Origin: Hyphomicrobiales bacterium
GTDB taxonomy: Bacteria; Pseudomonadota; Alphaproteobacteria; Rhizobiales; OSC116
Assembly (NCBI GenBank): GCA_013214705.1
Contig: JABSRZ010000005.1
Span: forward strand, 186,001-250,000
Direction: 5' to 3'
Length of the DNA stretch: 64,000 bases
Both the position numbers and the translations under genes were made by a program. The notes under the pieces were generated by a model. It searched no databases. It saw nothing but the letters and a program-made list of their open reading frames with translations, and was not told the origin of the DNA. This document shows positions 1 through 64,000 of this stretch, in pieces. Each line of letters begins with the position of its first letter. The first letter of the stretch is position 1.

Positions 1-1025
1 ACATATTCACCTTTCACAAATGGCAAAGCAAAATTCATCGCCTTGGGTTTGGTTTTGGGGTTAGATTCATGGATCACCAAAAATTCGAAACATTCCGGCA
101 AATTCAATGCCTTTGCGGCGGCCAGCGTTTCGGCATCATCATGTTCGAACAATAATTTTATGTCCAATTTCGAGCGCGGATAATCTAAATTCAGTAAGTT
201 ATTGGTCAGCCGTTCAATAATTCTGGCTTCTTTATATAACGGCACCAATATCGAATAGACCGGCAAGTCGGCTGCATTTAATTTCTGCGCGGCTTGGCTA
301 TTGGCGGTATCTTGTTTGCGGGGCAAAAACAAACTGTATATTTTTAAGGTCGATGCGATGATGAATAACAATGATAACCCAATGCCAACAACATATAGGC
401 TGGCAATGGGCGCGGTAAATAGCCCAACAAAAATGGCGCTTAATAACCCCAGCAATATGACTTTTTGGCTTAGATTTAACCCATGTTTGGCGGTTAATTG
501 CGGCGCTTGGTCGCCCAATAAGTTGGCGGCTTGATGGCACAGCGCAGTTTGATTTTTTTTCATGAATAAATGTCTAAAATCCCGCGCGGTGACGAAAGCC
601 TGCCTCTGTAGAGTGTCCTTATAACCGACATTTTCGCTAAACCCAGCTTGCGGAATCGGCAGTGGTACCACATCTGGCATCGAGCCATAAACCGCATTGA
701 GGCCGCCATAATTGTCTATAAGTTGGTAACCATTTTGTGGATCTAGCTGTTGTTCTAATTGGTATAGATTTTCTGGGTTTTTGGCATTTGCCAGATTTAA
801 AAACTCGAGCTTAATATTGTGCGCCGTGGCGATTGCCATTTGCAGGGGTTTATGGGCAATCAAACCAGTTTTGTACAAATATTCGCCAATATTCTGGCCT
901 TCACTGTCGGCCTGCTTAACACTTTCATCATATTGGGTTTCGGTCAATAACTGGCGGCTAAGTAATATATCTTTTAAGCTCGGCGAAAATTGTTTGTATT
1001 GGTTGCTGTCAGGATCAATATTCAT
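1..1025 (-). CDS. Family 2 glycosyltransferase with T2SSE-N-like domain, partial (3' end outside window)
   Basis: The reading frame runs leftward off the window edge, so only about 341 N-terminal residues are visible. Residues 15-80 resemble the N-terminal domain of type II secretion/pilus ATPases (GspE/MshE). A hydrophobic pair of segments follows at about 188-234. From residue 257 the start of a GT-A type glycosyltransferase is seen (VYSILVPLYKEA, then LLFEHDDAET and SNPKTKPKAMNFALPF), the pattern of processive membrane GT2 enzymes that use nucleotide sugars. The start is the first ATG after an in-frame TAA, with GGA a few bases upstream. The family is usually involved in polysaccharide or surface glycan synthesis; the acceptor is unknown. 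It diverges from the solute-binding protein gene, with 190 bases between them. Confidence 0.8.
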   Translation of the reverse strand, partial: MNIDPDSNQYKQFSPSLKDILLSRQLLTETQYDESVKQADSEGQNIGEYLYKTGLIAHKPLQMAIATAHNIKLEFLNLANAKNPENLYQLEQQLDPQNGYQLIDNYGGLNAVYGSMPDVVPLPIPQAGFSENVGYKDTLQRQAFVTARDFRHLFMKKNQTALCHQAANLLGDQAPQLTAKHGLNLSQKVILLGLLSAIFVGLFTAPIASLYVVGIGLSLLFIIASTLKIYSLFLPRKQDTANSQAAQKLNAADLPVYSILVPLYKEARIIERLTNNLLNLDYPRSKLDIKLLFEHDDAETLAAAKALNLPECFEFLVIHESNPKTKPKAMNFALPFVKGEY

Positions 1026-1215
1026 AAATTCCGGAGCTATATTAAATGTTTACACCAATATAGGTGAATTTAGCGGCGGCAAAACCAACTAAAAAGTTAA
1101 TAATGAGCATTACAATTTATGCGTGTGCAGACGAAATGAAAAATGCTTTGAATTTAATGCAATTTTTGCATATACATAAGAAAGACCGATATTTTAGGCA
1201 ATTTATAAGAATGAT

Positions 1216-2091
1216 ATGAAAATAATTTCAAAATCTATGTTTATTATCGGCGTTTTGGCGGCCTGTTATGGGTTTGCAGCGGCACAAGATGGAGGCATAC
1301 ACAGCCCAGATAACCTTGTTTTGGCTCAAAATAAACCGCTAACAATTTCTGTCATCGGTTTTGGTTATTTTAAAAAACCCAGCCTTGCGCCCCTGCCGCG
1401 CCGCACCTATCGGATATTGGTTGGCAAGGATTACCCGCCCTTTAACTACCGAGACAGCCAAGGCAAAATTACCGGCTTTAATGTCGAAATTGCGCATGCG
1501 CTGTGTGTTGAGCTAAACTTAGCCTGCCAAATTGTGGCCAAAAACTGGCCGACGATAGAGGCCGATTTAGCCAATGACCGCGCCGATTTTGCCGTGGCTT
1601 CACTGTCGATATCACGCAAAAACCTCACCAAGTTCGAAATGACCGGCAAATATTACGATATGCCTGCTAGATTTGTGATCCGCAAAAACAGCAGCTTTGA
1701 TGGCAATGATTTAAGCCAGTTGCGAAATAAAAATATTGGTGTGGTGGCCAATAGCGCGCATGAAGCTTATGCCCAAAGATATTTTTCTGAGGCCAACATC
1801 ACCAGTTATCCAGATTTGAATGTCGCGTTGGACAAGCTAGTGTCGGGCAAATTGCTAACTGTTTTTGCCGATGCCCTCACCACCAAAAATTGGCTGGGCG
1901 GCGAAAACAGCCTCAATTGTTGCGAATATACCGGCGATGATTTTTACGAGCCGCAATTTTTTGGCCAAGGTGCGGCCATCGCATTGCCAAAGGGCAAAAT
2001 CCTATTGCGCGATTGGCTAAATAATGGTCTTGCCACATTATGGGCAACCGGCAGATATGAAGAAATTTACAAACAATATTTCATAAACTAA
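1216..2091 (+). CDS. Periplasmic amino-acid-type solute-binding protein (SBP family 3)
   Basis: 291 residues. The N-terminus has a signal peptide (hydrophobic residues 7-23 ending in AAAQ). The mature part carries the SBP_bac_3 pattern: YRILVGKDYPPFNYRDSQGK, then ITGFNVEIAHAL, and later DFAVASLSISRKN. Such proteins bind polar amino acids or similar small ligands in the periplasm for ABC importers, or act as ligand-binding sensors. No permease or ATPase gene lies beside it, so this is an orphan binding protein and its transport role is inferred from family only. The coding strand points toward the converging hydroxylase gene, 15 bases away. Confidence 0.85.
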   Translation: MKIISKSMFIIGVLAACYGFAAAQDGGIHSPDNLVLAQNKPLTISVIGFGYFKKPSLAPLPRRTYRILVGKDYPPFNYRDSQGKITGFNVEIAHALCVELNLACQIVAKNWPTIEADLANDRADFAVASLSISRKNLTKFEMTGKYYDMPARFVIRKNSSFDGNDLSQLRNKNIGVVANSAHEAYAQRYFSEANITSYPDLNVALDKLVSGKLLTVFADALTTKNWLGGENSLNCCEYTGDDFYEPQFFGQGAAIALPKGKILLRDWLNNGLATLWATGRYEEIYKQYFIN

Positions 2092-2106
2092 CCATTATTT
2101 TTGGCT

Positions 2107-2955
2107 TTACTTGCCACGGGCTTTACTCACGCGTGGATTTTTGCCAACAAATGGGAATTTCAAGCACCAAATAAAATTTTGGGTTTTCTGCCCAGCACTT
2201 TCCTTTAGCCCGATATTAATGTCTTTATCGGCATCATAATTGGCGGTATAGCTGCTAAACAGTCTATCCCATAGGCTTATCGAAAACCCATAATTGCTGT
2301 CAGTTTGTTGCTTATCATCACTATGGTGGATGCGGTGCATATTGGGCGTCACCACAATATATTGCAGATATCTATCAATTCTTTTGCCAAACCGGATGTT
2401 GCTATGGTTAAACAAAGCGCCAGACGATAGGATAAGCTCGAATATCACCACCGCCAAAGCTGGCGCGCCCAACAGGCTAATCAGCACAAATTTGTAAAAC
2501 AGGCTTAAAAATATCTCAATCGGGTGAAACCGCACTGCGGTAGAAACGTCCATCTGCCCATCGCTATGATGCACCCGGTGAAAGCGCCATAAAAACTGCC
2601 ATTTATGCGACAAAACATGCTGCCCATATATCGCCACATCTAGCAATATGACCGACAATATTATGGCCAGAGCGCCATCGATGTTTAGCCAGTTAAATAG
2701 CCCGATATTTTGAGTTTCAATATATAATGCAAACGCCGCCGCCGCGGGTAAATATGAATATTTTACCAAGGCCACGCTAAAAAACGACAGGCCAAAATTT
2801 GTGCCCCAACGAGAATATGTGCGTTGTTTATGGCGGTAAATTGGCCATGCAAATTCTATAACCGCCAGCAAAGCCACCAAACCCACAAATATGTATAATC
2901 TATAATCTTGTAATGTCATGCCGGCACTATAAATCAAAAATTTCATATTGACCAT
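2107..2955 (-). CDS. Fatty acid hydroxylase / sterol desaturase family membrane protein
   Basis: About 282 residues with several membrane segments and the histidine clusters that bind the di-iron centre in this superfamily: HVLSH (about residues 114-118), HRVHH (127-131), NHSN (184-187) and HRIHH (208-212). The family oxidises C-H bonds of lipids at the membrane; the substrate here cannot be read from sequence. A TTG lies one codon upstream of the chosen ATG at 2955; ATGs at 2943 and 2916 are also possible. The gene begins 6 bases after the stop codon of the last MFS gene and is most likely the distal gene of that operon, which suggests a lipid-related or exported substrate for the cluster (inference). 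Confidence 0.85.
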   Translation of the reverse strand: MVNMKFLIYSAGMTLQDYRLYIFVGLVALLAVIEFAWPIYRHKQRTYSRWGTNFGLSFFSVALVKYSYLPAAAAFALYIETQNIGLFNWLNIDGALAIILSVILLDVAIYGQHVLSHKWQFLWRFHRVHHSDGQMDVSTAVRFHPIEIFLSLFYKFVLISLLGAPALAVVIFELILSSGALFNHSNIRFGKRIDRYLQYIVVTPNMHRIHHSDDKQQTDSNYGFSISLWDRLFSSYTANYDADKDINIGLKESAGQKTQNFIWCLKFPFVGKNPRVSKARGK

Positions 2956-2961
2956 CAAATA

Positions 2962-4251
2962 TTAGTGATTGCTAATATAATGGATGCGAGATTGCAAAGT
3001 AATATATATCAAGCTCGCGCCAAACAAGAATACTGAGCCGACTTTCCACGCCATTGCAATGCCAAAAATATCGGCGATATAGCCAATGAATAACATGCCC
3101 ACCAAGCCGCCAAGCCCCTGCATTAACGAGGCAAACGACAATAATGTCGAGCGTTTATCATCAGGTATATGGTCGTGGAATATACTATTATATGGCGAGT
3201 TTATAGAGCCGATAAAAATGGTGTAGATCAACAACAAAGCAACGAATGAATATATATTGGTGGTGGTTGAAATGGCAATAAGGCACAGCGCGCACATAAA
3301 TGTCAACACCCCCAAAGCGTGCGCCATTTTGTGGCCAAAAAATACAATCGTTGGCTTGGCAATCTCCGAACCCAAACCGACCATAAAGAAAAATACAAAG
3401 GTCAGAATGCCGATAATGCTGGCTGCATATTGGTCATTAAGCATCGGCTTTACAAATGGCACCCAAAACGCTTGAAAGGTGAAAAACGCTAGACTGGTGC
3501 AAGCCACACCAATAAGCATACTCGAAATTAACCTGTTGCTAAACCCATAATGACCCGCGTCAGATATAATATTACCCAAGTTAGAAAAACCACCAATAAT
3601 CGCCTTCCTGTTGACTTTATGCGTGGTTTCGATAATCAAATAATGGGTAAATAGCAGCACAAATATACCAAATATTAAACTGCCAATCAATGGCACTTCA
3701 TATTTAGTGATGCCCCAATGCATAAATCTTGCACCAAAAAAATCCACACTAAAGCCACCAATTATAGACGATATGGCCAGCCCGATAGCCCCGGAAAATT
3801 GAGTTTTGGCCAATACCAGTTGGGTCGAATATGTCGGCGCGAGCTGTTTAAATTTTTCGACAAACCAAGCGACAAGCGTGCCCGACATAAGCGCCATGCG
3901 CGCGCTCATAAACACCAAACTCAACATGGTGAGCCAGAAACCATCAAATATAATCAGGGTCGCCACACTGAGCAATAAGGCCACAACAGACAACATAAAC
4001 ACTGGCTTGCGGCCAATGCCATCGGCCAAACCGCCAAGCGGTATTTCCAATATCAATCGAGTGCCGGTAAACACCGCAAACAGTATCGAAATATCAAATA
4101 GGCTAAAACCTCTATCTTGCAAGGTTAGCAACAGCACCACGCTAAACGGGCCAACGCTGGCAGCGTCTATAAACCGATGCAGGCGAAATATCCGCACAAG
4201 TTTTTGCGCATCGGGCGGCAGGTCTTCTAGCGTATAATTAATTTTCATCAT
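2962..4251 (-). CDS. MFS transporter, tandem paralogue 4 (promoter-distal)
   Basis: 429 residues from the ATG at 4251; an upstream ATG at 4272 is open, but the start chosen matches the MM[K/R] start of the paralogues. About 12 hydrophobic helices are seen. MFS motif A is in the loop after helix 2 (GGLADGIGRKPVF). A conserved DDKRSTLLSFAS segment lies in the C-terminal half. It is the most diverged of the four copies (begins KINYTLEDLPPDAQK instead of YxFKELP). The start overlaps the stop of the preceding copy by 14 bases, so translation is probably coupled. Likely a proton-driven drug/metabolite exporter-type carrier; substrate unknown. Confidence 0.9.
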   Translation of the reverse strand: MMKINYTLEDLPPDAQKLVRIFRLHRFIDAASVGPFSVVLLLTLQDRGFSLFDISILFAVFTGTRLILEIPLGGLADGIGRKPVFMLSVVALLLSVATLIIFDGFWLTMLSLVFMSARMALMSGTLVAWFVEKFKQLAPTYSTQLVLAKTQFSGAIGLAISSIIGGFSVDFFGARFMHWGITKYEVPLIGSLIFGIFVLLFTHYLIIETTHKVNRKAIIGGFSNLGNIISDAGHYGFSNRLISSMLIGVACTSLAFFTFQAFWVPFVKPMLNDQYAASIIGILTFVFFFMVGLGSEIAKPTIVFFGHKMAHALGVLTFMCALCLIAISTTTNIYSFVALLLIYTIFIGSINSPYNSIFHDHIPDDKRSTLLSFASLMQGLGGLVGMLFIGYIADIFGIAMAWKVGSVFLFGASLIYITLQSRIHYISNH

Positions 4252-5554
4252 CGCCCTTTTTATGGCTAACAATCGGCATGCTGGCCATGCGCTTGGGCAG
4301 CATAAATAATATGAGGCCAGAAATAATCACCACGATGCCGCTAATTTTCCATGCTGTGCTAATGCCATAAACTTCGGCCACGTAACCCAAACCCAACATG
4401 CCCACAATGCCGCCAAGTTGCTGTATGACGGATTCTAATGACAATAATGTCGAGCGTTTATCATCTGGTATATTTTTGTGAAAAAGACTATCAAGCAGCG
4501 AGCGACGTGTGCCTCTTACAGTGTTAAGAAAGAATAACACCACAGCAAATATATATACATTTTCGGTGAAGCTGAAGCCGATGAGAATCAGCCCTGAAAG
4601 CACGATTATGAATATGAGCGTATTGGCAGTGCGATTATTAAACAGACTGTTTAATGGTGCAGAAAAACTAACACCAATGGCAATGGAAAAGAAATAAACC
4701 GATGTAAGTATGCCAATAATCGACACCGCATATTGGCTGTCTATCATCGGTTCCACAAACACGATCCAATAATTTTCGAGCGCGAAAAAGGCTAAAGAAA
4801 TTAAACCGATAGACAATAACAAAACCGAAACAACGCGATGCTCAAAACCGTATTTTAGCGAGTCGCGTAAAATAACCGGCACATTGGTAAAGCCATTTAT
4901 GATGGCCTGGCGGTTTAACGGGTGGCGGTCTTCTTTAATCAATAAAATCGTATAAATCAGCATAATTATGGAAATGACAAAATTAACCATCAGCGGCGCA
5001 TCATATTTTCCATAACCCAAAACCACCATGTGAGGGCCAAAATAATCGGCAATCAGCCCGCCGATTATAGCCCCAATGGCTAGACCAATGGCCCCACCAA
5101 ATTGAATTTTGGCCAATATCGGCACCGTCCCAAAATCCGGTGCAAATTTGCGAAAAGTTTCGACATACCAAGCATCCAAACTGCCAGATGAGAGCGCGCG
5201 CCCAAAGCCATAAAACGCATAACTTGCAACCGCCGCTTCAAATGTCTGAAAAAACAGCAATGTCAACAAGCCAGCAATATCGGCAAAAACACCTAGTATA
5301 TAAACCGGTTTACGGCCAATGCCATCGGCCAAGCCACCAAGCGGCAATTCAAATAATAAAGCCGTGGCCGAATATGTCGCGGTAATTATGCCAATGTCAA
5401 ACAAGTTAAAACCGCGTTCTTGCAACAATAACACCAGAACAACAAAAGTTATGCCAAACCCACCCCAGCTTAAAAATTGCTGAAATTGGTAGATCCGCAC
5501 ATGTTTGCGCGCCGCAAGTGGTAATTCTTTAAACCGATAATTAGCCCTCATCAT
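4238..5554 (-). CDS. MFS transporter, tandem paralogue 3
   Basis: 438 residues, about 12 membrane helices, with motif A GGLADGIGRKPVY and the shared DDKRSTLLSLESV segment near the C-terminus. Start is the double ATG at 5554 (a TTG one codon upstream is less likely), preceded by AAAAGG. The 5' end overlaps the preceding paralogue by 14 bases, in exactly the same arrangement as the other junctions. Soluble N-terminal residues RFKELPLAARKHVRIYQF are nearly the same as in the next two copies. Function is inferred as an integral inner-membrane transporter of the DHA1-like type; the substrate cannot be read. Confidence 0.9.
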   Translation of the reverse strand: MMRANYRFKELPLAARKHVRIYQFQQFLSWGGFGITFVVLVLLLQERGFNLFDIGIITATYSATALLFELPLGGLADGIGRKPVYILGVFADIAGLLTLLFFQTFEAAVASYAFYGFGRALSSGSLDAWYVETFRKFAPDFGTVPILAKIQFGGAIGLAIGAIIGGLIADYFGPHMVVLGYGKYDAPLMVNFVISIIMLIYTILLIKEDRHPLNRQAIINGFTNVPVILRDSLKYGFEHRVVSVLLLSIGLISLAFFALENYWIVFVEPMIDSQYAVSIIGILTSVYFFSIAIGVSFSAPLNSLFNNRTANTLIFIIVLSGLILIGFSFTENVYIFAVVLFFLNTVRGTRRSLLDSLFHKNIPDDKRSTLLSLESVIQQLGGIVGMLGLGYVAEVYGISTAWKISGIVVIISGLILFMLPKRMASMPIVSHKKGDDEN

Positions 5555-6857
5555 CAACCTTTTCGTGTGCCACCGTCGGCGTATTTGCCATACGCTTGGG
5601 CAATAGGCAATAAATAAGCCCGATTAATGTTATAATAATTCCACTTAGTATCCATGCAGTCGAAATGTCATATAATTCAGCGATATAGCCCAAACTTAAC
5701 ATCCCGATAAGCCCACCAAGTTGGATCACCACCGATTCTAACGACAATAATGTCGAACGTTTATCGTCCGGTACATAATCGTGAAAAATGCTATCCTCAG
5801 GCGCGCCTTGCGCCCCCAGCGCAATGTTGAGTAAAATAAATATCGGCACAAAATAATATACATTCTGGGTAAAGGCTAATGCCAATAACGACAGGCCGGT
5901 CAATACCACCCAAAATATCAGAGTTTTGATATTGCTGCCGCTAAACAGAGTGACAAAAAATGCAGAAACCGCGGCACCCACCGCCATAGAACCAAAATGA
6001 ATGGCGCTAATGATACCAATAATCGACACCGCATAACCACCCACCAACATAGGTTTTACAAATGGCACCCAAAATGTTTCCAGCGTAAAGAAAGCAAGTG
6101 AAAACAGCGCAGTGCTGACCAATAATATAGATATGATTTGATGTTTTGTGGCGTAAAATAATGAGTCTTTTATGATAAAAGGCACATTGGAAAAGCCAGA
6201 TTTTATGGTTGTAACATTGATGGCATGGCTAGTTTCTTGGATGAATATAAGCGTATAAACAATTATTAGTGCGGTTAAGCCGATACTGAAAATTAGCGGC
6301 GCATCATAGGGTCCAAACCCAAAGGGCAAAAGCATCACACCAAGTGTATCGGCCAAAAACCCGCCAAATATAGCGCCCATAGCCAAACCTACGGCACTAC
6401 CAAATTGTATTTTTGCCAATGCGGGCAATGTACCAAAACCGGGCGCAACGTCTCTAAATTTTTCGACAAACCATGCATCCAAAGTGCCGGACCTTAGAGC
6501 GCGTGAAAGACCAAGAATGGCGTAGGCGCAAATGGCAGCTATAAAAGAATGGAATATGAGCAAAATAGTCAGACTCATTATTGCGGCAATGAGCGAGGCG
6601 ATGTAAACTGGTTTGCGGCCAATGCCATCGGCCAAGCCACCCAGCGGCAATTCAAACAATAAAGTGCTGGCCGAAAAAGCTGCCATAATAAGCGAAATAT
6701 CGTATAGATTAAACCCACGTTGCTGCAACAGTAATATGAATATCACTATGCCAATACCCAAACTAACTTGGCTTAAGAATTGTTGAAATTGGTAAATCCG
6801 CACATGTTTTCGTGCCGAGAATGGTAGCTCTTTGAAGCTATAATCAGTCTTCATCAT
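5541..6857 (-). CDS. MFS transporter, tandem paralogue 2
   Basis: 438 residues, about 12 helices, motif A GGLADGIGRKPVY, and the family block DDKRSTLLSLESVV. The ATG pair at 6857 has AAAAGG seven bases upstream and overlaps the previous gene's stop by 14 bases. The C-terminal tail (PKRMANTPTVAHEKVDDEG) is almost the same as those of paralogues 1 and 3, so the shared junction sequence was probably copied with the gene. It is the second gene of a five-gene leftward operon. Confidence 0.9.
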   Translation of the reverse strand: MMKTDYSFKELPFSARKHVRIYQFQQFLSQVSLGIGIVIFILLLQQRGFNLYDISLIMAAFSASTLLFELPLGGLADGIGRKPVYIASLIAAIMSLTILLIFHSFIAAICAYAILGLSRALRSGTLDAWFVEKFRDVAPGFGTLPALAKIQFGSAVGLAMGAIFGGFLADTLGVMLLPFGFGPYDAPLIFSIGLTALIIVYTLIFIQETSHAINVTTIKSGFSNVPFIIKDSLFYATKHQIISILLVSTALFSLAFFTLETFWVPFVKPMLVGGYAVSIIGIISAIHFGSMAVGAAVSAFFVTLFSGSNIKTLIFWVVLTGLSLLALAFTQNVYYFVPIFILLNIALGAQGAPEDSIFHDYVPDDKRSTLLSLESVVIQLGGLIGMLSLGYIAELYDISTAWILSGIIITLIGLIYCLLPKRMANTPTVAHEKVDDEG

Positions 6858-8163
6858 CTACCTTTTCATGTGCCACGATGGGCGCATTTGCCATGCGCTT
6901 GGGCAATACGAACAATATAAGGCCGGAAATAATCACCACAACTCCGCCAATTTTCCACGCTGTAGCAATGCCATAAGTTTCGGCCACATAGCCTAAACTC
7001 AACATGCCGATTAAGCCGCCCAATTGGCCGATAACCGATTGCAACGACAATAATGTCGAGCGTTTGTCATCTGGCACATAATCGTGAAAAATACTTTCGC
7101 CCGGCGCGCCCTGTGCACCAACAAATGCGTTCAGCCCAATCAATACCACCACAAATACATATATATTTGTGGTCATAGATATGCCGATGAAAACCAGCCC
7201 AGATAAGATCACCAAAAATGCCAATGCCTTGGCACTTTGCCCTTTAAACAAAGCCACAACAGGCTCTGCAAATGCTGCGCCAAGCGCAAACGAAAAGAAA
7301 TAGATAGAGCTAACAATGCCGATAAATGAAACCGCATATTGGCTATCTATCATCGGCTTGGCGAAGGGAATCCAAAAAGTTTCGAGCGCAAAGAATGCCA
7401 TAGAAATCAGCCCGACAGAGGCCAGCAAGACCGATATAATTTCATGAGCCACTGCGTAATGATAGGAATTTTTAATCACTTCGGGTACGCTGGCAAAACC
7501 GGCCTTTATGCTGGCGCTGTTAATCGGGTGTCGGTCTTCTTTGATCAAAAATATATTAAACAATAAAACAATAACCCCAATCGCCAAAGCCCCAAAAAGC
7601 GGTGCATCAAACACGCCATAGCCATTGGCCACAAACTGAGCGCCAAAATAGTCGGCCATAAAGCCGCCAGAAACTGCGCCAATTGCCAAACCACAGGCGC
7701 TAGCAAATTGGGATTTTGCCAATATAGGCACAGTGCCAAATTTAGGCGCAAGCCGCCTAAATACCTCAATATACCATGCATCCATAGTGCCAGAAGTGAG
7801 TGCCCGACCTAAACCAAATAAACTAAAACTCAGAGCCGTAAACATGTAGGATTGAAAATATAGCAAAATCAAAATGCTGCCAAGATTTGCAAATATCGAA
7901 GCGATAAACACCGGTTTGCGGCCAATGCCATCGGCCAGACCTCCAAGCGGCAATTCAAATATTAAGGTGGTGGCCGAAAACACGCCCATTAAAATCGCGA
8001 TGTCAAATAGGTTAAAGCCGCGCTCTTGCAGCATCAACACCATTATTACCAAAAACACGCCCAAGCCACCCCAATTTAAAAACTCATGAACCTGAAACAG
8101 CCGCACATGTTTACGCGCCGCAAGGGGCAAGTTTTTAAATTTATATTTCACTTGCTTTTGCAT
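6844..8163 (-). CDS. MFS transporter, tandem paralogue 1 (promoter-proximal)
   Basis: 439 residues, about 12 helices, motif A GGLADGIGRKPVF, and DDKRSTLLSLQSVIG near the end. First gene of the leftward array: it begins at an ATG at 8163, with only 70 bases between it and the divergent Nudix gene, so the operon promoter must lie in or overlap that gap. Unlike the copies downstream it starts with MQKQVKYKFKNLP rather than a double Met. It is close to paralogue 3 in its first 60 residues. General role: secondary active transporter in the inner membrane. Confidence 0.9.
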   Translation of the reverse strand: MQKQVKYKFKNLPLAARKHVRLFQVHEFLNWGGLGVFLVIMVLMLQERGFNLFDIAILMGVFSATTLIFELPLGGLADGIGRKPVFIASIFANLGSILILLYFQSYMFTALSFSLFGLGRALTSGTMDAWYIEVFRRLAPKFGTVPILAKSQFASACGLAIGAVSGGFMADYFGAQFVANGYGVFDAPLFGALAIGVIVLLFNIFLIKEDRHPINSASIKAGFASVPEVIKNSYHYAVAHEIISVLLASVGLISMAFFALETFWIPFAKPMIDSQYAVSFIGIVSSIYFFSFALGAAFAEPVVALFKGQSAKALAFLVILSGLVFIGISMTTNIYVFVVVLIGLNAFVGAQGAPGESIFHDYVPDDKRSTLLSLQSVIGQLGGLIGMLSLGYVAETYGIATAWKIGGVVVIISGLILFVLPKRMANAPIVAHEKVDDED

Positions 8164-8233
8164 TAAGAATCACCGACCAATAAAGTAAAACTTCAGCTTA
8201 TGAGTTTAGTTAAATTATAACAAGGCAATTTAA

Positions 8234-8752
8234 ATGCGCATCAGAAAATCGGTCAGATTGCTGATATTGAACGGTAAAAACCAAACCTTATTAAGCCGTT
8301 ATCAAGGTCTGGACATTCACGAACCCGGACATGCACCTTTAGGTAGCCACTGGGAAACCATTGGTGGTGGCATAGATGCTGGCGAAACTTTGTTAGACGC
8401 CGCATGGCGCGAAGCTTATGAAGAATCTGGGTTAACGACCGAAGATATAGACATTGGCGTGGTGATCTGGCAAGGCCAAAATGAGGTGGTTTATAATGGC
8501 GAACATTTGGCCACCCACCATACCTATATGTTGGCGCGTATGAAACGCGATATCGCCGCTGATGCCCTTATTCCGCAAGGCCTAACGCCAGAAGAATTAG
8601 GCTTTATGACTGGCTTTAAATGGTGGTCGGCAGAAGAACTTGAATTCACCACGGAAAATATTATTCCGCCGGCGTTACGAGTTGAATTGCCCAAAATCAT
8701 CTCAGGCAATATCCCTACAACGCCGCTTAAGTTAAATCTAAAATTCGGCTAG
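8234..8752 (+). CDS. Nudix hydrolase
   Basis: 172 residues. A complete Nudix box is present (GGIDAGETLLDAAWREAYEE followed by SGL), fitting GX5EX7REUXEEXGU, so the metal-binding glutamates are intact. The N-terminus RKSVRLLILN is the usual first strand of the fold. The family cleaves nucleoside diphosphates linked to other groups; the specific substrate is unknown. The stop codon overlaps the stop of the convergent helicase gene by 4 bases (shared CTAG). It starts 70 bases from the divergent MFS operon and could be co-regulated with it from the shared gap. Confidence 0.9.
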   Translation: MRIRKSVRLLILNGKNQTLLSRYQGLDIHEPGHAPLGSHWETIGGGIDAGETLLDAAWREAYEESGLTTEDIDIGVVIWQGQNEVVYNGEHLATHHTYMLARMKRDIAADALIPQGLTPEELGFMTGFKWWSAEELEFTTENIIPPALRVELPKIISGNIPTTPLKLNLKFG

Positions 8753-11742
8753 CTATTATTGAGTTTTTCTCTCACCAATGCCGCCGCATCTTTAAGCCCA
8801 ATTTTGTGAACAGCAACCCCTTTAGGAAAAGCCGTTTGCAGCCGCGTCGGCATGCGTTTGTCGAGCATCACAAATACACCTTTGTCATCGCTGCGTCTTA
8901 TCAACCGCCCAAAAGCTTGTTTGAGCTTAAACCGCGTCATCATATCGGCATATTGGTTGCCGCCAAATTCAGCTTTTCGCGCCCGCTCCAATATTGATGG
9001 CCTAAGCCATGGCACCCGATCATAGATCAACAATCGCAAGCTTTCGCCCGGCACATCTACCCCATCGCGCACCGCGTCCGTGCCCAACAAACAGCTATTT
9101 TTATTGGCGCGGAACATGTCCAGTAAAGTGCCGATGTCGAGCGGATCAACATGTTGGGCATAGAGTTGAATGTCTTGCGCGCTCATTGGCAAAATAAGCT
9201 TATCATAGACTTTTCTCAACCGCGATATGGCGGTAAATAGCCCCAACCCACCACCACCCGCTGCCAAAAACAGGCTTTGCATCGCCGCGGCCACTTGCTC
9301 CGGATTGTCTCGGTTAATGTCTTGGATGATGATAATGTCGGTATTTTTAACATAATCAAATGGCGATGAGCACGAAAACCGATAAGCCGGCATCGGCAAA
9401 TGGCTAGCCCCAGTGCGGCTTTCGGCACTTCGCCAATCTAACAAGTTATCTGTGTCCGCCCCCATATTCACCACATTGGTTTCGACCCTGGCGACATCGT
9501 CGATATGGTCGCGCAACGTGGCAGAGGTGATTAATGCGCCGTCGGTTTCAGATAATATATATTTGGCCAATGGTTTGCTAGGGTCGATATAATGCCGATA
9601 CATGCCGACATCAAAATCTTTGCCAAAACGCCGGTGGATGTGAAACCAATCGACAAAATCGGGGTGGGTCGCGTCATGCAATTCTAGCATGCGCGCACCA
9701 ACTTCAAGTTGTTTCAGCATTTCAACCCACATCGGAATTTGCATGATAGAGCGCCGCTCAATGCCAGCAATGGCGGCTTCTAGTTTGGCTTTTTGGGCAG
9801 GCTCTAAACTTTCGGCCTCATCCACCAATTTGCGCGAAAGCCTATTGCACAAGGCTTTAAGTGGCATTACAATGGCGGTTAAGGCGTCGCGCAAATCATT
9901 GGCGTTGTTTAAAATACCATCCAATAATGGGTAACAATCCACTTCTAAATCATAGCCATGTTGGGTTTTGGTGCGGGCATATATCTGTTGTCTTAAAATG
10001 CCCAAAAACCGTTCGGCTGGGCCTTGGGCTTGGTTTTCGGCCAAGCGGCTGTTCCACCGTGGTGCCGGCAATTTTGTCGCATTGTGCAACACTTCAGCCA
10101 AGGCTTCCATGGCGCTTTCATCATCATAAATCAGCTCTTCAAGCCGCGATTTTAAACCTCGCGCCCGCCCACCAGAAGTGGCTTTTTCGGCGCCTCGCAG
10201 CCAGCGGCGCAAATCGGCCATTTCAAGCCCAGTTAGATGTGCGGCAAAACAACTATCGGCAGCATCAAATAAATGATGTCCCTCATCAAATACCAAGCGC
10301 GGGCGCTGCACTTCGACTTGTTCACCATCCACTTGCACCAGCTTGGGTTTGGCGGCATTATGCTGTTTCATGAACCCGTCATAAGCCAAATTATGCATCA
10401 CCAAGGCGTGGTTGCTGATCACCAATTCGGCACGGTTGGCGCGGCGTTTGCTTTTTTCGATAAAGCATTTGCCATAATGGCTGCACGCGCCATGGATGCA
10501 TTCGCCGCGTGTGTCAGTTAAATTTATGCTCAAACGGTTGGCGGCATCGCTCGCGCGGTGGGTCAGCAATGGCAATAGCCAACTTGGCAAATCACCGCCG
10601 ACCATGTCGCCATCTAAGGTATTCATGCCCCAACGCGCCAACAGGCCAGCCACCACAGCTTGGGCGCCGCTTTGGTGAATGGCCTTGCCGGCCCATTCCT
10701 CAAAATTTAACAAGCACATATAATTTTCGCGGCCTTTGCGGATGACCGTTGACGCTTGTTTAGATTGAATATTGGGGTAAATGTCGGTTAATTGTTGGTC
10801 TATTTGCCGTTGCAAGGCTTTGGTATACGTCGATATTTGCACCCGGCCATCATTTTTGCGCGCCCATGCCAAAGCCGGGGCTAAATAGCCCAATGTTTTG
10901 CCAATGCCAGTGCCGGCCTCGCCCAATATTATATGTGGGTGCTCGTCGGCCGCGCGGGCGTTAAACGCCTTGCTGGCCTCGGCAGCATATTTTTGTTGCC
11001 CCTCGCGTATTTCAGTCCGGTCGCCAGTGTTGGCGTGGGTAAATTTGGCCAGTAAATCTTGCGCTTCTTTGGCGCTAACCTCCAAATTGCCAGCTGGTGG
11101 GCGTGGTGCAAATTCTTCCCAATTTGGCAGCCGTGCCCAAATATTCACCCCAGTGCTGTCATGTGCAAGCTCTGGTTTGTCGTAAATTTCGACCCCCATT
11201 TGTGCCAATATCGGCGCGCCCCACACCCAGCCTGCCAAATGCATGGCTTGTGCCAATTGTCTGGCTTGGCGTGGCTCATTTATGCCAGCTTTGTTAATTT
11301 GATGCGGCGAGCAGCAATTCAGCAAAATATCCACCACCTCATGCAACCGTGTGGCTTGTTCTTCTAAGTCATCAGATTTTGTCAGCCCCAATGCATCCAA
11401 TATGCCGCCAATCGATGGCCGCACAAAGGTTATCGGGTAGATAAAGGCAAACAGCTCCAAAACATCCAAATGCGGCATGTTAATCGCTTGGGTGAACAAG
11501 CTATTGGCATTTCTGTCGGCAAATCTGGCCAACCTATCAATGGTGAAAACACTATGCACCAGCAAGTGTGGCCGGGTTTTAAGCGCCACCAAAGCCTCAA
11601 CAGCGCTTAAGCTCTCTATACTGCCATCGGCGTCTATCAACAGGGCTTTAATGCCATCATTTAGCATAATCGGGCAGGTGCCAATATCAAGCGGCTCAGC
11701 TGGCTTTTGGGGCTGGTTATTTATGGCTTGATGGTCTGGCAA
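8749..11742 (-). CDS. DinG/XPD-like superfamily 2 DNA helicase with Fe-S cysteines
   Basis: 997 residues. Walker A GEAGTGIGKT is at about residues 275-284 and the Walker B/DEAH-type box DEGHH at about 486. Between them lie candidate iron-sulfur cluster cysteines (YMCLLN, then CIHGACSHYGKC), as in DinG, YoaA and XPD. C-terminal helicase motifs include LLGTDAVRDGVDVPGESL and QAFGRLIRR. The family unwinds 5'-tailed, D-loop or R-loop DNA in repair. The start is uncertain: the longest frame begins with TTG, the next ATG is at 11667, and homology-like sequence begins just before that ATG. It converges on the Nudix gene and diverges from lysK. Confidence 0.9.
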   Translation of the reverse strand: MPDHQAINNQPQKPAEPLDIGTCPIMLNDGIKALLIDADGSIESLSAVEALVALKTRPHLLVHSVFTIDRLARFADRNANSLFTQAINMPHLDVLELFAFIYPITFVRPSIGGILDALGLTKSDDLEEQATRLHEVVDILLNCCSPHQINKAGINEPRQARQLAQAMHLAGWVWGAPILAQMGVEIYDKPELAHDSTGVNIWARLPNWEEFAPRPPAGNLEVSAKEAQDLLAKFTHANTGDRTEIREGQQKYAAEASKAFNARAADEHPHIILGEAGTGIGKTLGYLAPALAWARKNDGRVQISTYTKALQRQIDQQLTDIYPNIQSKQASTVIRKGRENYMCLLNFEEWAGKAIHQSGAQAVVAGLLARWGMNTLDGDMVGGDLPSWLLPLLTHRASDAANRLSINLTDTRGECIHGACSHYGKCFIEKSKRRANRAELVISNHALVMHNLAYDGFMKQHNAAKPKLVQVDGEQVEVQRPRLVFDEGHHLFDAADSCFAAHLTGLEMADLRRWLRGAEKATSGGRARGLKSRLEELIYDDESAMEALAEVLHNATKLPAPRWNSRLAENQAQGPAERFLGILRQQIYARTKTQHGYDLEVDCYPLLDGILNNANDLRDALTAIVMPLKALCNRLSRKLVDEAESLEPAQKAKLEAAIAGIERRSIMQIPMWVEMLKQLEVGARMLELHDATHPDFVDWFHIHRRFGKDFDVGMYRHYIDPSKPLAKYILSETDGALITSATLRDHIDDVARVETNVVNMGADTDNLLDWRSAESRTGASHLPMPAYRFSCSSPFDYVKNTDIIIIQDINRDNPEQVAAAMQSLFLAAGGGGLGLFTAISRLRKVYDKLILPMSAQDIQLYAQHVDPLDIGTLLDMFRANKNSCLLGTDAVRDGVDVPGESLRLLIYDRVPWLRPSILERARKAEFGGNQYADMMTRFKLKQAFGRLIRRSDDKGVFVMLDKRMPTRLQTAFPKGVAVHKIGLKDAAALVREKLNNS

Positions 11743-11962
11743 ATTCGAATCGTTTGTTTAGTGTTTGTTCTTTTGATACTATAAATATATTTGCCAGCTT
11801 AAAAAGGTTTAAATGTTCGGCTGGGCTTAAATACACGTATAATCGGCTCAAAACCAATAATATATTGACCTTTTGGGCATTTTTTCATAAGTTTTGCCCG
11901 CCTCCATGGTCTATTTTTAATCGATTTTTGGGGCGCGTTTAACTCAATCCGATGGAGTTTCC

Positions 11963-13591
11963 ATGTCCGATTTACAGCAACAACTTAAACTTGCCGCCCA
12001 AGACAGCAAAGCCTGGCCGTATTTAGAAGCCAAAGCGCTGATAAAACGTCTGGATAGAGCAGAAAAAACCAAATCGGATGATGATAAATCTAAACCAGTG
12101 GTATTTCAAACCGGCTATGGCCCGTCTGGCCTGCCGCATATCGGCACGTTTGGCGAAGTGGCACGCACCACCATGGTGCGCCATGCGTTTGAGCTGCTAA
12201 CCGGCCGCAAAACCCGGCTTATCTGCTTTTCAGATGATATGGATGGCTTTCGTAAAGTGCCGACCAACCTGCCTAACCAAGATATGTTGGCCACCCAATT
12301 AGGGTTGCCTTTAAGCCAAGTGAAAGACCCATTTGGCACCAATAAAAGCTTTGCCGAACATAATAACCAACGGCTGCAAGAATTTTTAGATAGCTTTGGC
12401 TTTGACTATGAATTTATGAGCGCCACCGATTGTTATAAATCGGGCATGATGGATGATACATTGTTGCTAATGTTAGAGAAATTCGATGACATTATGGCGA
12501 TTATTTTACCAACATTAGGCGCAGAACGCCAAGCCACCTATAGCCCGTTTTTGCCCATTTGCCCGCGCACTGGCATCGTGTTGCAAGTGCCGGTTGTGGC
12601 CCGCGATCTGGCACAGGGCACAATTAGTTATAATGACCCAGAAACCGCAGAATTGATAACCTTGCCGGTCACCGGCGGCCATTGTAAAATGCAGTGGAAA
12701 GCCGATTGGGCGATGCGCTGGGCAGCTTTGGGTGTCGATTATGAAATGGCTGGCAAAGATTTAAGCGAAAGCGTTATATTGTCATCGCGTATTGTGCGGG
12801 TATTGGGCGTCACCCCGCCGGTGGGTTTTTCCTATGAGTTATTTTTAGATGAAGACGGCAAAAAAATATCCAAATCTAAAGGCAATGGCTTAACTATGGA
12901 AGAGTGGCTGCGTTACGCCACACCAGAAAGCCTGTCATATTATATGTATCAAAGCCCACGCAAAGCCAAACGGTTATTCTTTGACGTGATCCCCAAAGCC
13001 GTTGACGATTATATTACATTTTTAGGCAAATATGATGAGCAAAGCCCAAAAGAAAAAATATCTAATGCAGCCTATCACGTGCATAATGGCAACCTGCCAC
13101 ACGAAAATATGCCGATAAGTTTTGCGCTGTTGCTAAATTTGGTCAGCGTCGCCAATGTCGATGATAAAGCCACCCTGTGGGGCTTTATTCGCAATTATGT
13201 TAAGCCAATTGATGGCGTTGCCGCCAATGCAGATGCCTACCCGTTATTGGATAGATTGATAAGCTACGCGCTGACTTATTATGAAGATTTTGTCAAACCG
13301 ACCAAGCAATTCCGTAGCCCGACAGAGCAAGAACGCGCAGCGCTAGAAGATTTGGCTGGCCGTATGGGCAAAATGGCCGATGATTTAAGCCCCAGCGACA
13401 TTATGACCGAGGTTTTCGCGGTCGGCAAAGAGCATGGCTTTGAGAATTTGCGCGATTGGTTTAAAGCTTTATATGAAATTTTGCTTGGCCAAAGCCAAGG
13501 CCCAAGGTTTGGTGGTTTTGCGGCACTTTATGGCATTAAGGCCACAAAAAGCTTAATCGAAAAAGCCTTGTCTGGCGCATCCATGAGCTAG
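11963..13591 (+). CDS. lysK: Lysine--tRNA ligase, class I
   Basis: 542 residues, the usual length of the archaeal-type class I enzyme that replaces class II LysRS in many alphaproteobacteria. HIGH motif appears as PHIGTFGEV (near residue 57) and KMSKS as KISKSKGNG (about residue 305). The enzyme charges tRNA-Lys in the cytoplasm. ATG at 11963 follows GATGGAGTTTCC, giving a usable ribosome binding site. A small tautomerase gene follows 28 bases later and may be co-transcribed. The class I type is one of the stronger taxonomic hints in this window. Confidence 0.96.
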   Translation: MSDLQQQLKLAAQDSKAWPYLEAKALIKRLDRAEKTKSDDDKSKPVVFQTGYGPSGLPHIGTFGEVARTTMVRHAFELLTGRKTRLICFSDDMDGFRKVPTNLPNQDMLATQLGLPLSQVKDPFGTNKSFAEHNNQRLQEFLDSFGFDYEFMSATDCYKSGMMDDTLLLMLEKFDDIMAIILPTLGAERQATYSPFLPICPRTGIVLQVPVVARDLAQGTISYNDPETAELITLPVTGGHCKMQWKADWAMRWAALGVDYEMAGKDLSESVILSSRIVRVLGVTPPVGFSYELFLDEDGKKISKSKGNGLTMEEWLRYATPESLSYYMYQSPRKAKRLFFDVIPKAVDDYITFLGKYDEQSPKEKISNAAYHVHNGNLPHENMPISFALLLNLVSVANVDDKATLWGFIRNYVKPIDGVAANADAYPLLDRLISYALTYYEDFVKPTKQFRSPTEQERAALEDLAGRMGKMADDLSPSDIMTEVFAVGKEHGFENLRDWFKALYEILLGQSQGPRFGGFAALYGIKATKSLIEKALSGASMS

Positions 13592-13619
13592 GAAATTTCC
13601 CCAGAACAGAGTTGATTAT

Positions 13620-13961
13620 ATGCCACATTGCGTGATCGAATATTCAAAAAATCTACAAAAAATAGTTGAACCGTCTAACTTAATTTCGGCGGTTCATCAA
13701 GCCGCCATCGGTTCCGATTTATTTGACACCAATGACATCCGCACGCGCGCCATGGTGTTTGAAGATTTTCAAATCCGCGCCGATAAACACCATTTCATTC
13801 ATGTAACCTTGCGCATTATGACAGGCCGCACCAACGCCCAAAAAACCCAACTTTCACAAAAAGTCTTGGCCGCTCTTAAAACATTTAATTTCAGCTCCAT
13901 CATCCTATCAGTAGAAATTCGCGACATCGACCAACCAACCTATGCCAAAGAAACCCTATAA
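13620..13961 (+). CDS. 5-carboxymethyl-2-hydroxymuconate isomerase-like tautomerase
   Basis: 113 residues starting MPHCVIEYSKNL, the N-terminus of the CHMI family, in which Pro2 is the catalytic base after Met removal. Conserved family segments follow (FQIRADKHHFIHVTLRIM and TGRTNAQKTQLSQKVL). CHMI proper acts in homoprotocatechuate breakdown, but no other gene of that pathway is near, so the physiological substrate is open. The stop codon shares one base with the start of the MATE gene (TAATG), which indicates translational coupling. Confidence 0.88.
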   Translation: MPHCVIEYSKNLQKIVEPSNLISAVHQAAIGSDLFDTNDIRTRAMVFEDFQIRADKHHFIHVTLRIMTGRTNAQKTQLSQKVLAALKTFNFSSIILSVEIRDIDQPTYAKETL

Positions 13962-15310
13962 TGACCCAAATTGCGAGTTTTGAAAATTTTGGTCACAAGC
14001 ACATTTTGACCATCGCGATACCGGTTATTTTGTCTAACATCACCACGCCACTAGTCGGGTTGGCCGACATTGCAACCATTGGCCATGCAACCTTGCCAGA
14101 CGGGGTCAACAGCGCCGCTGCCACCGGCGCGGTGGCGTTTGGCAGCATGTTATTTTCGCTCGTGTTTGGCTCATTTATATTTTTTAAAATGGGCACATCG
14201 GGCTTTGTCGCGCAGGCCAAAGGCGCAGGCAATGTGCCCGAAATCGCAGCTTTGTTGTTGCGGAGTCTGTTGGTCGCCATCATCATTGGCCTGTTGGTTA
14301 TTTTGTTGCGTCAACCGGTTATCGACCTTATATTTTTAGTCTCCAATGCCAGTGCAGATGTGCAGGTGTTGAGCAGCGATTATTATAACATTCGGGCGTT
14401 GGCTGCGCCATTCACACTGATGAATTTTGTTATTTTGGGCTGGCTGATGGGGCAGGGGCGCGCCAAACTAGGCTTGGTTGTGCAGTTAATATTAAACTTC
14501 AGCAATATAGCGCTAAACCTATTATTTGTATTGGAACTTAATATGGCGGTCGAAGGCGTGGCCTGGGCTAGTTTCGCCGCCGAAATAATTGCCTTTATCA
14601 TTTCCATCGCCATCATCATCAAGCTTTATGGCAACCATTATTTCAGCCGCCCATTGGCCGATATTCTAAACCGCAGCCAATTGTTGCGCATGTTCAATGT
14701 CAACCGCGACATTCTCATCCGCTCCATCGCGCTCACTTTAACCTTCACATGGTTCACCATGCAAAGCGCCAATATGGGAGATGTCACTTTGGCATCCAAT
14801 GCTATTTTGTTGCAAATTGTGGCGGTATTTGCTTATTTTCTAGATGGTTTTGCCACTTCGGCCGAGGTATTTATAGGCCAATCTATTGGCGCCAAAAACA
14901 GCAAAATATTCAACCGCGCGTTAAACCTATCGCTCATCTGGGCGTTTGCCATGGGGTTAATTCTGGCCGCTCTGGGCTGGTTTTTTGGCAGCATGATTAT
15001 AGATTTTATGAGCCAAGATTTAGCCATACGCAGCCAAGCCAAAGCCTATTTATTTTGGCCGCTTATCATCGTCATGGTCGGGCCGTGGTGTTACACCATG
15101 GATGGCGTATTTATTGGCGCCACCAGAGGTGCAGACATGCGCAATATGATGCTTATCAGCTTTGTAACCTATTTGGCATCATGGTATATATTGGTATTTT
15201 TCTGGGGCAATCATGGCCAATGGATGGCCTTTTTGGTCATGTATTTTGTCCGCGGCTTTAGCCTGCAAACCCGCATGCCAAATCTGCGCCGACACGTGTT
15301 TAATACCTAA
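13961..15310 (+). CDS. MATE family efflux transporter (DinF-like)
   Basis: 449 residues with about 12 hydrophobic helices. The beginning (HILTIAIPVILSNITTPLVG followed by LADIATIGH) is typical of the DinF branch of MATE antiporters, as is GWLMGQGRAKLGL in the middle. Such proteins export organic cations or metabolites with sodium or proton exchange at the inner membrane. It overlaps the tautomerase gene by one base. The DinF assignment is by pattern; the substrate is not predictable. Confidence 0.9.
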   Translation: MTQIASFENFGHKHILTIAIPVILSNITTPLVGLADIATIGHATLPDGVNSAAATGAVAFGSMLFSLVFGSFIFFKMGTSGFVAQAKGAGNVPEIAALLLRSLLVAIIIGLLVILLRQPVIDLIFLVSNASADVQVLSSDYYNIRALAAPFTLMNFVILGWLMGQGRAKLGLVVQLILNFSNIALNLLFVLELNMAVEGVAWASFAAEIIAFIISIAIIIKLYGNHYFSRPLADILNRSQLLRMFNVNRDILIRSIALTLTFTWFTMQSANMGDVTLASNAILLQIVAVFAYFLDGFATSAEVFIGQSIGAKNSKIFNRALNLSLIWAFAMGLILAALGWFFGSMIIDFMSQDLAIRSQAKAYLFWPLIIVMVGPWCYTMDGVFIGATRGADMRNMMLISFVTYLASWYILVFFWGNHGQWMAFLVMYFVRGFSLQTRMPNLRRHVFNT

Positions 15311-15351
15311 CCATTGTTCTAGAGCAGTATATCTCATCAATATTTAATAAT

Positions 15352-15380
15352 TTGACTCCAATTTTATTCTGTGGTCTAAT
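15352..15380 (+). promoter_or_regulatory. Sigma70-type promoter upstream of the protease-nuclease gene
   Basis: TTGACT (15352-15357) and TCTAAT (15375-15380) are separated by 17 bases, close to the housekeeping consensus. The protease-nuclease ATG lies 67 bases downstream, with GTGGAGA as ribosome binding site. Seen by eye only; no transcript evidence. Confidence 0.4.
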
Positions 15381-15447
15381 TAAGTTATACTTGGTTTATT
15401 TTGAAGAAGTTAATTTAGCTAATCAATTTTAATGTGGAGATGAACAC

Positions 15448-17679
15448 ATGACCATTGTAAGTGATGAAATTGGAAAAATTGCCCGGGCGCGGATAGCCAC
15501 AACTGAAGATCAAATATTAAGATCTATCTCTTGCATCCAAGGCGGTTTATCAACACTTTGCGAAGATCGCGATTCACGCATATTGGCTTCGTTAACCCGA
15601 AATAGCGGAATGGATAGCCAAACGGCATTGGCATATTTAACTTCATTAAATGACAGGGTCGCCACACCTGAATCAATGTATGGCAATGATGATTTTGTAC
15701 CCGTGTCTTTTATGCAGCAGGGTTTAAATGTATCCAGGTCTACTGGCCGGATTATTGATAGGTTTGGCACTGCCCTCGGTTCCAGTTTTTTATGTAGCCA
15801 TCGTTTGTTAATAACCAATCATCATGTAATCGCCTCACCAAGTGCAGCAAAAGCTCATTTAGTTGAGTTTAATTATGAGATAGATTTTGATGGCGCGGCT
15901 CGCCCTACCAGCGTATTTGAATTGGCGCCAGAAGACTTTTTTTTTACCGACAAAACAACAGGACTCGATGTAACCATAGTCGCGTTGGGCAAACGGGTGC
16001 GGGGCGCACAGGAAATAGAAGAGTTTGGCTGGTGTGGCTTGTCAGCATCATCGCTAAAGCATGCTAAGGGCGACTATGTATCCATAATACAACATCCCAA
16101 AGGGCGCTATAAACAAGTTGTATTGCGCGAAAATCGCATCGCTGGCCGGCACGAACTGGTGTTGCATTACATAACTGACACGCAAGTGGGTTCATCAGGT
16201 TCAGCGGTTTATAACTCCAAATGGGAGGTGGTGGCATTGCATCATTGGGGCGGCACAAAAATTTGGAAGGGCGACAAAAGCTATTCGTTCAACACCGTCA
16301 ATGAAGGCATTCGCATCAGTGCCATTCTCGCCAAATTAGCCACCGTTATGCCCTCAATGCCCGCTGCACAGCTAGCTTTGGCCGAGGATATGTTGCTTAA
16401 AGGCCAACAAATACCATTTTCAGAAGCAATTTCTAACGGCAAGTCAAATCATCTACCATCGTCAAGCCATATGTCGTCGTCAAATCAATGGCAAACCAAA
16501 CCCCGCAGCAATTCAAGTGGGGGCATGACATGGACTGTGCCGGTTGAAATTTCGGTAAATTTACCTAGCCTAAATTCTGCCCAAGCGCTCAATTCGGTCG
16601 CTTCTAACAGCCCGCAATCCGCTCAAACAAATATTCTTAATTCCCCCAAGATGGCAAGTGAATCAATCCCAACTGGCCGTACAGGTTACCGGCCTGATTT
16701 TGTCGATGGCTTTGTGATTGGCCTGCCCAAAATTGCCGACGACGAGCAAATAAATATAGCCCGTATAAAACCCGATCAGCTAGAAATGGGTCAAAATAAT
16801 ACGGAGCTTAGATATGAGCATTTTTCCATTCTCGTAAATGGCGCACGCAGCATGGCCTATTTCAGCGCAGTGAATATTCACGGCAATAATCTGCGTGGGT
16901 ATGTACGCACTAAAGACAAAATTTACGAATATGATGATAGTGATTTTCCCGAAAACGCCGAGGGTGCCGAGCGTGTGGGGTGGCGGTTAGACCGCAGAAT
17001 AATGTCGGCATCACAAACTAGTCGTGGTTTCTACAAACAAAATCCAAACTATTTGGTTGACCCCAAACATCACAAAAATTTAAAATCGGAAATTAATTTC
17101 GAGCGCGGCCATTTGGTGCGTCGGTTAGACCCGTGTTGGGGCAATGATAGGCAATTGATTTTGGCCGAAGGCGATAGCTTTCATTATACAAATGCCGCCC
17201 CGCAAACCACCGAATTTAATCAAGGCAAAGGTGCTGGTATTGTAAGCCCGTCTGAATCAAGACTTTGGGCCGGTATAGAAAATTATATATTACGTAATGC
17301 TCTGGCAGATGGCATAAAAATCTCGGTTTTTACTGGCTGTGTATTTGATGGTGGCGACCCAGTTTATGCCAGTTACGATAAAAAAATTGAAGTTCAAATC
17401 CCGATGAAGTTTTGGAAAGTGCTGTTTTGGCAAGAAGCTGGCCAGCTTAAATCTTTAGCCATAATTGCCGACCAAACCGCAACAATGACCAATATCCCCA
17501 CTTCTGGCCAGGAAAATATTTCTGATGAAGATCAACTCGCAATAATTAGCGGTTTTACCACCAAAATAAAAACCATTGAACAGCTAACCGGTTTGGATTT
17601 TGGCGATGAATTGACCAAAGCCGACATTAGAAAATTCAAACAAAATGATGGCGACCTTCAAGATTTGAAGGTCAATTAA
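15448..17679 (+). CDS. Trypsin-like serine protease fused to DNA/RNA non-specific endonuclease
   Basis: 743 residues. Residues 1-95 form an uncharacterised N-terminal region. Residues about 100-300 are a trypsin-fold peptidase with an apparent triad: His126 in TNHHV, Asp174 in GLDVTIV, Ser250 in GSSGSAV. A Ser/Asn/Gln-rich linker spans about 330-410. Residues about 440-720 form a His-Me finger nuclease of the NUC1/Serratia type: ERGH with His555 as likely general base, YTNAAPQ, and TEFNQGKG with Asn591 as likely metal ligand. The canonical DRGH is ERGH here. No signal peptide is seen, so the protein is probably cytoplasmic or exported by a dedicated route. It has its own promoter-like sequence and a DUF1353-like gene 15 bases downstream. 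A cell-killing, defence or effector role, with the protease controlling the nuclease, is inference. Confidence 0.85.
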   Translation: MTIVSDEIGKIARARIATTEDQILRSISCIQGGLSTLCEDRDSRILASLTRNSGMDSQTALAYLTSLNDRVATPESMYGNDDFVPVSFMQQGLNVSRSTGRIIDRFGTALGSSFLCSHRLLITNHHVIASPSAAKAHLVEFNYEIDFDGAARPTSVFELAPEDFFFTDKTTGLDVTIVALGKRVRGAQEIEEFGWCGLSASSLKHAKGDYVSIIQHPKGRYKQVVLRENRIAGRHELVLHYITDTQVGSSGSAVYNSKWEVVALHHWGGTKIWKGDKSYSFNTVNEGIRISAILAKLATVMPSMPAAQLALAEDMLLKGQQIPFSEAISNGKSNHLPSSSHMSSSNQWQTKPRSNSSGGMTWTVPVEISVNLPSLNSAQALNSVASNSPQSAQTNILNSPKMASESIPTGRTGYRPDFVDGFVIGLPKIADDEQINIARIKPDQLEMGQNNTELRYEHFSILVNGARSMAYFSAVNIHGNNLRGYVRTKDKIYEYDDSDFPENAEGAERVGWRLDRRIMSASQTSRGFYKQNPNYLVDPKHHKNLKSEINFERGHLVRRLDPCWGNDRQLILAEGDSFHYTNAAPQTTEFNQGKGAGIVSPSESRLWAGIENYILRNALADGIKISVFTGCVFDGGDPVYASYDKKIEVQIPMKFWKVLFWQEAGQLKSLAIIADQTATMTNIPTSGQENISDEDQLAIISGFTTKIKTIEQLTGLDFGDELTKADIRKFKQNDGDLQDLKVN
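17653..17673 (+). promoter_or_regulatory. Perfect 9-bp hairpin at the 3' end of the protease-nuclease gene
   Basis: GACCTTCAA and TTGAAGGTC pair perfectly around a 3-base loop, ending 3 bases before the TAA and about 22 bases before the next ATG. It could lower read-through or stabilise the upstream mRNA, making the DUF1353-like gene less or more expressed than the fusion gene. There is no T-tract, so it is not a classic terminator. Confidence 0.5.
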
Positions 17680-17694
17680 AAGGGGAAGTCTAAT

Positions 17695-18360
17695 ATGTCT
17701 ATAAACACCGCAAGAACCGAAAGGCTGATAAGGGATGTCTTTGATAGTAGTTTCAGCAATGATTTAATTAAAATTATGAAACACAACAAAACCATCGAAG
17801 CTCAAAATGGTCCAGAAAGCCTAGCCACTTTGTTTTTGGCCGATCTGTTTTACAATAAAATAATAGTCGGAAAATTTAAAGGATTGCCAAATTTGGTTTG
17901 GTCTGGCCAATTTGAAGATGGTAAAACTCCAAAATTTATCTATGTTCCGAATGAAACCCAACCCTTCCAATTTACTCGCCATAATGGCCAGGTTATCAGC
18001 CCTCATACTATGGATACAGATGGCGGCTCCATCCCAAGTTGCCTGCACAGTTTAAAAGATTTTGGCCCTTGGGATTTTGCACTTGGATACATGATCCATG
18101 ATTGGATTTTTGTCGCTAAAAATTGCAACCACGACACGAATAATATGTTCACTTTCGAAGAATCGGCAATGATTTTAGCTGAGTGCATTAAAACCATGAT
18201 GGAAGTTGGGTTCGTTGATTTTGACGATAAAAATGTCCAACATCCCAAAAATGAAGACGCCTTATACATCATATTTTTGGCGGTGTCATCTTGGATTGCC
18301 AAAGAAGCTTGGAATGATCCAGATAGCTATTTCTGCCGGTTAGATCAGTCAAACAATTGA
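17695..18360 (+). CDS. DUF1353-like protein paired with the protease-nuclease
   Basis: 221 residues, no signal peptide. The middle holds the DUF1353-type signature: DTDGGSIPSCL (about residues 102-112) followed by FALGYMIHDWIF. The family has no settled biochemical role; it occurs in phages and accessory loci. The gene has a strong ribosome binding site (AGGGGAAG) and starts 15 bases after the nuclease gene, so both are very likely one operon. By position it could be an immunity, processing or accessory partner of the nuclease (inference). Its 3' end overlaps the convergent arsC-like gene by 16 bases. Confidence 0.65.
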   Translation: MSINTARTERLIRDVFDSSFSNDLIKIMKHNKTIEAQNGPESLATLFLADLFYNKIIVGKFKGLPNLVWSGQFEDGKTPKFIYVPNETQPFQFTRHNGQVISPHTMDTDGGSIPSCLHSLKDFGPWDFALGYMIHDWIFVAKNCNHDTNNMFTFEESAMILAECIKTMMEVGFVDFDDKNVQHPKNEDALYIIFLAVSSWIAKEAWNDPDSYFCRLDQSNN

Positions 18361-18692
18361 ATAATGTTTTCTAACGGTCTGCCAATGGCGGCATTGTTGT
18401 CTTTGACCACGATCGGCCGCTCGAGCAATATCGGGTTGGCAATAATGGCTTTAATCAATTTGGCCTCATCATGTTCATTGGCCAAACCAAGCTGTTTATA
18501 AATTTTTTCGCCCTTGCGCATCACGTCTTTGGCGCTCATGCCCAAGGTTTGCAATATAGCCTGCAGCTGTGGAGCATCTAATTGCCCCTCTAAATAGGTC
18601 ACAATGTCAAATTCAACATTCTGGCTTTCTAGATACGCCAATGCCGCGCGAGACTTACTGCATCTTGAATTGTGATAAATCGTAACCGTCAT
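18345..18692 (-). CDS. arsC: ArsC-family reductase (arsenate reductase-like)
   Basis: 115 residues with the thioredoxin-like ArsC start TIYHNSRCSKSRAAL, active-site Cys11, and the C-terminal signature LLERPIVVKDNNAAIGRP. The glutaredoxin-dependent ArsC family reduces arsenate to arsenite, but members without ars neighbours can have other roles, and no arsB or arsR is nearby. It starts directly at the end of pyrD (stop and ATG are adjacent), so it is co-transcribed with pyrD. Confidence 0.85.
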   Translation of the reverse strand: MTVTIYHNSRCSKSRAALAYLESQNVEFDIVTYLEGQLDAPQLQAILQTLGMSAKDVMRKGEKIYKQLGLANEHDEAKLIKAIIANPILLERPIVVKDNNAAIGRPLENIIQLFD

Positions 18693-19784
18693 TTAAACTT
18701 CCCTCTGCGCCCAAACATTGGCTTGGCTGCCAATAGCGTCTTCTATGCTGTTAAAACTATCGCGCTTTAAGCCGTCCAAAATACCTTGGCGCAACTCATC
18801 AATAATGCCTGTGCCGGTATAAATGAGGCAGCTATATAATTGCACTAAACTTGCCCCGGCGCATATTTTGGCATAGGCGCTTGCGCCATCTGATATGCCG
18901 CCTACGCCGATTAATGGCACTTGGCCTTTTGTGGCTTGGTAAAATTTCGCCAGCATATGGGTCGAAAATTCAAATAATGGTTTGCCAGATAAGCCACCGG
19001 CTTCATTCTCATGCACATGCCCGGCAATAAAATCGCGCCTTATGGTGGTGTTAGATACAATCACCCCATCAAGTTCTGATGCCATCACTATGGCGGCGAT
19101 GTCTTCTATGTCTTCATTGGTTAAATCGGGAGCTATTTTAAGCAGAAGTGGGATATATTTACCATATTGCAGTTGCATTTGCGCGCGTTTTTGGCAAATC
19201 CGGTCGACCAATTGCTGCAAACTGTCTTTAGATTGCAGCGCTCGTAAGCCCGGCGTATTGGGGCTAGAAATATTGGCGACAAAATAATCTGCCACATTGT
19301 AAAACACTTCAATGCCGCTTTCATAATCGGCAATAAAATCGTCACTATTTTTATTGGCGCCAATGTTAACCCCAAATTGCCCCGCTTGTTTGTTCATCCG
19401 GGCGGTGCGCATATTCTCTAGCACCGCATCATGGCCAGCATTGTTAAAACCCATGCGGTTAATAACCCCCATATGCTCGGGGATGCGGAAAATACGCGGC
19501 TTGGGGTTGCCAGCTTGTGGCTTAGGTGTCACCGAGCCAATTTCGGCAAAGCCAAACCCGGTTTTGATAATTTCATTCGGCACATCGGCATTTTTGTCAA
19601 ACCCGGCGGCCACGCCAATCGGGTTGTCAAATTTCAGCCCAAATATGGTTTGGTTTAGCCCATGGTTGGGCAAGCTACCACGCGGGGCAACGCCTAATTT
19701 TAATGCCAAAATCGCAGCTTTATGCGCCTGTTCTGGCTCTAGTTTAAACAAAGCTGGCTTAATATATTTAAATAGGTCGCGCAT
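18693..19784 (-). CDS. pyrD: Dihydroorotate dehydrogenase (quinone), class 2
   Basis: 363 residues, typical class 2 length. N-terminal membrane-association region (LFKYIKPALFKLEPEQAHKA), then DNPIGVAAGFDKNADV for FMN/orotate binding, the catalytic-serine segment ANISSPNTPGLR, and a C-terminal PLIGVGGISDGASAYAKI. It oxidises dihydroorotate using membrane quinone in pyrimidine synthesis. ATG at 19784 is chosen over the preceding TTG because AGGGGA lies at the right distance. The arsC-like gene follows without a gap. Confidence 0.96.
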   Translation of the reverse strand: MRDLFKYIKPALFKLEPEQAHKAAILALKLGVAPRGSLPNHGLNQTIFGLKFDNPIGVAAGFDKNADVPNEIIKTGFGFAEIGSVTPKPQAGNPKPRIFRIPEHMGVINRMGFNNAGHDAVLENMRTARMNKQAGQFGVNIGANKNSDDFIADYESGIEVFYNVADYFVANISSPNTPGLRALQSKDSLQQLVDRICQKRAQMQLQYGKYIPLLLKIAPDLTNEDIEDIAAIVMASELDGVIVSNTTIRRDFIAGHVHENEAGGLSGKPLFEFSTHMLAKFYQATKGQVPLIGVGGISDGASAYAKICAGASLVQLYSCLIYTGTGIIDELRQGILDGLKRDSFNSIEDAIGSQANVWAQREV

Positions 19785-19843
19785 CAAAATCCCCTAAATA
19801 GCAGTGCAGCTGTTTTAGGAATTTTAACCGCCAAATACCAGCA

Positions 19844-20233
19844 TTATTTATAAGCGGCATCACTCACTTGGTTTTTGCGTTGGTTATATTTGTAAAACAG
19901 CGCCAGCGGAATGACTATGGCGGCGCTAATGGCTGCATAACCGGCTATTGATAACAATGCCATTAATAGATAGACAAAAACATCGACAGCTATCAGCAGA
20001 GCGGCGACAAATACATCAACCACCACAAATACCAAAATATCGACCGCCATTAATATTGCGGCGACAAACACATCTAACACCACAAATAATATAATGTCGA
20101 CAAATAGCCCTAAAACTGTGCTGAATAACATGGCCACGCCAATGGTGAAAAAGTTAAATACCAATGCCAAAACCACACAGGCCACAGCAATTTTTAACCA
20201 AAATGGTTGAGTTGTATATTTGTTTGATGTCAT
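19844..20233 (-). CDS. Small membrane protein with Asp-punctuated internal repeat
   Basis: 129 residues, almost all hydrophobic. A 19-residue unit (about DIILFVVLDVFVAAILMAV) occurs twice in full and partly a third time, with aspartates regularly spaced 8 and 11 residues apart within otherwise membrane-like sequence. The DNA shows the same 57-base period. The tail is short and basic (YNQRKNQVSD). I do not recognise the family. It is 8 bases downstream of the DUF6460-like gene and likely in its operon. The acidic residues in the helices could line a pore or mediate helix packing (inference). Confidence 0.7.
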   Translation of the reverse strand: MTSNKYTTQPFWLKIAVACVVLALVFNFFTIGVAMLFSTVLGLFVDIILFVVLDVFVAAILMAVDILVFVVVDVFVAALLIAVDVFVYLLMALLSIAGYAAISAAIVIPLALFYKYNQRKNQVSDAAYK

Positions 20234-20241
20234 GACGGCCC

Positions 20242-20538
20242 TTAATTATTTGATTTGTCTTTAAATGCATTTTTAATTTTATCTTCGCGGTTGCGTTCTG
20301 TTATGCGCTTAAACAACCAAATGGGTAAAACCACCATCGCCCCGGTGACCACATAGCCGATAATTTTTTCGGCGCTGTTAAAACTAATATTGATGACATG
20401 GCCGATGGTTTCAACCGCCCATTCAAACAAGCCAACCGGCGTGATGTTTAATATTTTTAGCATAAACCCAACAAATAATGACATTAAAATCAATTTAATG
20501 ACCATTTTGGTCGGCTGTTTGCCCAATAATTCGCGCAT
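20242..20538 (-). CDS. DUF6460-like small inner-membrane protein
   Basis: 98 residues with two hydrophobic segments (about 13-35 and 62-80) and a charged C-terminal tail ending KNAFKDKSNN. The layout (LLGKQP, a helix, a middle amphipathic part, then a helix ending LFKRI) resembles the alphaproteobacterial DUF6460 family, which I recall from pattern and could not check. No function is known. Good ribosome binding site (GGGAGAG). It is the first of two small membrane-protein genes in one leftward unit. Confidence 0.65.
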   Translation of the reverse strand: MRELLGKQPTKMVIKLILMSLFVGFMLKILNITPVGLFEWAVETIGHVINISFNSAEKIIGYVVTGAMVVLPIWLFKRITERNREDKIKNAFKDKSNN

Positions 20539-20680
20539 TCATCTCTCCCACTTCTCATTCAACATATAGTGATTGTGGTTTTAAATTCAAGTCTATTTAA
20601 TGCGGGCTTCATTCCATCAAATGTTTTGAACCAATTATGGTTGCCCAAAATTCAACTTACTGTTAGCTTGCTCAAGTTTT

Positions 20681-20700
20681 TAGGAGCTTATAGGAGCTTA
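20681..20700 (+). repeat. Tandem duplicate of a 10-base Shine-Dalgarno segment
   Basis: TAGGAGCTTA occurs twice in direct succession just before the LysE-family ATG at 20702. The second AGGAG is at normal distance from the start. The duplication gives two possible ribosome docking sites. Confidence 0.7.
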
Positions 20701-20701
20701 T

Positions 20702-21400
20702 ATGTCGTTTTCTATGCCGCCCGCATTTATGGATGCAGTTATTTTATTTTTCTTTGCCGAGGCTTTATTGTGCATCTCGCCCGGCCCGGCTGTCTTGCTA
20801 ACCATTTCCCAGTCCATGAAGCGGGGTTTTGTCACTGGCCTGTGGGGCACAATGGGCATTTTAACGGCCAATACTGTGTATTTTATCCTCTCAGCAGTGG
20901 GGGTTGGCGCGTTGCTCATCGCCTCGGTCACATTATTCACCATCGTTAAATATATCGGCGCGGCTTATCTGGTAATCATGGGCATACAAATGTTATTGCC
21001 GTTGATAAAATCGTTTTTCAGCAAATCCAAACCTGCTGATGATGTGGCAGACTTAATGCCAAAAGAAGCCGCAATTAGTGGCAAATCAGCCTTTGCCAAA
21101 GGTTTTGTCATTCAGGCCTCTAACCCTAAAAACCTGGTATTTTTTGTGGCCTTTTTGCCGCAATTTGTCATCCCATCTTTGGCGGCCGAAATATCACTAA
21201 CTGTGCAATTTTCGGTTTTGGCCATTATTTCCATTGTCATCGAGCTTATTGTGCTGATTGTCTATATATTGCTGAGCATCAAATTGGCCACCTGGGTAAA
21301 AGCCAAAGCGATGTTATGGATAGATGGCGCGGCTGGGCTATTTCTAATCGTCATTGGCGTTGGTTTGGCATCGATGAAAAAACTATCTGTCGTAAGTTAA
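20702..21400 (+). CDS. LysE/RhtB family exporter
   Basis: 232 residues and about six membrane helices. The family start is clear (ALLCISPGPAVLLTISQSM, then GLWGTMGILTANTVYF), with the ASNPKNLVFFVAFLPQF segment in the second half. These proteins export amino acids or related compounds such as homoserine lactone across the inner membrane. Start is the ATG right after the duplicated AGGAG. mutL follows 67 bases downstream on the same strand. Confidence 0.9.
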   Translation: MSFSMPPAFMDAVILFFFAEALLCISPGPAVLLTISQSMKRGFVTGLWGTMGILTANTVYFILSAVGVGALLIASVTLFTIVKYIGAAYLVIMGIQMLLPLIKSFFSKSKPADDVADLMPKEAAISGKSAFAKGFVIQASNPKNLVFFVAFLPQFVIPSLAAEISLTVQFSVLAIISIVIELIVLIVYILLSIKLATWVKAKAMLWIDGAAGLFLIVIGVGLASMKKLSVVS

Positions 21401-21467
21401 AACCAGATAGCTCTCGCTTAAACCAGATAACTATTGTTATTTACGCAGAATCGGGCGATAAAATACC

Positions 21468-23411
21468 ATGCCTGAATTTGTAAATATCATCAGAAAGTTA
21501 CCCGATATAACCATTAACCGCATCGCGGCCGGTGAGGTTATCGAGCGGCCAGCGAGCGCGGTCAAAGAATTGGTCGAAAACGCGTTAGACGCGGGCGCAA
21601 CCCACATCGATATAACCTTACTCGAGGGCGGTAAAAAACTAATTCAGGTGCAAGATGATGGCTTTGGCATGTCAGCGGATGATTTAATGATTGCCATCGA
21701 GCGCCACGCCACCAGCAAATTGCCAGATGATGAATTGCTGACTATTGAGCATTTTGGCTTTAGGGGCGAGGCTTTGCCATCCATCGGCGCGGTGAGCGAA
21801 ATGTCGATAAGTTCGCGCCAACAAAATGCCGATAATGGCCATATGGTGCAAGTGTTTGGCGGCACTATAAAACCAATAATGCCCGCCGCGTGCAATAAAG
21901 GCACGCTGATTAGGGTCGAGAATATATTTTTTGCCACCCCCGCACGGTTAAAATTTATGAAGTCCGAACGTGCTGAAAATATGGCGGTTATGGATGTGAT
22001 GAAACGCTTCGCCATGGCGCACCCATTTGTTAGCTTTAGCGTGCAAACCGGCGTTGGCAAACCGGTTAGATATGTCGCCGAACAAGGCGATCAACAGGCT
22101 GCACTTAAAAAGCGCCTAGGCACAATTATGGGCGCAGATTTTAGAGACAATGCCTTGTGGCTAGACGCCACCCGCGGCGCTAATGATGCCCATCGTCCAC
22201 AAATAAACTTGACCGGTTATGCCGCTTTGCCAACGCTAAACCGCGGCAATGCCCAAATGCAATATCTATTTGTCAATGGCCGCCCGGTTAAAGACAAAAC
22301 CCTGATCGGCGCGGTGAAAGCTGCTTATATGGATTTCTTGCCCAGTGGCCGCCACCCGCTTTTGGCGTTATTCTTAACCGTACCGCCAGATTTTGTCGAT
22401 GTGAATGTGCACCCGGCCAAAGCCGAAGTGCGGTTTCAAGACGCTGGCTATGTGCGCGGGCTTATCATCGGCGCCATTAAACAAGCCATAACAGAGGCCA
22501 GACACCGGGCCGCTAACAGCTTGGGCGAAGGCGCTGTGGCCATGTTCAGCCAACAGCAAATGACCGAAATTAGCAATCGTTCCACAATAAATAATAGTTC
22601 AACTGGCGAAACAAATGACAAATATATAGCCTATGACACTCCACCAGATGTCCCAAGGGGTGGGTTTGATAGGTTTAAAACCTATAGCCAAAATCAACAG
22701 AAAACTCATGGTGGCAGCTTGCCAAGTCATGTCTATGCGCCGCAAGTGCAATCGAGTTTAGGGCATGAGTTAGAGACACCATCGGCAGATGCAAGGGCTG
22801 ATGCGGCAGAGATAAATCACGCGGTTCAAAACCTGCCCCTGGGTGCTGCCCGCGCTCAACTGCACGAAAATTACATCATCGCCCAAAGCCAAACCGGCAT
22901 GTTCATCATCGACCAACATGCCGCCCATGAACGCATTGTTTATGAGCGGATGAAAAACATGTTTCACCATGCCGAGATGGAGCGGCAATTGCTACTCATT
23001 CCCGAAATTGTCGATCTAAATGCCGAGGAATTTGCCATCATCATCTCCGCCCAGCAGGAGTTGGAGAGCTTTGGCCTCAGCTTTGAAAGTTTTGGTGATG
23101 ACAGCATCATCGTGCGCGAAATACCAGCCATTTTAAGCCGCACCAGTGTCCAAACATTGATCAAAGACATTGTCGATGATCTTATGGAATTGGGTCAAGA
23201 TTTCAAGGTCAAACAAAAGATAGACCATATATTGGCCACCATGGCTTGCCACGGCAGCGTGCGCTCTGGTCGGCGTTTAAATGCCGATGAAATGAACCAA
23301 TTGTTGCGCGATATGGAGGCCACACCGCATAGCGGCCAATGCAACCATGGCCGCCCAACTTATGTAGAATTAAAATTGAGCGACATCGAAAAATTGTTTG
23401 AACGCCGCTAA
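21468..23411 (+). CDS. mutL: DNA mismatch repair protein MutL, endonuclease type
   Basis: 647 residues. The N-terminal GHKL ATPase motifs are intact (VENALDAGATHIDI, DDGFGM, GFRGEALPSI) and the transducer region follows. The C-terminal domain has the metal-dependent nicking motif DQHAAHERIVYE (from Asp482), ACHGSVRSGRRL and CNHGRP (from Cys625). So this is the latent-endonuclease MutL used in bacteria without MutH. It couples MutS mismatch recognition to strand incision. A variable linker of about residues 360-450 separates the domains. Confidence 0.97.
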   Translation: MPEFVNIIRKLPDITINRIAAGEVIERPASAVKELVENALDAGATHIDITLLEGGKKLIQVQDDGFGMSADDLMIAIERHATSKLPDDELLTIEHFGFRGEALPSIGAVSEMSISSRQQNADNGHMVQVFGGTIKPIMPAACNKGTLIRVENIFFATPARLKFMKSERAENMAVMDVMKRFAMAHPFVSFSVQTGVGKPVRYVAEQGDQQAALKKRLGTIMGADFRDNALWLDATRGANDAHRPQINLTGYAALPTLNRGNAQMQYLFVNGRPVKDKTLIGAVKAAYMDFLPSGRHPLLALFLTVPPDFVDVNVHPAKAEVRFQDAGYVRGLIIGAIKQAITEARHRAANSLGEGAVAMFSQQQMTEISNRSTINNSSTGETNDKYIAYDTPPDVPRGGFDRFKTYSQNQQKTHGGSLPSHVYAPQVQSSLGHELETPSADARADAAEINHAVQNLPLGAARAQLHENYIIAQSQTGMFIIDQHAAHERIVYERMKNMFHHAEMERQLLLIPEIVDLNAEEFAIIISAQQELESFGLSFESFGDDSIIVREIPAILSRTSVQTLIKDIVDDLMELGQDFKVKQKIDHILATMACHGSVRSGRRLNADEMNQLLRDMEATPHSGQCNHGRPTYVELKLSDIEKLFERR

Positions 23412-23477
23412 TGTTAACCTTTTCACTGACAGTTTTTGTCAGCAGGCCATGCTAACCTACGGCTAACAGGAGCGTAT

Positions 23478-24113
23478 ATGACCAAAATAGATTTTAAAAA
23501 AACCCTCAAAGCCTTTTATAACCCCAAGCCTAAAATATATGAAATTATCACCATTCCGCCGATGAACTTTATCATGATAGATGGCATCGGCAAGCCCGGC
23601 AGTTCGCCAGCTTATTTAGATAGTTTGGCAGCTTTATACCCGATCGCCTACAAAACCAAATTTCTGGCCAAAGCCAAGGATCAAGATTATGTAGTGCCGC
23701 CGCTGCAAGCCCTGTGGTGGGCAGATGACATGAGTGATTTTGTCAGCGGCAATATGGACAATTGGCGCTGGACGTTGATGTTAATGCAGCCCGATTGGGT
23801 GGATGCGGAGATGATTGCCGAGGCACGCGCCATAGCGGCCAAAAAACAACTGCCAAAATTGCTAAATAATGTGCGTTTTGAAACTTATGACGAAGGTGTG
23901 GTGGCGCAATATCTACACATTGGCTCTTATCCCGATGAAGCCCCGATACTCAAATATATGCACGAGAAATTTATACCCGAACAGGGTTATAAAATGCCAG
24001 ACTTAGCCGCGAAAATTAGCAAGCATCACGAAATTTATCTGTCAGACCCGCGCCGGGTCGCGCCGCAAAAACTTAAAACTATATTGCGCCAGCCAGTTGT
24101 AGCCACTGGCTAG
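23478..24113 (+). CDS. GyrI-like small-molecule-binding domain protein
   Basis: 211 residues from the ATG at 23478, which has AGGAG before it; a longer frame from 23436 lacks a good site. The sequence (PKIYEIITIPPMNFIMIDGI, then VVPPLQALWW) fits stand-alone GyrI-like/SOUL-type domains related to the effector-binding part of AraC-type regulators. No DNA-binding domain is present. These proteins bind small hydrophobic ligands; the role here is unknown. Its 3' end overlaps the convergent HAD gene by 35 bases. Confidence 0.8.
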   Translation: MTKIDFKKTLKAFYNPKPKIYEIITIPPMNFIMIDGIGKPGSSPAYLDSLAALYPIAYKTKFLAKAKDQDYVVPPLQALWWADDMSDFVSGNMDNWRWTLMLMQPDWVDAEMIAEARAIAAKKQLPKLLNNVRFETYDEGVVAQYLHIGSYPDEAPILKYMHEKFIPEQGYKMPDLAAKISKHHEIYLSDPRRVAPQKLKTILRQPVVATG

Positions 24114-24720
24114 GCTGATCGAATATATATTGCGGGTCATATTTGGCAAGTTCATCACGCCCGCCAAAGCCCCACAAAACCCCGGCACAATCTAGCTGGT
24201 TATTTTGCGCCGCCCGTAAATCATATAATCTATCGCCCGTCATAATGCTGTTTTTGGGCGCTTTGCCGCTAGCCAAAAGTTCCGCCAATTGTTGGCTTTT
24301 GCTGGTGCCGGTTTCTGCACCGCTGACAAATTCAAAATAATCAAACAGTCCGTGCATTTTTAAAATTTTAATGGCGAAATCTTGTTTTTTAGACGTGCAA
24401 ACGCCCAGCCTAACCTGTGGCAGGTCATAAAGTTTTTGCAACGTCTCAGCCACGCCGTCATAAACTAAGTTTTCTTGGTAACCGGTTTTTGAATATTCGG
24501 AGCGGTAGGCAATAAGCAATTTTTCTGCTAAATCTTGCTCGCCATTTGCCAGTTTTAACATCGTATGGTCAATGGGTGGGCCAATATATTGGGCTAAGTT
24601 TTTGGCTGCTTGAGCCGGTAGGCCGTAGGTGTTAAGCGCATGATTAATGCCATTCACAAACCCCAATTCAGGGTTGGTTAAAGTGCCATCCAAATCAAAT
24701 ATAATCATTTCGTAGCGCAT
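24079..24720 (-). CDS. HAD-superfamily phosphatase (phosphoglycolate phosphatase-like)
   Basis: 213 residues. HAD motif I is FDLDGTLTN with Asp9 as nucleophile and Asp11 as acid/base; motif II/III segments are CTSKKQDFA and MTGDRLYDLRAAQ. The helical cap between motifs I and II is of the Gph/PgmB type. Likely hydrolyses a small phosphomonoester. Ribosome binding site GAGGC precedes the ATG. It follows rsmD by 27 bases on the same strand, so it may belong to the rluB-rsmD unit. Confidence 0.88.
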   Translation of the reverse strand: MRYEMIIFDLDGTLTNPELGFVNGINHALNTYGLPAQAAKNLAQYIGPPIDHTMLKLANGEQDLAEKLLIAYRSEYSKTGYQENLVYDGVAETLQKLYDLPQVRLGVCTSKKQDFAIKILKMHGLFDYFEFVSGAETGTSKSQQLAELLASGKAPKNSIMTGDRLYDLRAAQNNQLDCAGVLWGFGGRDELAKYDPQYIFDQPSQWLQLAGAI

Positions 24721-24747
24721 ATTTTGCCTCTATATTCAGCGTTATAT

Positions 24748-25311
24748 TCAAGCGTTATATCTGGCAATCACAATTTTTGTGTCGCCATAATTACGTTCAT
24801 CGATTATGTCAAAACAGTCGGGCATTTCAACGCTGGCGCGCTTTGCCTCTTCTAACACCACGATGGCGTTGGGTTTTAACCAGCCATGCATATGCAACGA
24901 AGCCAAAGCCTTCTCGCCCAGATTTTGGTTATAAGGCGGGTCAGCAAATACCAAATCAAATTGCGGCGAACGTTTCGACCTTGGGCCAATGTCGGTGGCA
25001 TTCTGGCGCGAAATTTTACTCTTGCCGTTTAGCCCCAAATTCATGGTATTGTCGCGTATAAGCCCACGCGAAGCCACCGCATCGTCGACAAATAAGCACC
25101 ACACCGCCCCACGAGACATCGCCTCAATGCCCAAAGCGCCCGTGCCAGCAAACAGATCGCACACATAAGCGCCTTCTAGCTCTAAATTATCGATGCCATG
25201 CGCCAAAATGTTAAATAGGCTTTCGCGCACCCGGTCAGATGTCGGGCGGATGTCATTATTCTTCGGAGGGGTGAGGCTTTGACCTTTTAACGAACCACCA
25301 ACAATGCGCAT
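24748..25311 (-). CDS. rsmD: 16S rRNA (guanine-N2-)-methyltransferase RsmD
   Basis: 187 residues. Typical RsmD start MRIVGGSLKGQSL, the RPTSDRVRESLFNIL segment, the SAM-binding motif DLFAGTGALGIEA (52-64), and the N6/N2-methylase motif DPPYN at 124-128. It methylates G966 of 16S rRNA in the small subunit. The gene starts 14 bases after the rRNA pseudouridine synthase stop, a common arrangement of rRNA modification genes. Confidence 0.95.
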   Translation of the reverse strand: MRIVGGSLKGQSLTPPKNNDIRPTSDRVRESLFNILAHGIDNLELEGAYVCDLFAGTGALGIEAMSRGAVWCLFVDDAVASRGLIRDNTMNLGLNGKSKISRQNATDIGPRSKRSPQFDLVFADPPYNQNLGEKALASLHMHGWLKPNAIVVLEEAKRASVEMPDCFDIIDERNYGDTKIVIARYNA

Positions 25312-25325
25312 ATAATACCTATTTT

Positions 25326-26855
25326 TTAGCCGTCACGTCTGGGTGAATTGCTGCGGCGCGGTGCACCAGAGCGGTTGCCAGCAGGCTTGCCGCCACGTGC
25401 GCGTTCACGGTGGCCAGTGCCAGATTTTCCCGGCTTGCCTTTGTTAAACCCAGCCGATTTACCACCATATGAGCCTCTGTCTTTGTCATCCCGGCGGGCA
25501 TCACTACGACCTCTATATTCAGTACGTTCTGGGTTGCGGCCATCATTACGCTTGCCGCGTGTGTCGTCACCGCCTCTAGTGTCACCACCTCGGCCGCCTC
25601 TATCATCTCTCTCTTTGCGGTCGCGGTTATAGCTTGGGCGCTCATTATTACGGCCCGGACGTTTCTCACCATCAGGCCGTCTATCAAAACGTTTTTCACC
25701 ATCAGGGCGTTTGTCATAGCGTTTTTCACCATCACGTCTCTCGCTGCGGTCATTGCCAAATGAACGACCACCTTTAGCGTCGCGTCTTTCGCCACCACCA
25801 CGTTTGTCATCACGCTCTGCGGCGCGTTTATGGTCAAATTTTGGTTTGTCAGCACGGTCACGTGAGCCACGTTTCTCAACATGATAACCCACTTGGTCTT
25901 GCGGACGCAGTTCAGAATCATAACCTTCGTCAATTTCGTCAAACATATCACCCAATTGGTCTTTCAACACTTTGGTGGTAATCGGCTCGACAGTGCCGCG
26001 CTCCATATTGTCCAGTTTAAACGGGCCATAAGACAGCCGAATAAGTCGGTTAACTTGCAAACCTAGTGATCCTAGAACTTCTTTAATTTCGCGGTTTTTG
26101 CCTTCGCGCAAGCTCAAGCTAATCCAACAATTGTCGCCAACTTGCCGCTCTAACGTGGCCAAAATTGCGCCATATCTTATGCCTTCAATGGTGACGCCAT
26201 TTTGCAGCCCATCTAATTTTGCTTGGGTTACCTTGCCATAGGCGCGAGCGCGGTATTTGCGCTGCCACCCAGTAGATGGCATTTCTAAATGCCGTGCCAA
26301 AGCGCCATTATTGGTAATCAATATCAGCCCTTCGGTGTTAATGTCTAACCGGCCAATCGATACCACACGTGGCAGGCCTTCGCTACGCAAGCGTGAAAAC
26401 ACCGTTGGGCGGCCTTCTGGGTCACCATGGGTGGTCACCAAACCAGCAGGCTTATAATATTTCCACAACCGCGTGGCTTCCGGCGCTTTAATCACCTTGC
26501 CATCAACTTTAATTATGTCTTTATCAGTCACTTTAACCGCAGGGGTGGTGAGCAAGCGGCCATTTACCGACACGCGTTTGTCTTCAATCCATCTCTCGGC
26601 ATCACGGCGCGAACATAGCCCAGCGCGTGCCATCACTTTGGCAATGCGGTCAAACTTAACCACTGGCTTTTTGGGTATGCTGCCATGCATGTCGAGGCTG
26701 TTATTTTTATCGCCAAATTTTTTATCGCCAAATTTTTTATCGCCGAACTTCTTGTCGCCGAATTTCTTATCACCGAATTTTTTATCGCCGAATTTTTTAT
26801 CTTTAAAAGGGGGTTTGTTGCCGAAGCCATCTTGTGGGGACATGTGCTTTACCAT
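25326..26855 (-). CDS. rluB: rRNA pseudouridine synthase (RluB/RsuA family) with repeat head and Arg/Gly-rich tail
   Basis: 509 residues, about twice the catalytic core. Residues 21-50 are six KFGDK pentapeptides. Residues about 68-115 are an S4 RNA-binding domain (RIAKVMARAGLCSRRDAERW). The synthase core has the catalytic-Asp motif GRLDINTEGLILIT. From about residue 325 to the end the protein is a low-complexity Arg/Gly/Asp/Lys tail with repeated RRPDGEKR-like units. The core isomerises a uridine of 23S rRNA; RluB versus RsuA or RluE cannot be settled here. The tail probably binds RNA non-specifically. Start ATG at 26855, divergent from tadA. Confidence 0.9.
   Translation of the reverse strand: MVKHMSPQDGFGNKPPFKDKKFGDKKFGDKKFGDKKFGDKKFGDKKFGDKNNSLDMHGSIPKKPVVKFDRIAKVMARAGLCSRRDAERWIEDKRVSVNGRLLTTPAVKVTDKDIIKVDGKVIKAPEATRLWKYYKPAGLVTTHGDPEGRPTVFSRLRSEGLPRVVSIGRLDINTEGLILITNNGALARHLEMPSTGWQRKYRARAYGKVTQAKLDGLQNGVTIEGIRYGAILATLERQVGDNCWISLSLREGKNREIKEVLGSLGLQVNRLIRLSYGPFKLDNMERGTVEPITTKVLKDQLGDMFDEIDEGYDSELRPQDQVGYHVEKRGSRDRADKPKFDHKRAAERDDKRGGGERRDAKGGRSFGNDRSERRDGEKRYDKRPDGEKRFDRRPDGEKRPGRNNERPSYNRDRKERDDRGGRGGDTRGGDDTRGKRNDGRNPERTEYRGRSDARRDDKDRGSYGGKSAGFNKGKPGKSGTGHRERARGGKPAGNRSGAPRRSNSPRRDG
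26706..26795 (-). repeat. Six tandem 15-base repeats coding KFGDK
   Basis: The 15-base unit (TTTTTATCGCCAAAT on the + strand, with third-position changes) is repeated six times in frame inside the 5' part of the pseudouridine synthase gene. Copy number can change by slippage without breaking the frame. Confidence 0.9.
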
Positions 26856-26965
26856 CTGTTGAGCATGTGGGCCATAGATATCGCATCTTATAACGCCACT
26901 GGGTTAATTTTTTAAGTCTTTTAACAGAGCTTGACCCAAAGAGGAAGTGATTTTATATATTTATT

Positions 26966-27418
26966 ATGAACAAACTCACATATATGCAAATCGCACTGCA
27001 ACAAGCCCATGCCGCCAAGGCACGTGGTGAGGTGCCCGTAGGCGCGGTGGTGGTCGACAAAGCCGGCAAAATAATCGCCCAAGCCGGCAATGAAACGCGC
27101 GAGTTGAACGACCCTACAGCCCATGCCGAAATGCTGGCTATCAGGCGCGCATGCAAGGTCTTAACCACCGAGCGCTTGGTTGGCTGTAAATTATATGTAA
27201 CGTTAGAGCCGTGCAATATGTGCGCCGCCGCCATAAGTTTTGCCCGCATAGATAAATTATATTATGCCGCGCAAGATGCCAAAGGCGGCGCGGTGGATAA
27301 CGGCACTAGGTTTTACCACCAAACCACTTGCCACCATGCGCCCGAAGTGGTCGGCGGCTTGAACGAAGCCGAAGCCAGCACACTGCTAACAGAATTTTTT
27401 GCCCAAAAACGTAAATAA
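26966..27418 (+). CDS. tadA: tRNA-specific adenosine deaminase
   Basis: 150 residues, normal for TadA. Zinc site: His53 and catalytic Glu55 in THAEMLA-type context (TAHAEMLAIR), with Cys83 and Cys86 in PCNMC. It converts A34 to inosine in the tRNA-Arg(ACG) wobble position. ATG at 26966, divergent from the pseudouridine synthase gene. A small membrane protein gene follows after 18 bases. Confidence 0.95.
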   Translation: MNKLTYMQIALQQAHAAKARGEVPVGAVVVDKAGKIIAQAGNETRELNDPTAHAEMLAIRRACKVLTTERLVGCKLYVTLEPCNMCAAAISFARIDKLYYAAQDAKGGAVDNGTRFYHQTTCHHAPEVVGGLNEAEASTLLTEFFAQKRK

Positions 27419-27436
27419 AAAAACGAAAGAAAATCC

Positions 27437-27847
27437 ATGAAACTATCGGTCATATTGTTTGTAAATGCATGCTTTTCGCTGCTAAATGCGGCGTTATTTC
27501 TTATCTCTTCACGGTTTTTTGCCGACTTGATACTGGTGCGTGGCTATAATGTTTTGGGGTTTTATGGCACAGAAATTATCCAACTTTTGGCCATCGGATT
27601 GCTTATTTTTGGCCTATATACGGCTCTTATAGCGTTTAAAATCGATAAGCTCATCTGGCACACTAGAATCATCATCATGATGGATTGGTCATGGGTTTTG
27701 GCCACTTTGGCTTTGTTTATAGCTGTTGATGTTTTTAGCTTTAAAGGCATGGTTTATTTTGGCGTAGTTGGCGCAATCGTCAGCGCATTTGCCATCACTC
27801 AGGCCACTCAATATCGCGCCGCAATCGCTCAAAATCAAGCCGATTAG
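27437..27847 (+). CDS. Small four-helix membrane protein of unknown function
   Basis: 136 residues with four predicted hydrophobic helices (about 5-27, 45-67, 74-96 and 100-123) and short loops. I do not recognise the family; the pattern resembles small DoxX-like or integral membrane proteins but with no decisive motif. Ribosome binding site GAAAGAAA is weak. The stop shares 4 bases (TTAG) with the stop of the convergent EamA transporter gene. Probably co-transcribed with tadA. Confidence 0.65.
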   Translation: MKLSVILFVNACFSLLNAALFLISSRFFADLILVRGYNVLGFYGTEIIQLLAIGLLIFGLYTALIAFKIDKLIWHTRIIIMMDWSWVLATLALFIAVDVFSFKGMVYFGVVGAIVSAFAITQATQYRAAIAQNQAD

Positions 27848-28761
27848 TCAGCTTTGACTTTGCGGACTTTCGAGCGTGATATACCCAGCCGGCTTTCGCG
27901 CCAGATAATCAATATACCGGCAAAAATCACCACAGCAGCGCCAACCAACATAATAAAAGTCGGCACTTCGTCGAATATAAAATAACCGACGACTAGTGCC
28001 AATATCATCGCCACATAATCAAAGGGTGCGATGACCGCTGTCGGGGCATATTTATAGCTCGAAGTCAGTAAAATTTGGCCGATGCCACCCGTTAGGCCAG
28101 CCAAAACCAGCATTACAGCCTCCGTCACAGTGGGCATAACCCAGCCAAACGGAATGGTGAATAATGAAACTATGGTCGAGGTTATGGTGAAATAAAACAC
28201 AATGGCTATGGTTTTTTCGGTCTTGACTAAACTTCGAATGGTCACCTGCGCCAATGCCGAAAAAGTAGCGGCAGTTAATACCACTGCCGCGCCTAATGTT
28301 TCGCCGCCAACAAAGCCATTTACGCCCAGGCTACCAAGCCTCGGCGACAAAATAATCAACACCCCAACCAAGCCCAATATAACCGTACCAATACGGAATG
28401 CACGGATGGTTTCGCCCAGCAATATGGCAGCAAATATCACCGCCAAAACCGGCGCAGCAAAGCCGATGGCAGTCACCTCGGGCAAAGACAGTAAAGCCAA
28501 ACCCATAAACCCAAACCCCATGCCCATAGTGCCCAACAACCCGCGCAGTGCATGGCGTACTGGCCTTTTGGTTTTCAAACCGGTGCGCAATTGTTTGGTG
28601 GCTATCAACCAAATAAATATAATGGGTAGGGCAAAAAACGACCTGAAAAACACCGCTTCGCCCGGCGGCACATGTTCGACACTGGCTTTGATAAAACTCA
28701 CCATAATCATAAATGTAGTTACCGACGCTACTTTTAACATAATGGCGCGTAATGGCTGCAT
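27844..28761 (-). CDS. EamA/DMT superfamily transporter
   Basis: 305 residues and ten hydrophobic helices made of two EamA repeats. The first repeat contains PGEAVFFRSFFALPIIF and MGLALLSLPEVTAIGFAAPV; the second contains LTSSYKYAPTAVIAPFDYVA. Members export amino acids, nucleotides or other metabolites across the inner membrane. Substrate not predictable. Single gene, convergent with the small membrane protein and about 100 bases upstream of the patatin gene region. Confidence 0.9.
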   Translation of the reverse strand: MQPLRAIMLKVASVTTFMIMVSFIKASVEHVPPGEAVFFRSFFALPIIFIWLIATKQLRTGLKTKRPVRHALRGLLGTMGMGFGFMGLALLSLPEVTAIGFAAPVLAVIFAAILLGETIRAFRIGTVILGLVGVLIILSPRLGSLGVNGFVGGETLGAAVVLTAATFSALAQVTIRSLVKTEKTIAIVFYFTITSTIVSLFTIPFGWVMPTVTEAVMLVLAGLTGGIGQILLTSSYKYAPTAVIAPFDYVAMILALVVGYFIFDEVPTFIMLVGAAVVIFAGILIIWRESRLGISRSKVRKVKAD

Positions 28762-28863
28762 ATTTGGCTCAGTGGTGGTTAGCTGGGTAAGTTAAATTCA
28801 GGGTTGCATAAATAACACCAGCTCACAAATCAAAATGTTTGATATATGCAGTATAGGCGGGGT

Positions 28864-29778
28864 TTAGCGGTCCAATTGAGCATCAATCTGGCGTTTCAAC
28901 TCATCTTTCATCGGCTCTGTGGCTTCCAAAATTTCCAAAGCCTTATGAAAATCCAGAACTTTAAACTGGTCTATTGGCGCGTTAATATAAATATCGGGGG
29001 CGCTTATCCGCAGCCTAGCCGCCATAATGGTGTTTTGTAGCAATTGGTTAGAGGCAAATAAAACTTCGCGGCTATTGGGTATTAACACTTCATTTTCGGC
29101 CTTGGCAATAGCACGGGCTTTGGCTTTGGTGGTGATGGCCAATTTGGGTTTAACTTGCCGCTCTTGTTTGGGGCGGCCGTTGACATTAATAGCAATGGTG
29201 AAATCGCATTCATCCAAAATATGGCTATAGGGCACGGGGTTGGTATAAGCCCCATCTATAAACACGTCTCGGCCAATAATCACCGGTCTAAACACCGCCG
29301 GAATGGCCATACTAGCCGCCACAGCCAATTTTATATTGCCTTCTAGAATGATGTTTTCAGTGCCTTGATAAAAATTAGTGGTGATCACTTTTAACGGTAT
29401 TTTTAACCCTGAAAATTCGTTAGCGACTTGCGCCGGCATTAAAATATCCAACAAGGTTAAGCCGTTTAACAAAGCTGGTTGAAACGGGTTTAACAAATCG
29501 ACCAATTCAGCTGGCGAAGATGAGAATATCTGCCCAGCAATTCTGGCGGTATTGCTTAGTTTTTCGGCGACAAATTCTAGCAAGTCATTGCCGTTCATAC
29601 CCGATGCATAACAAGCACCAATCACCGCGCCGATAGATGTGCCGGCAACCAAATCGGCCTTTAGCCCCAATTCATCCAACGCTCTAATCGCCCAAATATG
29701 CGCAAACCCGCGCGCGCCGCCGCCGCCTAAGGCAAGTCCAATTTTGGGTTTATGTTGAGGTAAATTCGATTGCGGCAT
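28864..29778 (-). CDS. Patatin-like phospholipase (RssA/YchK type)
   Basis: 304 residues from the ATG at 29778, preceded by CGGAAA; the open frame extends upstream into purD-overlapping sequence but without homology. Oxyanion hole GLALGGGGARGFAH, catalytic serine in GTSIGAVIG, and the DG[A/G] dyad in FIDGAYTNPVPY are all intact. The family hydrolyses acyl esters of lipids. A long C-terminal part with basic residues follows. It lies 34 bases downstream of purD on the same strand and may share its transcript. Confidence 0.9.
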   Translation of the reverse strand: MPQSNLPQHKPKIGLALGGGGARGFAHIWAIRALDELGLKADLVAGTSIGAVIGACYASGMNGNDLLEFVAEKLSNTARIAGQIFSSSPAELVDLLNPFQPALLNGLTLLDILMPAQVANEFSGLKIPLKVITTNFYQGTENIILEGNIKLAVAASMAIPAVFRPVIIGRDVFIDGAYTNPVPYSHILDECDFTIAINVNGRPKQERQVKPKLAITTKAKARAIAKAENEVLIPNSREVLFASNQLLQNTIMAARLRISAPDIYINAPIDQFKVLDFHKALEILEATEPMKDELKRQIDAQLDR

Positions 29779-29812
29779 ATAATTTCCGTTATTTTGCTTT
29801 TTGGGTATTTTT

Positions 29813-31108
29813 TTAGTTTTTGGTGCTTTCGCGGGCGATGGCGCGGTGGCCAATGTCTTTACGGCAAAACCCGTCCGCCCAATCAATGGCCTCAATCGCA
29901 TTATAAGCCTGTTTTGCCGCTTCTGTCACACTGTTTGCGCGGGCGACAATGTTCAACACCCGCCCGCCATTGGCCACAATTTGCCCATCTATGTTTTTTG
30001 TTCCAGCATGAAAAATGGTGATATTATCCGGCGCTGCCGCTGCATCCAAATTGTTGATTTTTGTGCCCTTATCGTAATTTAGAGGGTAGCCCTTGGCGGC
30101 CAAAACCACATTCATAACGTTATCATTCGACCATTTTATATCCAGCTCATCAAGTCTATTTTCGGCGGTGGCTAACAATAATTCGAGCATGTCAGATTGC
30201 AATTTGACCATGATCGCCTGAATTTCGGGGTCGCCAAACCGCGCGTTATATTCGATCAGTTTAGGGCCGTCATCTGTTATCATTAAACCGGCAAATAACA
30301 CACCTTCAAACGGTATGCCACGTTTGACCATGGCCTGTGCCGTCGGGTGGATAATTTCATCCATCACCCGTTTGGTCATGGCTTCATCCAATATCGGGGC
30401 GGGCGTGTATGCGCCCATGCCGCCGGTGTTTAAACCTGTATCGCCTTCGCCAACCGCTTTATGGTCTTGCGCGCCAATCATCGGCATCACATTTGTGCCG
30501 TTCACCAAAGCAAAAAAGCTAACTTCTTCGCCGGTCATAAAGTCTTCAATCACCACTTCAGCGCCGGCTTCGCCAAACATGCCACCAAATATATCGTCAA
30601 TCGCCGCATCGGCCTCCACTATAGTTTGGGCAATAATCACCCCTTTGCCAGCGCTAAGGCCATCGGCTTTAACCACAATCGGTAAGTCCATTTCGGCAGC
30701 GAAAAGTTTTGCATTTGTCGCGTCTTTGAACCGCTCATATTTGGCGGTTGGTATGTTAAATTCGCGGCATAAATCCTTCATAAAGCCTTTGCTGCCCTCA
30801 ATTTGGGCGGCGTCGCCATTAGGGCCAAAACACAATATTTCAGCGGCGCGCAAGCTGGTGGCAAGCCCATCCACCAACGGGTCTTCTGGCCCTATAACCA
30901 CAAAATCAATGTCGTTGGCCTCAACAAATTCGAAAATTTCTAGGTGGTTTTTAACATCCAAAATAACGCTTTGTGCCACATTATCTGTGCCGCCATTGCC
31001 CGGCGCAACATATAGTTTTGCCAGTTTAGCCGATTTGGCAATGCCATAACAAAGCGCGTGTTCACGCCCGCCGCCACCCAAAACCAAAACGTTCAATTTT
31101 TTAGCCAT
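29813..31108 (-). CDS. purD: Phosphoribosylamine--glycine ligase
   Basis: 431 residues. Start KLNVLVLGGGGREHAL is the GARS N-domain; the ATP-grasp part includes PIVVKADGLSAGKGVIIA and FEGVLFAGLMIT, and the metal/ATP site EYNARFGDPEIQ. It makes glycinamide ribonucleotide in purine synthesis. Full length with all motifs. Divergent from xseA, with 96 bases between. Confidence 0.97.
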   Translation of the reverse strand: MAKKLNVLVLGGGGREHALCYGIAKSAKLAKLYVAPGNGGTDNVAQSVILDVKNHLEIFEFVEANDIDFVVIGPEDPLVDGLATSLRAAEILCFGPNGDAAQIEGSKGFMKDLCREFNIPTAKYERFKDATNAKLFAAEMDLPIVVKADGLSAGKGVIIAQTIVEADAAIDDIFGGMFGEAGAEVVIEDFMTGEEVSFFALVNGTNVMPMIGAQDHKAVGEGDTGLNTGGMGAYTPAPILDEAMTKRVMDEIIHPTAQAMVKRGIPFEGVLFAGLMITDDGPKLIEYNARFGDPEIQAIMVKLQSDMLELLLATAENRLDELDIKWSNDNVMNVVLAAKGYPLNYDKGTKINNLDAAAAPDNITIFHAGTKNIDGQIVANGGRVLNIVARANSVTEAAKQAYNAIEAIDWADGFCRKDIGHRAIARESTKN

Positions 31109-31204
31109 ATTCTACCTAATAAATCTATGAATTCAGAAAATCTTGCCTATCTTTATCAGCAATAGCTGCTAAATTAAACCCCAATATTTATTAAATGAGT
31201 CCAG

Positions 31205-32662
31205 ATGAGCCAACCAAAATCTAACATTTTAGAATTGTCGGTTTCACAAATTTCGCAAACCCTAAAACGCTTGGTCGAAGATAATTTTTCTTACGTGCGT
31301 ATCAGGGGCGAAGTGTCGGGTTATCGCGGCCCTCACTCTAGCGGCCACGCCTATTTTTCGCTCAAAGATGAGAAAGCCCGCATAGATGCCGTGGTTTGGC
31401 GTGGCGTATTTGGTAAATTGCGCTTCAAACCTGAAGAAGGCATGGAGGTCATCGCCACCGGTAAATTGTCTACCTTTCCCGGCTCATCACGTTATCAAAT
31501 CATCATCGAGCAGTTAGAACCTGCGGGCGTTGGCGCGCTAATGGCGCTGCTCGAGGCGCGCAAGAAAAAACTCGCCGCCGAAGGCCTGTTTGATGCAGAT
31601 CGCAAACAAGCATTGCCCTATTTGCCCAAAGTAATCGGTGTCATCACCTCACCAACTGGTGCGGTCATCCGCGATATTATGCACCGCATTAACGATCGTT
31701 TCCCGTGCCACGTAGTCATTTGGCCAGTGCGTGTGCAGGGCGATGCTTGCGCGGCAGAGGTCAGCAACGCCATTGATGGCTTTAACAAATTGCATATAGA
31801 TGCCAGCCAAAATATTGCCAATATGCCCAAACCAGACCTGCTCATTGTGGCGCGCGGTGGCGGCTCGTTAGAAGATTTATGGGGCTTTAATGAAGAAATT
31901 GTCGCCCGCGCGGTGGCCGCCAGCGATATACCACTTATTTCGGCCATTGGCCACGAAACTGACACCACATTGATAGATTTCGTGTCCGATAAACGCGCCC
32001 CGACCCCAACTGCGGCCGCCGAAATGGCGGTTCCGGTTAAAACCGATTTAGTTTTCACCCTCGATGATCAAGGCTTGCGCTTAAAACACAGTTTGAACCG
32101 CTATATCCAACATAAAAGCCAAATATTATTGGCCACCCAACGCGGCTTGCCCAAGCTGAATGATTTGCTGATGCAGCCACGGCAAAAATTAGACCACGCC
32201 ATATTGCGTTTGCAAGGCGCATTAAAAACTGGCACTGCCCAAAAGCGCAACCAATTTGAACGATTGGCTGGGCGTTTATCGTCCACTTCATTGTTGCAAA
32301 ATACCCGTAACTTAGCGCAAAATATTGGCCAATTGGCATTGCGTCTTAATCAAGCCGCAAATACCATGTTTGAACGTAAAAATGTGCAACTTATAAACAT
32401 TGGCAAATTGCTAAATTCATATTCCTATAAAGGTGTGTTGAGCCGTGGCTTTGCACTGGTATTGGGCGCAAATGGCAAAAGTCTGAAATCCGTCAAACAA
32501 GCCAAGCCCGGCACGGCGTTAGACATTCACTTGGCAGATGGCCAGTTTGGCGCGGTAGTGGCAGGTGCAAATGCTAAGCTTGACAAACCGCCCAAAAAGC
32601 CTAAAAAAGCAGCCAAATCAAAAATTAAACCCGATAATGGGCAAGGCAACCTGTTTGAGTGA
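31205..32662 (+). CDS. xseA: Exodeoxyribonuclease VII large subunit
   Basis: 485 residues. N-terminal OB-fold (SYVRIRGEVSGYRGPHSSGH), catalytic core including GVITSPTGAVIRDI, VARGGGSLEDLWGFNEE and SAIGHETDTTLIDFVSD, then a coiled-coil region and a Lys-rich tail. With XseB it degrades single-stranded DNA to oligonucleotides. The small-subunit gene is not adjacent. The two DUF2093 genes directly follow, as is usual in alphaproteobacteria. Confidence 0.96.
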   Translation: MSQPKSNILELSVSQISQTLKRLVEDNFSYVRIRGEVSGYRGPHSSGHAYFSLKDEKARIDAVVWRGVFGKLRFKPEEGMEVIATGKLSTFPGSSRYQIIIEQLEPAGVGALMALLEARKKKLAAEGLFDADRKQALPYLPKVIGVITSPTGAVIRDIMHRINDRFPCHVVIWPVRVQGDACAAEVSNAIDGFNKLHIDASQNIANMPKPDLLIVARGGGSLEDLWGFNEEIVARAVAASDIPLISAIGHETDTTLIDFVSDKRAPTPTAAAEMAVPVKTDLVFTLDDQGLRLKHSLNRYIQHKSQILLATQRGLPKLNDLLMQPRQKLDHAILRLQGALKTGTAQKRNQFERLAGRLSSTSLLQNTRNLAQNIGQLALRLNQAANTMFERKNVQLINIGKLLNSYSYKGVLSRGFALVLGANGKSLKSVKQAKPGTALDIHLADGQFGAVVAGANAKLDKPPKKPKKAAKSKIKPDNGQGNLFE

Positions 32663-32688
32663 TCCTGTTTGAATGATAAAGGCGTGAT

Positions 32689-32895
32689 ATGTTTGGGCTA
32701 AGTGACCAAAAACCGGCAAAATTGCAATATGGTTCGCCAGATTATTATGTGGTAGAAGCTGGCAATTTTGTCATCTGTGCGGTCACCAATAAACAAATTC
32801 CGCTCGATCAGCTTAAATATTGGAACGTTGAGCGCCAAGAGGCTTATGTTGATGGCGCGGCGATGATGAAACGCCAATTGGAATTTAAGGGTTAA
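32689..32895 (+). CDS. DUF2093 protein, copy 1
   Basis: 68 residues. Typical DUF2093 content: LQYGSPDYYVVEAGNFVICA, IPLDQLKYWNVERQEAY and DGAAMMKRQL. The family is small, nearly restricted to alphaproteobacteria and often next to xseA; it has no known function. It is followed 3 bases later by a second copy that shares the YWNVERQEAYV core. Two cysteine-free or single-cysteine copies differ mainly in their first 20 residues. Confidence 0.88.
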   Translation: MFGLSDQKPAKLQYGSPDYYVVEAGNFVICAVTNKQIPLDQLKYWNVERQEAYVDGAAMMKRQLEFKG

Positions 32896-32898
32896 TAT

Positions 32899-33105
32899 AT
32901 GTTTGGCATGGGCAAAGAAAAACAGGCAGAATTACGCTATCTTGCGGCAGATTATGTCACCCTGAAGCAAGGTTCATTTGTTGTATGTGCCGTCACTGGC
33001 CAAAAAATCCATCTCGATAATTTGAATTATTGGAATGTCGAGCGCCAAGAAGCCTATGTTAACGGCGCAGCTTCGCTTAAACGCGAGCTAGAAGTTAACG
33101 CTTAA
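32899..33105 (+). CDS. DUF2093 protein, copy 2
   Basis: 68 residues, same length as copy 1 and aligned end to end without gaps: GKEKQAELRYLAADYVTLK, FVVCAVTGQKIHLDNLNYWN, and VNGAASLKRELE. It is a tandem duplicate (3-base gap), probably translated from the same mRNA as xseA and copy 1. Its stop codon overlaps the stop of the convergent GST gene by 4 bases (TTAA). Confidence 0.88.
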   Translation: MFGMGKEKQAELRYLAADYVTLKQGSFVVCAVTGQKIHLDNLNYWNVERQEAYVNGAASLKRELEVNA

Positions 33106-33740
33106 ACATCCACTCCAGCTTCATCTACCGGCAATGTTTCTGTTTCAAGCCTGGCCGCTTGCGACCATTCCTGCATAGCAGGATGGGTTAGTAACTTATC
33201 GGCATAAATTTGCGCGTTTGAACTAAGTTTTATGCCATAGGTGTTAAACCGCGAGGCCACCGGGGTAAAAAAGCCATCTACAATGCCATAATCACCAAAT
33301 AAATAGCCATCTTGTTGGCATTTCGCCCATAAATTGTCGATATAATCTATTTCGCGCTGAACTTCTTTAGAGATATCTACTTTACGTTTTGCCCGTATAT
33401 TCATTGGCAAATCATTGCGGATATTGCCATAACCAGAATGCATTTCAGCGGTTATAGACCGGGCAATGGCGCGTTGTTTGGCATCGATTGGCCAGCCTTT
33501 ACCGGCCAAATAAACCTCAGATATATATTCGCATATCGCCAACGTGTCCCAAATCACCAAGCCTTCATCGTGCAATACGGGCATTTTGGCTGATTCCGAA
33601 TATTGCAACAAGCGCTGTCTAAGCCCATCCTCTCGCAAAGATACATTTATTTCGTCAAATTCTATATGATGGGCTTTTAACAATAACCATGGCCGTAATG
33701 ACCAAGTGGAATAATTTTTATTGGCAATAATCAATTTCAT
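33102..33740 (-). CDS. Glutathione S-transferase family protein
   Basis: 212 residues. The thioredoxin-like N-terminal domain starts LIIANKNYSTWSLRPWLLLK and has the glutathione-binding MPVLHDEGLVIWDTLAICEY segment with the usual [E/D]T/S pattern. The all-helical C-terminal domain follows. Likely conjugates glutathione to small electrophiles or reduces them; substrate unknown. Single gene, 9 bases downstream of the TIGR02186-like gene on the same strand, so probably in its operon. Confidence 0.9.
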   Translation of the reverse strand: MKLIIANKNYSTWSLRPWLLLKAHHIEFDEINVSLREDGLRQRLLQYSESAKMPVLHDEGLVIWDTLAICEYISEVYLAGKGWPIDAKQRAIARSITAEMHSGYGNIRNDLPMNIRAKRKVDISKEVQREIDYIDNLWAKCQQDGYLFGDYGIVDGFFTPVASRFNTYGIKLSSNAQIYADKLLTHPAMQEWSQAARLETETLPVDEAGVDV

Positions 33741-33749
33741 AATTTAAGT

Positions 33750-34514
33750 TCATTTCCGTCTAAATATAACCGAGGCCAGCCACCCCATTATGAGCGCAAA
33801 AATAACCGCCAGCACACCGTGCAGCCACGGGTAGGTGTTGGCAAATTGCGAAAGCTGATTGCTAAAGCCAAATTTGCGCATATTGATAACTGAATGTTCT
33901 TCAAAAACCATATTGCCCGCGCGAAATAGATAAGCGCTCACCTCATATTCACCAATGTCCACATTGGCTGGAAAATCAACATTGGCTCTGAATAACCCAT
34001 TGCCGACAAATTCCACGCCATTGGGATGATCAATATATAACAGTTCGTTTTTCTTCAACCGCACGACCGAATTTCTAAATTCTAGCCAAGCTTGGGTGTC
34101 GGGCAATTTTTGCATCAATGGGTTTGGATCAAAAAACAAAAAATTGGTACCAAGCCCCAGCCTGCCCAAAGTAGGCTTGTCAGAAATCTCCACCAACGGC
34201 CTTGTGCTCAAAACCGAATAATAAGATGGCATTTTATTATAGGATTGTTGGTAATAATTCACCCAAATACCGGCTTTATTGACCTTTTTGCGCAACACCA
34301 TCGGCTTATTGGGTCCGGTGACGGTAATCACAATGTCATGGATTTCGGGGTCGTAATCAAACGCCTCGGTAAAGGTGCCAAATAACAATAATGAAGCGCC
34401 GGTAAAAGTTGAATTTATGTCGATACGGCGTTTTGAAAGGTCGGTCACCAAATCGGCTTGCGCCGGGGCAATAAGCACCAAGCTCAACACCAAACTGAGG
34501 AGATATTTAAACAT
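33750..34514 (-). CDS. TIGR02186-like membrane-anchored periplasmic protein
   Basis: 254 residues. An N-terminal signal peptide (cut after about residue 20, PAQA) precedes a beta-rich periplasmic domain; a single helix near the C-terminus (VLAVIFALIMGWLASVIF) with a positive tail anchors it. Sequence such as SLLLFGTF and ITVTGPNKPMVLRKK fits the alphaproteobacterial TIGR02186 family, which is commonly found next to TauE/SafE exporters, as here with 9 bases between the genes. Role probably linked to that exporter; mechanism unknown. Confidence 0.85.
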   Translation of the reverse strand: MFKYLLSLVLSLVLIAPAQADLVTDLSKRRIDINSTFTGASLLLFGTFTEAFDYDPEIHDIVITVTGPNKPMVLRKKVNKAGIWVNYYQQSYNKMPSYYSVLSTRPLVEISDKPTLGRLGLGTNFLFFDPNPLMQKLPDTQAWLEFRNSVVRLKKNELLYIDHPNGVEFVGNGLFRANVDFPANVDIGEYEVSAYLFRAGNMVFEEHSVINMRKFGFSNQLSQFANTYPWLHGVLAVIFALIMGWLASVIFRRK

Positions 34515-34523
34515 ATATTCCCC

Positions 34524-35450
34524 CTATTCTACCCGGTTTAAAGGCATGAGTTGGAACAATTCTTCAGGCTGGACCACCAAGTCATAGCCAATTTTCAAAC
34601 AAACCAACATCACCATGGCTGCCAGTAGGGCTCTTAGCAATTCGGGCTTTAAGCGCTGGCTAAACCGCACGCCAAATTGCGCGCCCACAACCCCGCCGAT
34701 AAGTGAGATGGTCGCCAACACCACATCCACAGTTTGGTTTTGGCCGCTATGCAAAATAGTCACCAATGCGGTCACAAACATAATTTGAAACAAAGATGTG
34801 CCAACCACCACATTAGTCGGCATTTTTAGCACATATATCATCGCCGGAATCATAATAAAACCACCGCCAACGCCCATAATGGAAGCCAAAACACCAACCA
34901 ATAGGCCAATGATAAGCGGCGGAATGGCGCTGATATATAAGTGTGATGCCCGAAACCGCATTTTGAACGGCATTTTATGCACCCAATTGTGTGACCCGGG
35001 GCGGCGTGACGGCGGCGCTGTGCCTTGGCGTATCCGCCACATGGCGCGCACACTTTCAATTAACATCAAACCGCCAATAATGCCCAAAAATAACACATAG
35101 CTAATGCTAATCAGCAAGTCGGCTTGCCCAAGGCTTTTAAGCCAGCTAAACAGCGCCACGCCCAAAAATGAACCAAACACCCCGCCAACCAACAGCACAC
35201 CGCCCATTTTAAAGTCAACCGTGCGTCGCCTAAAATGCGCCATCACCCCAGATAATGAAGAGGCAACAATTTGGGTTGCGCCTGATGCCACGGCCACGGC
35301 CGGTGGAATGCCGGTAAAAATAAGCAACGGCGTGAGCAAAAAACCGCCGCCAACGCCAAACAGACCCGATAAAAAACCGATGCCGCCACCGATGGCCAAC
35401 AGAAGCAATAAATTAACGCTAATTTCTGCAATGGGCAGATAAATATGCAT
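34524..35450 (-). CDS. TSUP family (TauE/SafE) anion exporter
   Basis: 308 residues with about eight helices and two related halves. Each half has the glycine-rich segment typical of the family: GGGIGFLSGLFGVGGGFLLT in the first and VLASIMGVGGGFIMIPAMIY in the second. The family exports sulfite, sulfoacetate or similar organosulfur anions. First gene of a unit with the TIGR02186-like protein and GST. Start ATG at 35450. Confidence 0.92.
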   Translation of the reverse strand: MHIYLPIAEISVNLLLLLAIGGGIGFLSGLFGVGGGFLLTPLLIFTGIPPAVAVASGATQIVASSLSGVMAHFRRRTVDFKMGGVLLVGGVFGSFLGVALFSWLKSLGQADLLISISYVLFLGIIGGLMLIESVRAMWRIRQGTAPPSRRPGSHNWVHKMPFKMRFRASHLYISAIPPLIIGLLVGVLASIMGVGGGFIMIPAMIYVLKMPTNVVVGTSLFQIMFVTALVTILHSGQNQTVDVVLATISLIGGVVGAQFGVRFSQRLKPELLRALLAAMVMLVCLKIGYDLVVQPEELFQLMPLNRVE

Positions 35451-35584
35451 GCATGGCTTCCTAACGGCACGAAAATGTTATTGTTTACATTATCTAGCAC
35501 CTATTTCGCTTGTCAAACAAGATTGAATTTAAATTAGGTTTAATTTTTGGCAGTTTTTAGCTGGAATGGTTGAGAATTGCCAAC

Positions 35585-35615
35585 ATTAAAGCCCAAACAA
35601 TGTTTGGGCTTTAAT
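35585..35615 (-). terminator. Rho-independent-type hairpin after fadJ
   Basis: A perfect 14-bp inverted repeat (ATTAAAGCCCAAAC / GTTTGGGCTTTAAT) with a 3-base loop lies 41 bases beyond the fadJ stop on the minus strand and upstream of the TSUP gene. The A/T-rich stem base can work as a weak U-tract. Confidence 0.75.
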
Positions 35616-35656
35616 CAATCAGTCGTCAATAACCATGACTAGTTAAAAAAACAAGA

Positions 35657-37816
35657 CTAGTTATAAAAGCCAACATTGTCGGCGGCCATTTGTTTTAATT
35701 GTTTCGTCGGTGCAAAGCGTTTGCCAAATTTTTGGCTAAACCCATTTATGCGTTTAACAAATTCGGCACTGCCGACCATATCGATATAAGACAATGGCCC
35801 GCCTGTAAACGGCGCAAACCCGAAGCCTAAAATGCCACCAACGTCAGCTTCTCTGACATCGGTCAATACATTCTCTTCAAAACATCTGGCGGTTTCTAGC
35901 GCTTGAATAGACAAGAAACGTTGGCCAAGCTCGTCCATATCCACATCGGCCGGGTCAACATGTTTAGCTTGCAATTTCACCAAATCCGGCCAAATGTGTT
36001 TTTTGCCATTTTCAGGGTAATCAAACAGGCCTTTGCCATTTTTGCGGCCATAACGTTTGGCTTTCACCACCAATTCTTCGAGCAGGCGGTCAATTGGCCC
36101 CTCGACATAGGCATCACCCATGGCGGCTTTGTTGGCAGCGGCAATTTTATACGATACATCCAAGCCAATTTCATCGGCCAATACCAATGGCCCGACCGGC
36201 ATGCCCGCAGCGCGGCCGGCGTTTTCAATCATAATCGGCGGAATGCCTTCTTCCATCATATGCAGTGCCTCGGTAATGTAAGTCACCACCACGCGAGAGG
36301 TATAAAACCCGCGCGAATCATTAACCACAATCGGGGTTTTCTTAATCGCCGCCACATAATCTAGCGCTTTGGCAATGGCCGCATCACCAGTTTTGTCACC
36401 CTTGATAATTTCGACCAACATCATTTTATCGACTGGAGAAAAGAAATGAATGCCAACAAAATTTTCTGGGTTAGCGCTCGATTTGGCCAAGCCAGTGATT
36501 GGCAAAGTGGACGTATTAGAGCCAAATATTGTGCCTTTGGGCATAATGGCTTCACATTGCTTCACCACTTCGGCTTTGATTTTTGGGTCTTCAAACACAG
36601 CTTCAATCACCAAATCAATGTCTTTTAAACCGTCATAATTATCAGCCGGGCTGATGCGGTTCATGATGGCGTCTTTAGCATCGCCCTTCATGCGGCCACG
36701 TTTCACCAATTTAGACAATATTTTATCGCTGTAAGTTTTGCCTTTTTCAGCCGCCTCCATATTGCGGTCTATCAACACCACATCTATGCCAGCTTTGGCA
36801 CTCACAAACGCAATGCCCGCGCCCATAAGCCCCGCTCCGATGACGGCAACTTTGCAAATTTTGGTTTTCTCGATGCCTTTAGGGCGGCGCAAACCTTTGT
36901 TTAACTCTTGCATCGACACAAATATCGAGCGGCTCATATGTTTGGCTTCAACCGTGCGCAACAATTGGGTGAAATAACGCGCTTCAATGCGCAAGCCGGT
37001 GTCAATGTCGACCATCAGGCCTTCATAAACACATTTCATAATGTTGCGCGCGCCGGGGTAATTGTCATAAGTCGATTTGCGGTATAAAGCGTTGGCCGGC
37101 GGAAATACCTGCATGCCGCCTTTAGAGTAAACCTGCCCACCGGGTATGCGAAAACCCTTCTGATCCCACGGGGCGGGCAAAACTTTACGTTCAAATATGC
37201 GTTTTTTCGCGGTGGCAACCAGCTCATCAGCCGGAACAATTTCATGTAAAATACCAAGTTTTAACGCCGCTTTGGCATTAATTAACCGGCCCAAAAGCAT
37301 CATTTGTAGGGCTTCTTGCGCGCCGATGAGCCGTGGCAAGCGCTGCGTGCCGCCGCCGCCGGGCAATATGCCAATGCGCACTTCTGGTAGGCCATATTTG
37401 GCACTTACATTTTCTGCCGCTATGCGGTAATGGCTGGCCAAGGCTATTTCAAACCCGCCACCCAGCGCTGTGCCGGTCATGGCGCAAACTATCGGTTTAC
37501 CGCAAGTTTCTAGATCGCGCAAAGTGTAAGAGAATTTGCTAGCCAGCTCCATTTGTTCCGCAACATTTGGCCCGTCATGCATAATTTGCTCAAACATATT
37601 AATGTCAGCACCGGCACAAAAACTATCTTTACCACTAGTGATAATCGCACCCAAAATTTTGGGATTGGTTTTAATCTCATGAATAAATGCAATCAAATCT
37701 TCAAAGCCAGCTTCGCTCATCACATTCATGCTTTTGTCAGCTCTATCCCATGTGATGATGGCAATACCATCAGCATCAATTTCAAAGGTAAAGTCGTTTA
37801 ATTTTAAATCAGTCAT
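35657..37816 (-). CDS. fadJ: Beta-oxidation multifunctional enzyme: enoyl-CoA hydratase / 3-hydroxyacyl-CoA dehydrogenase
   Basis: 719 residues. The N-terminal crotonase domain (about 1-190) contains SGKDSFCAGADINMFEQI and EVRIGILPGGGGTQRLPRL with both catalytic glutamates in place. The NAD-binding dehydrogenase starts near residue 325 (VAVIGAGLMGAGIAFVSAKA) and is followed by two 3HCDH C-domains (NFVGIHFFSPVDKMMLVEI, GFGFAPFTGGPLSYID). It carries out the hydration and oxidation steps of fatty-acid beta-oxidation. Last gene in a merR-fadE-fadA-fadJ operon, 14 bases after fadA. Confidence 0.95.
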   Translation of the reverse strand: MTDLKLNDFTFEIDADGIAIITWDRADKSMNVMSEAGFEDLIAFIHEIKTNPKILGAIITSGKDSFCAGADINMFEQIMHDGPNVAEQMELASKFSYTLRDLETCGKPIVCAMTGTALGGGFEIALASHYRIAAENVSAKYGLPEVRIGILPGGGGTQRLPRLIGAQEALQMMLLGRLINAKAALKLGILHEIVPADELVATAKKRIFERKVLPAPWDQKGFRIPGGQVYSKGGMQVFPPANALYRKSTYDNYPGARNIMKCVYEGLMVDIDTGLRIEARYFTQLLRTVEAKHMSRSIFVSMQELNKGLRRPKGIEKTKICKVAVIGAGLMGAGIAFVSAKAGIDVVLIDRNMEAAEKGKTYSDKILSKLVKRGRMKGDAKDAIMNRISPADNYDGLKDIDLVIEAVFEDPKIKAEVVKQCEAIMPKGTIFGSNTSTLPITGLAKSSANPENFVGIHFFSPVDKMMLVEIIKGDKTGDAAIAKALDYVAAIKKTPIVVNDSRGFYTSRVVVTYITEALHMMEEGIPPIMIENAGRAAGMPVGPLVLADEIGLDVSYKIAAANKAAMGDAYVEGPIDRLLEELVVKAKRYGRKNGKGLFDYPENGKKHIWPDLVKLQAKHVDPADVDMDELGQRFLSIQALETARCFEENVLTDVREADVGGILGFGFAPFTGGPLSYIDMVGSAEFVKRINGFSQKFGKRFAPTKQLKQMAADNVGFYN

Positions 37817-37830
37817 AATTTTATACCCCT

Positions 37831-39039
37831 TTAAACCCGTTCAATAATGGTGGCAGTGCCCATGCCGGCGCCAATGCATAAGGTGATTAAGGCGGTGTTT
37901 AAATTGCGCCGCTCCAATTCATCTAACACAATGCCAACCAGCATAGCGCCGGTTGCGCCGAGCGGGTGACCCATGGCAATCGCGCCGCCATTTACATTCA
38001 CCTTGCTGTGGTCAATGCCCAATTGGTCTACCGCATGCAAAACCACCGAGGCAAAGGCTTCGTTAATTTCAAACAAGTCAATGTCAGAGGCTTTCATGCC
38101 AGCTATTTTAAGCGCTTTTTGCGCCACAATGGATGGGCCAGTGAGCATGATACAAGGTTCTGTGCCAATGTTGGCAAAGGTGCGGATACGCGCCCTAGGC
38201 TTAAGCCCGGCAGTTTTCCCTGCTTGTTCGCTGCCCATTAATATCGCCGCCGCCCCATCGACAATGCCCGAGCTGTTGCCAGCATGGTGAATGTGCTCAA
38301 TGGTTTCAATTTCAGGGTATCTTTGCGTCGCCACCGCGTTAAAACCACCCATTTCACCAATCTGCCCAAATGATGGGTTTAACTTGCTAAGTGACTGAGC
38401 ACTGGTGTCTGGCCGCATATGTTCGTCATGGTCCAATATGGTCAGGCCGTTAACATCGACAACGGGCACTATGGAATTTTTAAAATATCCACCATCCACC
38501 GCAACTTTGGCGCGGCGTTGGCTTTCAACTGCCAAAGCGTCGCATACTTCGCGGCTATAACCATATTTAGTGGCAATTAAATCGGCACTAATGCCTTGTG
38601 GCACAAAATATGAGGGCAGGGCAATAGACGGATCAATTGGCCAAGCACCACCAGATGAAAATATGCCTAGCCGGCTCATCGCTTCGACACCGCCGCCAAT
38701 GGTCAGTTGATGCATGCCGGCCATCACTTGCGCGGCGGCAAAATTGGTGGCATCTAAGCCAGAGGCACAAAAACGGTTTATTTGCACGCCGCCAACACTT
38801 TCATCATATCCGGCAGTTAAGATAGCCGCGCGAGTGATGTCACCGCCAGCTTCGCCCACCGGGTCAACACATCCAAATACCACATCATCTATCTGTGCTG
38901 TGTCCAAATCATTACGGTCTCTAATGGCGCGTAGCACCGTGGCACCAAGCTCTAAGGCCGTCACTTCGTGTAAGCTGCCATCTTTTTTGCCACGGCCTCT
39001 GGGGGTGCGCACAGCGTCATAAATATAACAATTAGTCAT
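37831..39039 (-). CDS. fadA: Acetyl-CoA C-acyltransferase (thiolase)
   Basis: 402 residues. Nucleophile Cys91 in [10 protein letters not shown]; His in [16 protein letters not shown]; second Cys in LCIGAGMG. Complete thiolase fold. It performs the final thiolytic step of beta-oxidation together with the adjacent hydratase/dehydrogenase. Located 34 bases downstream of the acyl-CoA dehydrogenase gene in the same operon. FadA versus FadI type is not resolved. Confidence 0.95.
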
Positions 39040-39073
39040 TTTAAATTCCTTTATTGGCAGCTATTATTGCCAG

Positions 39074-40873
39074 CTATATTAATTCGATAGGCATGGCGTT
39101 TACGCTCGCCGCACCGGCGCATAAGCGCACTTGCAAAGCTTTGGCTTGCGGCAAATGCTTGGCGGCATAATGGTTGGCCAAATATATTTTAGACTTATAA
39201 AAATCTTCACTGGCATGTCTTTTGCTATCATCTGCCAACTTTTCATGCGCAACCAGCGCCATTTTTGCCCAAATATGGCCAAATGTCACTATGCCCATTA
39301 AATGCATAAAGTCATGCGCTGCCGCCACCGCATTGTCTGGGTTTCGTTGGCCATGTTCCATTAAATAACCCAATGCCACTTGCAAAGCTTCGGAAGCTTG
39401 TTGCAATGCCGATACGATGTCAGCAAGCTGTTTATTGGCTTTATTGGCTTCTATAAACCCACCAATATCTTGCAGATAAGCCATAACTGTCTGGCCGTGT
39501 TTGGCCGGTAACTTTCGCGACACTAAATCCAGCGCCTGAATGTCATTTGTGCCTTCATAAATCATCGCAATGCGGGCATCACGTACAAATTGCTCCATGC
39601 CATGTTCTTGAATATAACCATGGCCACCAAATATCTGTTGCGCCACCACCGCATTGTCAAAACCTTGGTCAGTCATCACACCTTTGACAATCGGTGTGAG
39701 CAGATTGACGCGGTCTGTTGCCAAGCTTTTAACTTTTTCATCGGTGGTTTTATGGATAACGTCGGTCAGCACTGAAACTTCGCCGACCAAGGCGCGCGCA
39801 GCTTCGTTAAAGGCGCGTATTGACATGAGTGAAGATTTAATGTTGGCGTGGTGAATGATGCGGTCAGCAGCTTCGCCTTGGTCTTTTTGCCCGGTTGCGG
39901 CTTTGCCTTGGCGGCGGTCTAACGCATAGGCGCGTGCGTTCTGAAATGCCACTTCGGATATGGCCAAGCCCTGAATGCCCACGCCTAAACGCGCCTCATT
40001 CATCATGATGAACATATTTTTAAGGCCATTGCCTTTTTCGCCAATTAGATAACCTTGAGAGCCGTCAAAATTCATCACGCAGGTTGAATTGCCATGAATG
40101 CCCATTTTTTCTTCAATCGAACCGACCGAAACATGGTTGCCAGTGCCTAAACTGCCGTCAGCTTCGACATTGATTTTTGGCACTAAAAATAACGATAGGC
40201 CTTTCACGCCGTCAGGCATGTCATCGCTGCGCGCCAATACCAAATGTATGACATTTTCGGCCAAGTCATGGTCACCGGCCGAAATAAATATTTTTGTGCC
40301 AGATATAGCAAAACTGCCGTCTTTATTGTCAACCGCTTTGGTGCGGATAAGCCCCAAATCTGTACCGCAATGTGGCTCGGTTAAATTCATTGTGCCGGTC
40401 CACTCGCAAGCCACCATTTTAGGTAGATATTTGGCTTTTAATTCGGCCGATGCGCAAGTATGAATGGCGGCATAAGCGCCCATTGTCAGCCCGTAATACA
40501 TCGAAAAACCCATATTGGCGGAGTTTAAATATTCACTTAAAATATTGCCCATCGCCAATGGCAACCCTTGCCCGCCATATTCAGGGTCACATACCAGCCC
40601 AGTCCACCCGCCGGCTTTTAACGCCTCAAACCCAGCTTTAAACCCATCTGGCGTGGAGACAACGCCATTGCTCAAGCTACAACCTTGTTTGTCGCCAGTT
40701 ATATTTAGTGGTGCGACCACATCTGTCATTAATTTGCCAAATTCACCGGCAATGGCGGTTACGGTTTCGCGGTCAATATCGGCAAATATTTCGCCATATT
40801 GGTCACCATCTATTTGCAACAAATCAAACAATACAAATAATGAATCATCTAGGGGGGCATTATACACGGGCAT
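39074..40873 (-). CDS. fadE: Acyl-CoA dehydrogenase (FadE-like, long form)
   Basis: 599 residues from the ATG at 40873 (GGAGCCACA in front; N-terminus MPVYNAPLDD is the standard start of this subfamily). Acyl-CoA dehydrogenase N, middle and C domains are seen: GTMNLTEPHCGTDLGLIRTK, then NEARLGVGIQGLAISEVAFQ, and MIYEGTNDIQALDLVSRKL, followed by the extra C-terminal domain of the 600-residue class. FAD enzyme for the first step of beta-oxidation. The merR gene ends 35 bases upstream. Confidence 0.94.
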   Translation of the reverse strand: MPVYNAPLDDSLFVLFDLLQIDGDQYGEIFADIDRETVTAIAGEFGKLMTDVVAPLNITGDKQGCSLSNGVVSTPDGFKAGFEALKAGGWTGLVCDPEYGGQGLPLAMGNILSEYLNSANMGFSMYYGLTMGAYAAIHTCASAELKAKYLPKMVACEWTGTMNLTEPHCGTDLGLIRTKAVDNKDGSFAISGTKIFISAGDHDLAENVIHLVLARSDDMPDGVKGLSLFLVPKINVEADGSLGTGNHVSVGSIEEKMGIHGNSTCVMNFDGSQGYLIGEKGNGLKNMFIMMNEARLGVGIQGLAISEVAFQNARAYALDRRQGKAATGQKDQGEAADRIIHHANIKSSLMSIRAFNEAARALVGEVSVLTDVIHKTTDEKVKSLATDRVNLLTPIVKGVMTDQGFDNAVVAQQIFGGHGYIQEHGMEQFVRDARIAMIYEGTNDIQALDLVSRKLPAKHGQTVMAYLQDIGGFIEANKANKQLADIVSALQQASEALQVALGYLMEHGQRNPDNAVAAAHDFMHLMGIVTFGHIWAKMALVAHEKLADDSKRHASEDFYKSKIYLANHYAAKHLPQAKALQVRLCAGAASVNAMPIELI

Positions 40874-40908
40874 TGTGGCTCCAATATTAGGTTGTATAGC
40901 AAACAAAA

Positions 40909-41346
40909 TCAGCGGGCGCTGGTTGTTTCGGTTAGTTTGACGGGGCCATCACGGCCATCAATGGCATTTTCAACTTGGTCGCACAAATGGCTAAGCTGCT
41001 CAATGGCATTTTGTATTTGTTTTTTTTGTTCAACTAATTTTTGTATTTGCGCTCTAAATTTTTTGCTAGTCAGTTTTAGCTGAGTTTTTTGGCCGTCTCT
41101 TAGGTCATAAAGGTCGAGCATTTCTTTAATTTCATCAAGCGAAAACCCAACATTTTTACCCAAAACCACAAGTGCCAAACGGCCTTTGTCGCGTTTCGAA
41201 TAAACCCGACGCGAGCCAATACGTTGGGGCGATATGAGTTGTTTGGTTTCGTAAAATCTTAAGGCCCGTGGGGTCAAGTTAAACATAGCACTAAGTTCGG
41301 TAATGCTGAACTGTTGTTCTGGTTCAATGGTCATTTTGGTTGTCAT
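40909..41346 (-). CDS. MerR-family regulator of acyl-CoA catabolism (LiuR-like)
   Basis: 145 residues. N-terminal winged helix FSITELSAMFNLTPRALRFY followed by ISPQRIGSRRVYSKRD, then a long C-terminal coiled coil with no metal-binding cysteine cluster, as in LiuR-type regulators of branched-chain and fatty-acyl-CoA breakdown. It is the first gene of the fad operon and has a LiuR-box-like palindrome 43 bases upstream, so it probably regulates itself and the fad genes. Ligand likely an acyl-CoA (family knowledge). Confidence 0.88.
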   Translation of the reverse strand: MTTKMTIEPEQQFSITELSAMFNLTPRALRFYETKQLISPQRIGSRRVYSKRDKGRLALVVLGKNVGFSLDEIKEMLDLYDLRDGQKTQLKLTSKKFRAQIQKLVEQKKQIQNAIEQLSHLCDQVENAIDGRDGPVKLTETTSAR

Positions 41347-41389
41347 ATTTTTAGGTGCTTTAGGTTGATCGAATCAAGCCTATATTTCC

Positions 41390-41405
41390 TTTACGTGAAC
41401 GTCAA
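41390..41405. promoter_or_regulatory. LiuR-box-like operator upstream of the merR-fad operon
   Basis: TTTACGTGAACGTCAA is an imperfect palindrome (TTKACGT, two bases, ACGTMAA) close to the TTTACGT-NN-ACGTAAA pattern described for LiuR regulators. It lies 43 bases before the regulator start. A second half site TTTGACG follows at about 41411. Confidence 0.5.
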
Positions 41406-41527
41406 GCTAGTTTGACGATTATGGCCAATTATGCAACCAATTCAGAGTCTTTTTTGCCAATTATTCACTCTACATGCCTGTGGGTGAAACAAAAATTAAC
41501 TGATAATTTACGCTTAATTGCGAAAAG

Positions 41528-41544
41528 TTAACCATATATTTACC
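41528..41544 (+). promoter_or_regulatory. Possible CtrA box upstream of the PodJ-like gene
   Basis: TTAACCATATATTTACC reads as TTAA-N7-TTTACC, one base from the CtrA consensus TTAA-N7-TTAACC. GANTC (CcrM methylation) sites lie at 41445, 41587 and 41687. The stretch 41347-41650 is otherwise non-coding and AT-rich and carries the fad operator at its left end. Confidence 0.3.
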
Positions 41545-41650
41545 ATAATTTGAAAATTTAGAGCCATATAAATGGGGTTGTAGGGCGAGTCGAAATGACA
41601 CATGCACCGCCCATTTTGCGGATTGAGTTAATTTTAGATGGTAGCAAGGT

Positions 41651-44600
41651 ATGACATCAAGTACACCCTGGAGCATTAAAGGCATCGACTCCGAAACCCG
41701 TAAAATTGTGAAACAACATGCCCGCAAAGCCAATCAAACTATGGGTGAATGGCTTTCAAACGCGGTAAATACCGCCTCGCATGATGGCAGCCAAAACCGT
41801 TTAGATGGGTTAGATAGCCCGATATTCTCGAACCTGAAAAAAGAATTTATAGCTGACGACACTGATAATTTTAATGCAAGCGGGAACGCTGAAAATATGA
41901 GAAATTTAAGACATGATGCAAGGCTAAACCGCACAAATAGCCGGCGTAATTCATTATTAGGCCGCCCTGATGCCGAAGATAGCCATTATATTGCTAATGA
42001 TTTTAGCGTTATTGAAGACGCGCTGACCGACATTGTCGATCACATCGAATTGGCAGACCAAAATAACAGCACCGCATTGCGCAATATGCAAACTCAAATT
42101 GCGCGGCTGCATAATAGTGGCCATGCTGATGAAAATTCCAGCTTGCAGATGTTGCGCCAAGATTTTGGCGATATTGAAACCAGACTTTCGACTTTGGCCG
42201 ATAGAATGGAAGATTTAAACAACAGCAATTCCCGCATCGTTCAATCGGTACAGGGGCAACATAATATATTGGGCGAGCAAACCCGCCGCGATCAATTTGA
42301 CCAAGCCAATATGGTCACCCGGTTTGATGAATTATTCATAAAATTAGATGAATTAAACACCCATCAGGCCGATAACAGTCAAAATTCTAAACATGCCGAA
42401 TATGAGATGCAAAACCAATTGCACGACATTTCAGACCGCATGGCCGAACAATCTGACACCCGCGATGAACGCCATGGCAATGACCTTTATTCCATCGAGC
42501 AACGGTTGCAACAATTGTCCGATAGGTTAGATGAAGGGCTTGACGCTGCCCCACGTATAGACCCGCATATTTCTGAACTAGAAGGACAAATCGACAAATT
42601 GAGCTTTCAATTGTCCGGCGTTTTAGAAAACCAACAAGCCGGCTATGAACGTGGGCAAGATGTTTATGCCGCAGAAGAAGAAGTGGCCACGGCCGACATT
42701 TTAGAATTAAGAGACAGCATCGCCATTATCAATGAGCGCCTACAAAAAACCGAGGAACGCCTGGGTGGCATCGACCGTTTAGAAGACAATATGGTCAAAT
42801 TAATTTCGTCAGTGACCGACATTAAGGCCAACAGCTATGAGATTGCCAAAGAAGCCGCTTCACACGCGGTGTCAGAATTTGCCGATAAAAATGGCCATTC
42901 AGAAAAAACCCATCTCGATGGTTTTAAAACCGTTCAGCATTCGCTAGAAAAAATTATGAACCGCTTGTCGAAAGTGGAGTCAGGCCAGCCAGTTAGGGAG
43001 GGGCGAACCCACCCGCCAGAATATGACGGGGCTGGCGCGCGAGCCGACCGGGATTTTACACAACCTGGGGCCGAGAGGAAAGCGGCACAGCCTCAGGATT
43101 TGAACATTCCGCACAGCAACAACATTCAGAACGCAGCGCCGGTTTCAGCCGTGGCAGCCATGCCAATAACGGCGGCACCAGCCGTTTCTTCCGCGCCAAT
43201 AACCAACGCGCAGCCGAACCCAATAACGGCCAGCTATACCCCGCAAAAACCAGAGCCCCAAGTTACGACCCCGGCGGATATGACCGAACAGGCCAACAAC
43301 CTAGCCGAAATGAGCCAGACGGCCACCAACTTAAACGCTACGAACCAGCCGGATATGAGCCTGCCGGTTACGAGCCAAACGACTACGAACCCAGCTATGG
43401 TCAACCCGACTATGGCGAACCCAACCATGGCCAACGCAACGATGGCCAATCCAATGTCGACCAATTCAATGGTCACCAGCCCGTCCGCAGTCAGCCAAGC
43501 GGATATGAGACTGGCTCTGCAGAACCAAGCCACGTTAACGCCAGAGCCGACGCAGGCCAGTTTTACACCGCCCGCCCGACAGTTAGACGTACAGAAATCA
43601 GGTTCAGAAACCGCCGCGCCAACCGACCCAAATGGTTCAACGCCGGACAATAATCGCCCTGAAATCCGCACCTCCAACAGTAACGATTTTATCGCCGCTG
43701 CCAGACGCGCCGCGCAACAAACTTATGAATTAGAAAAAACCGCAGACCCCGAAACTGGTTTGAATAAATCGCTGTTCAGCAAAATTAAAAACGCGGCGCG
43801 CAGAGACAAATCGCAATTAGATAGCCAATCTATTCTCGATCAATTAGAGCCATTGCCGGCTCAAATGCGGGGCATAAATGTCGATGCATTACACAAAACG
43901 TCGAACCAAAAAACCAAATCTTCTTGGTTTAAACGGGGCAAAAACAAAAAACCCAAAACCGCGCCAACTGCTGTTGCAGCGCCGCAACAACTCGCTGATC
44001 CAATAGCCAAACATGTGAATGAAGATGATTTTTTCAGCAATTTGCAATCGTCAGACCCGGCCACTCTCATGGGCCAAATTGGCAATGAATTAAGCGCAAA
44101 TAGCCGCGATGAAAAAACCAAAAAACCAACTGGCCTGCGCCCTATTGTTGGGGCTGCGGTTTTTGTCACGGTGGCATTGGCGGGCGCAAGCTGGTATTCA
44201 TTACAAGGCAATGTGCCAAAAATTCCACTAGAAAACATCACCGCATCAGCCGGTGGCAAAATGGTCAGCAGCCAATCTGATGCTGCGCGTGATATTCTTG
44301 ATGGCGCAAAAATTGGCATTCCCACCAGCAATGGCAGCGCAAAATCTTCAAATAACTTCACCCCAAGTGAATTTCAGCAGCTACCCAATATACCCAACCA
44401 AACCCGCCAACCGACAAATGAACAATTAGAGGCGATGCAAAACAAAGATAGTTTGGTGACAAATAGCATAGCCAAGCCAGCCTCGAAACCATATACCACC
44501 AGCCTGTTGGGCAATGGCCAAACCACAGATGGCAACTTAGGCTCTGCTAACCTCGACGCTGCCAAAATGGGCAGCTCAACCTTGAGCAAATCCAAATCCA

Positions 44601-45628
44601 ATATTCAGCTAGCCAGTCTAGCGCCTAAAACCACCACTGCAGCCAGCGAGTTGCCACAAGTGACAAGTCACAAACCGCCTAAAGTGGTGGTGTTGCCGCA
44701 AATTGTCGAGCTGCCAACAGAAATAGGCCCTAAATTATTGCGCGAAAACGCAGTCGCCGGCCAAGCGGCAGAACAGTTCGAAGTGGCCAATCGCTATGCG
44801 CTTGGTTACAATGTCGAGGTCGATTTGGCCAAATCATATTATTGGTTTTCTAAAGCTGCCGGTAACAAATTGGCTGTCGCCCAGTTTAGCGTCGGCATGA
44901 TGTTAGAAAATGGCAAAGGCACAGATAGAGATTTGGCAAAAGCCAAAATTTCTTACGAAGCCTCGGCCAATCAGGGCAATTTAATGGCCATATACCGCCT
45001 GGCGATGATGAATGCCGCCCCGCAAGACCCAACGACAAGGCCAGATTTTAAACAAGCCATAAAATGGTTTAATTTGGCCGCCAATGCTGGTTTGGTGGAC
45101 GCTCAATATAATTTGGCTGTGCTGTATCAAAAAGGCCATGGCACCGAAATAGATCTGGTCGAAACTTTTAAATGGTATTCGATTGCCGCCAACAAAGGCG
45201 ATAAACAAGCCGAAGCTAAAGCCGGTGCGGTGAAGCTAGAGCTATCTGCTGCGCAAATTTTAACTGCCAAACAAAAAATTAAAACTTGGCAGGTGACAAT
45301 GCTGCCCGAAACCGCCAACACCGCGCCCAATTTAAGCTATCTAAAAACCGAATTAGAGACCAATGAAGCTGCTAATGAAGCCAGGGCCAGCCAAACACTA
45401 CATGTAAAACAAGGCACTTTGGCGACCAATTTAAACGCCGATGAAAAATCGATAAAAGACACCCAAAAAATGCTCGAATTTCTGGGTTGGAATGTCGGGC
45501 CAATAGACGGCCTTATGGGTAAAAAAACCCGCAAAGCCATTAGCGAATTTCAAATGCGCCATAATTTAACCATTACAGGTGAAGTGAATGATGAGCTATT
45601 GGCAAATTTAGAAGCCGCCACCTTGTGA
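41651..45628 (+). CDS. PodJ-like polar localisation protein with coiled coil, TM, SEL1 repeats and peptidoglycan-binding domain
   Basis: 1325 residues. Start TSSTPWSIKGIDSETRKIVK is typical of alphaproteobacterial SEL1/PodJ-like proteins. Residues about 100-440 are predicted coiled coil, rich in Gln/Asp/Asn. A Pro/Thr/Asn/Met-rich linker spans about 459-668. The conserved DFIAAARRAAQQTYELEK motif lies at about 677. A membrane helix (PIVGAAVFVTVALAGASW) lies near 830-850. SEL1/TPR-like repeats fill about 1037-1190 (YWFSKAAGNKLAVAQFSVGM) and a peptidoglycan-binding domain is at about 1271-1325 (MLEFLGWNVGPIDGLMGKKT). So the N-part is cytoplasmic and the C-part periplasmic. Likely a polarity or cell-wall factor. 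The linker is odd: see findings on an alternative open frame. Confidence 0.88.
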   Translation: MTSSTPWSIKGIDSETRKIVKQHARKANQTMGEWLSNAVNTASHDGSQNRLDGLDSPIFSNLKKEFIADDTDNFNASGNAENMRNLRHDARLNRTNSRRNSLLGRPDAEDSHYIANDFSVIEDALTDIVDHIELADQNNSTALRNMQTQIARLHNSGHADENSSLQMLRQDFGDIETRLSTLADRMEDLNNSNSRIVQSVQGQHNILGEQTRRDQFDQANMVTRFDELFIKLDELNTHQADNSQNSKHAEYEMQNQLHDISDRMAEQSDTRDERHGNDLYSIEQRLQQLSDRLDEGLDAAPRIDPHISELEGQIDKLSFQLSGVLENQQAGYERGQDVYAAEEEVATADILELRDSIAIINERLQKTEERLGGIDRLEDNMVKLISSVTDIKANSYEIAKEAASHAVSEFADKNGHSEKTHLDGFKTVQHSLEKIMNRLSKVESGQPVREGRTHPPEYDGAGARADRDFTQPGAERKAAQPQDLNIPHSNNIQNAAPVSAVAAMPITAAPAVSSAPITNAQPNPITASYTPQKPEPQVTTPADMTEQANNLAEMSQTATNLNATNQPDMSLPVTSQTTTNPAMVNPTMANPTMANATMANPMSTNSMVTSPSAVSQADMRLALQNQATLTPEPTQASFTPPARQLDVQKSGSETAAPTDPNGSTPDNNRPEIRTSNSNDFIAAARRAAQQTYELEKTADPETGLNKSLFSKIKNAARRDKSQLDSQSILDQLEPLPAQMRGINVDALHKTSNQKTKSSWFKRGKNKKPKTAPTAVAAPQQLADPIAKHVNEDDFFSNLQSSDPATLMGQIGNELSANSRDEKTKKPTGLRPIVGAAVFVTVALAGASWYSLQGNVPKIPLENITASAGGKMVSSQSDAARDILDGAKIGIPTSNGSAKSSNNFTPSEFQQLPNIPNQTRQPTNEQLEAMQNKDSLVTNSIAKPASKPYTTSLLGNGQTTDGNLGSANLDAAKMGSSTLSKSKSNIQLASLAPKTTTAASELPQVTSHKPPKVVVLPQIVELPTEIGPKLLRENAVAGQAAEQFEVANRYALGYNVEVDLAKSYYWFSKAAGNKLAVAQFSVGMMLENGKGTDRDLAKAKISYEASANQGNLMAIYRLAMMNAAPQDPTTRPDFKQAIKWFNLAANAGLVDAQYNLAVLYQKGHGTEIDLVETFKWYSIAANKGDKQAEAKAGAVKLELSAAQILTAKQKIKTWQVTMLPETANTAPNLSYLKTELETNEAANEARASQTLHVKQGTLATNLNADEKSIKDTQKMLEFLGWNVGPIDGLMGKKTRKAISEFQMRHNLTITGEVNDELLANLEAATL

Positions 45629-45811
45629 ACCAACAACCATTTAATTTGGCAGCATTATCATGTGCAGCATTATGCCTGCCGCCAAAAATCGGTTGCGACT
45701 ATCGCAGTTTGATATATAAGCTTTATATCGTTGCCAAGGTTACCAAATTAACCGAATGGGTGGGCGCTACGAAGCTTGCTCAGCAGATACAGCCTGAGCG
45801 ACAAAATTGTT

Positions 45812-45902
45812 GGAGAGGTGGCCGAGTGGTCGAAGGCGCACGCTTGGAAAGCGTGTAGGCGGTTTTCCCGTCTCGTGGGTTCGAATCCCATCCTCTCCTC
45901 CA
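45812..45902 (+). tRNA. tRNA-Ser (anticodon GGA), CCA encoded
   Basis: 91 bases with acceptor GGAGAGG pairing with CCTCTCC, anticodon stem CACGC/GCGTG around loop TTGGAAA (anticodon GGA), a long variable arm typical of class II tRNAs, T-loop GGGTTCGAATCCC, and 3' terminal CCA at 45900-45902. The discriminator base reads T rather than the usual G. A MITE-like element begins 21 bases downstream, so the gene marks an insertion-prone boundary. Confidence 0.96.
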
Positions 45903-45923
45903 TTCCTTTATCCAGTAACATCT

Positions 45924-46080
45924 TGTAGCGCGGCGTTTTGGTTGATACCGTCGCGACACTTTGCTTGATACTGTTACGACGCTTAGCTTGGTACGAATTT
46001 AAGTTATTTATATTCATTTACGCAGCTATTTCGGATCATTTCAACTGTCTCTGTAGTATCATTTCAAATGTAGTGCTACA
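45924..46080 (-). mobile_element. MITE-like element, copy 1
   Basis: 157 bases starting TGTAGC and ending GCTACA. The left end has three roughly 22-base degenerate direct repeats around TTTTGGTTGATACC, TTTGCTTGATACT and TTAGCTTGGTACG. The right end has two inverted relatives (ATCATTTCAAC, ATCATTTCAAAT). The middle segment AAGTTATTTATATTCATTTA is shared with copy 3 in the opposite orientation. No coding capacity. Tandem binding-site-like ends with TG..CA termini recall IS21 or Tn7/Mu-type elements; no transposase is present in this window. Confidence 0.7.
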
Positions 46081-46153
46081 CTAGGCAAGTTTGTCACCTT
46101 TCAATTGCAAGGCCAAGCCAACGATGTTAGTTAGCCGGGGGTCCGATATCATC

Positions 46154-47695
46154 ATGCGCGCTTATTACTATCGTGAGAAACTCAACAAACACTTGAAGCA
46201 AGCCGAGGACGAAGAGTTCGTCCAACTGCTTTGGGCAACTCAGGCTTTGCAGTCGAATTACGCGATTGACACCCGGAAATTCATCCGGCCAGAGACAATA
46301 CCTGAGGGCGCAATCACAACTGACATGCCAAACAAATTCTCAATTCACAAATGGGAACTCGAAACGCTGGCCAATGAGTTGATGACTGTCCCCAAGGGTA
46401 ATCTGATCAAAGATGGAAAACTGCGTAAACTGGATTGTATGAATTTTGAAGTATCCATGCTGTGTGCATCTTGGTTGCGCAAAATAGAGAACCAGGAATA
46501 TCGGATTAACAAAAAATCGAAACCAGTTTTCCTTGAAGTGGGGCGGATAGCAGCCCGCCAATTTGGCTGGCAGAGTGGGGTTGCCAACATTCCTCAATTC
46601 TATCGGAATATGTTCGTTTATGGTCAAGGGAAATCCGCGGATTATTTTGAACGGAAATATGGGATTACCATCAACCGTTTTTCCGAAATTGGCTTCATAC
46701 TCTACGCTATGTTCACCAAGGTTCCGGTTGTTCGGAACGACGCGTTATGGGCAAAGTTAGGCGTTACATCGGGCGAAGTCGAGCTTGTGCTATCACTGAT
46801 AGCGCTACCCTTTTCAAAAGCAGCAAAACAAGCTCGGGTGAAACGTAAAGCCATCATCCATACTGCGGATAAACCAAGTATCCTGCGCGAAGCACCATGC
46901 TTGCGCTTCGGCAGTGAAGGGGAGAGAATTCGCGCTCCGTTACCAGAGCTAATCCTCGAACGGATAACCTCAGGGTTATTTTACGACGTCGTTGGCGGTG
47001 GTGACCAAATCACAAACGACTATGGAAAACGCTTCGAGAAATATTGTTTTAGTTACCTGTCTGAGGCAATGCCGGGTCTCGCATGTGAGCCAGAATTTAG
47101 GTATGGAAAAAAAGGATTCCCCTTTGACTCCCCTGACATCCTTTGTGGTAAATCTAGCAAACTCGACTTAGTCATAGAGTGCAAAGCGACACGAATGTCA
47201 CACGAAGCTATGTTTGGTAAAGACCCTATTGCTGCGAGGGGATACGAAGACCTGACAAAAGCTATCTTTCAGCTGTGGCGGTTCTTTTCACATTGCCGCC
47301 GTGGCCTGACAGGGCGTGAAGTCGCGGACGACGCTATTGGTGTTGTCTTGACACTCAATAATTGGCTTGTACTGGCTGCAACCCTTCACAAACGTGTCCT
47401 AGATGATGCGACCAAGATGGCAAACGAAAAGGAACCAGAAATTACCGCGGCTGATAAACGAGCTATCGTTTTTGTAGCTGTGCCAGAACTTGAAAGAACC
47501 TTATCTGTGGCAACGGAAAAAACGTTTAGAGAAGCTTTAATTAAAGCGGGTTCAGAAGAATTTTTAGGATGGCGATTGGATGTGATACATTCTAAATTAG
47601 TTTGTGAAGTAAAGTGTGAGGAACGGGCATATCCCTTTGCCAACGAACTTGGCAAGTTGTTGCCATGGTGGGATGAAAGATCACCCCGTGATTAA
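46154..47695 (+). CDS. Putative PD-(D/E)XK-like nuclease in a repeat-flanked accessory locus
   Basis: 513 residues from the ATG at 46154; a TTG at 46091 and an ATG at 46124 are other possible starts. I do not recognise the full family. In the C-terminal half, SPDIL (Asp328), LDLVIECKATR (Asp338, Glu342, Lys344) and flanking YGKRFEKYCFSYL fit the restriction-endonuclease-like fold, D...E-x-K. The N-terminal 290 residues have no recognised domain. No signal peptide or membrane helix. Codon use is more varied than in neighbouring housekeeping genes. It lies between MITE-like copy 1 and another element end, beside a tRNA-Ser, which suggests horizontal arrival. A defence or DNA-processing role is inference. 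Confidence 0.6.
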   Translation: MRAYYYREKLNKHLKQAEDEEFVQLLWATQALQSNYAIDTRKFIRPETIPEGAITTDMPNKFSIHKWELETLANELMTVPKGNLIKDGKLRKLDCMNFEVSMLCASWLRKIENQEYRINKKSKPVFLEVGRIAARQFGWQSGVANIPQFYRNMFVYGQGKSADYFERKYGITINRFSEIGFILYAMFTKVPVVRNDALWAKLGVTSGEVELVLSLIALPFSKAAKQARVKRKAIIHTADKPSILREAPCLRFGSEGERIRAPLPELILERITSGLFYDVVGGGDQITNDYGKRFEKYCFSYLSEAMPGLACEPEFRYGKKGFPFDSPDILCGKSSKLDLVIECKATRMSHEAMFGKDPIAARGYEDLTKAIFQLWRFFSHCRRGLTGREVADDAIGVVLTLNNWLVLAATLHKRVLDDATKMANEKEPEITAADKRAIVFVAVPELERTLSVATEKTFREALIKAGSEEFLGWRLDVIHSKLVCEVKCEERAYPFANELGKLLPWWDERSPRD

Positions 47696-47952
47696 TCTTA
47701 AATTGTTTGATCATACTTGGGGTCAAGTTGGGTAGAGGGCAGAATTGTACGTTAAGGCATTTACGCTCTGTGTAACGTACAGATAATCGATCATTTCTAC
47801 GCCGCCATCTGGTCTAATTTACACTGCCAGTGACAGACCATATTCTGCAAATCAAGTGGCTCACATTTAAGTGCCAAAAGTGGATCATTTCAACTATCGC
47901 GCTACAATTGCGGTCAGCAAACTTGTGACTGTTTGTATCTACAGCAAATACC
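47696..47952. other. Non-coding stretch with element fragment and inverted repeat
   Basis: No gene seen. A 9-base inverted repeat TGTACGTTA / TAACGTACA (47746-47754 and 47773-47781) could be a terminator-like hairpin for the nuclease-like gene. The sequence GATCATTTC at 47790 and again at 47884 matches the subterminal repeats of the MITE-like family. Confidence 0.5.
47882..47906. repeat. Solo right end of the MITE-like family
   Basis: GGATCATTTCAACTATCGCG followed by CTACA matches the right end of copy 1 (GGATCATTTCAACTGTCTCT region plus GCTACA). It lies downstream of the nuclease-like gene, so the gene is bracketed by a whole element and a right end. Confidence 0.6.
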
Positions 47953-48086
47953 TGTAGCACGGCGTTTTGCTTGATACTGCTGCGGCGTTTTGGTTGATAC
48001 CAGAATATACTATTAACTTTCGTTAATGTGGCTTATTTATACCTTTTTAAATGTCGCATTAGTATTAATTCAAATTTCGCTCTACA
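47953..48086 (-). mobile_element. MITE-like element, copy 2
   Basis: 134 bases starting TGTAGCAC and ending CTCTACA. The left end has two 22-base repeats (GGCGTTTTGCTTGATACT and GGCGTTTTGGTTGATACC); the right end has GTATTAATTCAAATTTCGC, an inverted relative. The middle is diverged from the other copies. Non-coding. The remaining bases to the SRPBCC stop (48087-48195) show nothing else. Confidence 0.65.
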
Positions 48087-48195
48087 TATTTGTCGGCTCG
48101 ATGTCCGAGCAATATATAGCGGTCATGCCCTTCACCACCATGATAATCGGCATTAATAATTTTATACCCTGTTACATCAACCGCCATAAAGCGCT

Positions 48196-48696
48196 TTAGC
48201 CCAAAGTCTGCTGTAAATCTTCAATATATTTATCCATAGTTGCATGATGCCCAATGATAAACTTTCCGACAAAGCGGAAAATTAAGTTATAAACCTCACC
48301 ATGCTCGGTGATAGTCAGCTGCGTTTGATTGCCCTGTGCAACCAGATCAAATGTCCACCGACCACCAAACAAGAGGTTTTCGCCGACGACTTGGCGAACT
48401 AGTTTTTTCGCTTCGATCAGCTCAAGGGTTTTAAAGGCCATGAAACTTTTTTCATTTTCATATTCCTGCCAAATCTCATCGCCCTTAACATTTTTATTTG
48501 CACTCACTCTTACAATGTCTCTGCGCCATTTTGCCATATTCGCAAAGTCGGTTAACTTGTGCCAGACTACATCAGTAGGTGCTTTAAGCAATATGGTTCG
48601 GCTCGCCATATGGTTAACTGGCAGCAGTGCCGCAACCAAAAAAATCAACCCGATTATTGCTATAAAAACCCCAAGCCCGATCAATAAATAATTCAT
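48196..48696 (-). CDS. SRPBCC-fold protein (polyketide cyclase-like) with N-terminal helix
   Basis: 166 residues. A hydrophobic N-terminal helix (LGVFIAIIGLIFLVAALL) is followed by an SRPBCC domain with ASRTILLKAPTDVVWHKLTD, AKWRRDIVRV and the C-terminal helix segment MDKYIEDLQQTL. The fold binds hydrophobic ligands. It is divergent from a MarR regulator gene (67 bases between), a typical regulator-target layout. Confidence 0.82.
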   Translation of the reverse strand: MNYLLIGLGVFIAIIGLIFLVAALLPVNHMASRTILLKAPTDVVWHKLTDFANMAKWRRDIVRVSANKNVKGDEIWQEYENEKSFMAFKTLELIEAKKLVRQVVGENLLFGGRWTFDLVAQGNQTQLTITEHGEVYNLIFRFVGKFIIGHHATMDKYIEDLQQTLG

Positions 48697-48763
48697 ATCT
48701 ACTCCATTTTTGTCTATAATCGAGTTTTCTATGTCACAAGTCTATAATATTTAGGTAAACCGA

Positions 48764-49189
48764 ATGAATGATCGCATTTTAGAAATTCAAAAATTATACC
48801 CACGCATCTATATGGCGTGTCATGTTGAACATGTTAAAAAGCGCTCATCAAAGGGGCAAATTTCATCGCGCGACGCTGGCATATTAGCACATTTAGAACA
48901 AGGGCATTTTCAGTCACCTAAAACCCTTGCCAAACATTTAAACATTGCTGCATCGACGCTATCAGAAGCATTGCACAATATGGTCGCATTGGGTTTTGTC
49001 AGCTTTAAAATCGACGAGAATGACGCACGGCAAACGAAGTTTTCACTCACTAATGATGGTGCAAAAGCCATCAGCCAAAACTCGGTGTTGGATGCCAATA
49101 AAATCGCCAATATGCTCGCGCGATTGTCCGAAGAAGATCAGCAGAAAGTCATAGATGGCTTAAAGTTGTTCGCCAATGCAACCTATTGA
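48764..49189 (+). CDS. MarR-family transcriptional regulator
   Basis: 141 residues. Winged-helix region ISSRDAGILAHLEQGHFQSP and KHLNIAASTLSEALHNMVAL, wing KIDENDARQTKFSLTNDG, then a C-terminal helix for dimerisation. MarR proteins usually repress a divergent gene and respond to small phenolic or other ligands; the SRPBCC gene is the obvious target. The shared 67-base gap contains the direct repeat GTCTATAAT (48712 and 48740), which may form overlapping -10 boxes. Confidence 0.88.
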   Translation: MNDRILEIQKLYPRIYMACHVEHVKKRSSKGQISSRDAGILAHLEQGHFQSPKTLAKHLNIAASTLSEALHNMVALGFVSFKIDENDARQTKFSLTNDGAKAISQNSVLDANKIANMLARLSEEDQQKVIDGLKLFANATY

Positions 49190-49210
49190 TTTCTGCTACT
49201 ATAAACCATC

Positions 49211-49344
49211 TATAGCGCGACGTTTTGAACGATACCACTGCGCCATTAGAATGATCTAAAAATAGCTACATAAATGAATATAAATAACCTAAATTGGTAT
49301 CAACCAAAACGCAGCAACGGTATCATTCAAAACGTCGCGCTACA
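49211..49344 (+). mobile_element. MITE-like element, copy 3 (inverted relative to copy 1)
   Basis: 134 bases starting TATAGCGCGACGTTTTGAAC and ending with its near-perfect inverted copy (CATTCAAAACGTCGCGCTAC then A). The inner part AATGAATATAAATAACCTAA is the reverse complement of the copy 1 middle. Right end has two repeats, GGTATCAACCAAAACGC and GGTATCATTCAAAACG. The rest of the gap before the next gene (49345-49621) holds no gene that I can support. Confidence 0.75.
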
Positions 49345-49621
49345 TTATCGGACCAATTTTAGGGCGCTCACGGCCTCAGACCACCGCACGATATACTCAT
49401 TTCTATGCAGACCTTATTAGGGACGCTGCTCAGGCTGCAAATGGGTTTATTGGTGAAAGCGGTGGGTGTAAATGATTTGAAGGTATCGAGACAGTGGATC
49501 ATCAAGGTGTAAATGACAAGCCTTTTGTATTTTGCAAAAACTCATTTGTATTGTTTTTATTAATAAAAAATAAACACTGCTTCCTTAAATTACAAGATAG
49601 GCGAACGAAAGCAACATACCC

Positions 49622-50020
49622 ATGTTAGAGAATTTGAAACTAGTAAACTATTTTATCAAAGAAGTTTTTGCCGGTAATGTTGGTCAACTAGACCACATAG
49701 TTTCAACAGATTTTGCTTATTATCTAAATTCTAATCCAAAAAAAAATTTCTCCCAATACGGCAAGCGTATGAAGCTGATTCAGCAGAGGACAACTACGGT
49801 TATAGGAGAAGTAACTTCAAACGATGATATACACTTTCATTTTGATTTTGACCAGCAAGTCTCTGGAATTACCGGCGAGGGTTCTACGGCTTACGCACAT
49901 TCCGAATTTGTTGTGAGGCGAGGCATGTTGTGTAAAATCAGAGTCAATTATTTCAAATCCAAAAAAGAGTTTGGTGATTTTCAGAAGCAAGTGGAAGAAA
50001 GTCGCGTAGTGCTTCTGTAG
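49622..50020 (+). CDS. NTF2/SnoaL-like small protein
   Basis: 132 residues. Length, N-terminal NLKLVNYFIKEVFAGNVGQL and beta-strand pattern (GEVTSNDDIHFHFDFDQQV, EFVVRRGMLCKIRVNYF) suggest the cone-shaped NTF2/SnoaL fold. No catalytic motif can be pointed to. Not flanked by an operon; a short AT-rich promoter region precedes it. Could be an orphan ligand-binding protein. Family call is tentative. Confidence 0.55.
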   Translation: MLENLKLVNYFIKEVFAGNVGQLDHIVSTDFAYYLNSNPKKNFSQYGKRMKLIQQRTTTVIGEVTSNDDIHFHFDFDQQVSGITGEGSTAYAHSEFVVRRGMLCKIRVNYFKSKKEFGDFQKQVEESRVVLL

Positions 50021-50464
50021 AATTAAAAACCATCTAATTGCCCCTCATAGTCCGCTACAGAATCTCCTTAGAAATCTAGAATAGTTCTCCCCAAATGACT
50101 CCCCACAACTTTTAAAATAGCTCTTAGAGGTACTCGTTAGCTACCCACTGGAAAATGTATTGGTGAAGGTTCAATCCGTTTGACAATCGGTATGTTTGAG
50201 GGTGTATTTTCCAATTGCTTCGAACCAAGCTTCTCGTGGTTCACACTTTTTCAATTCTAATATTTTGATTGCCTCAACGGCCGCATTCCCATATTGCCCC
50301 ATATCATTTACCCATCACAAATTGAATTTAATTAGACCATACGTTTAGTTTAAGGGCAATTCACCCCACATGATTCAACATGACCTATTATTGTCACTTT
50401 GGTTGAGTTAAAATAATAATTGCTTAGTTTGAAATTATACCCACTGCTTTGTGTGTTTATTAGT
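50021..50464. other. Non-coding stretch, nothing recognised
   Basis: 444 bases with no supportable gene, RNA or repeat. Stop codons are frequent in all frames. Confidence 0.6.
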
Positions 50465-50800
50465 TTAAAACTGATCGTATGCACGAAGGGCATCTGCTGC
50501 GTACATAAGCGCTGGTCCGCCACCCATATAGACACACATGCCTAAAACTTCGGACAATTCTTCTTTGGTCGCACCCAGTTTTTTTAGTGTTTTGACATGA
50601 AACCCGATGCAGCCATCGCAATGTTGAGTGACACCTATGGCAAGGGCGATAAATTCTTTGGTTTTTTTGTCAACTTGACCATCGACACTTGCTGCACTTG
50701 ACATAGCCGAAAAACCCTTCATTACATTTGGTTGTAATTTGCCAAGCTCACCAACATATTGGCCGATGTCTTTAGTGATGTGCTTAAAATCTTTGCTCAT
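50465..50800 (-). CDS. Carboxymuconolactone decarboxylase / AhpD-like protein
   Basis: 111 residues. AhpD-type active site Glu49, CDGC (Cys61 and Cys64) and His68, in KEFIALAIGVTQHCDGCIGF. The C-terminal helix LSEVLGMCVYMGGGPALMYA is typical of the family. With the CxxC intact the protein can be a thiol-disulfide or peroxidase-type antioxidant; true decarboxylases lack the two cysteines. Single gene with GAGAG-type ribosome binding site. Confidence 0.88.
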   Translation of the reverse strand: MSKDFKHITKDIGQYVGELGKLQPNVMKGFSAMSSAASVDGQVDKKTKEFIALAIGVTQHCDGCIGFHVKTLKKLGATKEELSEVLGMCVYMGGGPALMYAADALRAYDQF

Positions 50801-51863
50801 TTTTTTACTCTCATTGTGGTTTAATCAAATCGAGCATATAAATATATTTGTACATTAGCAATTGCTAATATTGTCGCACCCCACAATTAATATTGCCTGC
50901 TGCGTGCAAGTGATTTTTCTGCGGATTTTAAGTGAAGTTAATTGGTTTCTATAAAATTTGGTTTGGTGTAGCTCCATTTCTGAATTGATACTGAGGCTCA
51001 CTTTAGTCATAGCTTTAAGAGTAGTAATTCAATTGAAGCCCTCCATAGTTCTCTCAGGACTCGCTGTGGAATCGCTGGGCTGCAATCTAGCCTTACCCAC
51101 CAGAGCGCCTTAAACGAGCCCTGTTGACTCTTAAAACGAGCCTTAGCATTTTGTTAAGCCTAACTATTAAATAAGTCAATAAAATCAGATTATTAAACAC
51201 AAATCACTGAACAAAATATAAGTTCACCCCTTTGCGTAAATGGAGGGTAGCCAGTGAGTGGTTTTGAAGTCGACAATTTGTCTGAGCTTGAAGTAGAAAT
51301 GCTTGAACGAGAATATAATCACGAGGCAAAATGTCCTCGGCTGGCTCTGAGCGAACCATGAGCCGTTTTATAAAAGCTCAACTTGACGGCAGGGAAAATC
51401 AGACCGAATATGGATCAGAACTCGAAGGAGTTGCCATAGAAGCGGTCTTAGCAAAGCTCGAAGTTCCAATTAGGGGCAATCGATTTGTAGCAACCAAAAT
51501 AATTAGGCCTCTAAGCACTCCTCAATCTCCTGATAGATTGTATAGCCAATCGTAAATTGAAATTCTGAACCTAATCCCATTTGCATATTATGGCTCCATA
51601 TCGGCTATCAGTTTTATTTTTCCTTTAAAGTCGCTTCATAGGTAAATCTTAAGAAGTATTTAAAAGCGCCCCACTATATCTTCAGAGAATATGAACTTAT
51701 CTGCCCGAATATTGCACTGTAGATATCTCTCAAGAAATGACTATAATCAAAGATCCGGTTACACGTTAAAAAATCCGAATCCTAGGGGCTCTCTTGGTGG
51801 CAATCTATAATTGTTTGCGACAAATTATTTTCACACATCCGAATTAATACGGCAGGAAAAATT
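50801..51863. other. 1-kb poorly coding stretch with possible gene remnant
   Basis: Most of this stretch has no supportable gene. The only coding-like part is at 51254-51555: a GTG-started 35-codon frame (51254-51361, after GGAGGG; SGFEVDNLSELEVEMLEREY) overlaps a second frame (51331-51555; 74 codons, FIKAQLDGRENQTEYGSELE). They could be two halves of one frameshifted small gene. No family recognised. Confidence 0.4.
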
Positions 51864-53543
51864 ATGCAGGAAACCATTTATCTAACACATATACTGTTTC
51901 TTTTAGCTGCTGCTGTTTTGACAGTGCCAATCTTTCAACGACTTGGTCTTGGCTCTATGCTGGGCTATCTTACAGCTGGAGTAATTGTTGGCCCTTGGGG
52001 AGCTGGATTAATAAGCCAGGTCGAGGAAATTCGTCATATAGCCGAATTCGGTGTGGTTTTTCTTTTGTTTATCATTGGAATAGAATTGAACTTTAGCCGT
52101 TTGATGGCGATGAGGCGGATGGTGCTTGGCTTGGGGTTAAGCCAGCTCTTGATCACGGGGGGGCTTTTAACTTCAGTGGCTGTGTTATTCAACATTCCGG
52201 TGAATACAGCCATTATTGTAGGTTTTGGTCTAGCTTTGTCCTCCACCGCTTTTGGCCTCCAGACTTTAACAGAACAAAACGAAATGGCGAGTCAAACAGG
52301 ACGTACATCTTTTTCCATTTTACTCTTACAAGATTTGGCCGTTGTACCGCTCCTGACCCTTGTGTCATTTTTAGCGCAAGATGACACAACAACATGGTTT
52401 TCTTTTCTACAAGGTTCGCTTGTTATTATAGCTGTAATTCTAACGGGACGATTTGTTTTACCCCCTGTCCTGCGTCTAATTGCTGCGAGTCAAAATTCAG
52501 AAGTCTTCATTGCCGCTGCTATCTTGGTTGTGCTGGGTACAGCATGGCTTTTGGAGGCTACAGGGCTATCCATGGCTCTTGGTGCTTTTCTGGCTGGGTT
52601 AATATTGGCAGATTCACATTATCGTCACCAGATAGTTGCTGACATTCAACCTTTCCGAGGGCTGCTTCTGGGTTTGTTTTTTATGTCTGTTGGAATGTCT
52701 GTGGATTTTGGAATTCTCATGCAAAAGCCGCTCCTAATTGTTGGGCTAGTGGGGGCATTACTAACAATAAAAATTCTTGTAATTTTATCTGTGTGCAAAA
52801 TTGCACGTATTGAAAGTGGAATATCCATTCGAGTTTCAATGTTACTCTCACAAAGTGGTGAATTTGGATTTGTATTATTTGGACTAGCCGTGGTTCTTGG
52901 CCTCATGGATATGGAATTATTTCAAATTCTCACCCTGATAATTGCGATGAGTATGATTATGGCTCCTTTTACGAGCATTCTTGGTCTTAGAATTGCAAAG
53001 CGTTTAAGAAAAAATAGTAGGAAAACCTTTTCGGATAAAACGATTAAGCAGTTAGATGAAGAATACTTAATTATCCTGGTAGGATTTGGTCGTGTAGGTA
53101 GACGCGTGGCTAAGATTCTTGATGCTGGTGGCGTAACTTATCTCGCATTGGATAGCAGCCCAGATCTCGTAACAAAAGGAGCGAAAGATGGGTTCAATGT
53201 AATCTACGGAGATGCTCGCCGCCATGACGTGTTAAATACTATGGGCGCAACGCGAGCCAGTGCTATTGTCATCACCATCGACAAAGCTAATATAACCGAA
53301 CGACTAGTCCATCTTACCCGCTCTCGTTACCCCGAAATACCTATATATGTTAGAGGACATGATAAAGAGCATTGTGAAAAACTTCATAAAGCGGGTGCAA
53401 GCATTTCTGTTTCAGAGACGTTGGAGGCAAGCCTGAAGTTGGGAGGTGCAGCACTCACTGTTAGTGGCATTAACAGTGAAACGGCAAGTGATCTTCTGGA
53501 TGATTTTCGGGAGGTATATTATGAAGGGTTGAACGACGAATGA
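51864..53543 (+). CDS. CPA2 monovalent cation:proton antiporter (KefB/KefC-like) with TrkA-N domain
   Basis: 559 residues. About 12 helices over residues 5-380, including the CPA2 segments FGVVFLLFIIGIELNFSRL and GFGLALSSTAFGLQTLTEQN and the conserved LLLQDLAVVPLLTL. A cytoplasmic Rossmann TrkA-N (RCK) domain starts near residue 400 with VGFGRVGRRVAKILDAGG and YGDARRHDVL. The protein exchanges K+ or Na+ for protons, gated by nucleotide binding. Codon use is less biased than in the region left of the tRNA-Ser. An APC permease gene follows on the same strand. Confidence 0.93.
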   Translation: MQETIYLTHILFLLAAAVLTVPIFQRLGLGSMLGYLTAGVIVGPWGAGLISQVEEIRHIAEFGVVFLLFIIGIELNFSRLMAMRRMVLGLGLSQLLITGGLLTSVAVLFNIPVNTAIIVGFGLALSSTAFGLQTLTEQNEMASQTGRTSFSILLLQDLAVVPLLTLVSFLAQDDTTTWFSFLQGSLVIIAVILTGRFVLPPVLRLIAASQNSEVFIAAAILVVLGTAWLLEATGLSMALGAFLAGLILADSHYRHQIVADIQPFRGLLLGLFFMSVGMSVDFGILMQKPLLIVGLVGALLTIKILVILSVCKIARIESGISIRVSMLLSQSGEFGFVLFGLAVVLGLMDMELFQILTLIIAMSMIMAPFTSILGLRIAKRLRKNSRKTFSDKTIKQLDEEYLIILVGFGRVGRRVAKILDAGGVTYLALDSSPDLVTKGAKDGFNVIYGDARRHDVLNTMGATRASAIVITIDKANITERLVHLTRSRYPEIPIYVRGHDKEHCEKLHKAGASISVSETLEASLKLGGAALTVSGINSETASDLLDDFREVYYEGLNDE

Positions 53544-53684
53544 AGGATTAAGTTGAAAGACTAGCGTTGTTAGAGCGAAGTTGAGCTAGATCAATATGTG
53601 CTTTTCTGATACCGACTAAAATAAGGATAGTGGTTTTCTGGTTATGCAGCAAGACGATTTAACCTTGGACAAACAGGATAAGTG

Positions 53685-54929
53685 ATGACAGATAAAACTA
53701 TACAATCACATAATAACGACGATGGAAATCACACCCTTAAAAGACAGCTAACACTTCCTCTTTTGACGCTTTATGGGCTTGGGGTTACGGTAGGTGCGGG
53801 CATCTATGTGCTGGTGGGCACAACTGCTGCAAAAGCCGGATTTTATGCACCCGTTTCATTTTTGCTAGCAGCCATAGTTGTTGCTTTTACTGGTTTATCT
53901 TATTCTGAATTTGGAACGCGTTACCCGGTAAGTGCTGGAGAGGCGGCTTATGTTAAAAATGGTCTGAACTCGCGACGTTTGGCATTGTTGGTTGGGCTTA
54001 TGGTCGCGCTGTCTGGCGTAGTTTCCTCGGCTGTGATTTCGATAGGCGCGGTGGCCTATGTTGGAAATTTCATTCCTTGGTCACCAACCGTATTGACCAT
54101 ATTGCTCATTCTATTAGTTGGCATAATATCGGCCTGGGGGATTTTAGAATCTGTAATACTTGCCGCTTTATTCACACTGGTTGAAATAGGGGGCTTGGTT
54201 TTTGTGATTTATTATGGATTTACGCTTAAACCAGATTTGCTATCAGAAATTGGTCGTCTTGTGCCACCATTTGAACTTAGCGCGTGGACAGGTATTGTTT
54301 CTGCAGGTTTGTTAGCGTTCTTTGCTTTTGTTGGCTTTGAAGATATCGCCAATGTTGCGGAAGAAGTCAAAAATCCAAGAAAAACTCTCCCAAAAGCAAT
54401 TCTTTTTACTCTTGTAATTGCAACAATGCTGTATCTAGCGGTGGTTTCAGTTGTCATTCTCGTTGTGCCAATGGATCAACTCAAAACATCTGCTGCGCCA
54501 CTGGCATTGGTGTTTAAAAATGCTAGCGTTACCACCCAAGGAGCGTTCTTTATCATCGCGATAGTGGCCACTCTAAATGGCGTCCTTATTCAGATGATTA
54601 TGGCATCACGCGTTCTTTATGGGTTAGCCTCTCAAGGAAGTTTACCAAAAAGCCTAAGTTACATCCACCCTGTCACTCGCACTCCCCTGATGGCCACTGC
54701 ACTTGTTGTCGGCATTATACTGACCCTTGCTTTATTCCTACCCATTACCGAATTGGCTGAAGTAACCTCCCGCATTGTATTAATCGTTTTCATGTTTGTT
54801 AACTTAGCTCTTCTTCGGCTTAAATTGTCAAATAAACCAACGCCAGAAAATATATTTCGAGTGTACACATGGGTACCAGCAGTCGGTTTTTTGAGTAGTT
54901 TGTTATTGCTTTTAACAGGATTTCTTTGA
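53685..54929 (+). CDS. APC superfamily amino acid permease
   Basis: 414 residues from the ATG at 53685 (a GTG lies one codon upstream). About 12 helices. The family start LTLYGLGVTVGAGIYVLVGT includes the unwound GAGI substrate loop of helix 1; GFEDIANVAEEVKNPRKTLP in the middle is the helix 6-7 signature. Uptake or exchange of amino acids. Lies 141 bases after the antiporter gene. Both could be one accessory transport unit. Confidence 0.92.
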   Translation: MTDKTIQSHNNDDGNHTLKRQLTLPLLTLYGLGVTVGAGIYVLVGTTAAKAGFYAPVSFLLAAIVVAFTGLSYSEFGTRYPVSAGEAAYVKNGLNSRRLALLVGLMVALSGVVSSAVISIGAVAYVGNFIPWSPTVLTILLILLVGIISAWGILESVILAALFTLVEIGGLVFVIYYGFTLKPDLLSEIGRLVPPFELSAWTGIVSAGLLAFFAFVGFEDIANVAEEVKNPRKTLPKAILFTLVIATMLYLAVVSVVILVVPMDQLKTSAAPLALVFKNASVTTQGAFFIIAIVATLNGVLIQMIMASRVLYGLASQGSLPKSLSYIHPVTRTPLMATALVVGIILTLALFLPITELAEVTSRIVLIVFMFVNLALLRLKLSNKPTPENIFRVYTWVPAVGFLSSLLLLLTGFL

Positions 54930-55253
54930 ACCAAAAGTTATCACAATATCAACTTTAGAAAAGTGGGGTGAATAGTCTCTTTATTGGTGCCGCTAGCCAG
55001 TTTGCGAACTTGTTAGCCGCTGTTCTTTTCTCTGTTAGACTGCGTGCTACATTGTCTTGTGTCTCCATCCATTTATCAAGAAGTATGTTCAATGGAGTTT
55101 TAACTCGTGCAGCAATCACTTAACGGGTTATTTCATGGCAATTTGCCATGCAATTAAATCGCGGGAATTTGAAAATATATTCAATAAAAAAGCATGCTGA
55201 CAATTACATCATCAGCATGCTTTAATTTTGTTTGGATTTTTTAAGGGTCTTAA
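54930..55253. other. Non-coding convergent gap
   Basis: 324 bases between the APC permease and the convergent chemoreceptor. Contains only the receptor's terminator near its right end; nothing else recognised. Confidence 0.6.
55189..55223 (-). terminator. Rho-independent terminator of the 720-residue chemoreceptor
   Basis: AAAGCATGCTGA and TCAGCATGCTTT form a perfect 12-bp stem around an 11-base loop. On the minus strand the stem runs into CTTTTTTATT, a good U-tract, 30 bases after the receptor stop. Confidence 0.85.
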
Positions 55254-57416
55254 TTACCCATTGCTAACCTTTCTTAGAAACTCTGTTATGTCGTTTTCTA
55301 AATCACCAACTTGGGTTTTCATATCTGCCGCAAGGTTAGATACATCACCAGATATATCTTTGGCAGTGCCAATAATGTCAGTGACCACACCCATAGACTC
55401 GGCGCTTTGTGACGACAAGTTAGACGCATTGGCGACGTTTGAGGAAATTTCGCCAATCACTGAGCTTTGCTCCTCTACAGCCGCGGCAACACCGATGGAT
55501 GATTCAGCCAGACTACTAATAACTTCTTCCACATCAGCAATGGCCTTGGCAGCAACACTACTATCTTGTTGGATAGAGGCGATTTGCGTGGCAATTTGAT
55601 CTGTAGCTTTGCTGGTTTGCTCGGCTAGAGATTTAACCTCGTTTGCCACCACGGCAAACCCACGGCCAGCATCGCCAGCACGGGCAGACTCGATGGTCGC
55701 ATTAAGTGCCAACAGGTTGGTTTGCTCGGCAATTTCATTAATAAGCTTAACAACTTGTTCGATCTGTTTGGCGCTTTCCGACAAAGTGGCAATTTTATCG
55801 ACGGTTTCTTTGGTTTTCTTTTTCGCCTCTTGTGCCACAGTTGTAGAGCTTGCAGCGCGTTCTGAAATTTCAGAAATCGAAGCCGACATTTCTTCAGTTG
55901 CAGCCGCTGCACTACTCACATTTGTAGAGGTATTGTCTACATTGGCTTGCACCTTTCGGCTTTGCTCAGACATATCTTCGGCTGAACTGCTCAGGCTTTG
56001 AGACGCGGCTTCTAAATTGCTAGTGGCAATATTCACCTTATCCAACTTTTGCGCCGAGAAGGTTTTAAATTCTTCAATCGCATTGTTTAAAAACTCTGAG
56101 CGTTCTTTATCTGCTTTTATACGCGCTTGCTTGCCAATTTCGCTTTTGACATTCTCCTCTGCATTTTGTTTAAACACCAATACAGCTTTGGCCATTTCGC
56201 CAATCTCATCTTTTCTATCGGCGCCTTCAACATCCGCATCAAGCGAACCTGTCGAGAGAGAGGACATTCTGTTTGTGAGCTTTGAAATGGGTTTTGTGAT
56301 TGATCTTGACAAGAACAAGCCTGCAACAGCTATAAATGATAATGTACCAAGTACAATTATGAGCATATTATTTCTAGCAGAGACGAGCGGAGCGAACACC
56401 TCTTTTGACGTTTGGATGGCGACAAGTGTCCATGTAGTACCTTGAAACTCCAAGTTAATGACTGACATAATAGACGGTAGGCCATTATATAATTCATCGT
56501 GGCTTGTATGAACGCTGTCAGATGTGGACACCTTTAGGATTGGCGCAGATATTTTAGTTTCGAGAATTTTAAATTCTTCATTTAATTCTGAATCGCTACG
56601 CATCAAGCCATCATCACCAACAATAAATGTTTCTCCAGTTTCGCCCAAATTGCCATGAGTTTTCATGGTATTATTGATATTAGCAATTGGCATTTGGAAT
56701 GCCATCACACCCAAACGTTCGCCAGCAGTAGAAAAAATAGGTTGAGCAATAAAGGAGGCAGCAGCACCATGGCTTGGCGCATAAGGTTTGAAATCATCAA
56801 AGGCCTGTTCACCGGCTTCTAATTTCATAGCCTTTTGAAACACTGTACCCAAGCCTGAATTGCTATATTCACCCACGCGTAAGTTCGTAGCATAATCTAA
56901 TTCTTTAAACACCGTGTAAATAAGGTCACCATTTGTGTTTAATAAGAAGATATCATAATAACCGCGAGCGTATAGGAAATTACGAATTTTTGGATGATAG
57001 TTTTTATGAACTTCGTTATAGAGAGTTTTTTCAGGTGCAAAATCTAATTTTTCTTTTTCACCCAATTTGTGTGGATTAGACGAAATATAAGCATTCTGGA
57101 GGGTCTCTTGTTGGCCATTTTTCATACCAACCCATGCAGCATCAAACTCAACCAATGCTTGCTGAATTTCAATATTCAACGATTTTTGTTGTAAATCATT
57201 TTCAATTTCAGCCAAATAATTTGATAAACTTGCTTTCTGACTAACCAAAACAATCTCAACTCGTTTGTCCACCGCAGATGTAATATTAGACTCAATTTCA
57301 ACATAACCAAGTATACCCACCAACAGTGCCGTTAAAGCTCCAGCCGCTATGATAGCCGCGGGAAATTTAAACGCTATTTTAGAAAACTTATTAGCATAAC
57401 TATAAGAAGCTGTCAT
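55254..57416 (-). CDS. Methyl-accepting chemotaxis protein with periplasmic Cache-type sensor
   Basis: 720 residues. Helix 1 at about 17-37 ([20 protein letters not shown]); a large periplasmic domain (about 38-350) of double-Cache type with [20 protein letters not shown] and [15 protein letters not shown]; helix 2 at about 352-372; a HAMP domain ([17 protein letters not shown]); and a methyl-accepting signalling domain with the hairpin tip [20 protein letters not shown]. It relays ligand binding to CheA/CheW. No che genes are nearby. Upstream, three phased palindromes at 57541-57600 may control it. Confidence 0.95.
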
Positions 57417-57540
57417 AAGTACTTGTCCTTAATAAGATAATTGTGATTGAATTCAATTAATTTAAATTCAAATTAGTTAATAAAGTTTAAAAAAGAATTT
57501 AACACTAATTGAAAATTACCCGTTACCCCCAGTTTTGTAG

Positions 57541-57600
57541 TTATTCTTTAGTATAATGTAATTATACTTTAGTATAAAATAGTTATACTTTAGTATATGG
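57541..57600. repeat. Three 21-base direct repeats, each a TATACT-TT-AGTATA palindrome
   Basis: Units start at 57541, 57562 and 57583. Copies 2 and 3 contain the perfect palindrome TATACTTTAGTATA; copy 1 has one change (TATTCTTTAGTATA). The 21-base spacing equals two helical turns, so all sites face the same side. They lie 125-185 bases before the chemoreceptor start. Looks like an operator array for a dimeric regulator. Confidence 0.75.
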
Positions 57601-58062
57601 AAACTTAGAAATAACTATGCCACTGAATAATATTGGGTTTTTATTTTCACTGCGCATAGGTGCACATATTCTAACCACGGACCTATAGAATCTGGTTAGA
57701 GTTGCGTAGTATAGTCGGCACTAACAAATCGGTTTCGACAAGCAATTGGTTAAGTCGATTCAACTGTTTCATAGCACCACCCATTGTCGAAACAGAAGCT
57801 ATATTTGCCCCAATAAAACGACTTAGCCTGATTGAATTATCTCATCAAACCAACATAATGATCTTATTCTCTAGCATTCTTAAGCATAAAATAATCCGCA
57901 TTTCCAATATCTCTGCGGCAATTATTACCATGGCAATTATAATTACCGGTGGCTCACCGAACACGCATTATTACTTTTCGCTTTGGTGGAAGCAAACTCC
58001 ATGCTGAGCATTATTTGGATTTCTTGGAATTCGAAAAAAAATGCCTAACCCACAAACAAAAA

Positions 58063-58082
58063 AGCCGCGCAAAAGCGCGGCT
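58063..58082 (-). terminator. Rho-independent terminator of the second chemoreceptor operon
   Basis: AGCCGCGC and GCGCGGCT pair in a GC-rich 8-bp stem with an AAAA/TTTT loop; on the minus strand it is followed by TTTTTTG. It is 22 bases beyond the receptor stop. Confidence 0.92.
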
Positions 58083-58104
58083 CATTGCTGACTACATTTA
58101 GGCT

Positions 58105-59796
58105 TTATGCGGCAGCAACTTTTGTCAAAAAGTCGTTCACCAGTGTTTTTAGCGACACAACTTGCGTGTCAATTTCGGCCGACGCCATCGTCACATCACC
58201 AGCAGAGCTATTGGTCTGCAGAATGGATTCTGTAATGGCCGAAACATTCACTGCCATTTCTTGTGTGCCTGTCGAGGCACGCGCGATATTTTCACTAATC
58301 TCAATGGTGGCTTCATTCTGTTCAGATACAGATGAGCTGATTGAATTGGTGTAATCATTCACTTTAAGCATAATGTCACTGATTTTATTGATGTCGCGCA
58401 CCGCATCCTGCGTGGCCGCTTGAATGTCAGTTATTTGGGCGGCAATTTCTTCGGTCGCCTTCGCTGTTTGGCTGGCCAAAGATTTAACTTCAGACGCCAC
58501 AACCGCAAACCCTCTGCCAGCTTCGCCTGCTCGAGCCGATTCGATGGTCGCATTTAACGCCAGTAAATTTGTTTGTTCTGCAATGTCACTAATTAACGAA
58601 ACAACGTCACCAATTTTATTGCTCTTTTCCGCCAAACCAACAACCTGTTTATTGGTTTCTTCGGTCACAATTGTGGCTTGTTTTACAATATCTGTGGTTT
58701 CGTTCACTTGCCGCGAAATTTCATTAATCGATGATGAAAGCTCCTCTGCCGCCACAGCCACAGTGCTCACATTGGTAGATGTTTCTTCAGAAGCACCCGC
58801 AGCAGATTCAGCCTTTTCAGAAGCAGAACTAGAAATTTGGGTTAATGTATCAGCTGCCGAATTCATTTCTTGGCTATTTTTTGTCAGCGCTTCCAAGCCA
58901 GAAACACTAGAGTTTCTAAATTCACTTATAAGCTTATCAATATAATTTTGGCGGGTTTTATCAGCTTCGCTGGCGGTCTCCTTTTCCAACTCCAACGTAT
59001 TTTGCTCATTGGCTTTTACTTTAAACACCAACACCGCTTTGGCAATCAGCCCAATATCATCTTTGCGGTCCAAATAAGGAATTTCAACTTCATTATTGCC
59101 TTTAGCTAAATCACTCATTACACCCGTCACTTCTTCAAGCGGTTTGCCAACCAGCGCGCGTGATGAATAAATCATCAGTGCCACAATGCCTAACAGCGCG
59201 ATAATCGAAAAATATATCCGCATTTCACGGGCAGAACTAATGGATGCCTGTATATTTTCTTTACTCCAAGCAATGGCTAAAGTACCAACAAATTCATTTT
59301 TCTTGCCACTAAATACCGGCACAGCGGTGACGAAATAATTGTCAAGCTCGGCATCAAATGCGCCTATTTTGGCAAATTCAAGATAGCCAGATAAATCTAT
59401 ATCTACCTCAGCGGACGCTGTATAGCTGGTGAATTCTTTACCGGTTTTATCAAATGTCACAACTTTGGCAATTTCGCGACCATCGGTTTTCACAAATTCA
59501 CTATATACCACTTCTACCGCATCCACTTTGCCCCAACGCAAGCCGCCACCGACATTGCTGCCTAGCAATTTTGTGATGGTCGAGAAAGACCGGCTGCCCA
59601 AAAGGTTTAAATTTTTAGATTCATTAAATTCACTTAATATCGACAAAGCAAAAATAGTCAGCGCCGCCGCTACCGAAGCAACAATAGCCAGCTTACGGCT
59701 GACAGTGGCCCCTTTCACACCGCCAGAAAGTTTTTTAGCCCCATTAATTGAGGTATTTTCAACATCATTTGTCATTTCATTTTCTTCAATCATCAT
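58105..59796 (-). CDS. Methyl-accepting chemotaxis protein paired with a separate Cache sensor
   Basis: 563 residues from the ATG at 59796; a GTG at 59826 extends the frame by ten codons. Helix 1 near 35-55 ([19 protein letters not shown]), a compact periplasmic domain of about 130 residues ([20 protein letters not shown] ... [20 protein letters not shown]), helix 2, HAMP ([16 protein letters not shown]), and a full signalling domain with [20 protein letters not shown]. It starts 38 bases after (or, with the GTG, 8 bases after) a Cache-like periplasmic protein gene, so the two are one operon and may form a sensing complex (inference). Confidence 0.94.
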
Positions 59797-59834
59797 GCTA
59801 ATTTCATTTCTAGTGAAAAGGGCCACTTACAGTT

Positions 59835-60422
59835 TTATAATTCGTCTACATTAACGCCAACGGTAATGGCACCAATAACTTCGCCGCTGGCGGGGTCTAC
59901 GATAGACATGCTCAATTGGCTTTGTAGAGTTTGTGAAGACTCGTCCATTTCAACTTCGTCAACAAAAACCGCTTCGGGGCCAACCAGGTAAGTTTTTTGC
60001 CATTTGCCTTCATCGCCTTGCCAATAGTCAGATGTCACGTCAGACTGGCCAACATTCATGCCTTTATTGTCCATAATGAAAATTTCTGTCACCATGCCCA
60101 TACTGGCATCTTTGTAATTTGCCAACAGCGCAGATACCGCATTGGCTAAAATTTCATCTATCATGGGGCGGCTAGACGCGTCTGTTTCTGCACGCCATAC
60201 ATTATCTAAATCAATAATTTGGGCTTCTGTTAGGTCAGCATTGGCAATATTTTGCGCTTTAATGGCATCAATAATAACCGAGTTGGCTATCCATTGTGCA
60301 ACTGTGTCTTGTGCGTAAGCTTCAAGTGGCGCAACATGTGCACCCGCAGCCATAGCGCTGGTCGACATAACAGCCACAAAACTGGTTGCTAATAGTAATT
60401 TACGAAGTGTTTTGGGGATCAT
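59835..60422 (-). CDS. Secreted Cache/PDC-like sensor protein
   Basis: 195 residues with a clear signal peptide (LLLATSFVAVMSTSAMA, cut near residue 26). The mature part is of the single-Cache/PDC type: VTEIFIMDNKGMNVGQSDVT, then YWQGDEGKWQKTYLVGP and SIVDPASGEVIGAITVGVN. There is no membrane anchor or signalling domain, so it is a free periplasmic binding module. It is upstream of a chemoreceptor in the same operon, which suggests that it presents ligand to that receptor. The YWQGDEGKW segment is the typical ligand-site motif of such modules. Confidence 0.85.
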   Translation of the reverse strand: MIPKTLRKLLLATSFVAVMSTSAMAAGAHVAPLEAYAQDTVAQWIANSVIIDAIKAQNIANADLTEAQIIDLDNVWRAETDASSRPMIDEILANAVSALLANYKDASMGMVTEIFIMDNKGMNVGQSDVTSDYWQGDEGKWQKTYLVGPEAVFVDEVEMDESSQTLQSQLSMSIVDPASGEVIGAITVGVNVDEL

Positions 60423-61094
60423 ATTTCATTTCCTTAATGATACAGGGTTAGGGGATATTCTCGGCTCAAAAAGTAAAACTTGTTTGAATATTAACTACAA
60501 TTACATTTATTGTTTCCATTTCAGAAACCAAAAATATACTTCTCAGCATCTATGAGGCTGGTAAATATTTGGTAAATTATCGCTCCGCATATTATTGGTA
60601 TAGCCACAAAATTACAAATATCTGCTACCAGTAAACCAGTAACTTGCTGATCTATTTGTTTAAATATTTTGCAAACCCATCAAGATTTTTACATAAATTA
60701 ATGTTGATAAACCCATAATATTCAACAACTTTTTCAATTTTATAGCAACACAATAACTTAATCTATAAGCAACCCAAATTAAACTAAGTGTATTCTAATA
60801 TATTAACTATTAACCGCATACAAACACCAACTTCCAAAATAAATTTGCCCATTTCACTTTAACTCTGTTGACCGAAGTCACGGTGTTAAACAAATATATC
60901 GACCAAATTAAACGGTTCGCCAACGCTCAAATGGTTAAACTGCAATTTAAAATTCTATTCAAATTTAATATAGTTTATCTTCAATTTATTTAATGGTTTT
61001 TAACCCCAAATCCATCTATTTGGTCGGTTCAATAGCTTATTAATATGTGCAGCCTAATCTTTGAACTATAAATTCAATAACTGGGTATACTGCC
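60423..61094. other. AT-rich non-coding stretch upstream of the FecR-domain gene
   Basis: 672 bases without a supportable gene. It must contain the promoters of the Cache sensor operon (leftward) and the FecR-domain gene (rightward). No operator or RNA structure stood out. Confidence 0.6.
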
Positions 61095-62318
61095 ATGTTA
61101 AAGACATTCAAATTACTAGTCATCATCGCTACCAGCCTGTGGGCTAATACTGGTTACGCCACTAATAATAGTGAGGCTTGGGTTTTGACCAATCTAACCG
61201 GCGAGGTGATGCTAACCAAAGCCGGCAACGTCTCCAAGTTAGCCAAATTAGGCGACTTGTTTGCGCCAGGTGATCGCTTAATCACCCCAGCAGATGGCAC
61301 CGCCGCTGTAACCCGTAATGCAGAAGCGATGATTATTTCTAGCGATAGCGAACTGGAGCTGCCATTGGCAGGCAATACCAAGGTTTTTACCACTATATTG
61401 CAAAATAAAGGCACGATATTATTTTCGGCTAAAAAGAAAAATGAGCGACATTTCGAAATTAAAACTCCGTTTTCCGCCGCCATTGTAAAGGGCACCACCT
61501 TTGCCATTTCAGTGAACGAAGAGAATTCCCAAATTCAAGTGTTTGAAGGTATTGTTGGTTTAAAGGCCAAAGGCCGCAAAAAAAGCCATGATATAACCAC
61601 AGGTTTTAAATCCTATGTTTCAAAAGACATTAAACAAAAAATCGTAATTAGTAAGGCTTTAAATGCGCCAAAAATCAACCCACATTTGGGCAGCGATATC
61701 GAAAAGCTAGCAAAAACCTATCTTAAAAAGATAAAACTTCGCAGCCAGAAAAAACACGTCTTCAAATTAAAAGCTGCCAAATTGGTAAAAGCAACGCAAG
61801 CCGAAAACCCTGCTCAAGTTGAAAACCCAACTCAAGCCGAACCAAAAAACCAGCTAGCTTTAAGATTCTCCAAAAAGCTAGCCAAATTAGATACCAAACT
61901 ATTACTCAAAAAATTAGGCTTAGCAGAGGCTATTGAACAAGGCAAAGATGTCAAAAAAATCAAACAGGCAATCAAAGCCTTAAAATCTAAAAAAATTACG
62001 CAATTTAAAAAGATCGAGAAAACCAGCAAGGCCGTGAAAGCCAAAAGGCTCGAGAAAGCTAAAAAAGCCAAACAAGTCAAACTGGCCAAAAAAGCTAGGC
62101 GGTTAGAGAAAGCTAAAAAAGCCAAACAAGCCAAACTGGCCAAAAAAGCCAGACGGTTAGAGAAAGCTAAAAAAGCCAAACAAGCCGAAATGGCCCGAAA
62201 AGCCAAACGGCTGGAGAAAGCCAGAAAAGCCAAAATACTAGAGCGAGCCAAACGCCTAGCGATAGCTGAAAAAATTCGGCAAAAAAGAGAGATTAGAAAA
62301 AACAAGCAAAACAACTAG
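61095..62318 (+). CDS. Secreted FecR-domain protein with Lys/Ala-rich repeat tail
   Basis: 407 residues. Signal peptide about 1-22 (LLVIIATSLWANTGYA). FecR domain at about 28-160: TNLTGEVMLTKAGNVSKLAK, APGDRLITPADG, and KTPFSAAIVKGTTFAISVNE. From about residue 205 the protein becomes a highly basic helix: RLEKAKKAKQAKLAKKAR-like units of 18 residues, four in tandem. FecR domains usually sense or bind envelope components; the tail resembles histone H1-like or peptidoglycan/DNA-binding polycations. Following genes DUF1800/DUF1501 point the same way. Confidence 0.8.
   Translation: MLKTFKLLVIIATSLWANTGYATNNSEAWVLTNLTGEVMLTKAGNVSKLAKLGDLFAPGDRLITPADGTAAVTRNAEAMIISSDSELELPLAGNTKVFTTILQNKGTILFSAKKKNERHFEIKTPFSAAIVKGTTFAISVNEENSQIQVFEGIVGLKAKGRKKSHDITTGFKSYVSKDIKQKIVISKALNAPKINPHLGSDIEKLAKTYLKKIKLRSQKKHVFKLKAAKLVKATQAENPAQVENPTQAEPKNQLALRFSKKLAKLDTKLLLKKLGLAEAIEQGKDVKKIKQAIKALKSKKITQFKKIEKTSKAVKAKRLEKAKKAKQVKLAKKARRLEKAKKAKQAKLAKKARRLEKAKKAKQAEMARKAKRLEKARKAKILERAKRLAIAEKIRQKREIRKNKQNN
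62046..62261 (+). repeat. Four tandem 54-base repeats coding the Lys/Ala-rich tail
   Basis: Units begin at 62046, 62100, 62154 and 62208. The first three differ by few bases; the fourth is diverged and incomplete. In frame (18 residues per unit), so copy number can vary without a frameshift. Confidence 0.9.
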
Positions 62319-62331
62319 TCATATAATTCTA

Positions 62332-62360
62332 TAAGGTGATGATTAAATGTCATCACCTTA
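62332..62360 (+). terminator. Hairpin after the FecR-domain gene
   Basis: TAAGGTGATGA and TCATCACCTTA form a perfect 11-bp stem with a 7-base loop, 14 bases after the stop. No clear T-tract follows, so termination may be partial, leaving the DUF1800 gene partly co-transcribed. Confidence 0.6.
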
Positions 62361-62408
62361 ATCTCACCATAATTAGATATTTAACTGTGGTAAAATAATG
62401 CCGAAGGA

Positions 62409-63767
62409 ATGTTAGTGACTTTCAACAATGCGCAAATTGCCTGCCACAGGTTTGGCCTTGGCGCCAGACCAGATGAAATTATGTTGGCCACCCAAATGGG
62501 TGGTCAGCTTTTTTTACAATCGCAATTGGCACATTATCAAGTGCAACCTGAGCCCATCGCCAGCTTGCCAACTTCGGCAGAGCTTATGGCAGAGGCCGCA
62601 ACAATCAAATTAAGTCTACGCCAAACCACCAACAAAAACGCCAAACAAAACATAAATAAAACCGCCCGCAAACAGGCGCAAGCGGTTTATTTGCAGGCCA
62701 TAGACATACGCCACAAACTTGCCATTTCTAGCCAGCAGAGTTTTAATGAACGCTTGGTGTATTTTTGGCAGAACCATTTTGCCGTGTCGGCACAAAAACA
62801 ATCAGTGCGGTTTTTGGCCGCAAGTTTCGAAAACGAAGCCATTCGCCAAAATGTCATGGGCCGGTTTGCCGACATGCTCATAGCCTCGACCCAACATCCA
62901 GCTATGCAATTATATCTCGATAATTTTAGGTCCATCGGCCCCGACAGCAAACTGGGTAAAAAACAAAATAAGGGCCTGAATGAAAACCTAGCCCGCGAAA
63001 TTTTAGAATTACACACATTAGGTGTACAGGGCGGCTATGAGCAAAAAGACGTAATCGCATTTGCCAATATGCTCACTGGATGGGGAGTTGATTATCAAAC
63101 AGTCAGAGGCTTCAGATTCAACAAAAACGCTCATCAAGGCCAGCCTGCTGAGTTTTTGGGCAAAAATTACAGTCAAAAAGGCATGCGGCAAGCGTTGGCA
63201 GGCCTTAATCACTTAGCCGTTCATGCCAGCACTGCCAAACATATAGCCACCAAATTGGCTCAGCATTTTGCTGGCACTCATAACCAACAATTGACCAAGA
63301 GCTTAGTGGATGAACTGGAGACAAGTTTTAACCACACCCAAGGGCAGTTAAAGCCGCTTTATGAAATCCTCATCAACCACGGCGCTTGTTGGCAAGCAGC
63401 GCCATTGCGGTTTCGAACGCCTTACGAATGGATTATTGCCTTATTGCGCGCCGCCGGCAATGTAAAAATACCGGCAAATGCAATGCTAAACTTACTCAAA
63501 AATATGGGGCAACAAACCTATTTTGTGTCATCCCCTGCGGGATGGCCAGATGAAGACAATTATTGGAACAGCCCTGCGGCAATGATTCAAAAATGGCAAA
63601 ACTCCAAGCGATTCAGCCAAATTGTTAACAAAAATGTCACCCAATATGTCCAAAATATTCTCGGCGAAAATATCGACCAACATACATTATTAGCCATGCA
63701 AAAAGCCGGCAAAAAAAACACTCAATTGACCATGCTGTTTTTGTCCGAACAATTGCAATTCAGGTAA
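62409..63767 (+). CDS. DUF1800 family protein
   Basis: 452 residues, normal family length. Typical DUF1800 features: RFGLGARPDEIMLATQMGG at the start, then RLVYFWQNHFAVSAQKQ, NENLAREILELHTLGVQGGY, DVIAFANMLTGWGVD, and SPAGWPDEDNYWNSPAAMI near the end. Family function unknown, usually coupled to a DUF1501 (Tat-exported sulfatase-like) protein, as here: the next ATG is 4 bases after the stop. ATG at 62409 with GAAGGA before it. Confidence 0.93.
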   Translation: MLVTFNNAQIACHRFGLGARPDEIMLATQMGGQLFLQSQLAHYQVQPEPIASLPTSAELMAEAATIKLSLRQTTNKNAKQNINKTARKQAQAVYLQAIDIRHKLAISSQQSFNERLVYFWQNHFAVSAQKQSVRFLAASFENEAIRQNVMGRFADMLIASTQHPAMQLYLDNFRSIGPDSKLGKKQNKGLNENLAREILELHTLGVQGGYEQKDVIAFANMLTGWGVDYQTVRGFRFNKNAHQGQPAEFLGKNYSQKGMRQALAGLNHLAVHASTAKHIATKLAQHFAGTHNQQLTKSLVDELETSFNHTQGQLKPLYEILINHGACWQAAPLRFRTPYEWIIALLRAAGNVKIPANAMLNLLKNMGQQTYFVSSPAGWPDEDNYWNSPAAMIQKWQNSKRFSQIVNKNVTQYVQNILGENIDQHTLLAMQKAGKKNTQLTMLFLSEQLQFR

Positions 63768-63771
63768 AAAA

Positions 63772-64000
63772 ATGAAAAATTCAAAAACCCCCATTTCCAG
63801 ACGCCAAATATTAAAAGCCCTTTCGGCTTCGGGTGCAGCTTTGGTCGGCACTGGTTTGTTACATTCCAAACTAGCTTTGTCAGCCCAGTTAAAAATGGCC
63901 AAAACCAAATCTGATAATATATTAATCTGGATAATTTTGCGTGGCGCGTGGGATGGCTTAAATGTGGTTGTGCCCTATGGCGACCCTTATTATTACCAGC
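63772..64000 (+). CDS. DUF1501 family Tat-exported protein, partial (3' end outside window)
   Basis: The first 76 residues are visible. Twin-arginine signal: ISRRQILKALSASGAALVG. The mature start NILIWIILRGAWDGLNVVVP with GDPYYY matches DUF1501, a sulfatase-fold-like family. It follows the DUF1800 gene by 4 bases, so the pair is one operon. The window ends inside the gene. Confidence 0.9.
   Translation, partial: MKNSKTPISRRQILKALSASGAALVGTGLLHSKLALSAQLKMAKTKSDNILIWIILRGAWDGLNVVVPYGDPYYYQ

What the first reader, a model, noticed from the sequence alone, without database searches (positions are those of the whole stretch)
46154..47906. Nuclease-like gene bracketed by element ends next to tRNA-Ser
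Seen: a 513-residue protein with an E-x-K nuclease-like core lies between a whole MITE-like element (ending GCTACA at 46080) and a solo right end (47882-47906, ending GCTACA). The upstream 290 residues match no family that I know. Inference: the gene may be cargo of a larger unit using the same ends, mobilised in trans, and may be a single-gene defence nuclease.
Basis: partly seen in the sequence, partly recalled or inferred. Interest (0 to 1): 0.65.

Follow-up and report, generated by a model that had tools for sequence, protein, structure and literature searches.

The report
Mobile GapS1-like anti-phage nuclease gene
A bacterial gene beside a serine tRNA encodes a distant relative of the anti-phage protein GapS1, probably a nuclease; its relatives appear to move between genomes as a single gene, in one case as a tiny element set into a tRNA gene, while the repeat ends seen around it here are probably bystanders.

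Summary
In detail: a 513-residue gene (46154-47695) lies between a 157-bp element (45924-46080) and a lone element end (47882-47906), 252 bp past tRNA-Ser(GGA). Both ends exceed chance. The protein is a divergent homologue of the anti-phage protein GapS1 (61 bits, E 7e-17, far below the curated cut-off of 320; profile-profile E 7.5e-13 over 395 columns), with a helical N-terminal domain and a PD-(D/E)XK nuclease domain whose E295, D328, E342, K344 and Q373 are invariant in 47 of 47 aligned proteins. 'Single-gene defence nuclease' is well supported by homology, untested by experiment. 'Cargo using the same ends' is not supported: no target duplication, and 0 of 70 homologous loci carry such ends. 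The ends resemble those of Mu-like prophages of this genus. Relatives lie on plasmids, in phage contigs and beyond tRNA 3' ends, once as a 1,760-bp single-gene element between perfect 29-bp tRNA-Met repeats. The same tRNA-Ser carries an interrupted integrase or a DRT8 defence system in sister species. Best reading: a horizontally acquired GapS1-like gene at a tRNA hotspot, surrounded by mini-Mu-like repeats.

The parts
45812..45902 (+). tRNA-Ser (GGA); integration hotspot in sister species
   Evidence: ARAGORN; beyond the same tRNA, G005 has a P4-type integrase interrupted by an in-frame stop, G003 an integrase fragment, G001 a TGTAGC right end with DRT8
45924..46080 (+). E1, 157-bp MITE-like (mini-Mu-like) element: right-type end at 45924 with site-like repeats at 45932, 45955, 45978; left-type end at 46080
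46154..47695 (+). GapS1-like PD-(D/E)XK nuclease gene, 513 aa
46154..46891 (+). N-terminal helical domain (residues 1-246)
   Evidence: model pLDDT 87.2 for the whole protein, 86.5 for residues 1-250 alone; the only chain above Z 5 among 114 compared is Upx 771-1067
46898..47479 (+). PD-(D/E)XK domain (residues 249-442) with E295, D328, E342-x-K344, Q373
   Evidence: invariant in 47 of 47; D, (D/E)-x-K in 6 of 6 and E in 5 of 6 GapS1-type rows; fold
47882..47906 (-). lone left-type end of the same element family
   Evidence: 28.7 bits against at most 15.4 in shuffles; no second site inside
47953..48086 (+). E2, element of the same family
49211..49344 (-). E3, element of the same family, inverted relative to E1 and E2
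50967..51045 (+). E4, short degenerate element (one end 24.5 bits, the other 13.8, the latter within the range of shuffles)
48196..48696 (-). SRPBCC (polyketide cyclase-like) gene, next to tRNA-Ser here but at another conserved place in sister species
48764..49189 (+). MarR-type regulator gene, neighbour of the SRPBCC gene in sister species too

Best explanation
The gene is a horizontally acquired, single-gene anti-phage nuclease of the broad GapS1 superfamily (an alphaproteobacterial clade distinct from curated GapS1). Inferred action: the helical N-terminal domain holds the enzyme in check or recognises a product of infection; once triggered, the C-terminal PD-(D/E)XK domain uses D328, E342 and K344 to bind metal and cleave DNA, stopping phage replication directly or by killing the infected cell. 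It entered as cargo at an integration hotspot beyond the 3' end of tRNA-Ser. The repeats around it are miniature elements of the host genus, derived from Mu-like phage ends, that gathered in the same intergenic region; they are not the gene's own vehicle. Shown here: homology, predicted fold, invariant active site, other cargo at the same tRNA in sister species, a single-gene tRNA-bounded copy in a relative. Inferred: triggering, substrate, and the route into this particular genome.
For: GapS1 HMM hit E 7e-17, and in 46 of the 47 aligned proteins, window included, at E <= 0.001; profile-profile match to a six-sequence GapS1-type alignment, 395 columns, probability 97.8, E 7.5e-13; invariant E295/D328/E342/K344/Q373 in 47 of 47, largely kept in GapS1-type rows; confident model whose closest solved folds include nucleases: Nt.BspD6I Z 10.6, FokI 9.8, McrBC 7.7, Can2 and NucC 7.3. 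Patchy spread: 2 of 101 relatives and 2 of 385 class genomes, own genome included in both, none of 5 sister species, yet 54 loci in the genome collection, 20 plasmid records and 7 viral contigs. Defence-like neighbours in some: helicase/AAA pairs (L045; L053 by my reading), UvrD with ThiF and multiubiquitin genes (L043), reverse transcriptase (L048). tRNA link: 8 of 54 loci hold a tRNA; in 5 of the 8 it lies within 500 bp, each time with the gene on its 3' side (P 1e-4 under even spread; the 500-bp limit was set after seeing the data), as in the window. L054: 29-bp perfect repeat of the tRNA-Met 3' end, 1,760 bp apart, one gene between. Same tRNA-Ser in sisters: interrupted integrase, or DRT8 at 461 bits plus RTasPDDEXK at 217 bits. 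0 of 70 homologous loci share the window's ends.
Against: The GapS1 score is far below the curated cut-off (61 of 320). No phage assay is known to me for this clade. The window itself has no tRNA-end direct repeat (best 16 of 25, at 33615) and no integrase next to the gene, so tRNA-targeted entry here is inferred from relatives and sisters. Of the window and the 5 tRNA-adjacent homologues, only L054 has a clear repeat. Most homologous loci (46 of 54) hold no tRNA in the stretch held. G+C of the gene (0.462) is like that of its neighbours and gives no sign of recent arrival. Foldseek alone gives no PDB match below E 0.012.
Confidence: 0.6

Rival explanations
1. The gene is what remains of a Mu-like prophage: lysogeny cargo sitting just inside the phage's left end (lone end at 47906) and transcribed toward it; the rest of the prophage was lost by deletion up to E1.
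For: The lone end is left-type (17-21 of 25 to seven left-type ends, 15-17 of 25 to six right-type ends). MuA-like genes with such left ends exist in the genus (L145, L146). In a Thioclava plasmid a 51%-identical homologue follows an S24 peptidase-type (repressor-like) gene near a Mu-type transposase gene. A GapS1 above the cut-off sits by repressor and integrase in a Klebsiella P2-type phage.
Against: No phage gene remains beside it; only 73 bp separate E1 from the gene. No second left-end site in the 180 bp inside the lone end, whereas L145 and L146 each have two within about 200 bp. No MuA match in the own genome, though the query was distant. Among L041-L103 only the Thioclava locus gave a match to the two MuA queries, itself, and its prophage end was not located.
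Confidence: 0.22
2. One reading: 45924-47906 is one transposable unit, a gene captured between two ends of the MITE family and moved in trans by a transposase.
For: Ends in correct inverted orientation; a second chromosomal segment (SRPBCC-MarR) bracketed by E2 and E3 is at another place than in sister species; element ends are clustered here, 5 of the 10 own-genome matches within 3.4 kb.
Against: No target duplication at 45924/47906 or at E1-E4; E1 is already complete; the ends do not occur at any of 70 homologous loci in the stretches held; the vacated SRPBCC-MarR site shows no similarity to the elements.
Confidence: 0.12
3. The protein is a nuclease with another job (selfish restriction-like or DNA-repair enzyme), not phage defence.
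For: The nuclease fold is shared with restriction enzymes; no experiment on this clade; the PADLOC 2023 library has no convincing model for it.
Against: Homology over most of its length to a family named for anti-phage activity, patchy spread on plasmids, phage contigs and loci with defence-like neighbours.
Confidence: 0.06

Closest known systems
GapS1 / GAPS1 (NCBIfam NF047931; cited to Mahata et al. 2024 on Gamma-Mobile-Trio elements, paper not held)
   Same: Single gene; co-linear over about 395 columns; same order of catalytic residues E, D, (D/E)-x-K; found in a prophage
   Different: 61 bits against a cut-off of 320; 50 rows with the window fall in one group (support 95) and six GapS1-type rows in another (support 98), with long branches; E-x-K throughout, where 4 of 6 GapS1-type rows have D-x-K; the 54 loci are all alphaproteobacterial by record title
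Upx (PDB 9wuf, residues 771-1272; Upx is listed among anti-phage systems in PMC12629846, passages seen)
   Same: The only one of the 50 rows shown that covers both domains: Z 10.4 over 359 residues for the whole model; Z 8.2 over 207 residues for the N-terminal domain alone, next best 3.0
   Different: Upx is a far longer chain (1,212 residues held); rmsd 5.3-8.2, identity 8-11%; no sequence match
Nicking and type IIS nucleases (Nt.BspD6I, FokI), CRISPR/CBASS nucleases (Can2, Card1, NucC), McrBC
   Same: Nuclease core, Z 7-10.6
   Different: Alignments start at about residue 142 or later; the N-terminal domain is mostly not matched
Mu-like transposable prophages of the same genus
   Same: Terminal 25-bp sites and repeated 18-bp GGCGTTTTGNTTGATACC sites resemble those of E1-E3
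   Different: The window elements are 79-157 bp, carry no transposase gene and show no target duplication
DRT type 8 defence system at the same tRNA-Ser in sister G001
   Same: Defence cargo beyond the same tRNA, inside a TGTAGC right end
   Different: Reverse transcriptase plus RTasPDDEXK partner; different genes

Membership tests
GapS1 (NF047931) | Score at or above the curated cut-off of 320 bits | tested here: not met
   61.3-61.5 bits
GapS1 (NF047931) | Homology along most of the model | tested here: met
   Model positions 78-428 of 455; profile-profile 395 columns, E 7.5e-13
GapS1 (NF047931) | PD-(D/E)XK active site in the columns where GapS1 has it | tested here: met
   47 of 47; aligned with six GapS1-type rows
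GapS1 (NF047931) | Protects bacteria from phage | not testable with these tools
   No assay
PD-(D/E)XK nuclease superfamily | Fold with catalytic D and (D/E)-x-K on the core strands | tested here: met
   Model pLDDT 87.2; D328 next to strand 329-333, E342 and K344 in strand 336-344; nuclease folds up to Z 10.6; Foldseek alone weak, E 0.012
Upx C-terminal part | Same two-domain fold | tested here: inconclusive
   Z 10.4 and 8.2 with rmsd 8.2 and 5.3; helical parts score easily
   Best flank match 2 of 4 for 45924-47906
   0 of 70 loci reach 18 bits; best 16.5
   Gene not found in the 5 sisters, but the four in which this tRNA was found have other DNA beyond it
Mu-derived miniature element (E1-E4) | Ends homologous to Mu-like prophage ends | tested here: met
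   E1 right end 25 of 25 to L105; 18-bp sites also in L124 and in the left ends of L145, L146 (2 of 6 loci with a full MuA-like ORF). Caveat: a right end and a MuA gene were never seen on one contig, and phage genes at L124 are named by my reading
Mu-derived miniature element (E1-E4) | 5-bp target duplication (Mu rule, recalled) | tested here: not met
   Best 3 of 5 (E3)
tRNA-targeted integrative element | Gene lies beyond the tRNA 3' end | tested here: met
   Gene starts 252 bp past tRNA-Ser; 5 of 5 near-tRNA homologues likewise on the 3' side
tRNA-targeted integrative element | Direct repeat of the tRNA 3' end on the far side | tested here: not met
   Window: none, best 16 of 25 at an unrelated place. 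Present in L054: 29 of 29

The most novel reading that the evidence does not exclude
Alphaproteobacterial GapS1-like genes are minimal one-gene integrative elements: about 1.8 kb, without their own integrase, mobilised in trans by resident tyrosine integrases into tRNA 3' ends (seen with both repeats at tRNA-Met in Alpha proteobacterium Mf 1.05b.01), and their two-domain fold is also the C-terminal module of the much larger defence protein Upx.
Probability: 0.3. Interest if true: 0.68.

Novelty: new variant of a known kind. Interest (0 to 1): 0.5.

Why it matters
It places a clade of mobile nucleases (54 loci in the genome collection alone, plus plasmids and viral contigs) next to a known anti-phage protein, with named catalytic residues to test. 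It offers a concrete case of a defence-type gene between tRNA repeats with no integrase of its own. It points to a structural link between two defence proteins, GapS1-like and Upx, filed apart. It also shows that MITE-like brackets around a gene need not be its vehicle: here they appear to derive from Mu-like phage ends and mark a rearranged hotspot.

Tried and rejected
IS21-type origin of the ends: the only two IS21 matches in the own genome were below the cut-off, and the ends resemble Mu-like prophage ends instead. Mu-type left-end architecture for the lone end (second site inside): rejected, best inner site -2.6 bits, no better than shuffles. A degenerate tRNA repeat at L101 (18 of 25): rejected, 12 of 300 shuffles reach it and it overlaps the start of the gene's ORF. 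A 17-bp flanking repeat at L093 was seen but not explained. Flanking direct repeats overall: 55 loci were given, 52 had both flanks; 3 of 52 had 16 bp or more (L054 29; window 20, which is the element site shared by E1 and E2; L093 17) against 0 of 150 mismatched pairs. Phage records: no match in 50,697. IMG/VR: 0 contigs with the exact right-end pattern. Solved structures by sequence: nothing convincing; best rows are designed armadillo repeats (E 5.5e-5), taken as chance similarity of helical repeats. The lone-end region has no match in plasmids. Papers: the GAPS1 primary paper is not held; I saw only passages of PMC12774648, PMC12908700, PMC12259885, PMC12715929 and PMC12629846 and search listings otherwise. 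Two searches for miniature inverted-repeat elements with Mu-like phages listed no paper on that link that I could recognise from title and abstract start; this is not proof of absence.

Dropped rows: of the 54 loci, 46 went into alignment A2 with the window; L083 was left out because its stretch has one internal stop, and L063, L067, L074, L096, L101, L102, L103 as partial or uneven matches. The N-terminal alignment A3 used 38 of the 47. L184 was left out of the tree. One search left out L046, L047, L063, L067, L094, L096, L101-L103. In the tree I labelled the Klebsiella row 'below cut-off' before one search showed it is above (393 bits). The end matrices were built from ends outside the window that include those of L124, L127, L145 and L146, so the scores of those four loci are not independent.

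Full report
WHAT WAS CLAIMED AND WHAT IS THERE. The finding describes a 513-residue, nuclease-like protein between a whole MITE-like element and a lone end, next to tRNA-Ser. The coordinates check out: tRNA-Ser(GGA) 45812-45902, element E1 45924-46080, gene ATG 46154 to stop 47695, lone end 47882-47906. Using matrices built only from ends outside the window, E1 scores 42.0 and 29.4 bits and the lone end 28.7 bits; the best score in 20 shuffles of the whole window was 15.7. Three more elements lie downstream: E2 47953-48086, E3 49211-49344 (inverted) and the degenerate E4 50967-51045. Of ten end matches (up to 2 mismatches) in the 3.5-Mb genome, five fall within 3.4 kb here; counted as eight elements, three in such a span has a simulated probability of 0.00015.

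THE PROTEIN. Pfam, PADLOC and PHROGs give nothing convincing. NCBIfam gives one hit, antiphage_GapS1 (NF047931), E 7.4e-17, 61 bits, against a cut-off of 320; all 11 members of a first alignment and 46 of 47 of a larger one also hit it. A search of 398 genomes of the phylum with that model found 11 with a match, 3 above the cut-off, with scores spread between. A profile-profile comparison of the 47 with six GapS1-type sequences aligns 395 columns, probability 97.8, E 7.5e-13. In a tree of 59 rows, 50 rows including the window form one group (support 95) and six GapS1-type rows another (support 98), with long branches that make the joints unsure.

ACTIVE SITE AND FOLD. E295, D328, E342, K344 and Q373 are invariant in 47 of 47. 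In the six GapS1-type rows the same columns hold E (5 of 6, one Q), D (6 of 6), D or E (4 and 2), K (6 of 6) and Q (5 of 6). The predicted model (pLDDT 87.2, pTM 0.87) has a mostly helical N-terminal half and an alpha/beta half with D328 and E342-x-K344 at the core strands. Foldseek alone is weak: best PDB match EcoT38I restriction enzyme, E 0.012; among viral models all E values exceed 0.01, with a phage restriction endonuclease at probability 0.98. The second look by VIA-align gives Nt.BspD6I Z 10.6, Upx 10.4, FokI 9.8, McrBC 7.7, Can2 and NucC 7.3. Upx (9wuf) is the only one of the 50 rows shown that covers both halves; the N-terminal domain predicted alone (pLDDT 86.5) finds, among 114 chains compared, only Upx 771-1067 above Z 5 (Z 8.2, 207 residues, 5.3 A; next 3.0). 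Helical domains score easily, so this is a lead and not a proof.

WHERE RELATIVES LIVE. One scan of the genome collection gave 54 loci; plasmid records 20, of which 5 are distant Pseudomonas matches at 21-23%; phage records 0 of 50,697; viral contigs 7. Among relatives of the host the gene is rare: 2 of 101 and 2 of 385 genomes, own genome included, and none of the 5 sister species. Contexts differ. By my reading of translations: beside purH- and cytochrome-c-biogenesis-like genes (L052), beside an AAA/helicase pair (L053, similar to the pair of L045), among metabolic genes (L074), by a recombinase-like gene (L051). By annotation: near a UvrD helicase with multiubiquitin and ThiF genes (L043), an AAA/helicase pair (L045), a reverse transcriptase and S8 peptidase (L048), and in a Thioclava plasmid just after an S24 peptidase gene near a transposase and ParB gene (L041). 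In the six viral contigs looked at, of seven, phage-like genes lie around it in most (my reading). A GapS1 above the cut-off (393 bits) sits by repressor and integrase in a Klebsiella P2-type phage.

tRNA LINK. ARAGORN found a tRNA in 8 of the 54 loci; in 5 it is within 500 bp of the gene (L054, L070, L092, L098, L101), each time with the gene on the 3' side, P about 1e-4 if the eight were spread evenly; the limit was set after seeing the data. The window has the same arrangement. In L054 the last 29 bases of tRNA-Met recur perfectly on the far side of the gene, 1,760 bp away; the gene (537 codons) is the only ORF of more than 104 codons between them. Over 52 loci, flanking direct repeats of 16 bp or more occur at 3 (L054, window, L093) and in 0 of 150 mismatched pairs. 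The other tRNA-adjacent loci and the window show no such tRNA repeat. This makes a single-gene stretch bounded by tRNA repeats real in one relative and a similar history plausible for others.

THE HOTSPOT. The same tRNA-Ser was found in four of five sister species. In G005 a P4-type integrase, whose arm and catalytic parts are separated by an in-frame stop, starts about 170 bp beyond it; G003 keeps an integrase-like fragment; G001 shares the leading sequence with G005 and then has, 230 bp beyond the tRNA, a TGTAGC right end followed by a 251-aa protein and a reverse transcriptase that score 217 bits as RTasPDDEXK and 461 bits as Drt8. Continuous identity between window and sisters stops at the tRNA 3' end, before E1 begins. 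So this place seems to receive integrase and defence cargo repeatedly.

WHAT THE ENDS ARE. The ends resemble Mu-like prophage ends of the genus. G003:C77 has a right end with, inside, Dam-like and tail-like genes and, outside, a glycosyltransferase-like ORF running into it (my reading). Loci L145 and L146 have MuA-like ORFs (L145: integrase core, Mu-transpos_C and a sub-threshold Mu DNA-binding domain), TGTAA left ends, and each two internal 18-bp sites like those of E1 within about 200 bp. Four other loci with full-length MuA-like ORFs (L144, L147-L149) showed no such site in the stretch held. These ends served to build the matrices, so their own scores prove nothing. No MuA match was found in the own genome, but the query was distant.

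DO THE ENDS CARRY THE GENE? The tests give no support: no duplication for 45924/47906 or E1-E4; 0 of 70 homologous loci reach 18 bits for either end type, best 16.5; E1 is already a complete element; and no second site lies inside the lone end. In favour of some rearranging role: the neighbouring SRPBCC-MarR pair, flanked by E2 and E3, sits between an MFS-like and an EamA-like gene in G001, G002 and G005, and next to the EamA-like gene at a contig end in G004, while in the own genome that place lacks it (330 bp, no similarity to the elements) and the only copy is here. Replicative Mu-type transposition, or recombination between dispersed copies, could shuffle such segments; this is inference from recalled knowledge of Mu.

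CONCLUSION. A hypothetical gene is a divergent, mobile GapS1-like protein with an intact nuclease site, most likely a single-gene phage defence, sitting in a tRNA hotspot. The bracket of repeats is real but probably incidental. What is new is the clade, its invariant active site, the tRNA-bounded single-gene copy in a relative, and the possible kinship with Upx. That GapS1 protects against phages rests on published statements seen as passages only.

Noticed in passing
window 48196-49189: An SRPBCC-MarR gene pair is not at the place it has in sister species (MFS-pair-EamA) and lies instead between inverted elements E2 and E3; the expected place on contig C15 of the own genome lacks it.
   Followed up: partly
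L027 66-2302 (sister G001): A DRT8 reverse transcriptase with its RTasPDDEXK partner lies inside a TGTAGC Mu-like right end, 230 bp beyond the same tRNA-Ser.
   Followed up: partly
L054 7845-9681: A 1,760-bp single-gene stretch between perfect 29-bp repeats of the tRNA-Met 3' end, without an integrase gene inside.
   Followed up: yes
L145 and L146: Mu-like prophages of the genus with TGTAA left ends; at L145 the left end interrupts an integrase-like ORF (my reading).
   Followed up: partly
   Followed up: partly
own genome, many contigs: A separate family of about 100-bp repeats (positions 7793-7900 of the query stretch L031:3432-13297) occurs in more than ten places at 83-94% identity.
   Followed up: no
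L093 7841 and 10293: A 17-bp direct repeat flanks the GapS1-like gene of Rhizobium sp. BK196 (none of 150 control pairs reached 16 bp); origin unknown.
   Followed up: partly
L064 and L078: Caulobacter sp. RHG1 carries two diverged copies of the gene about 32 kb apart on one contig.
   Followed up: no
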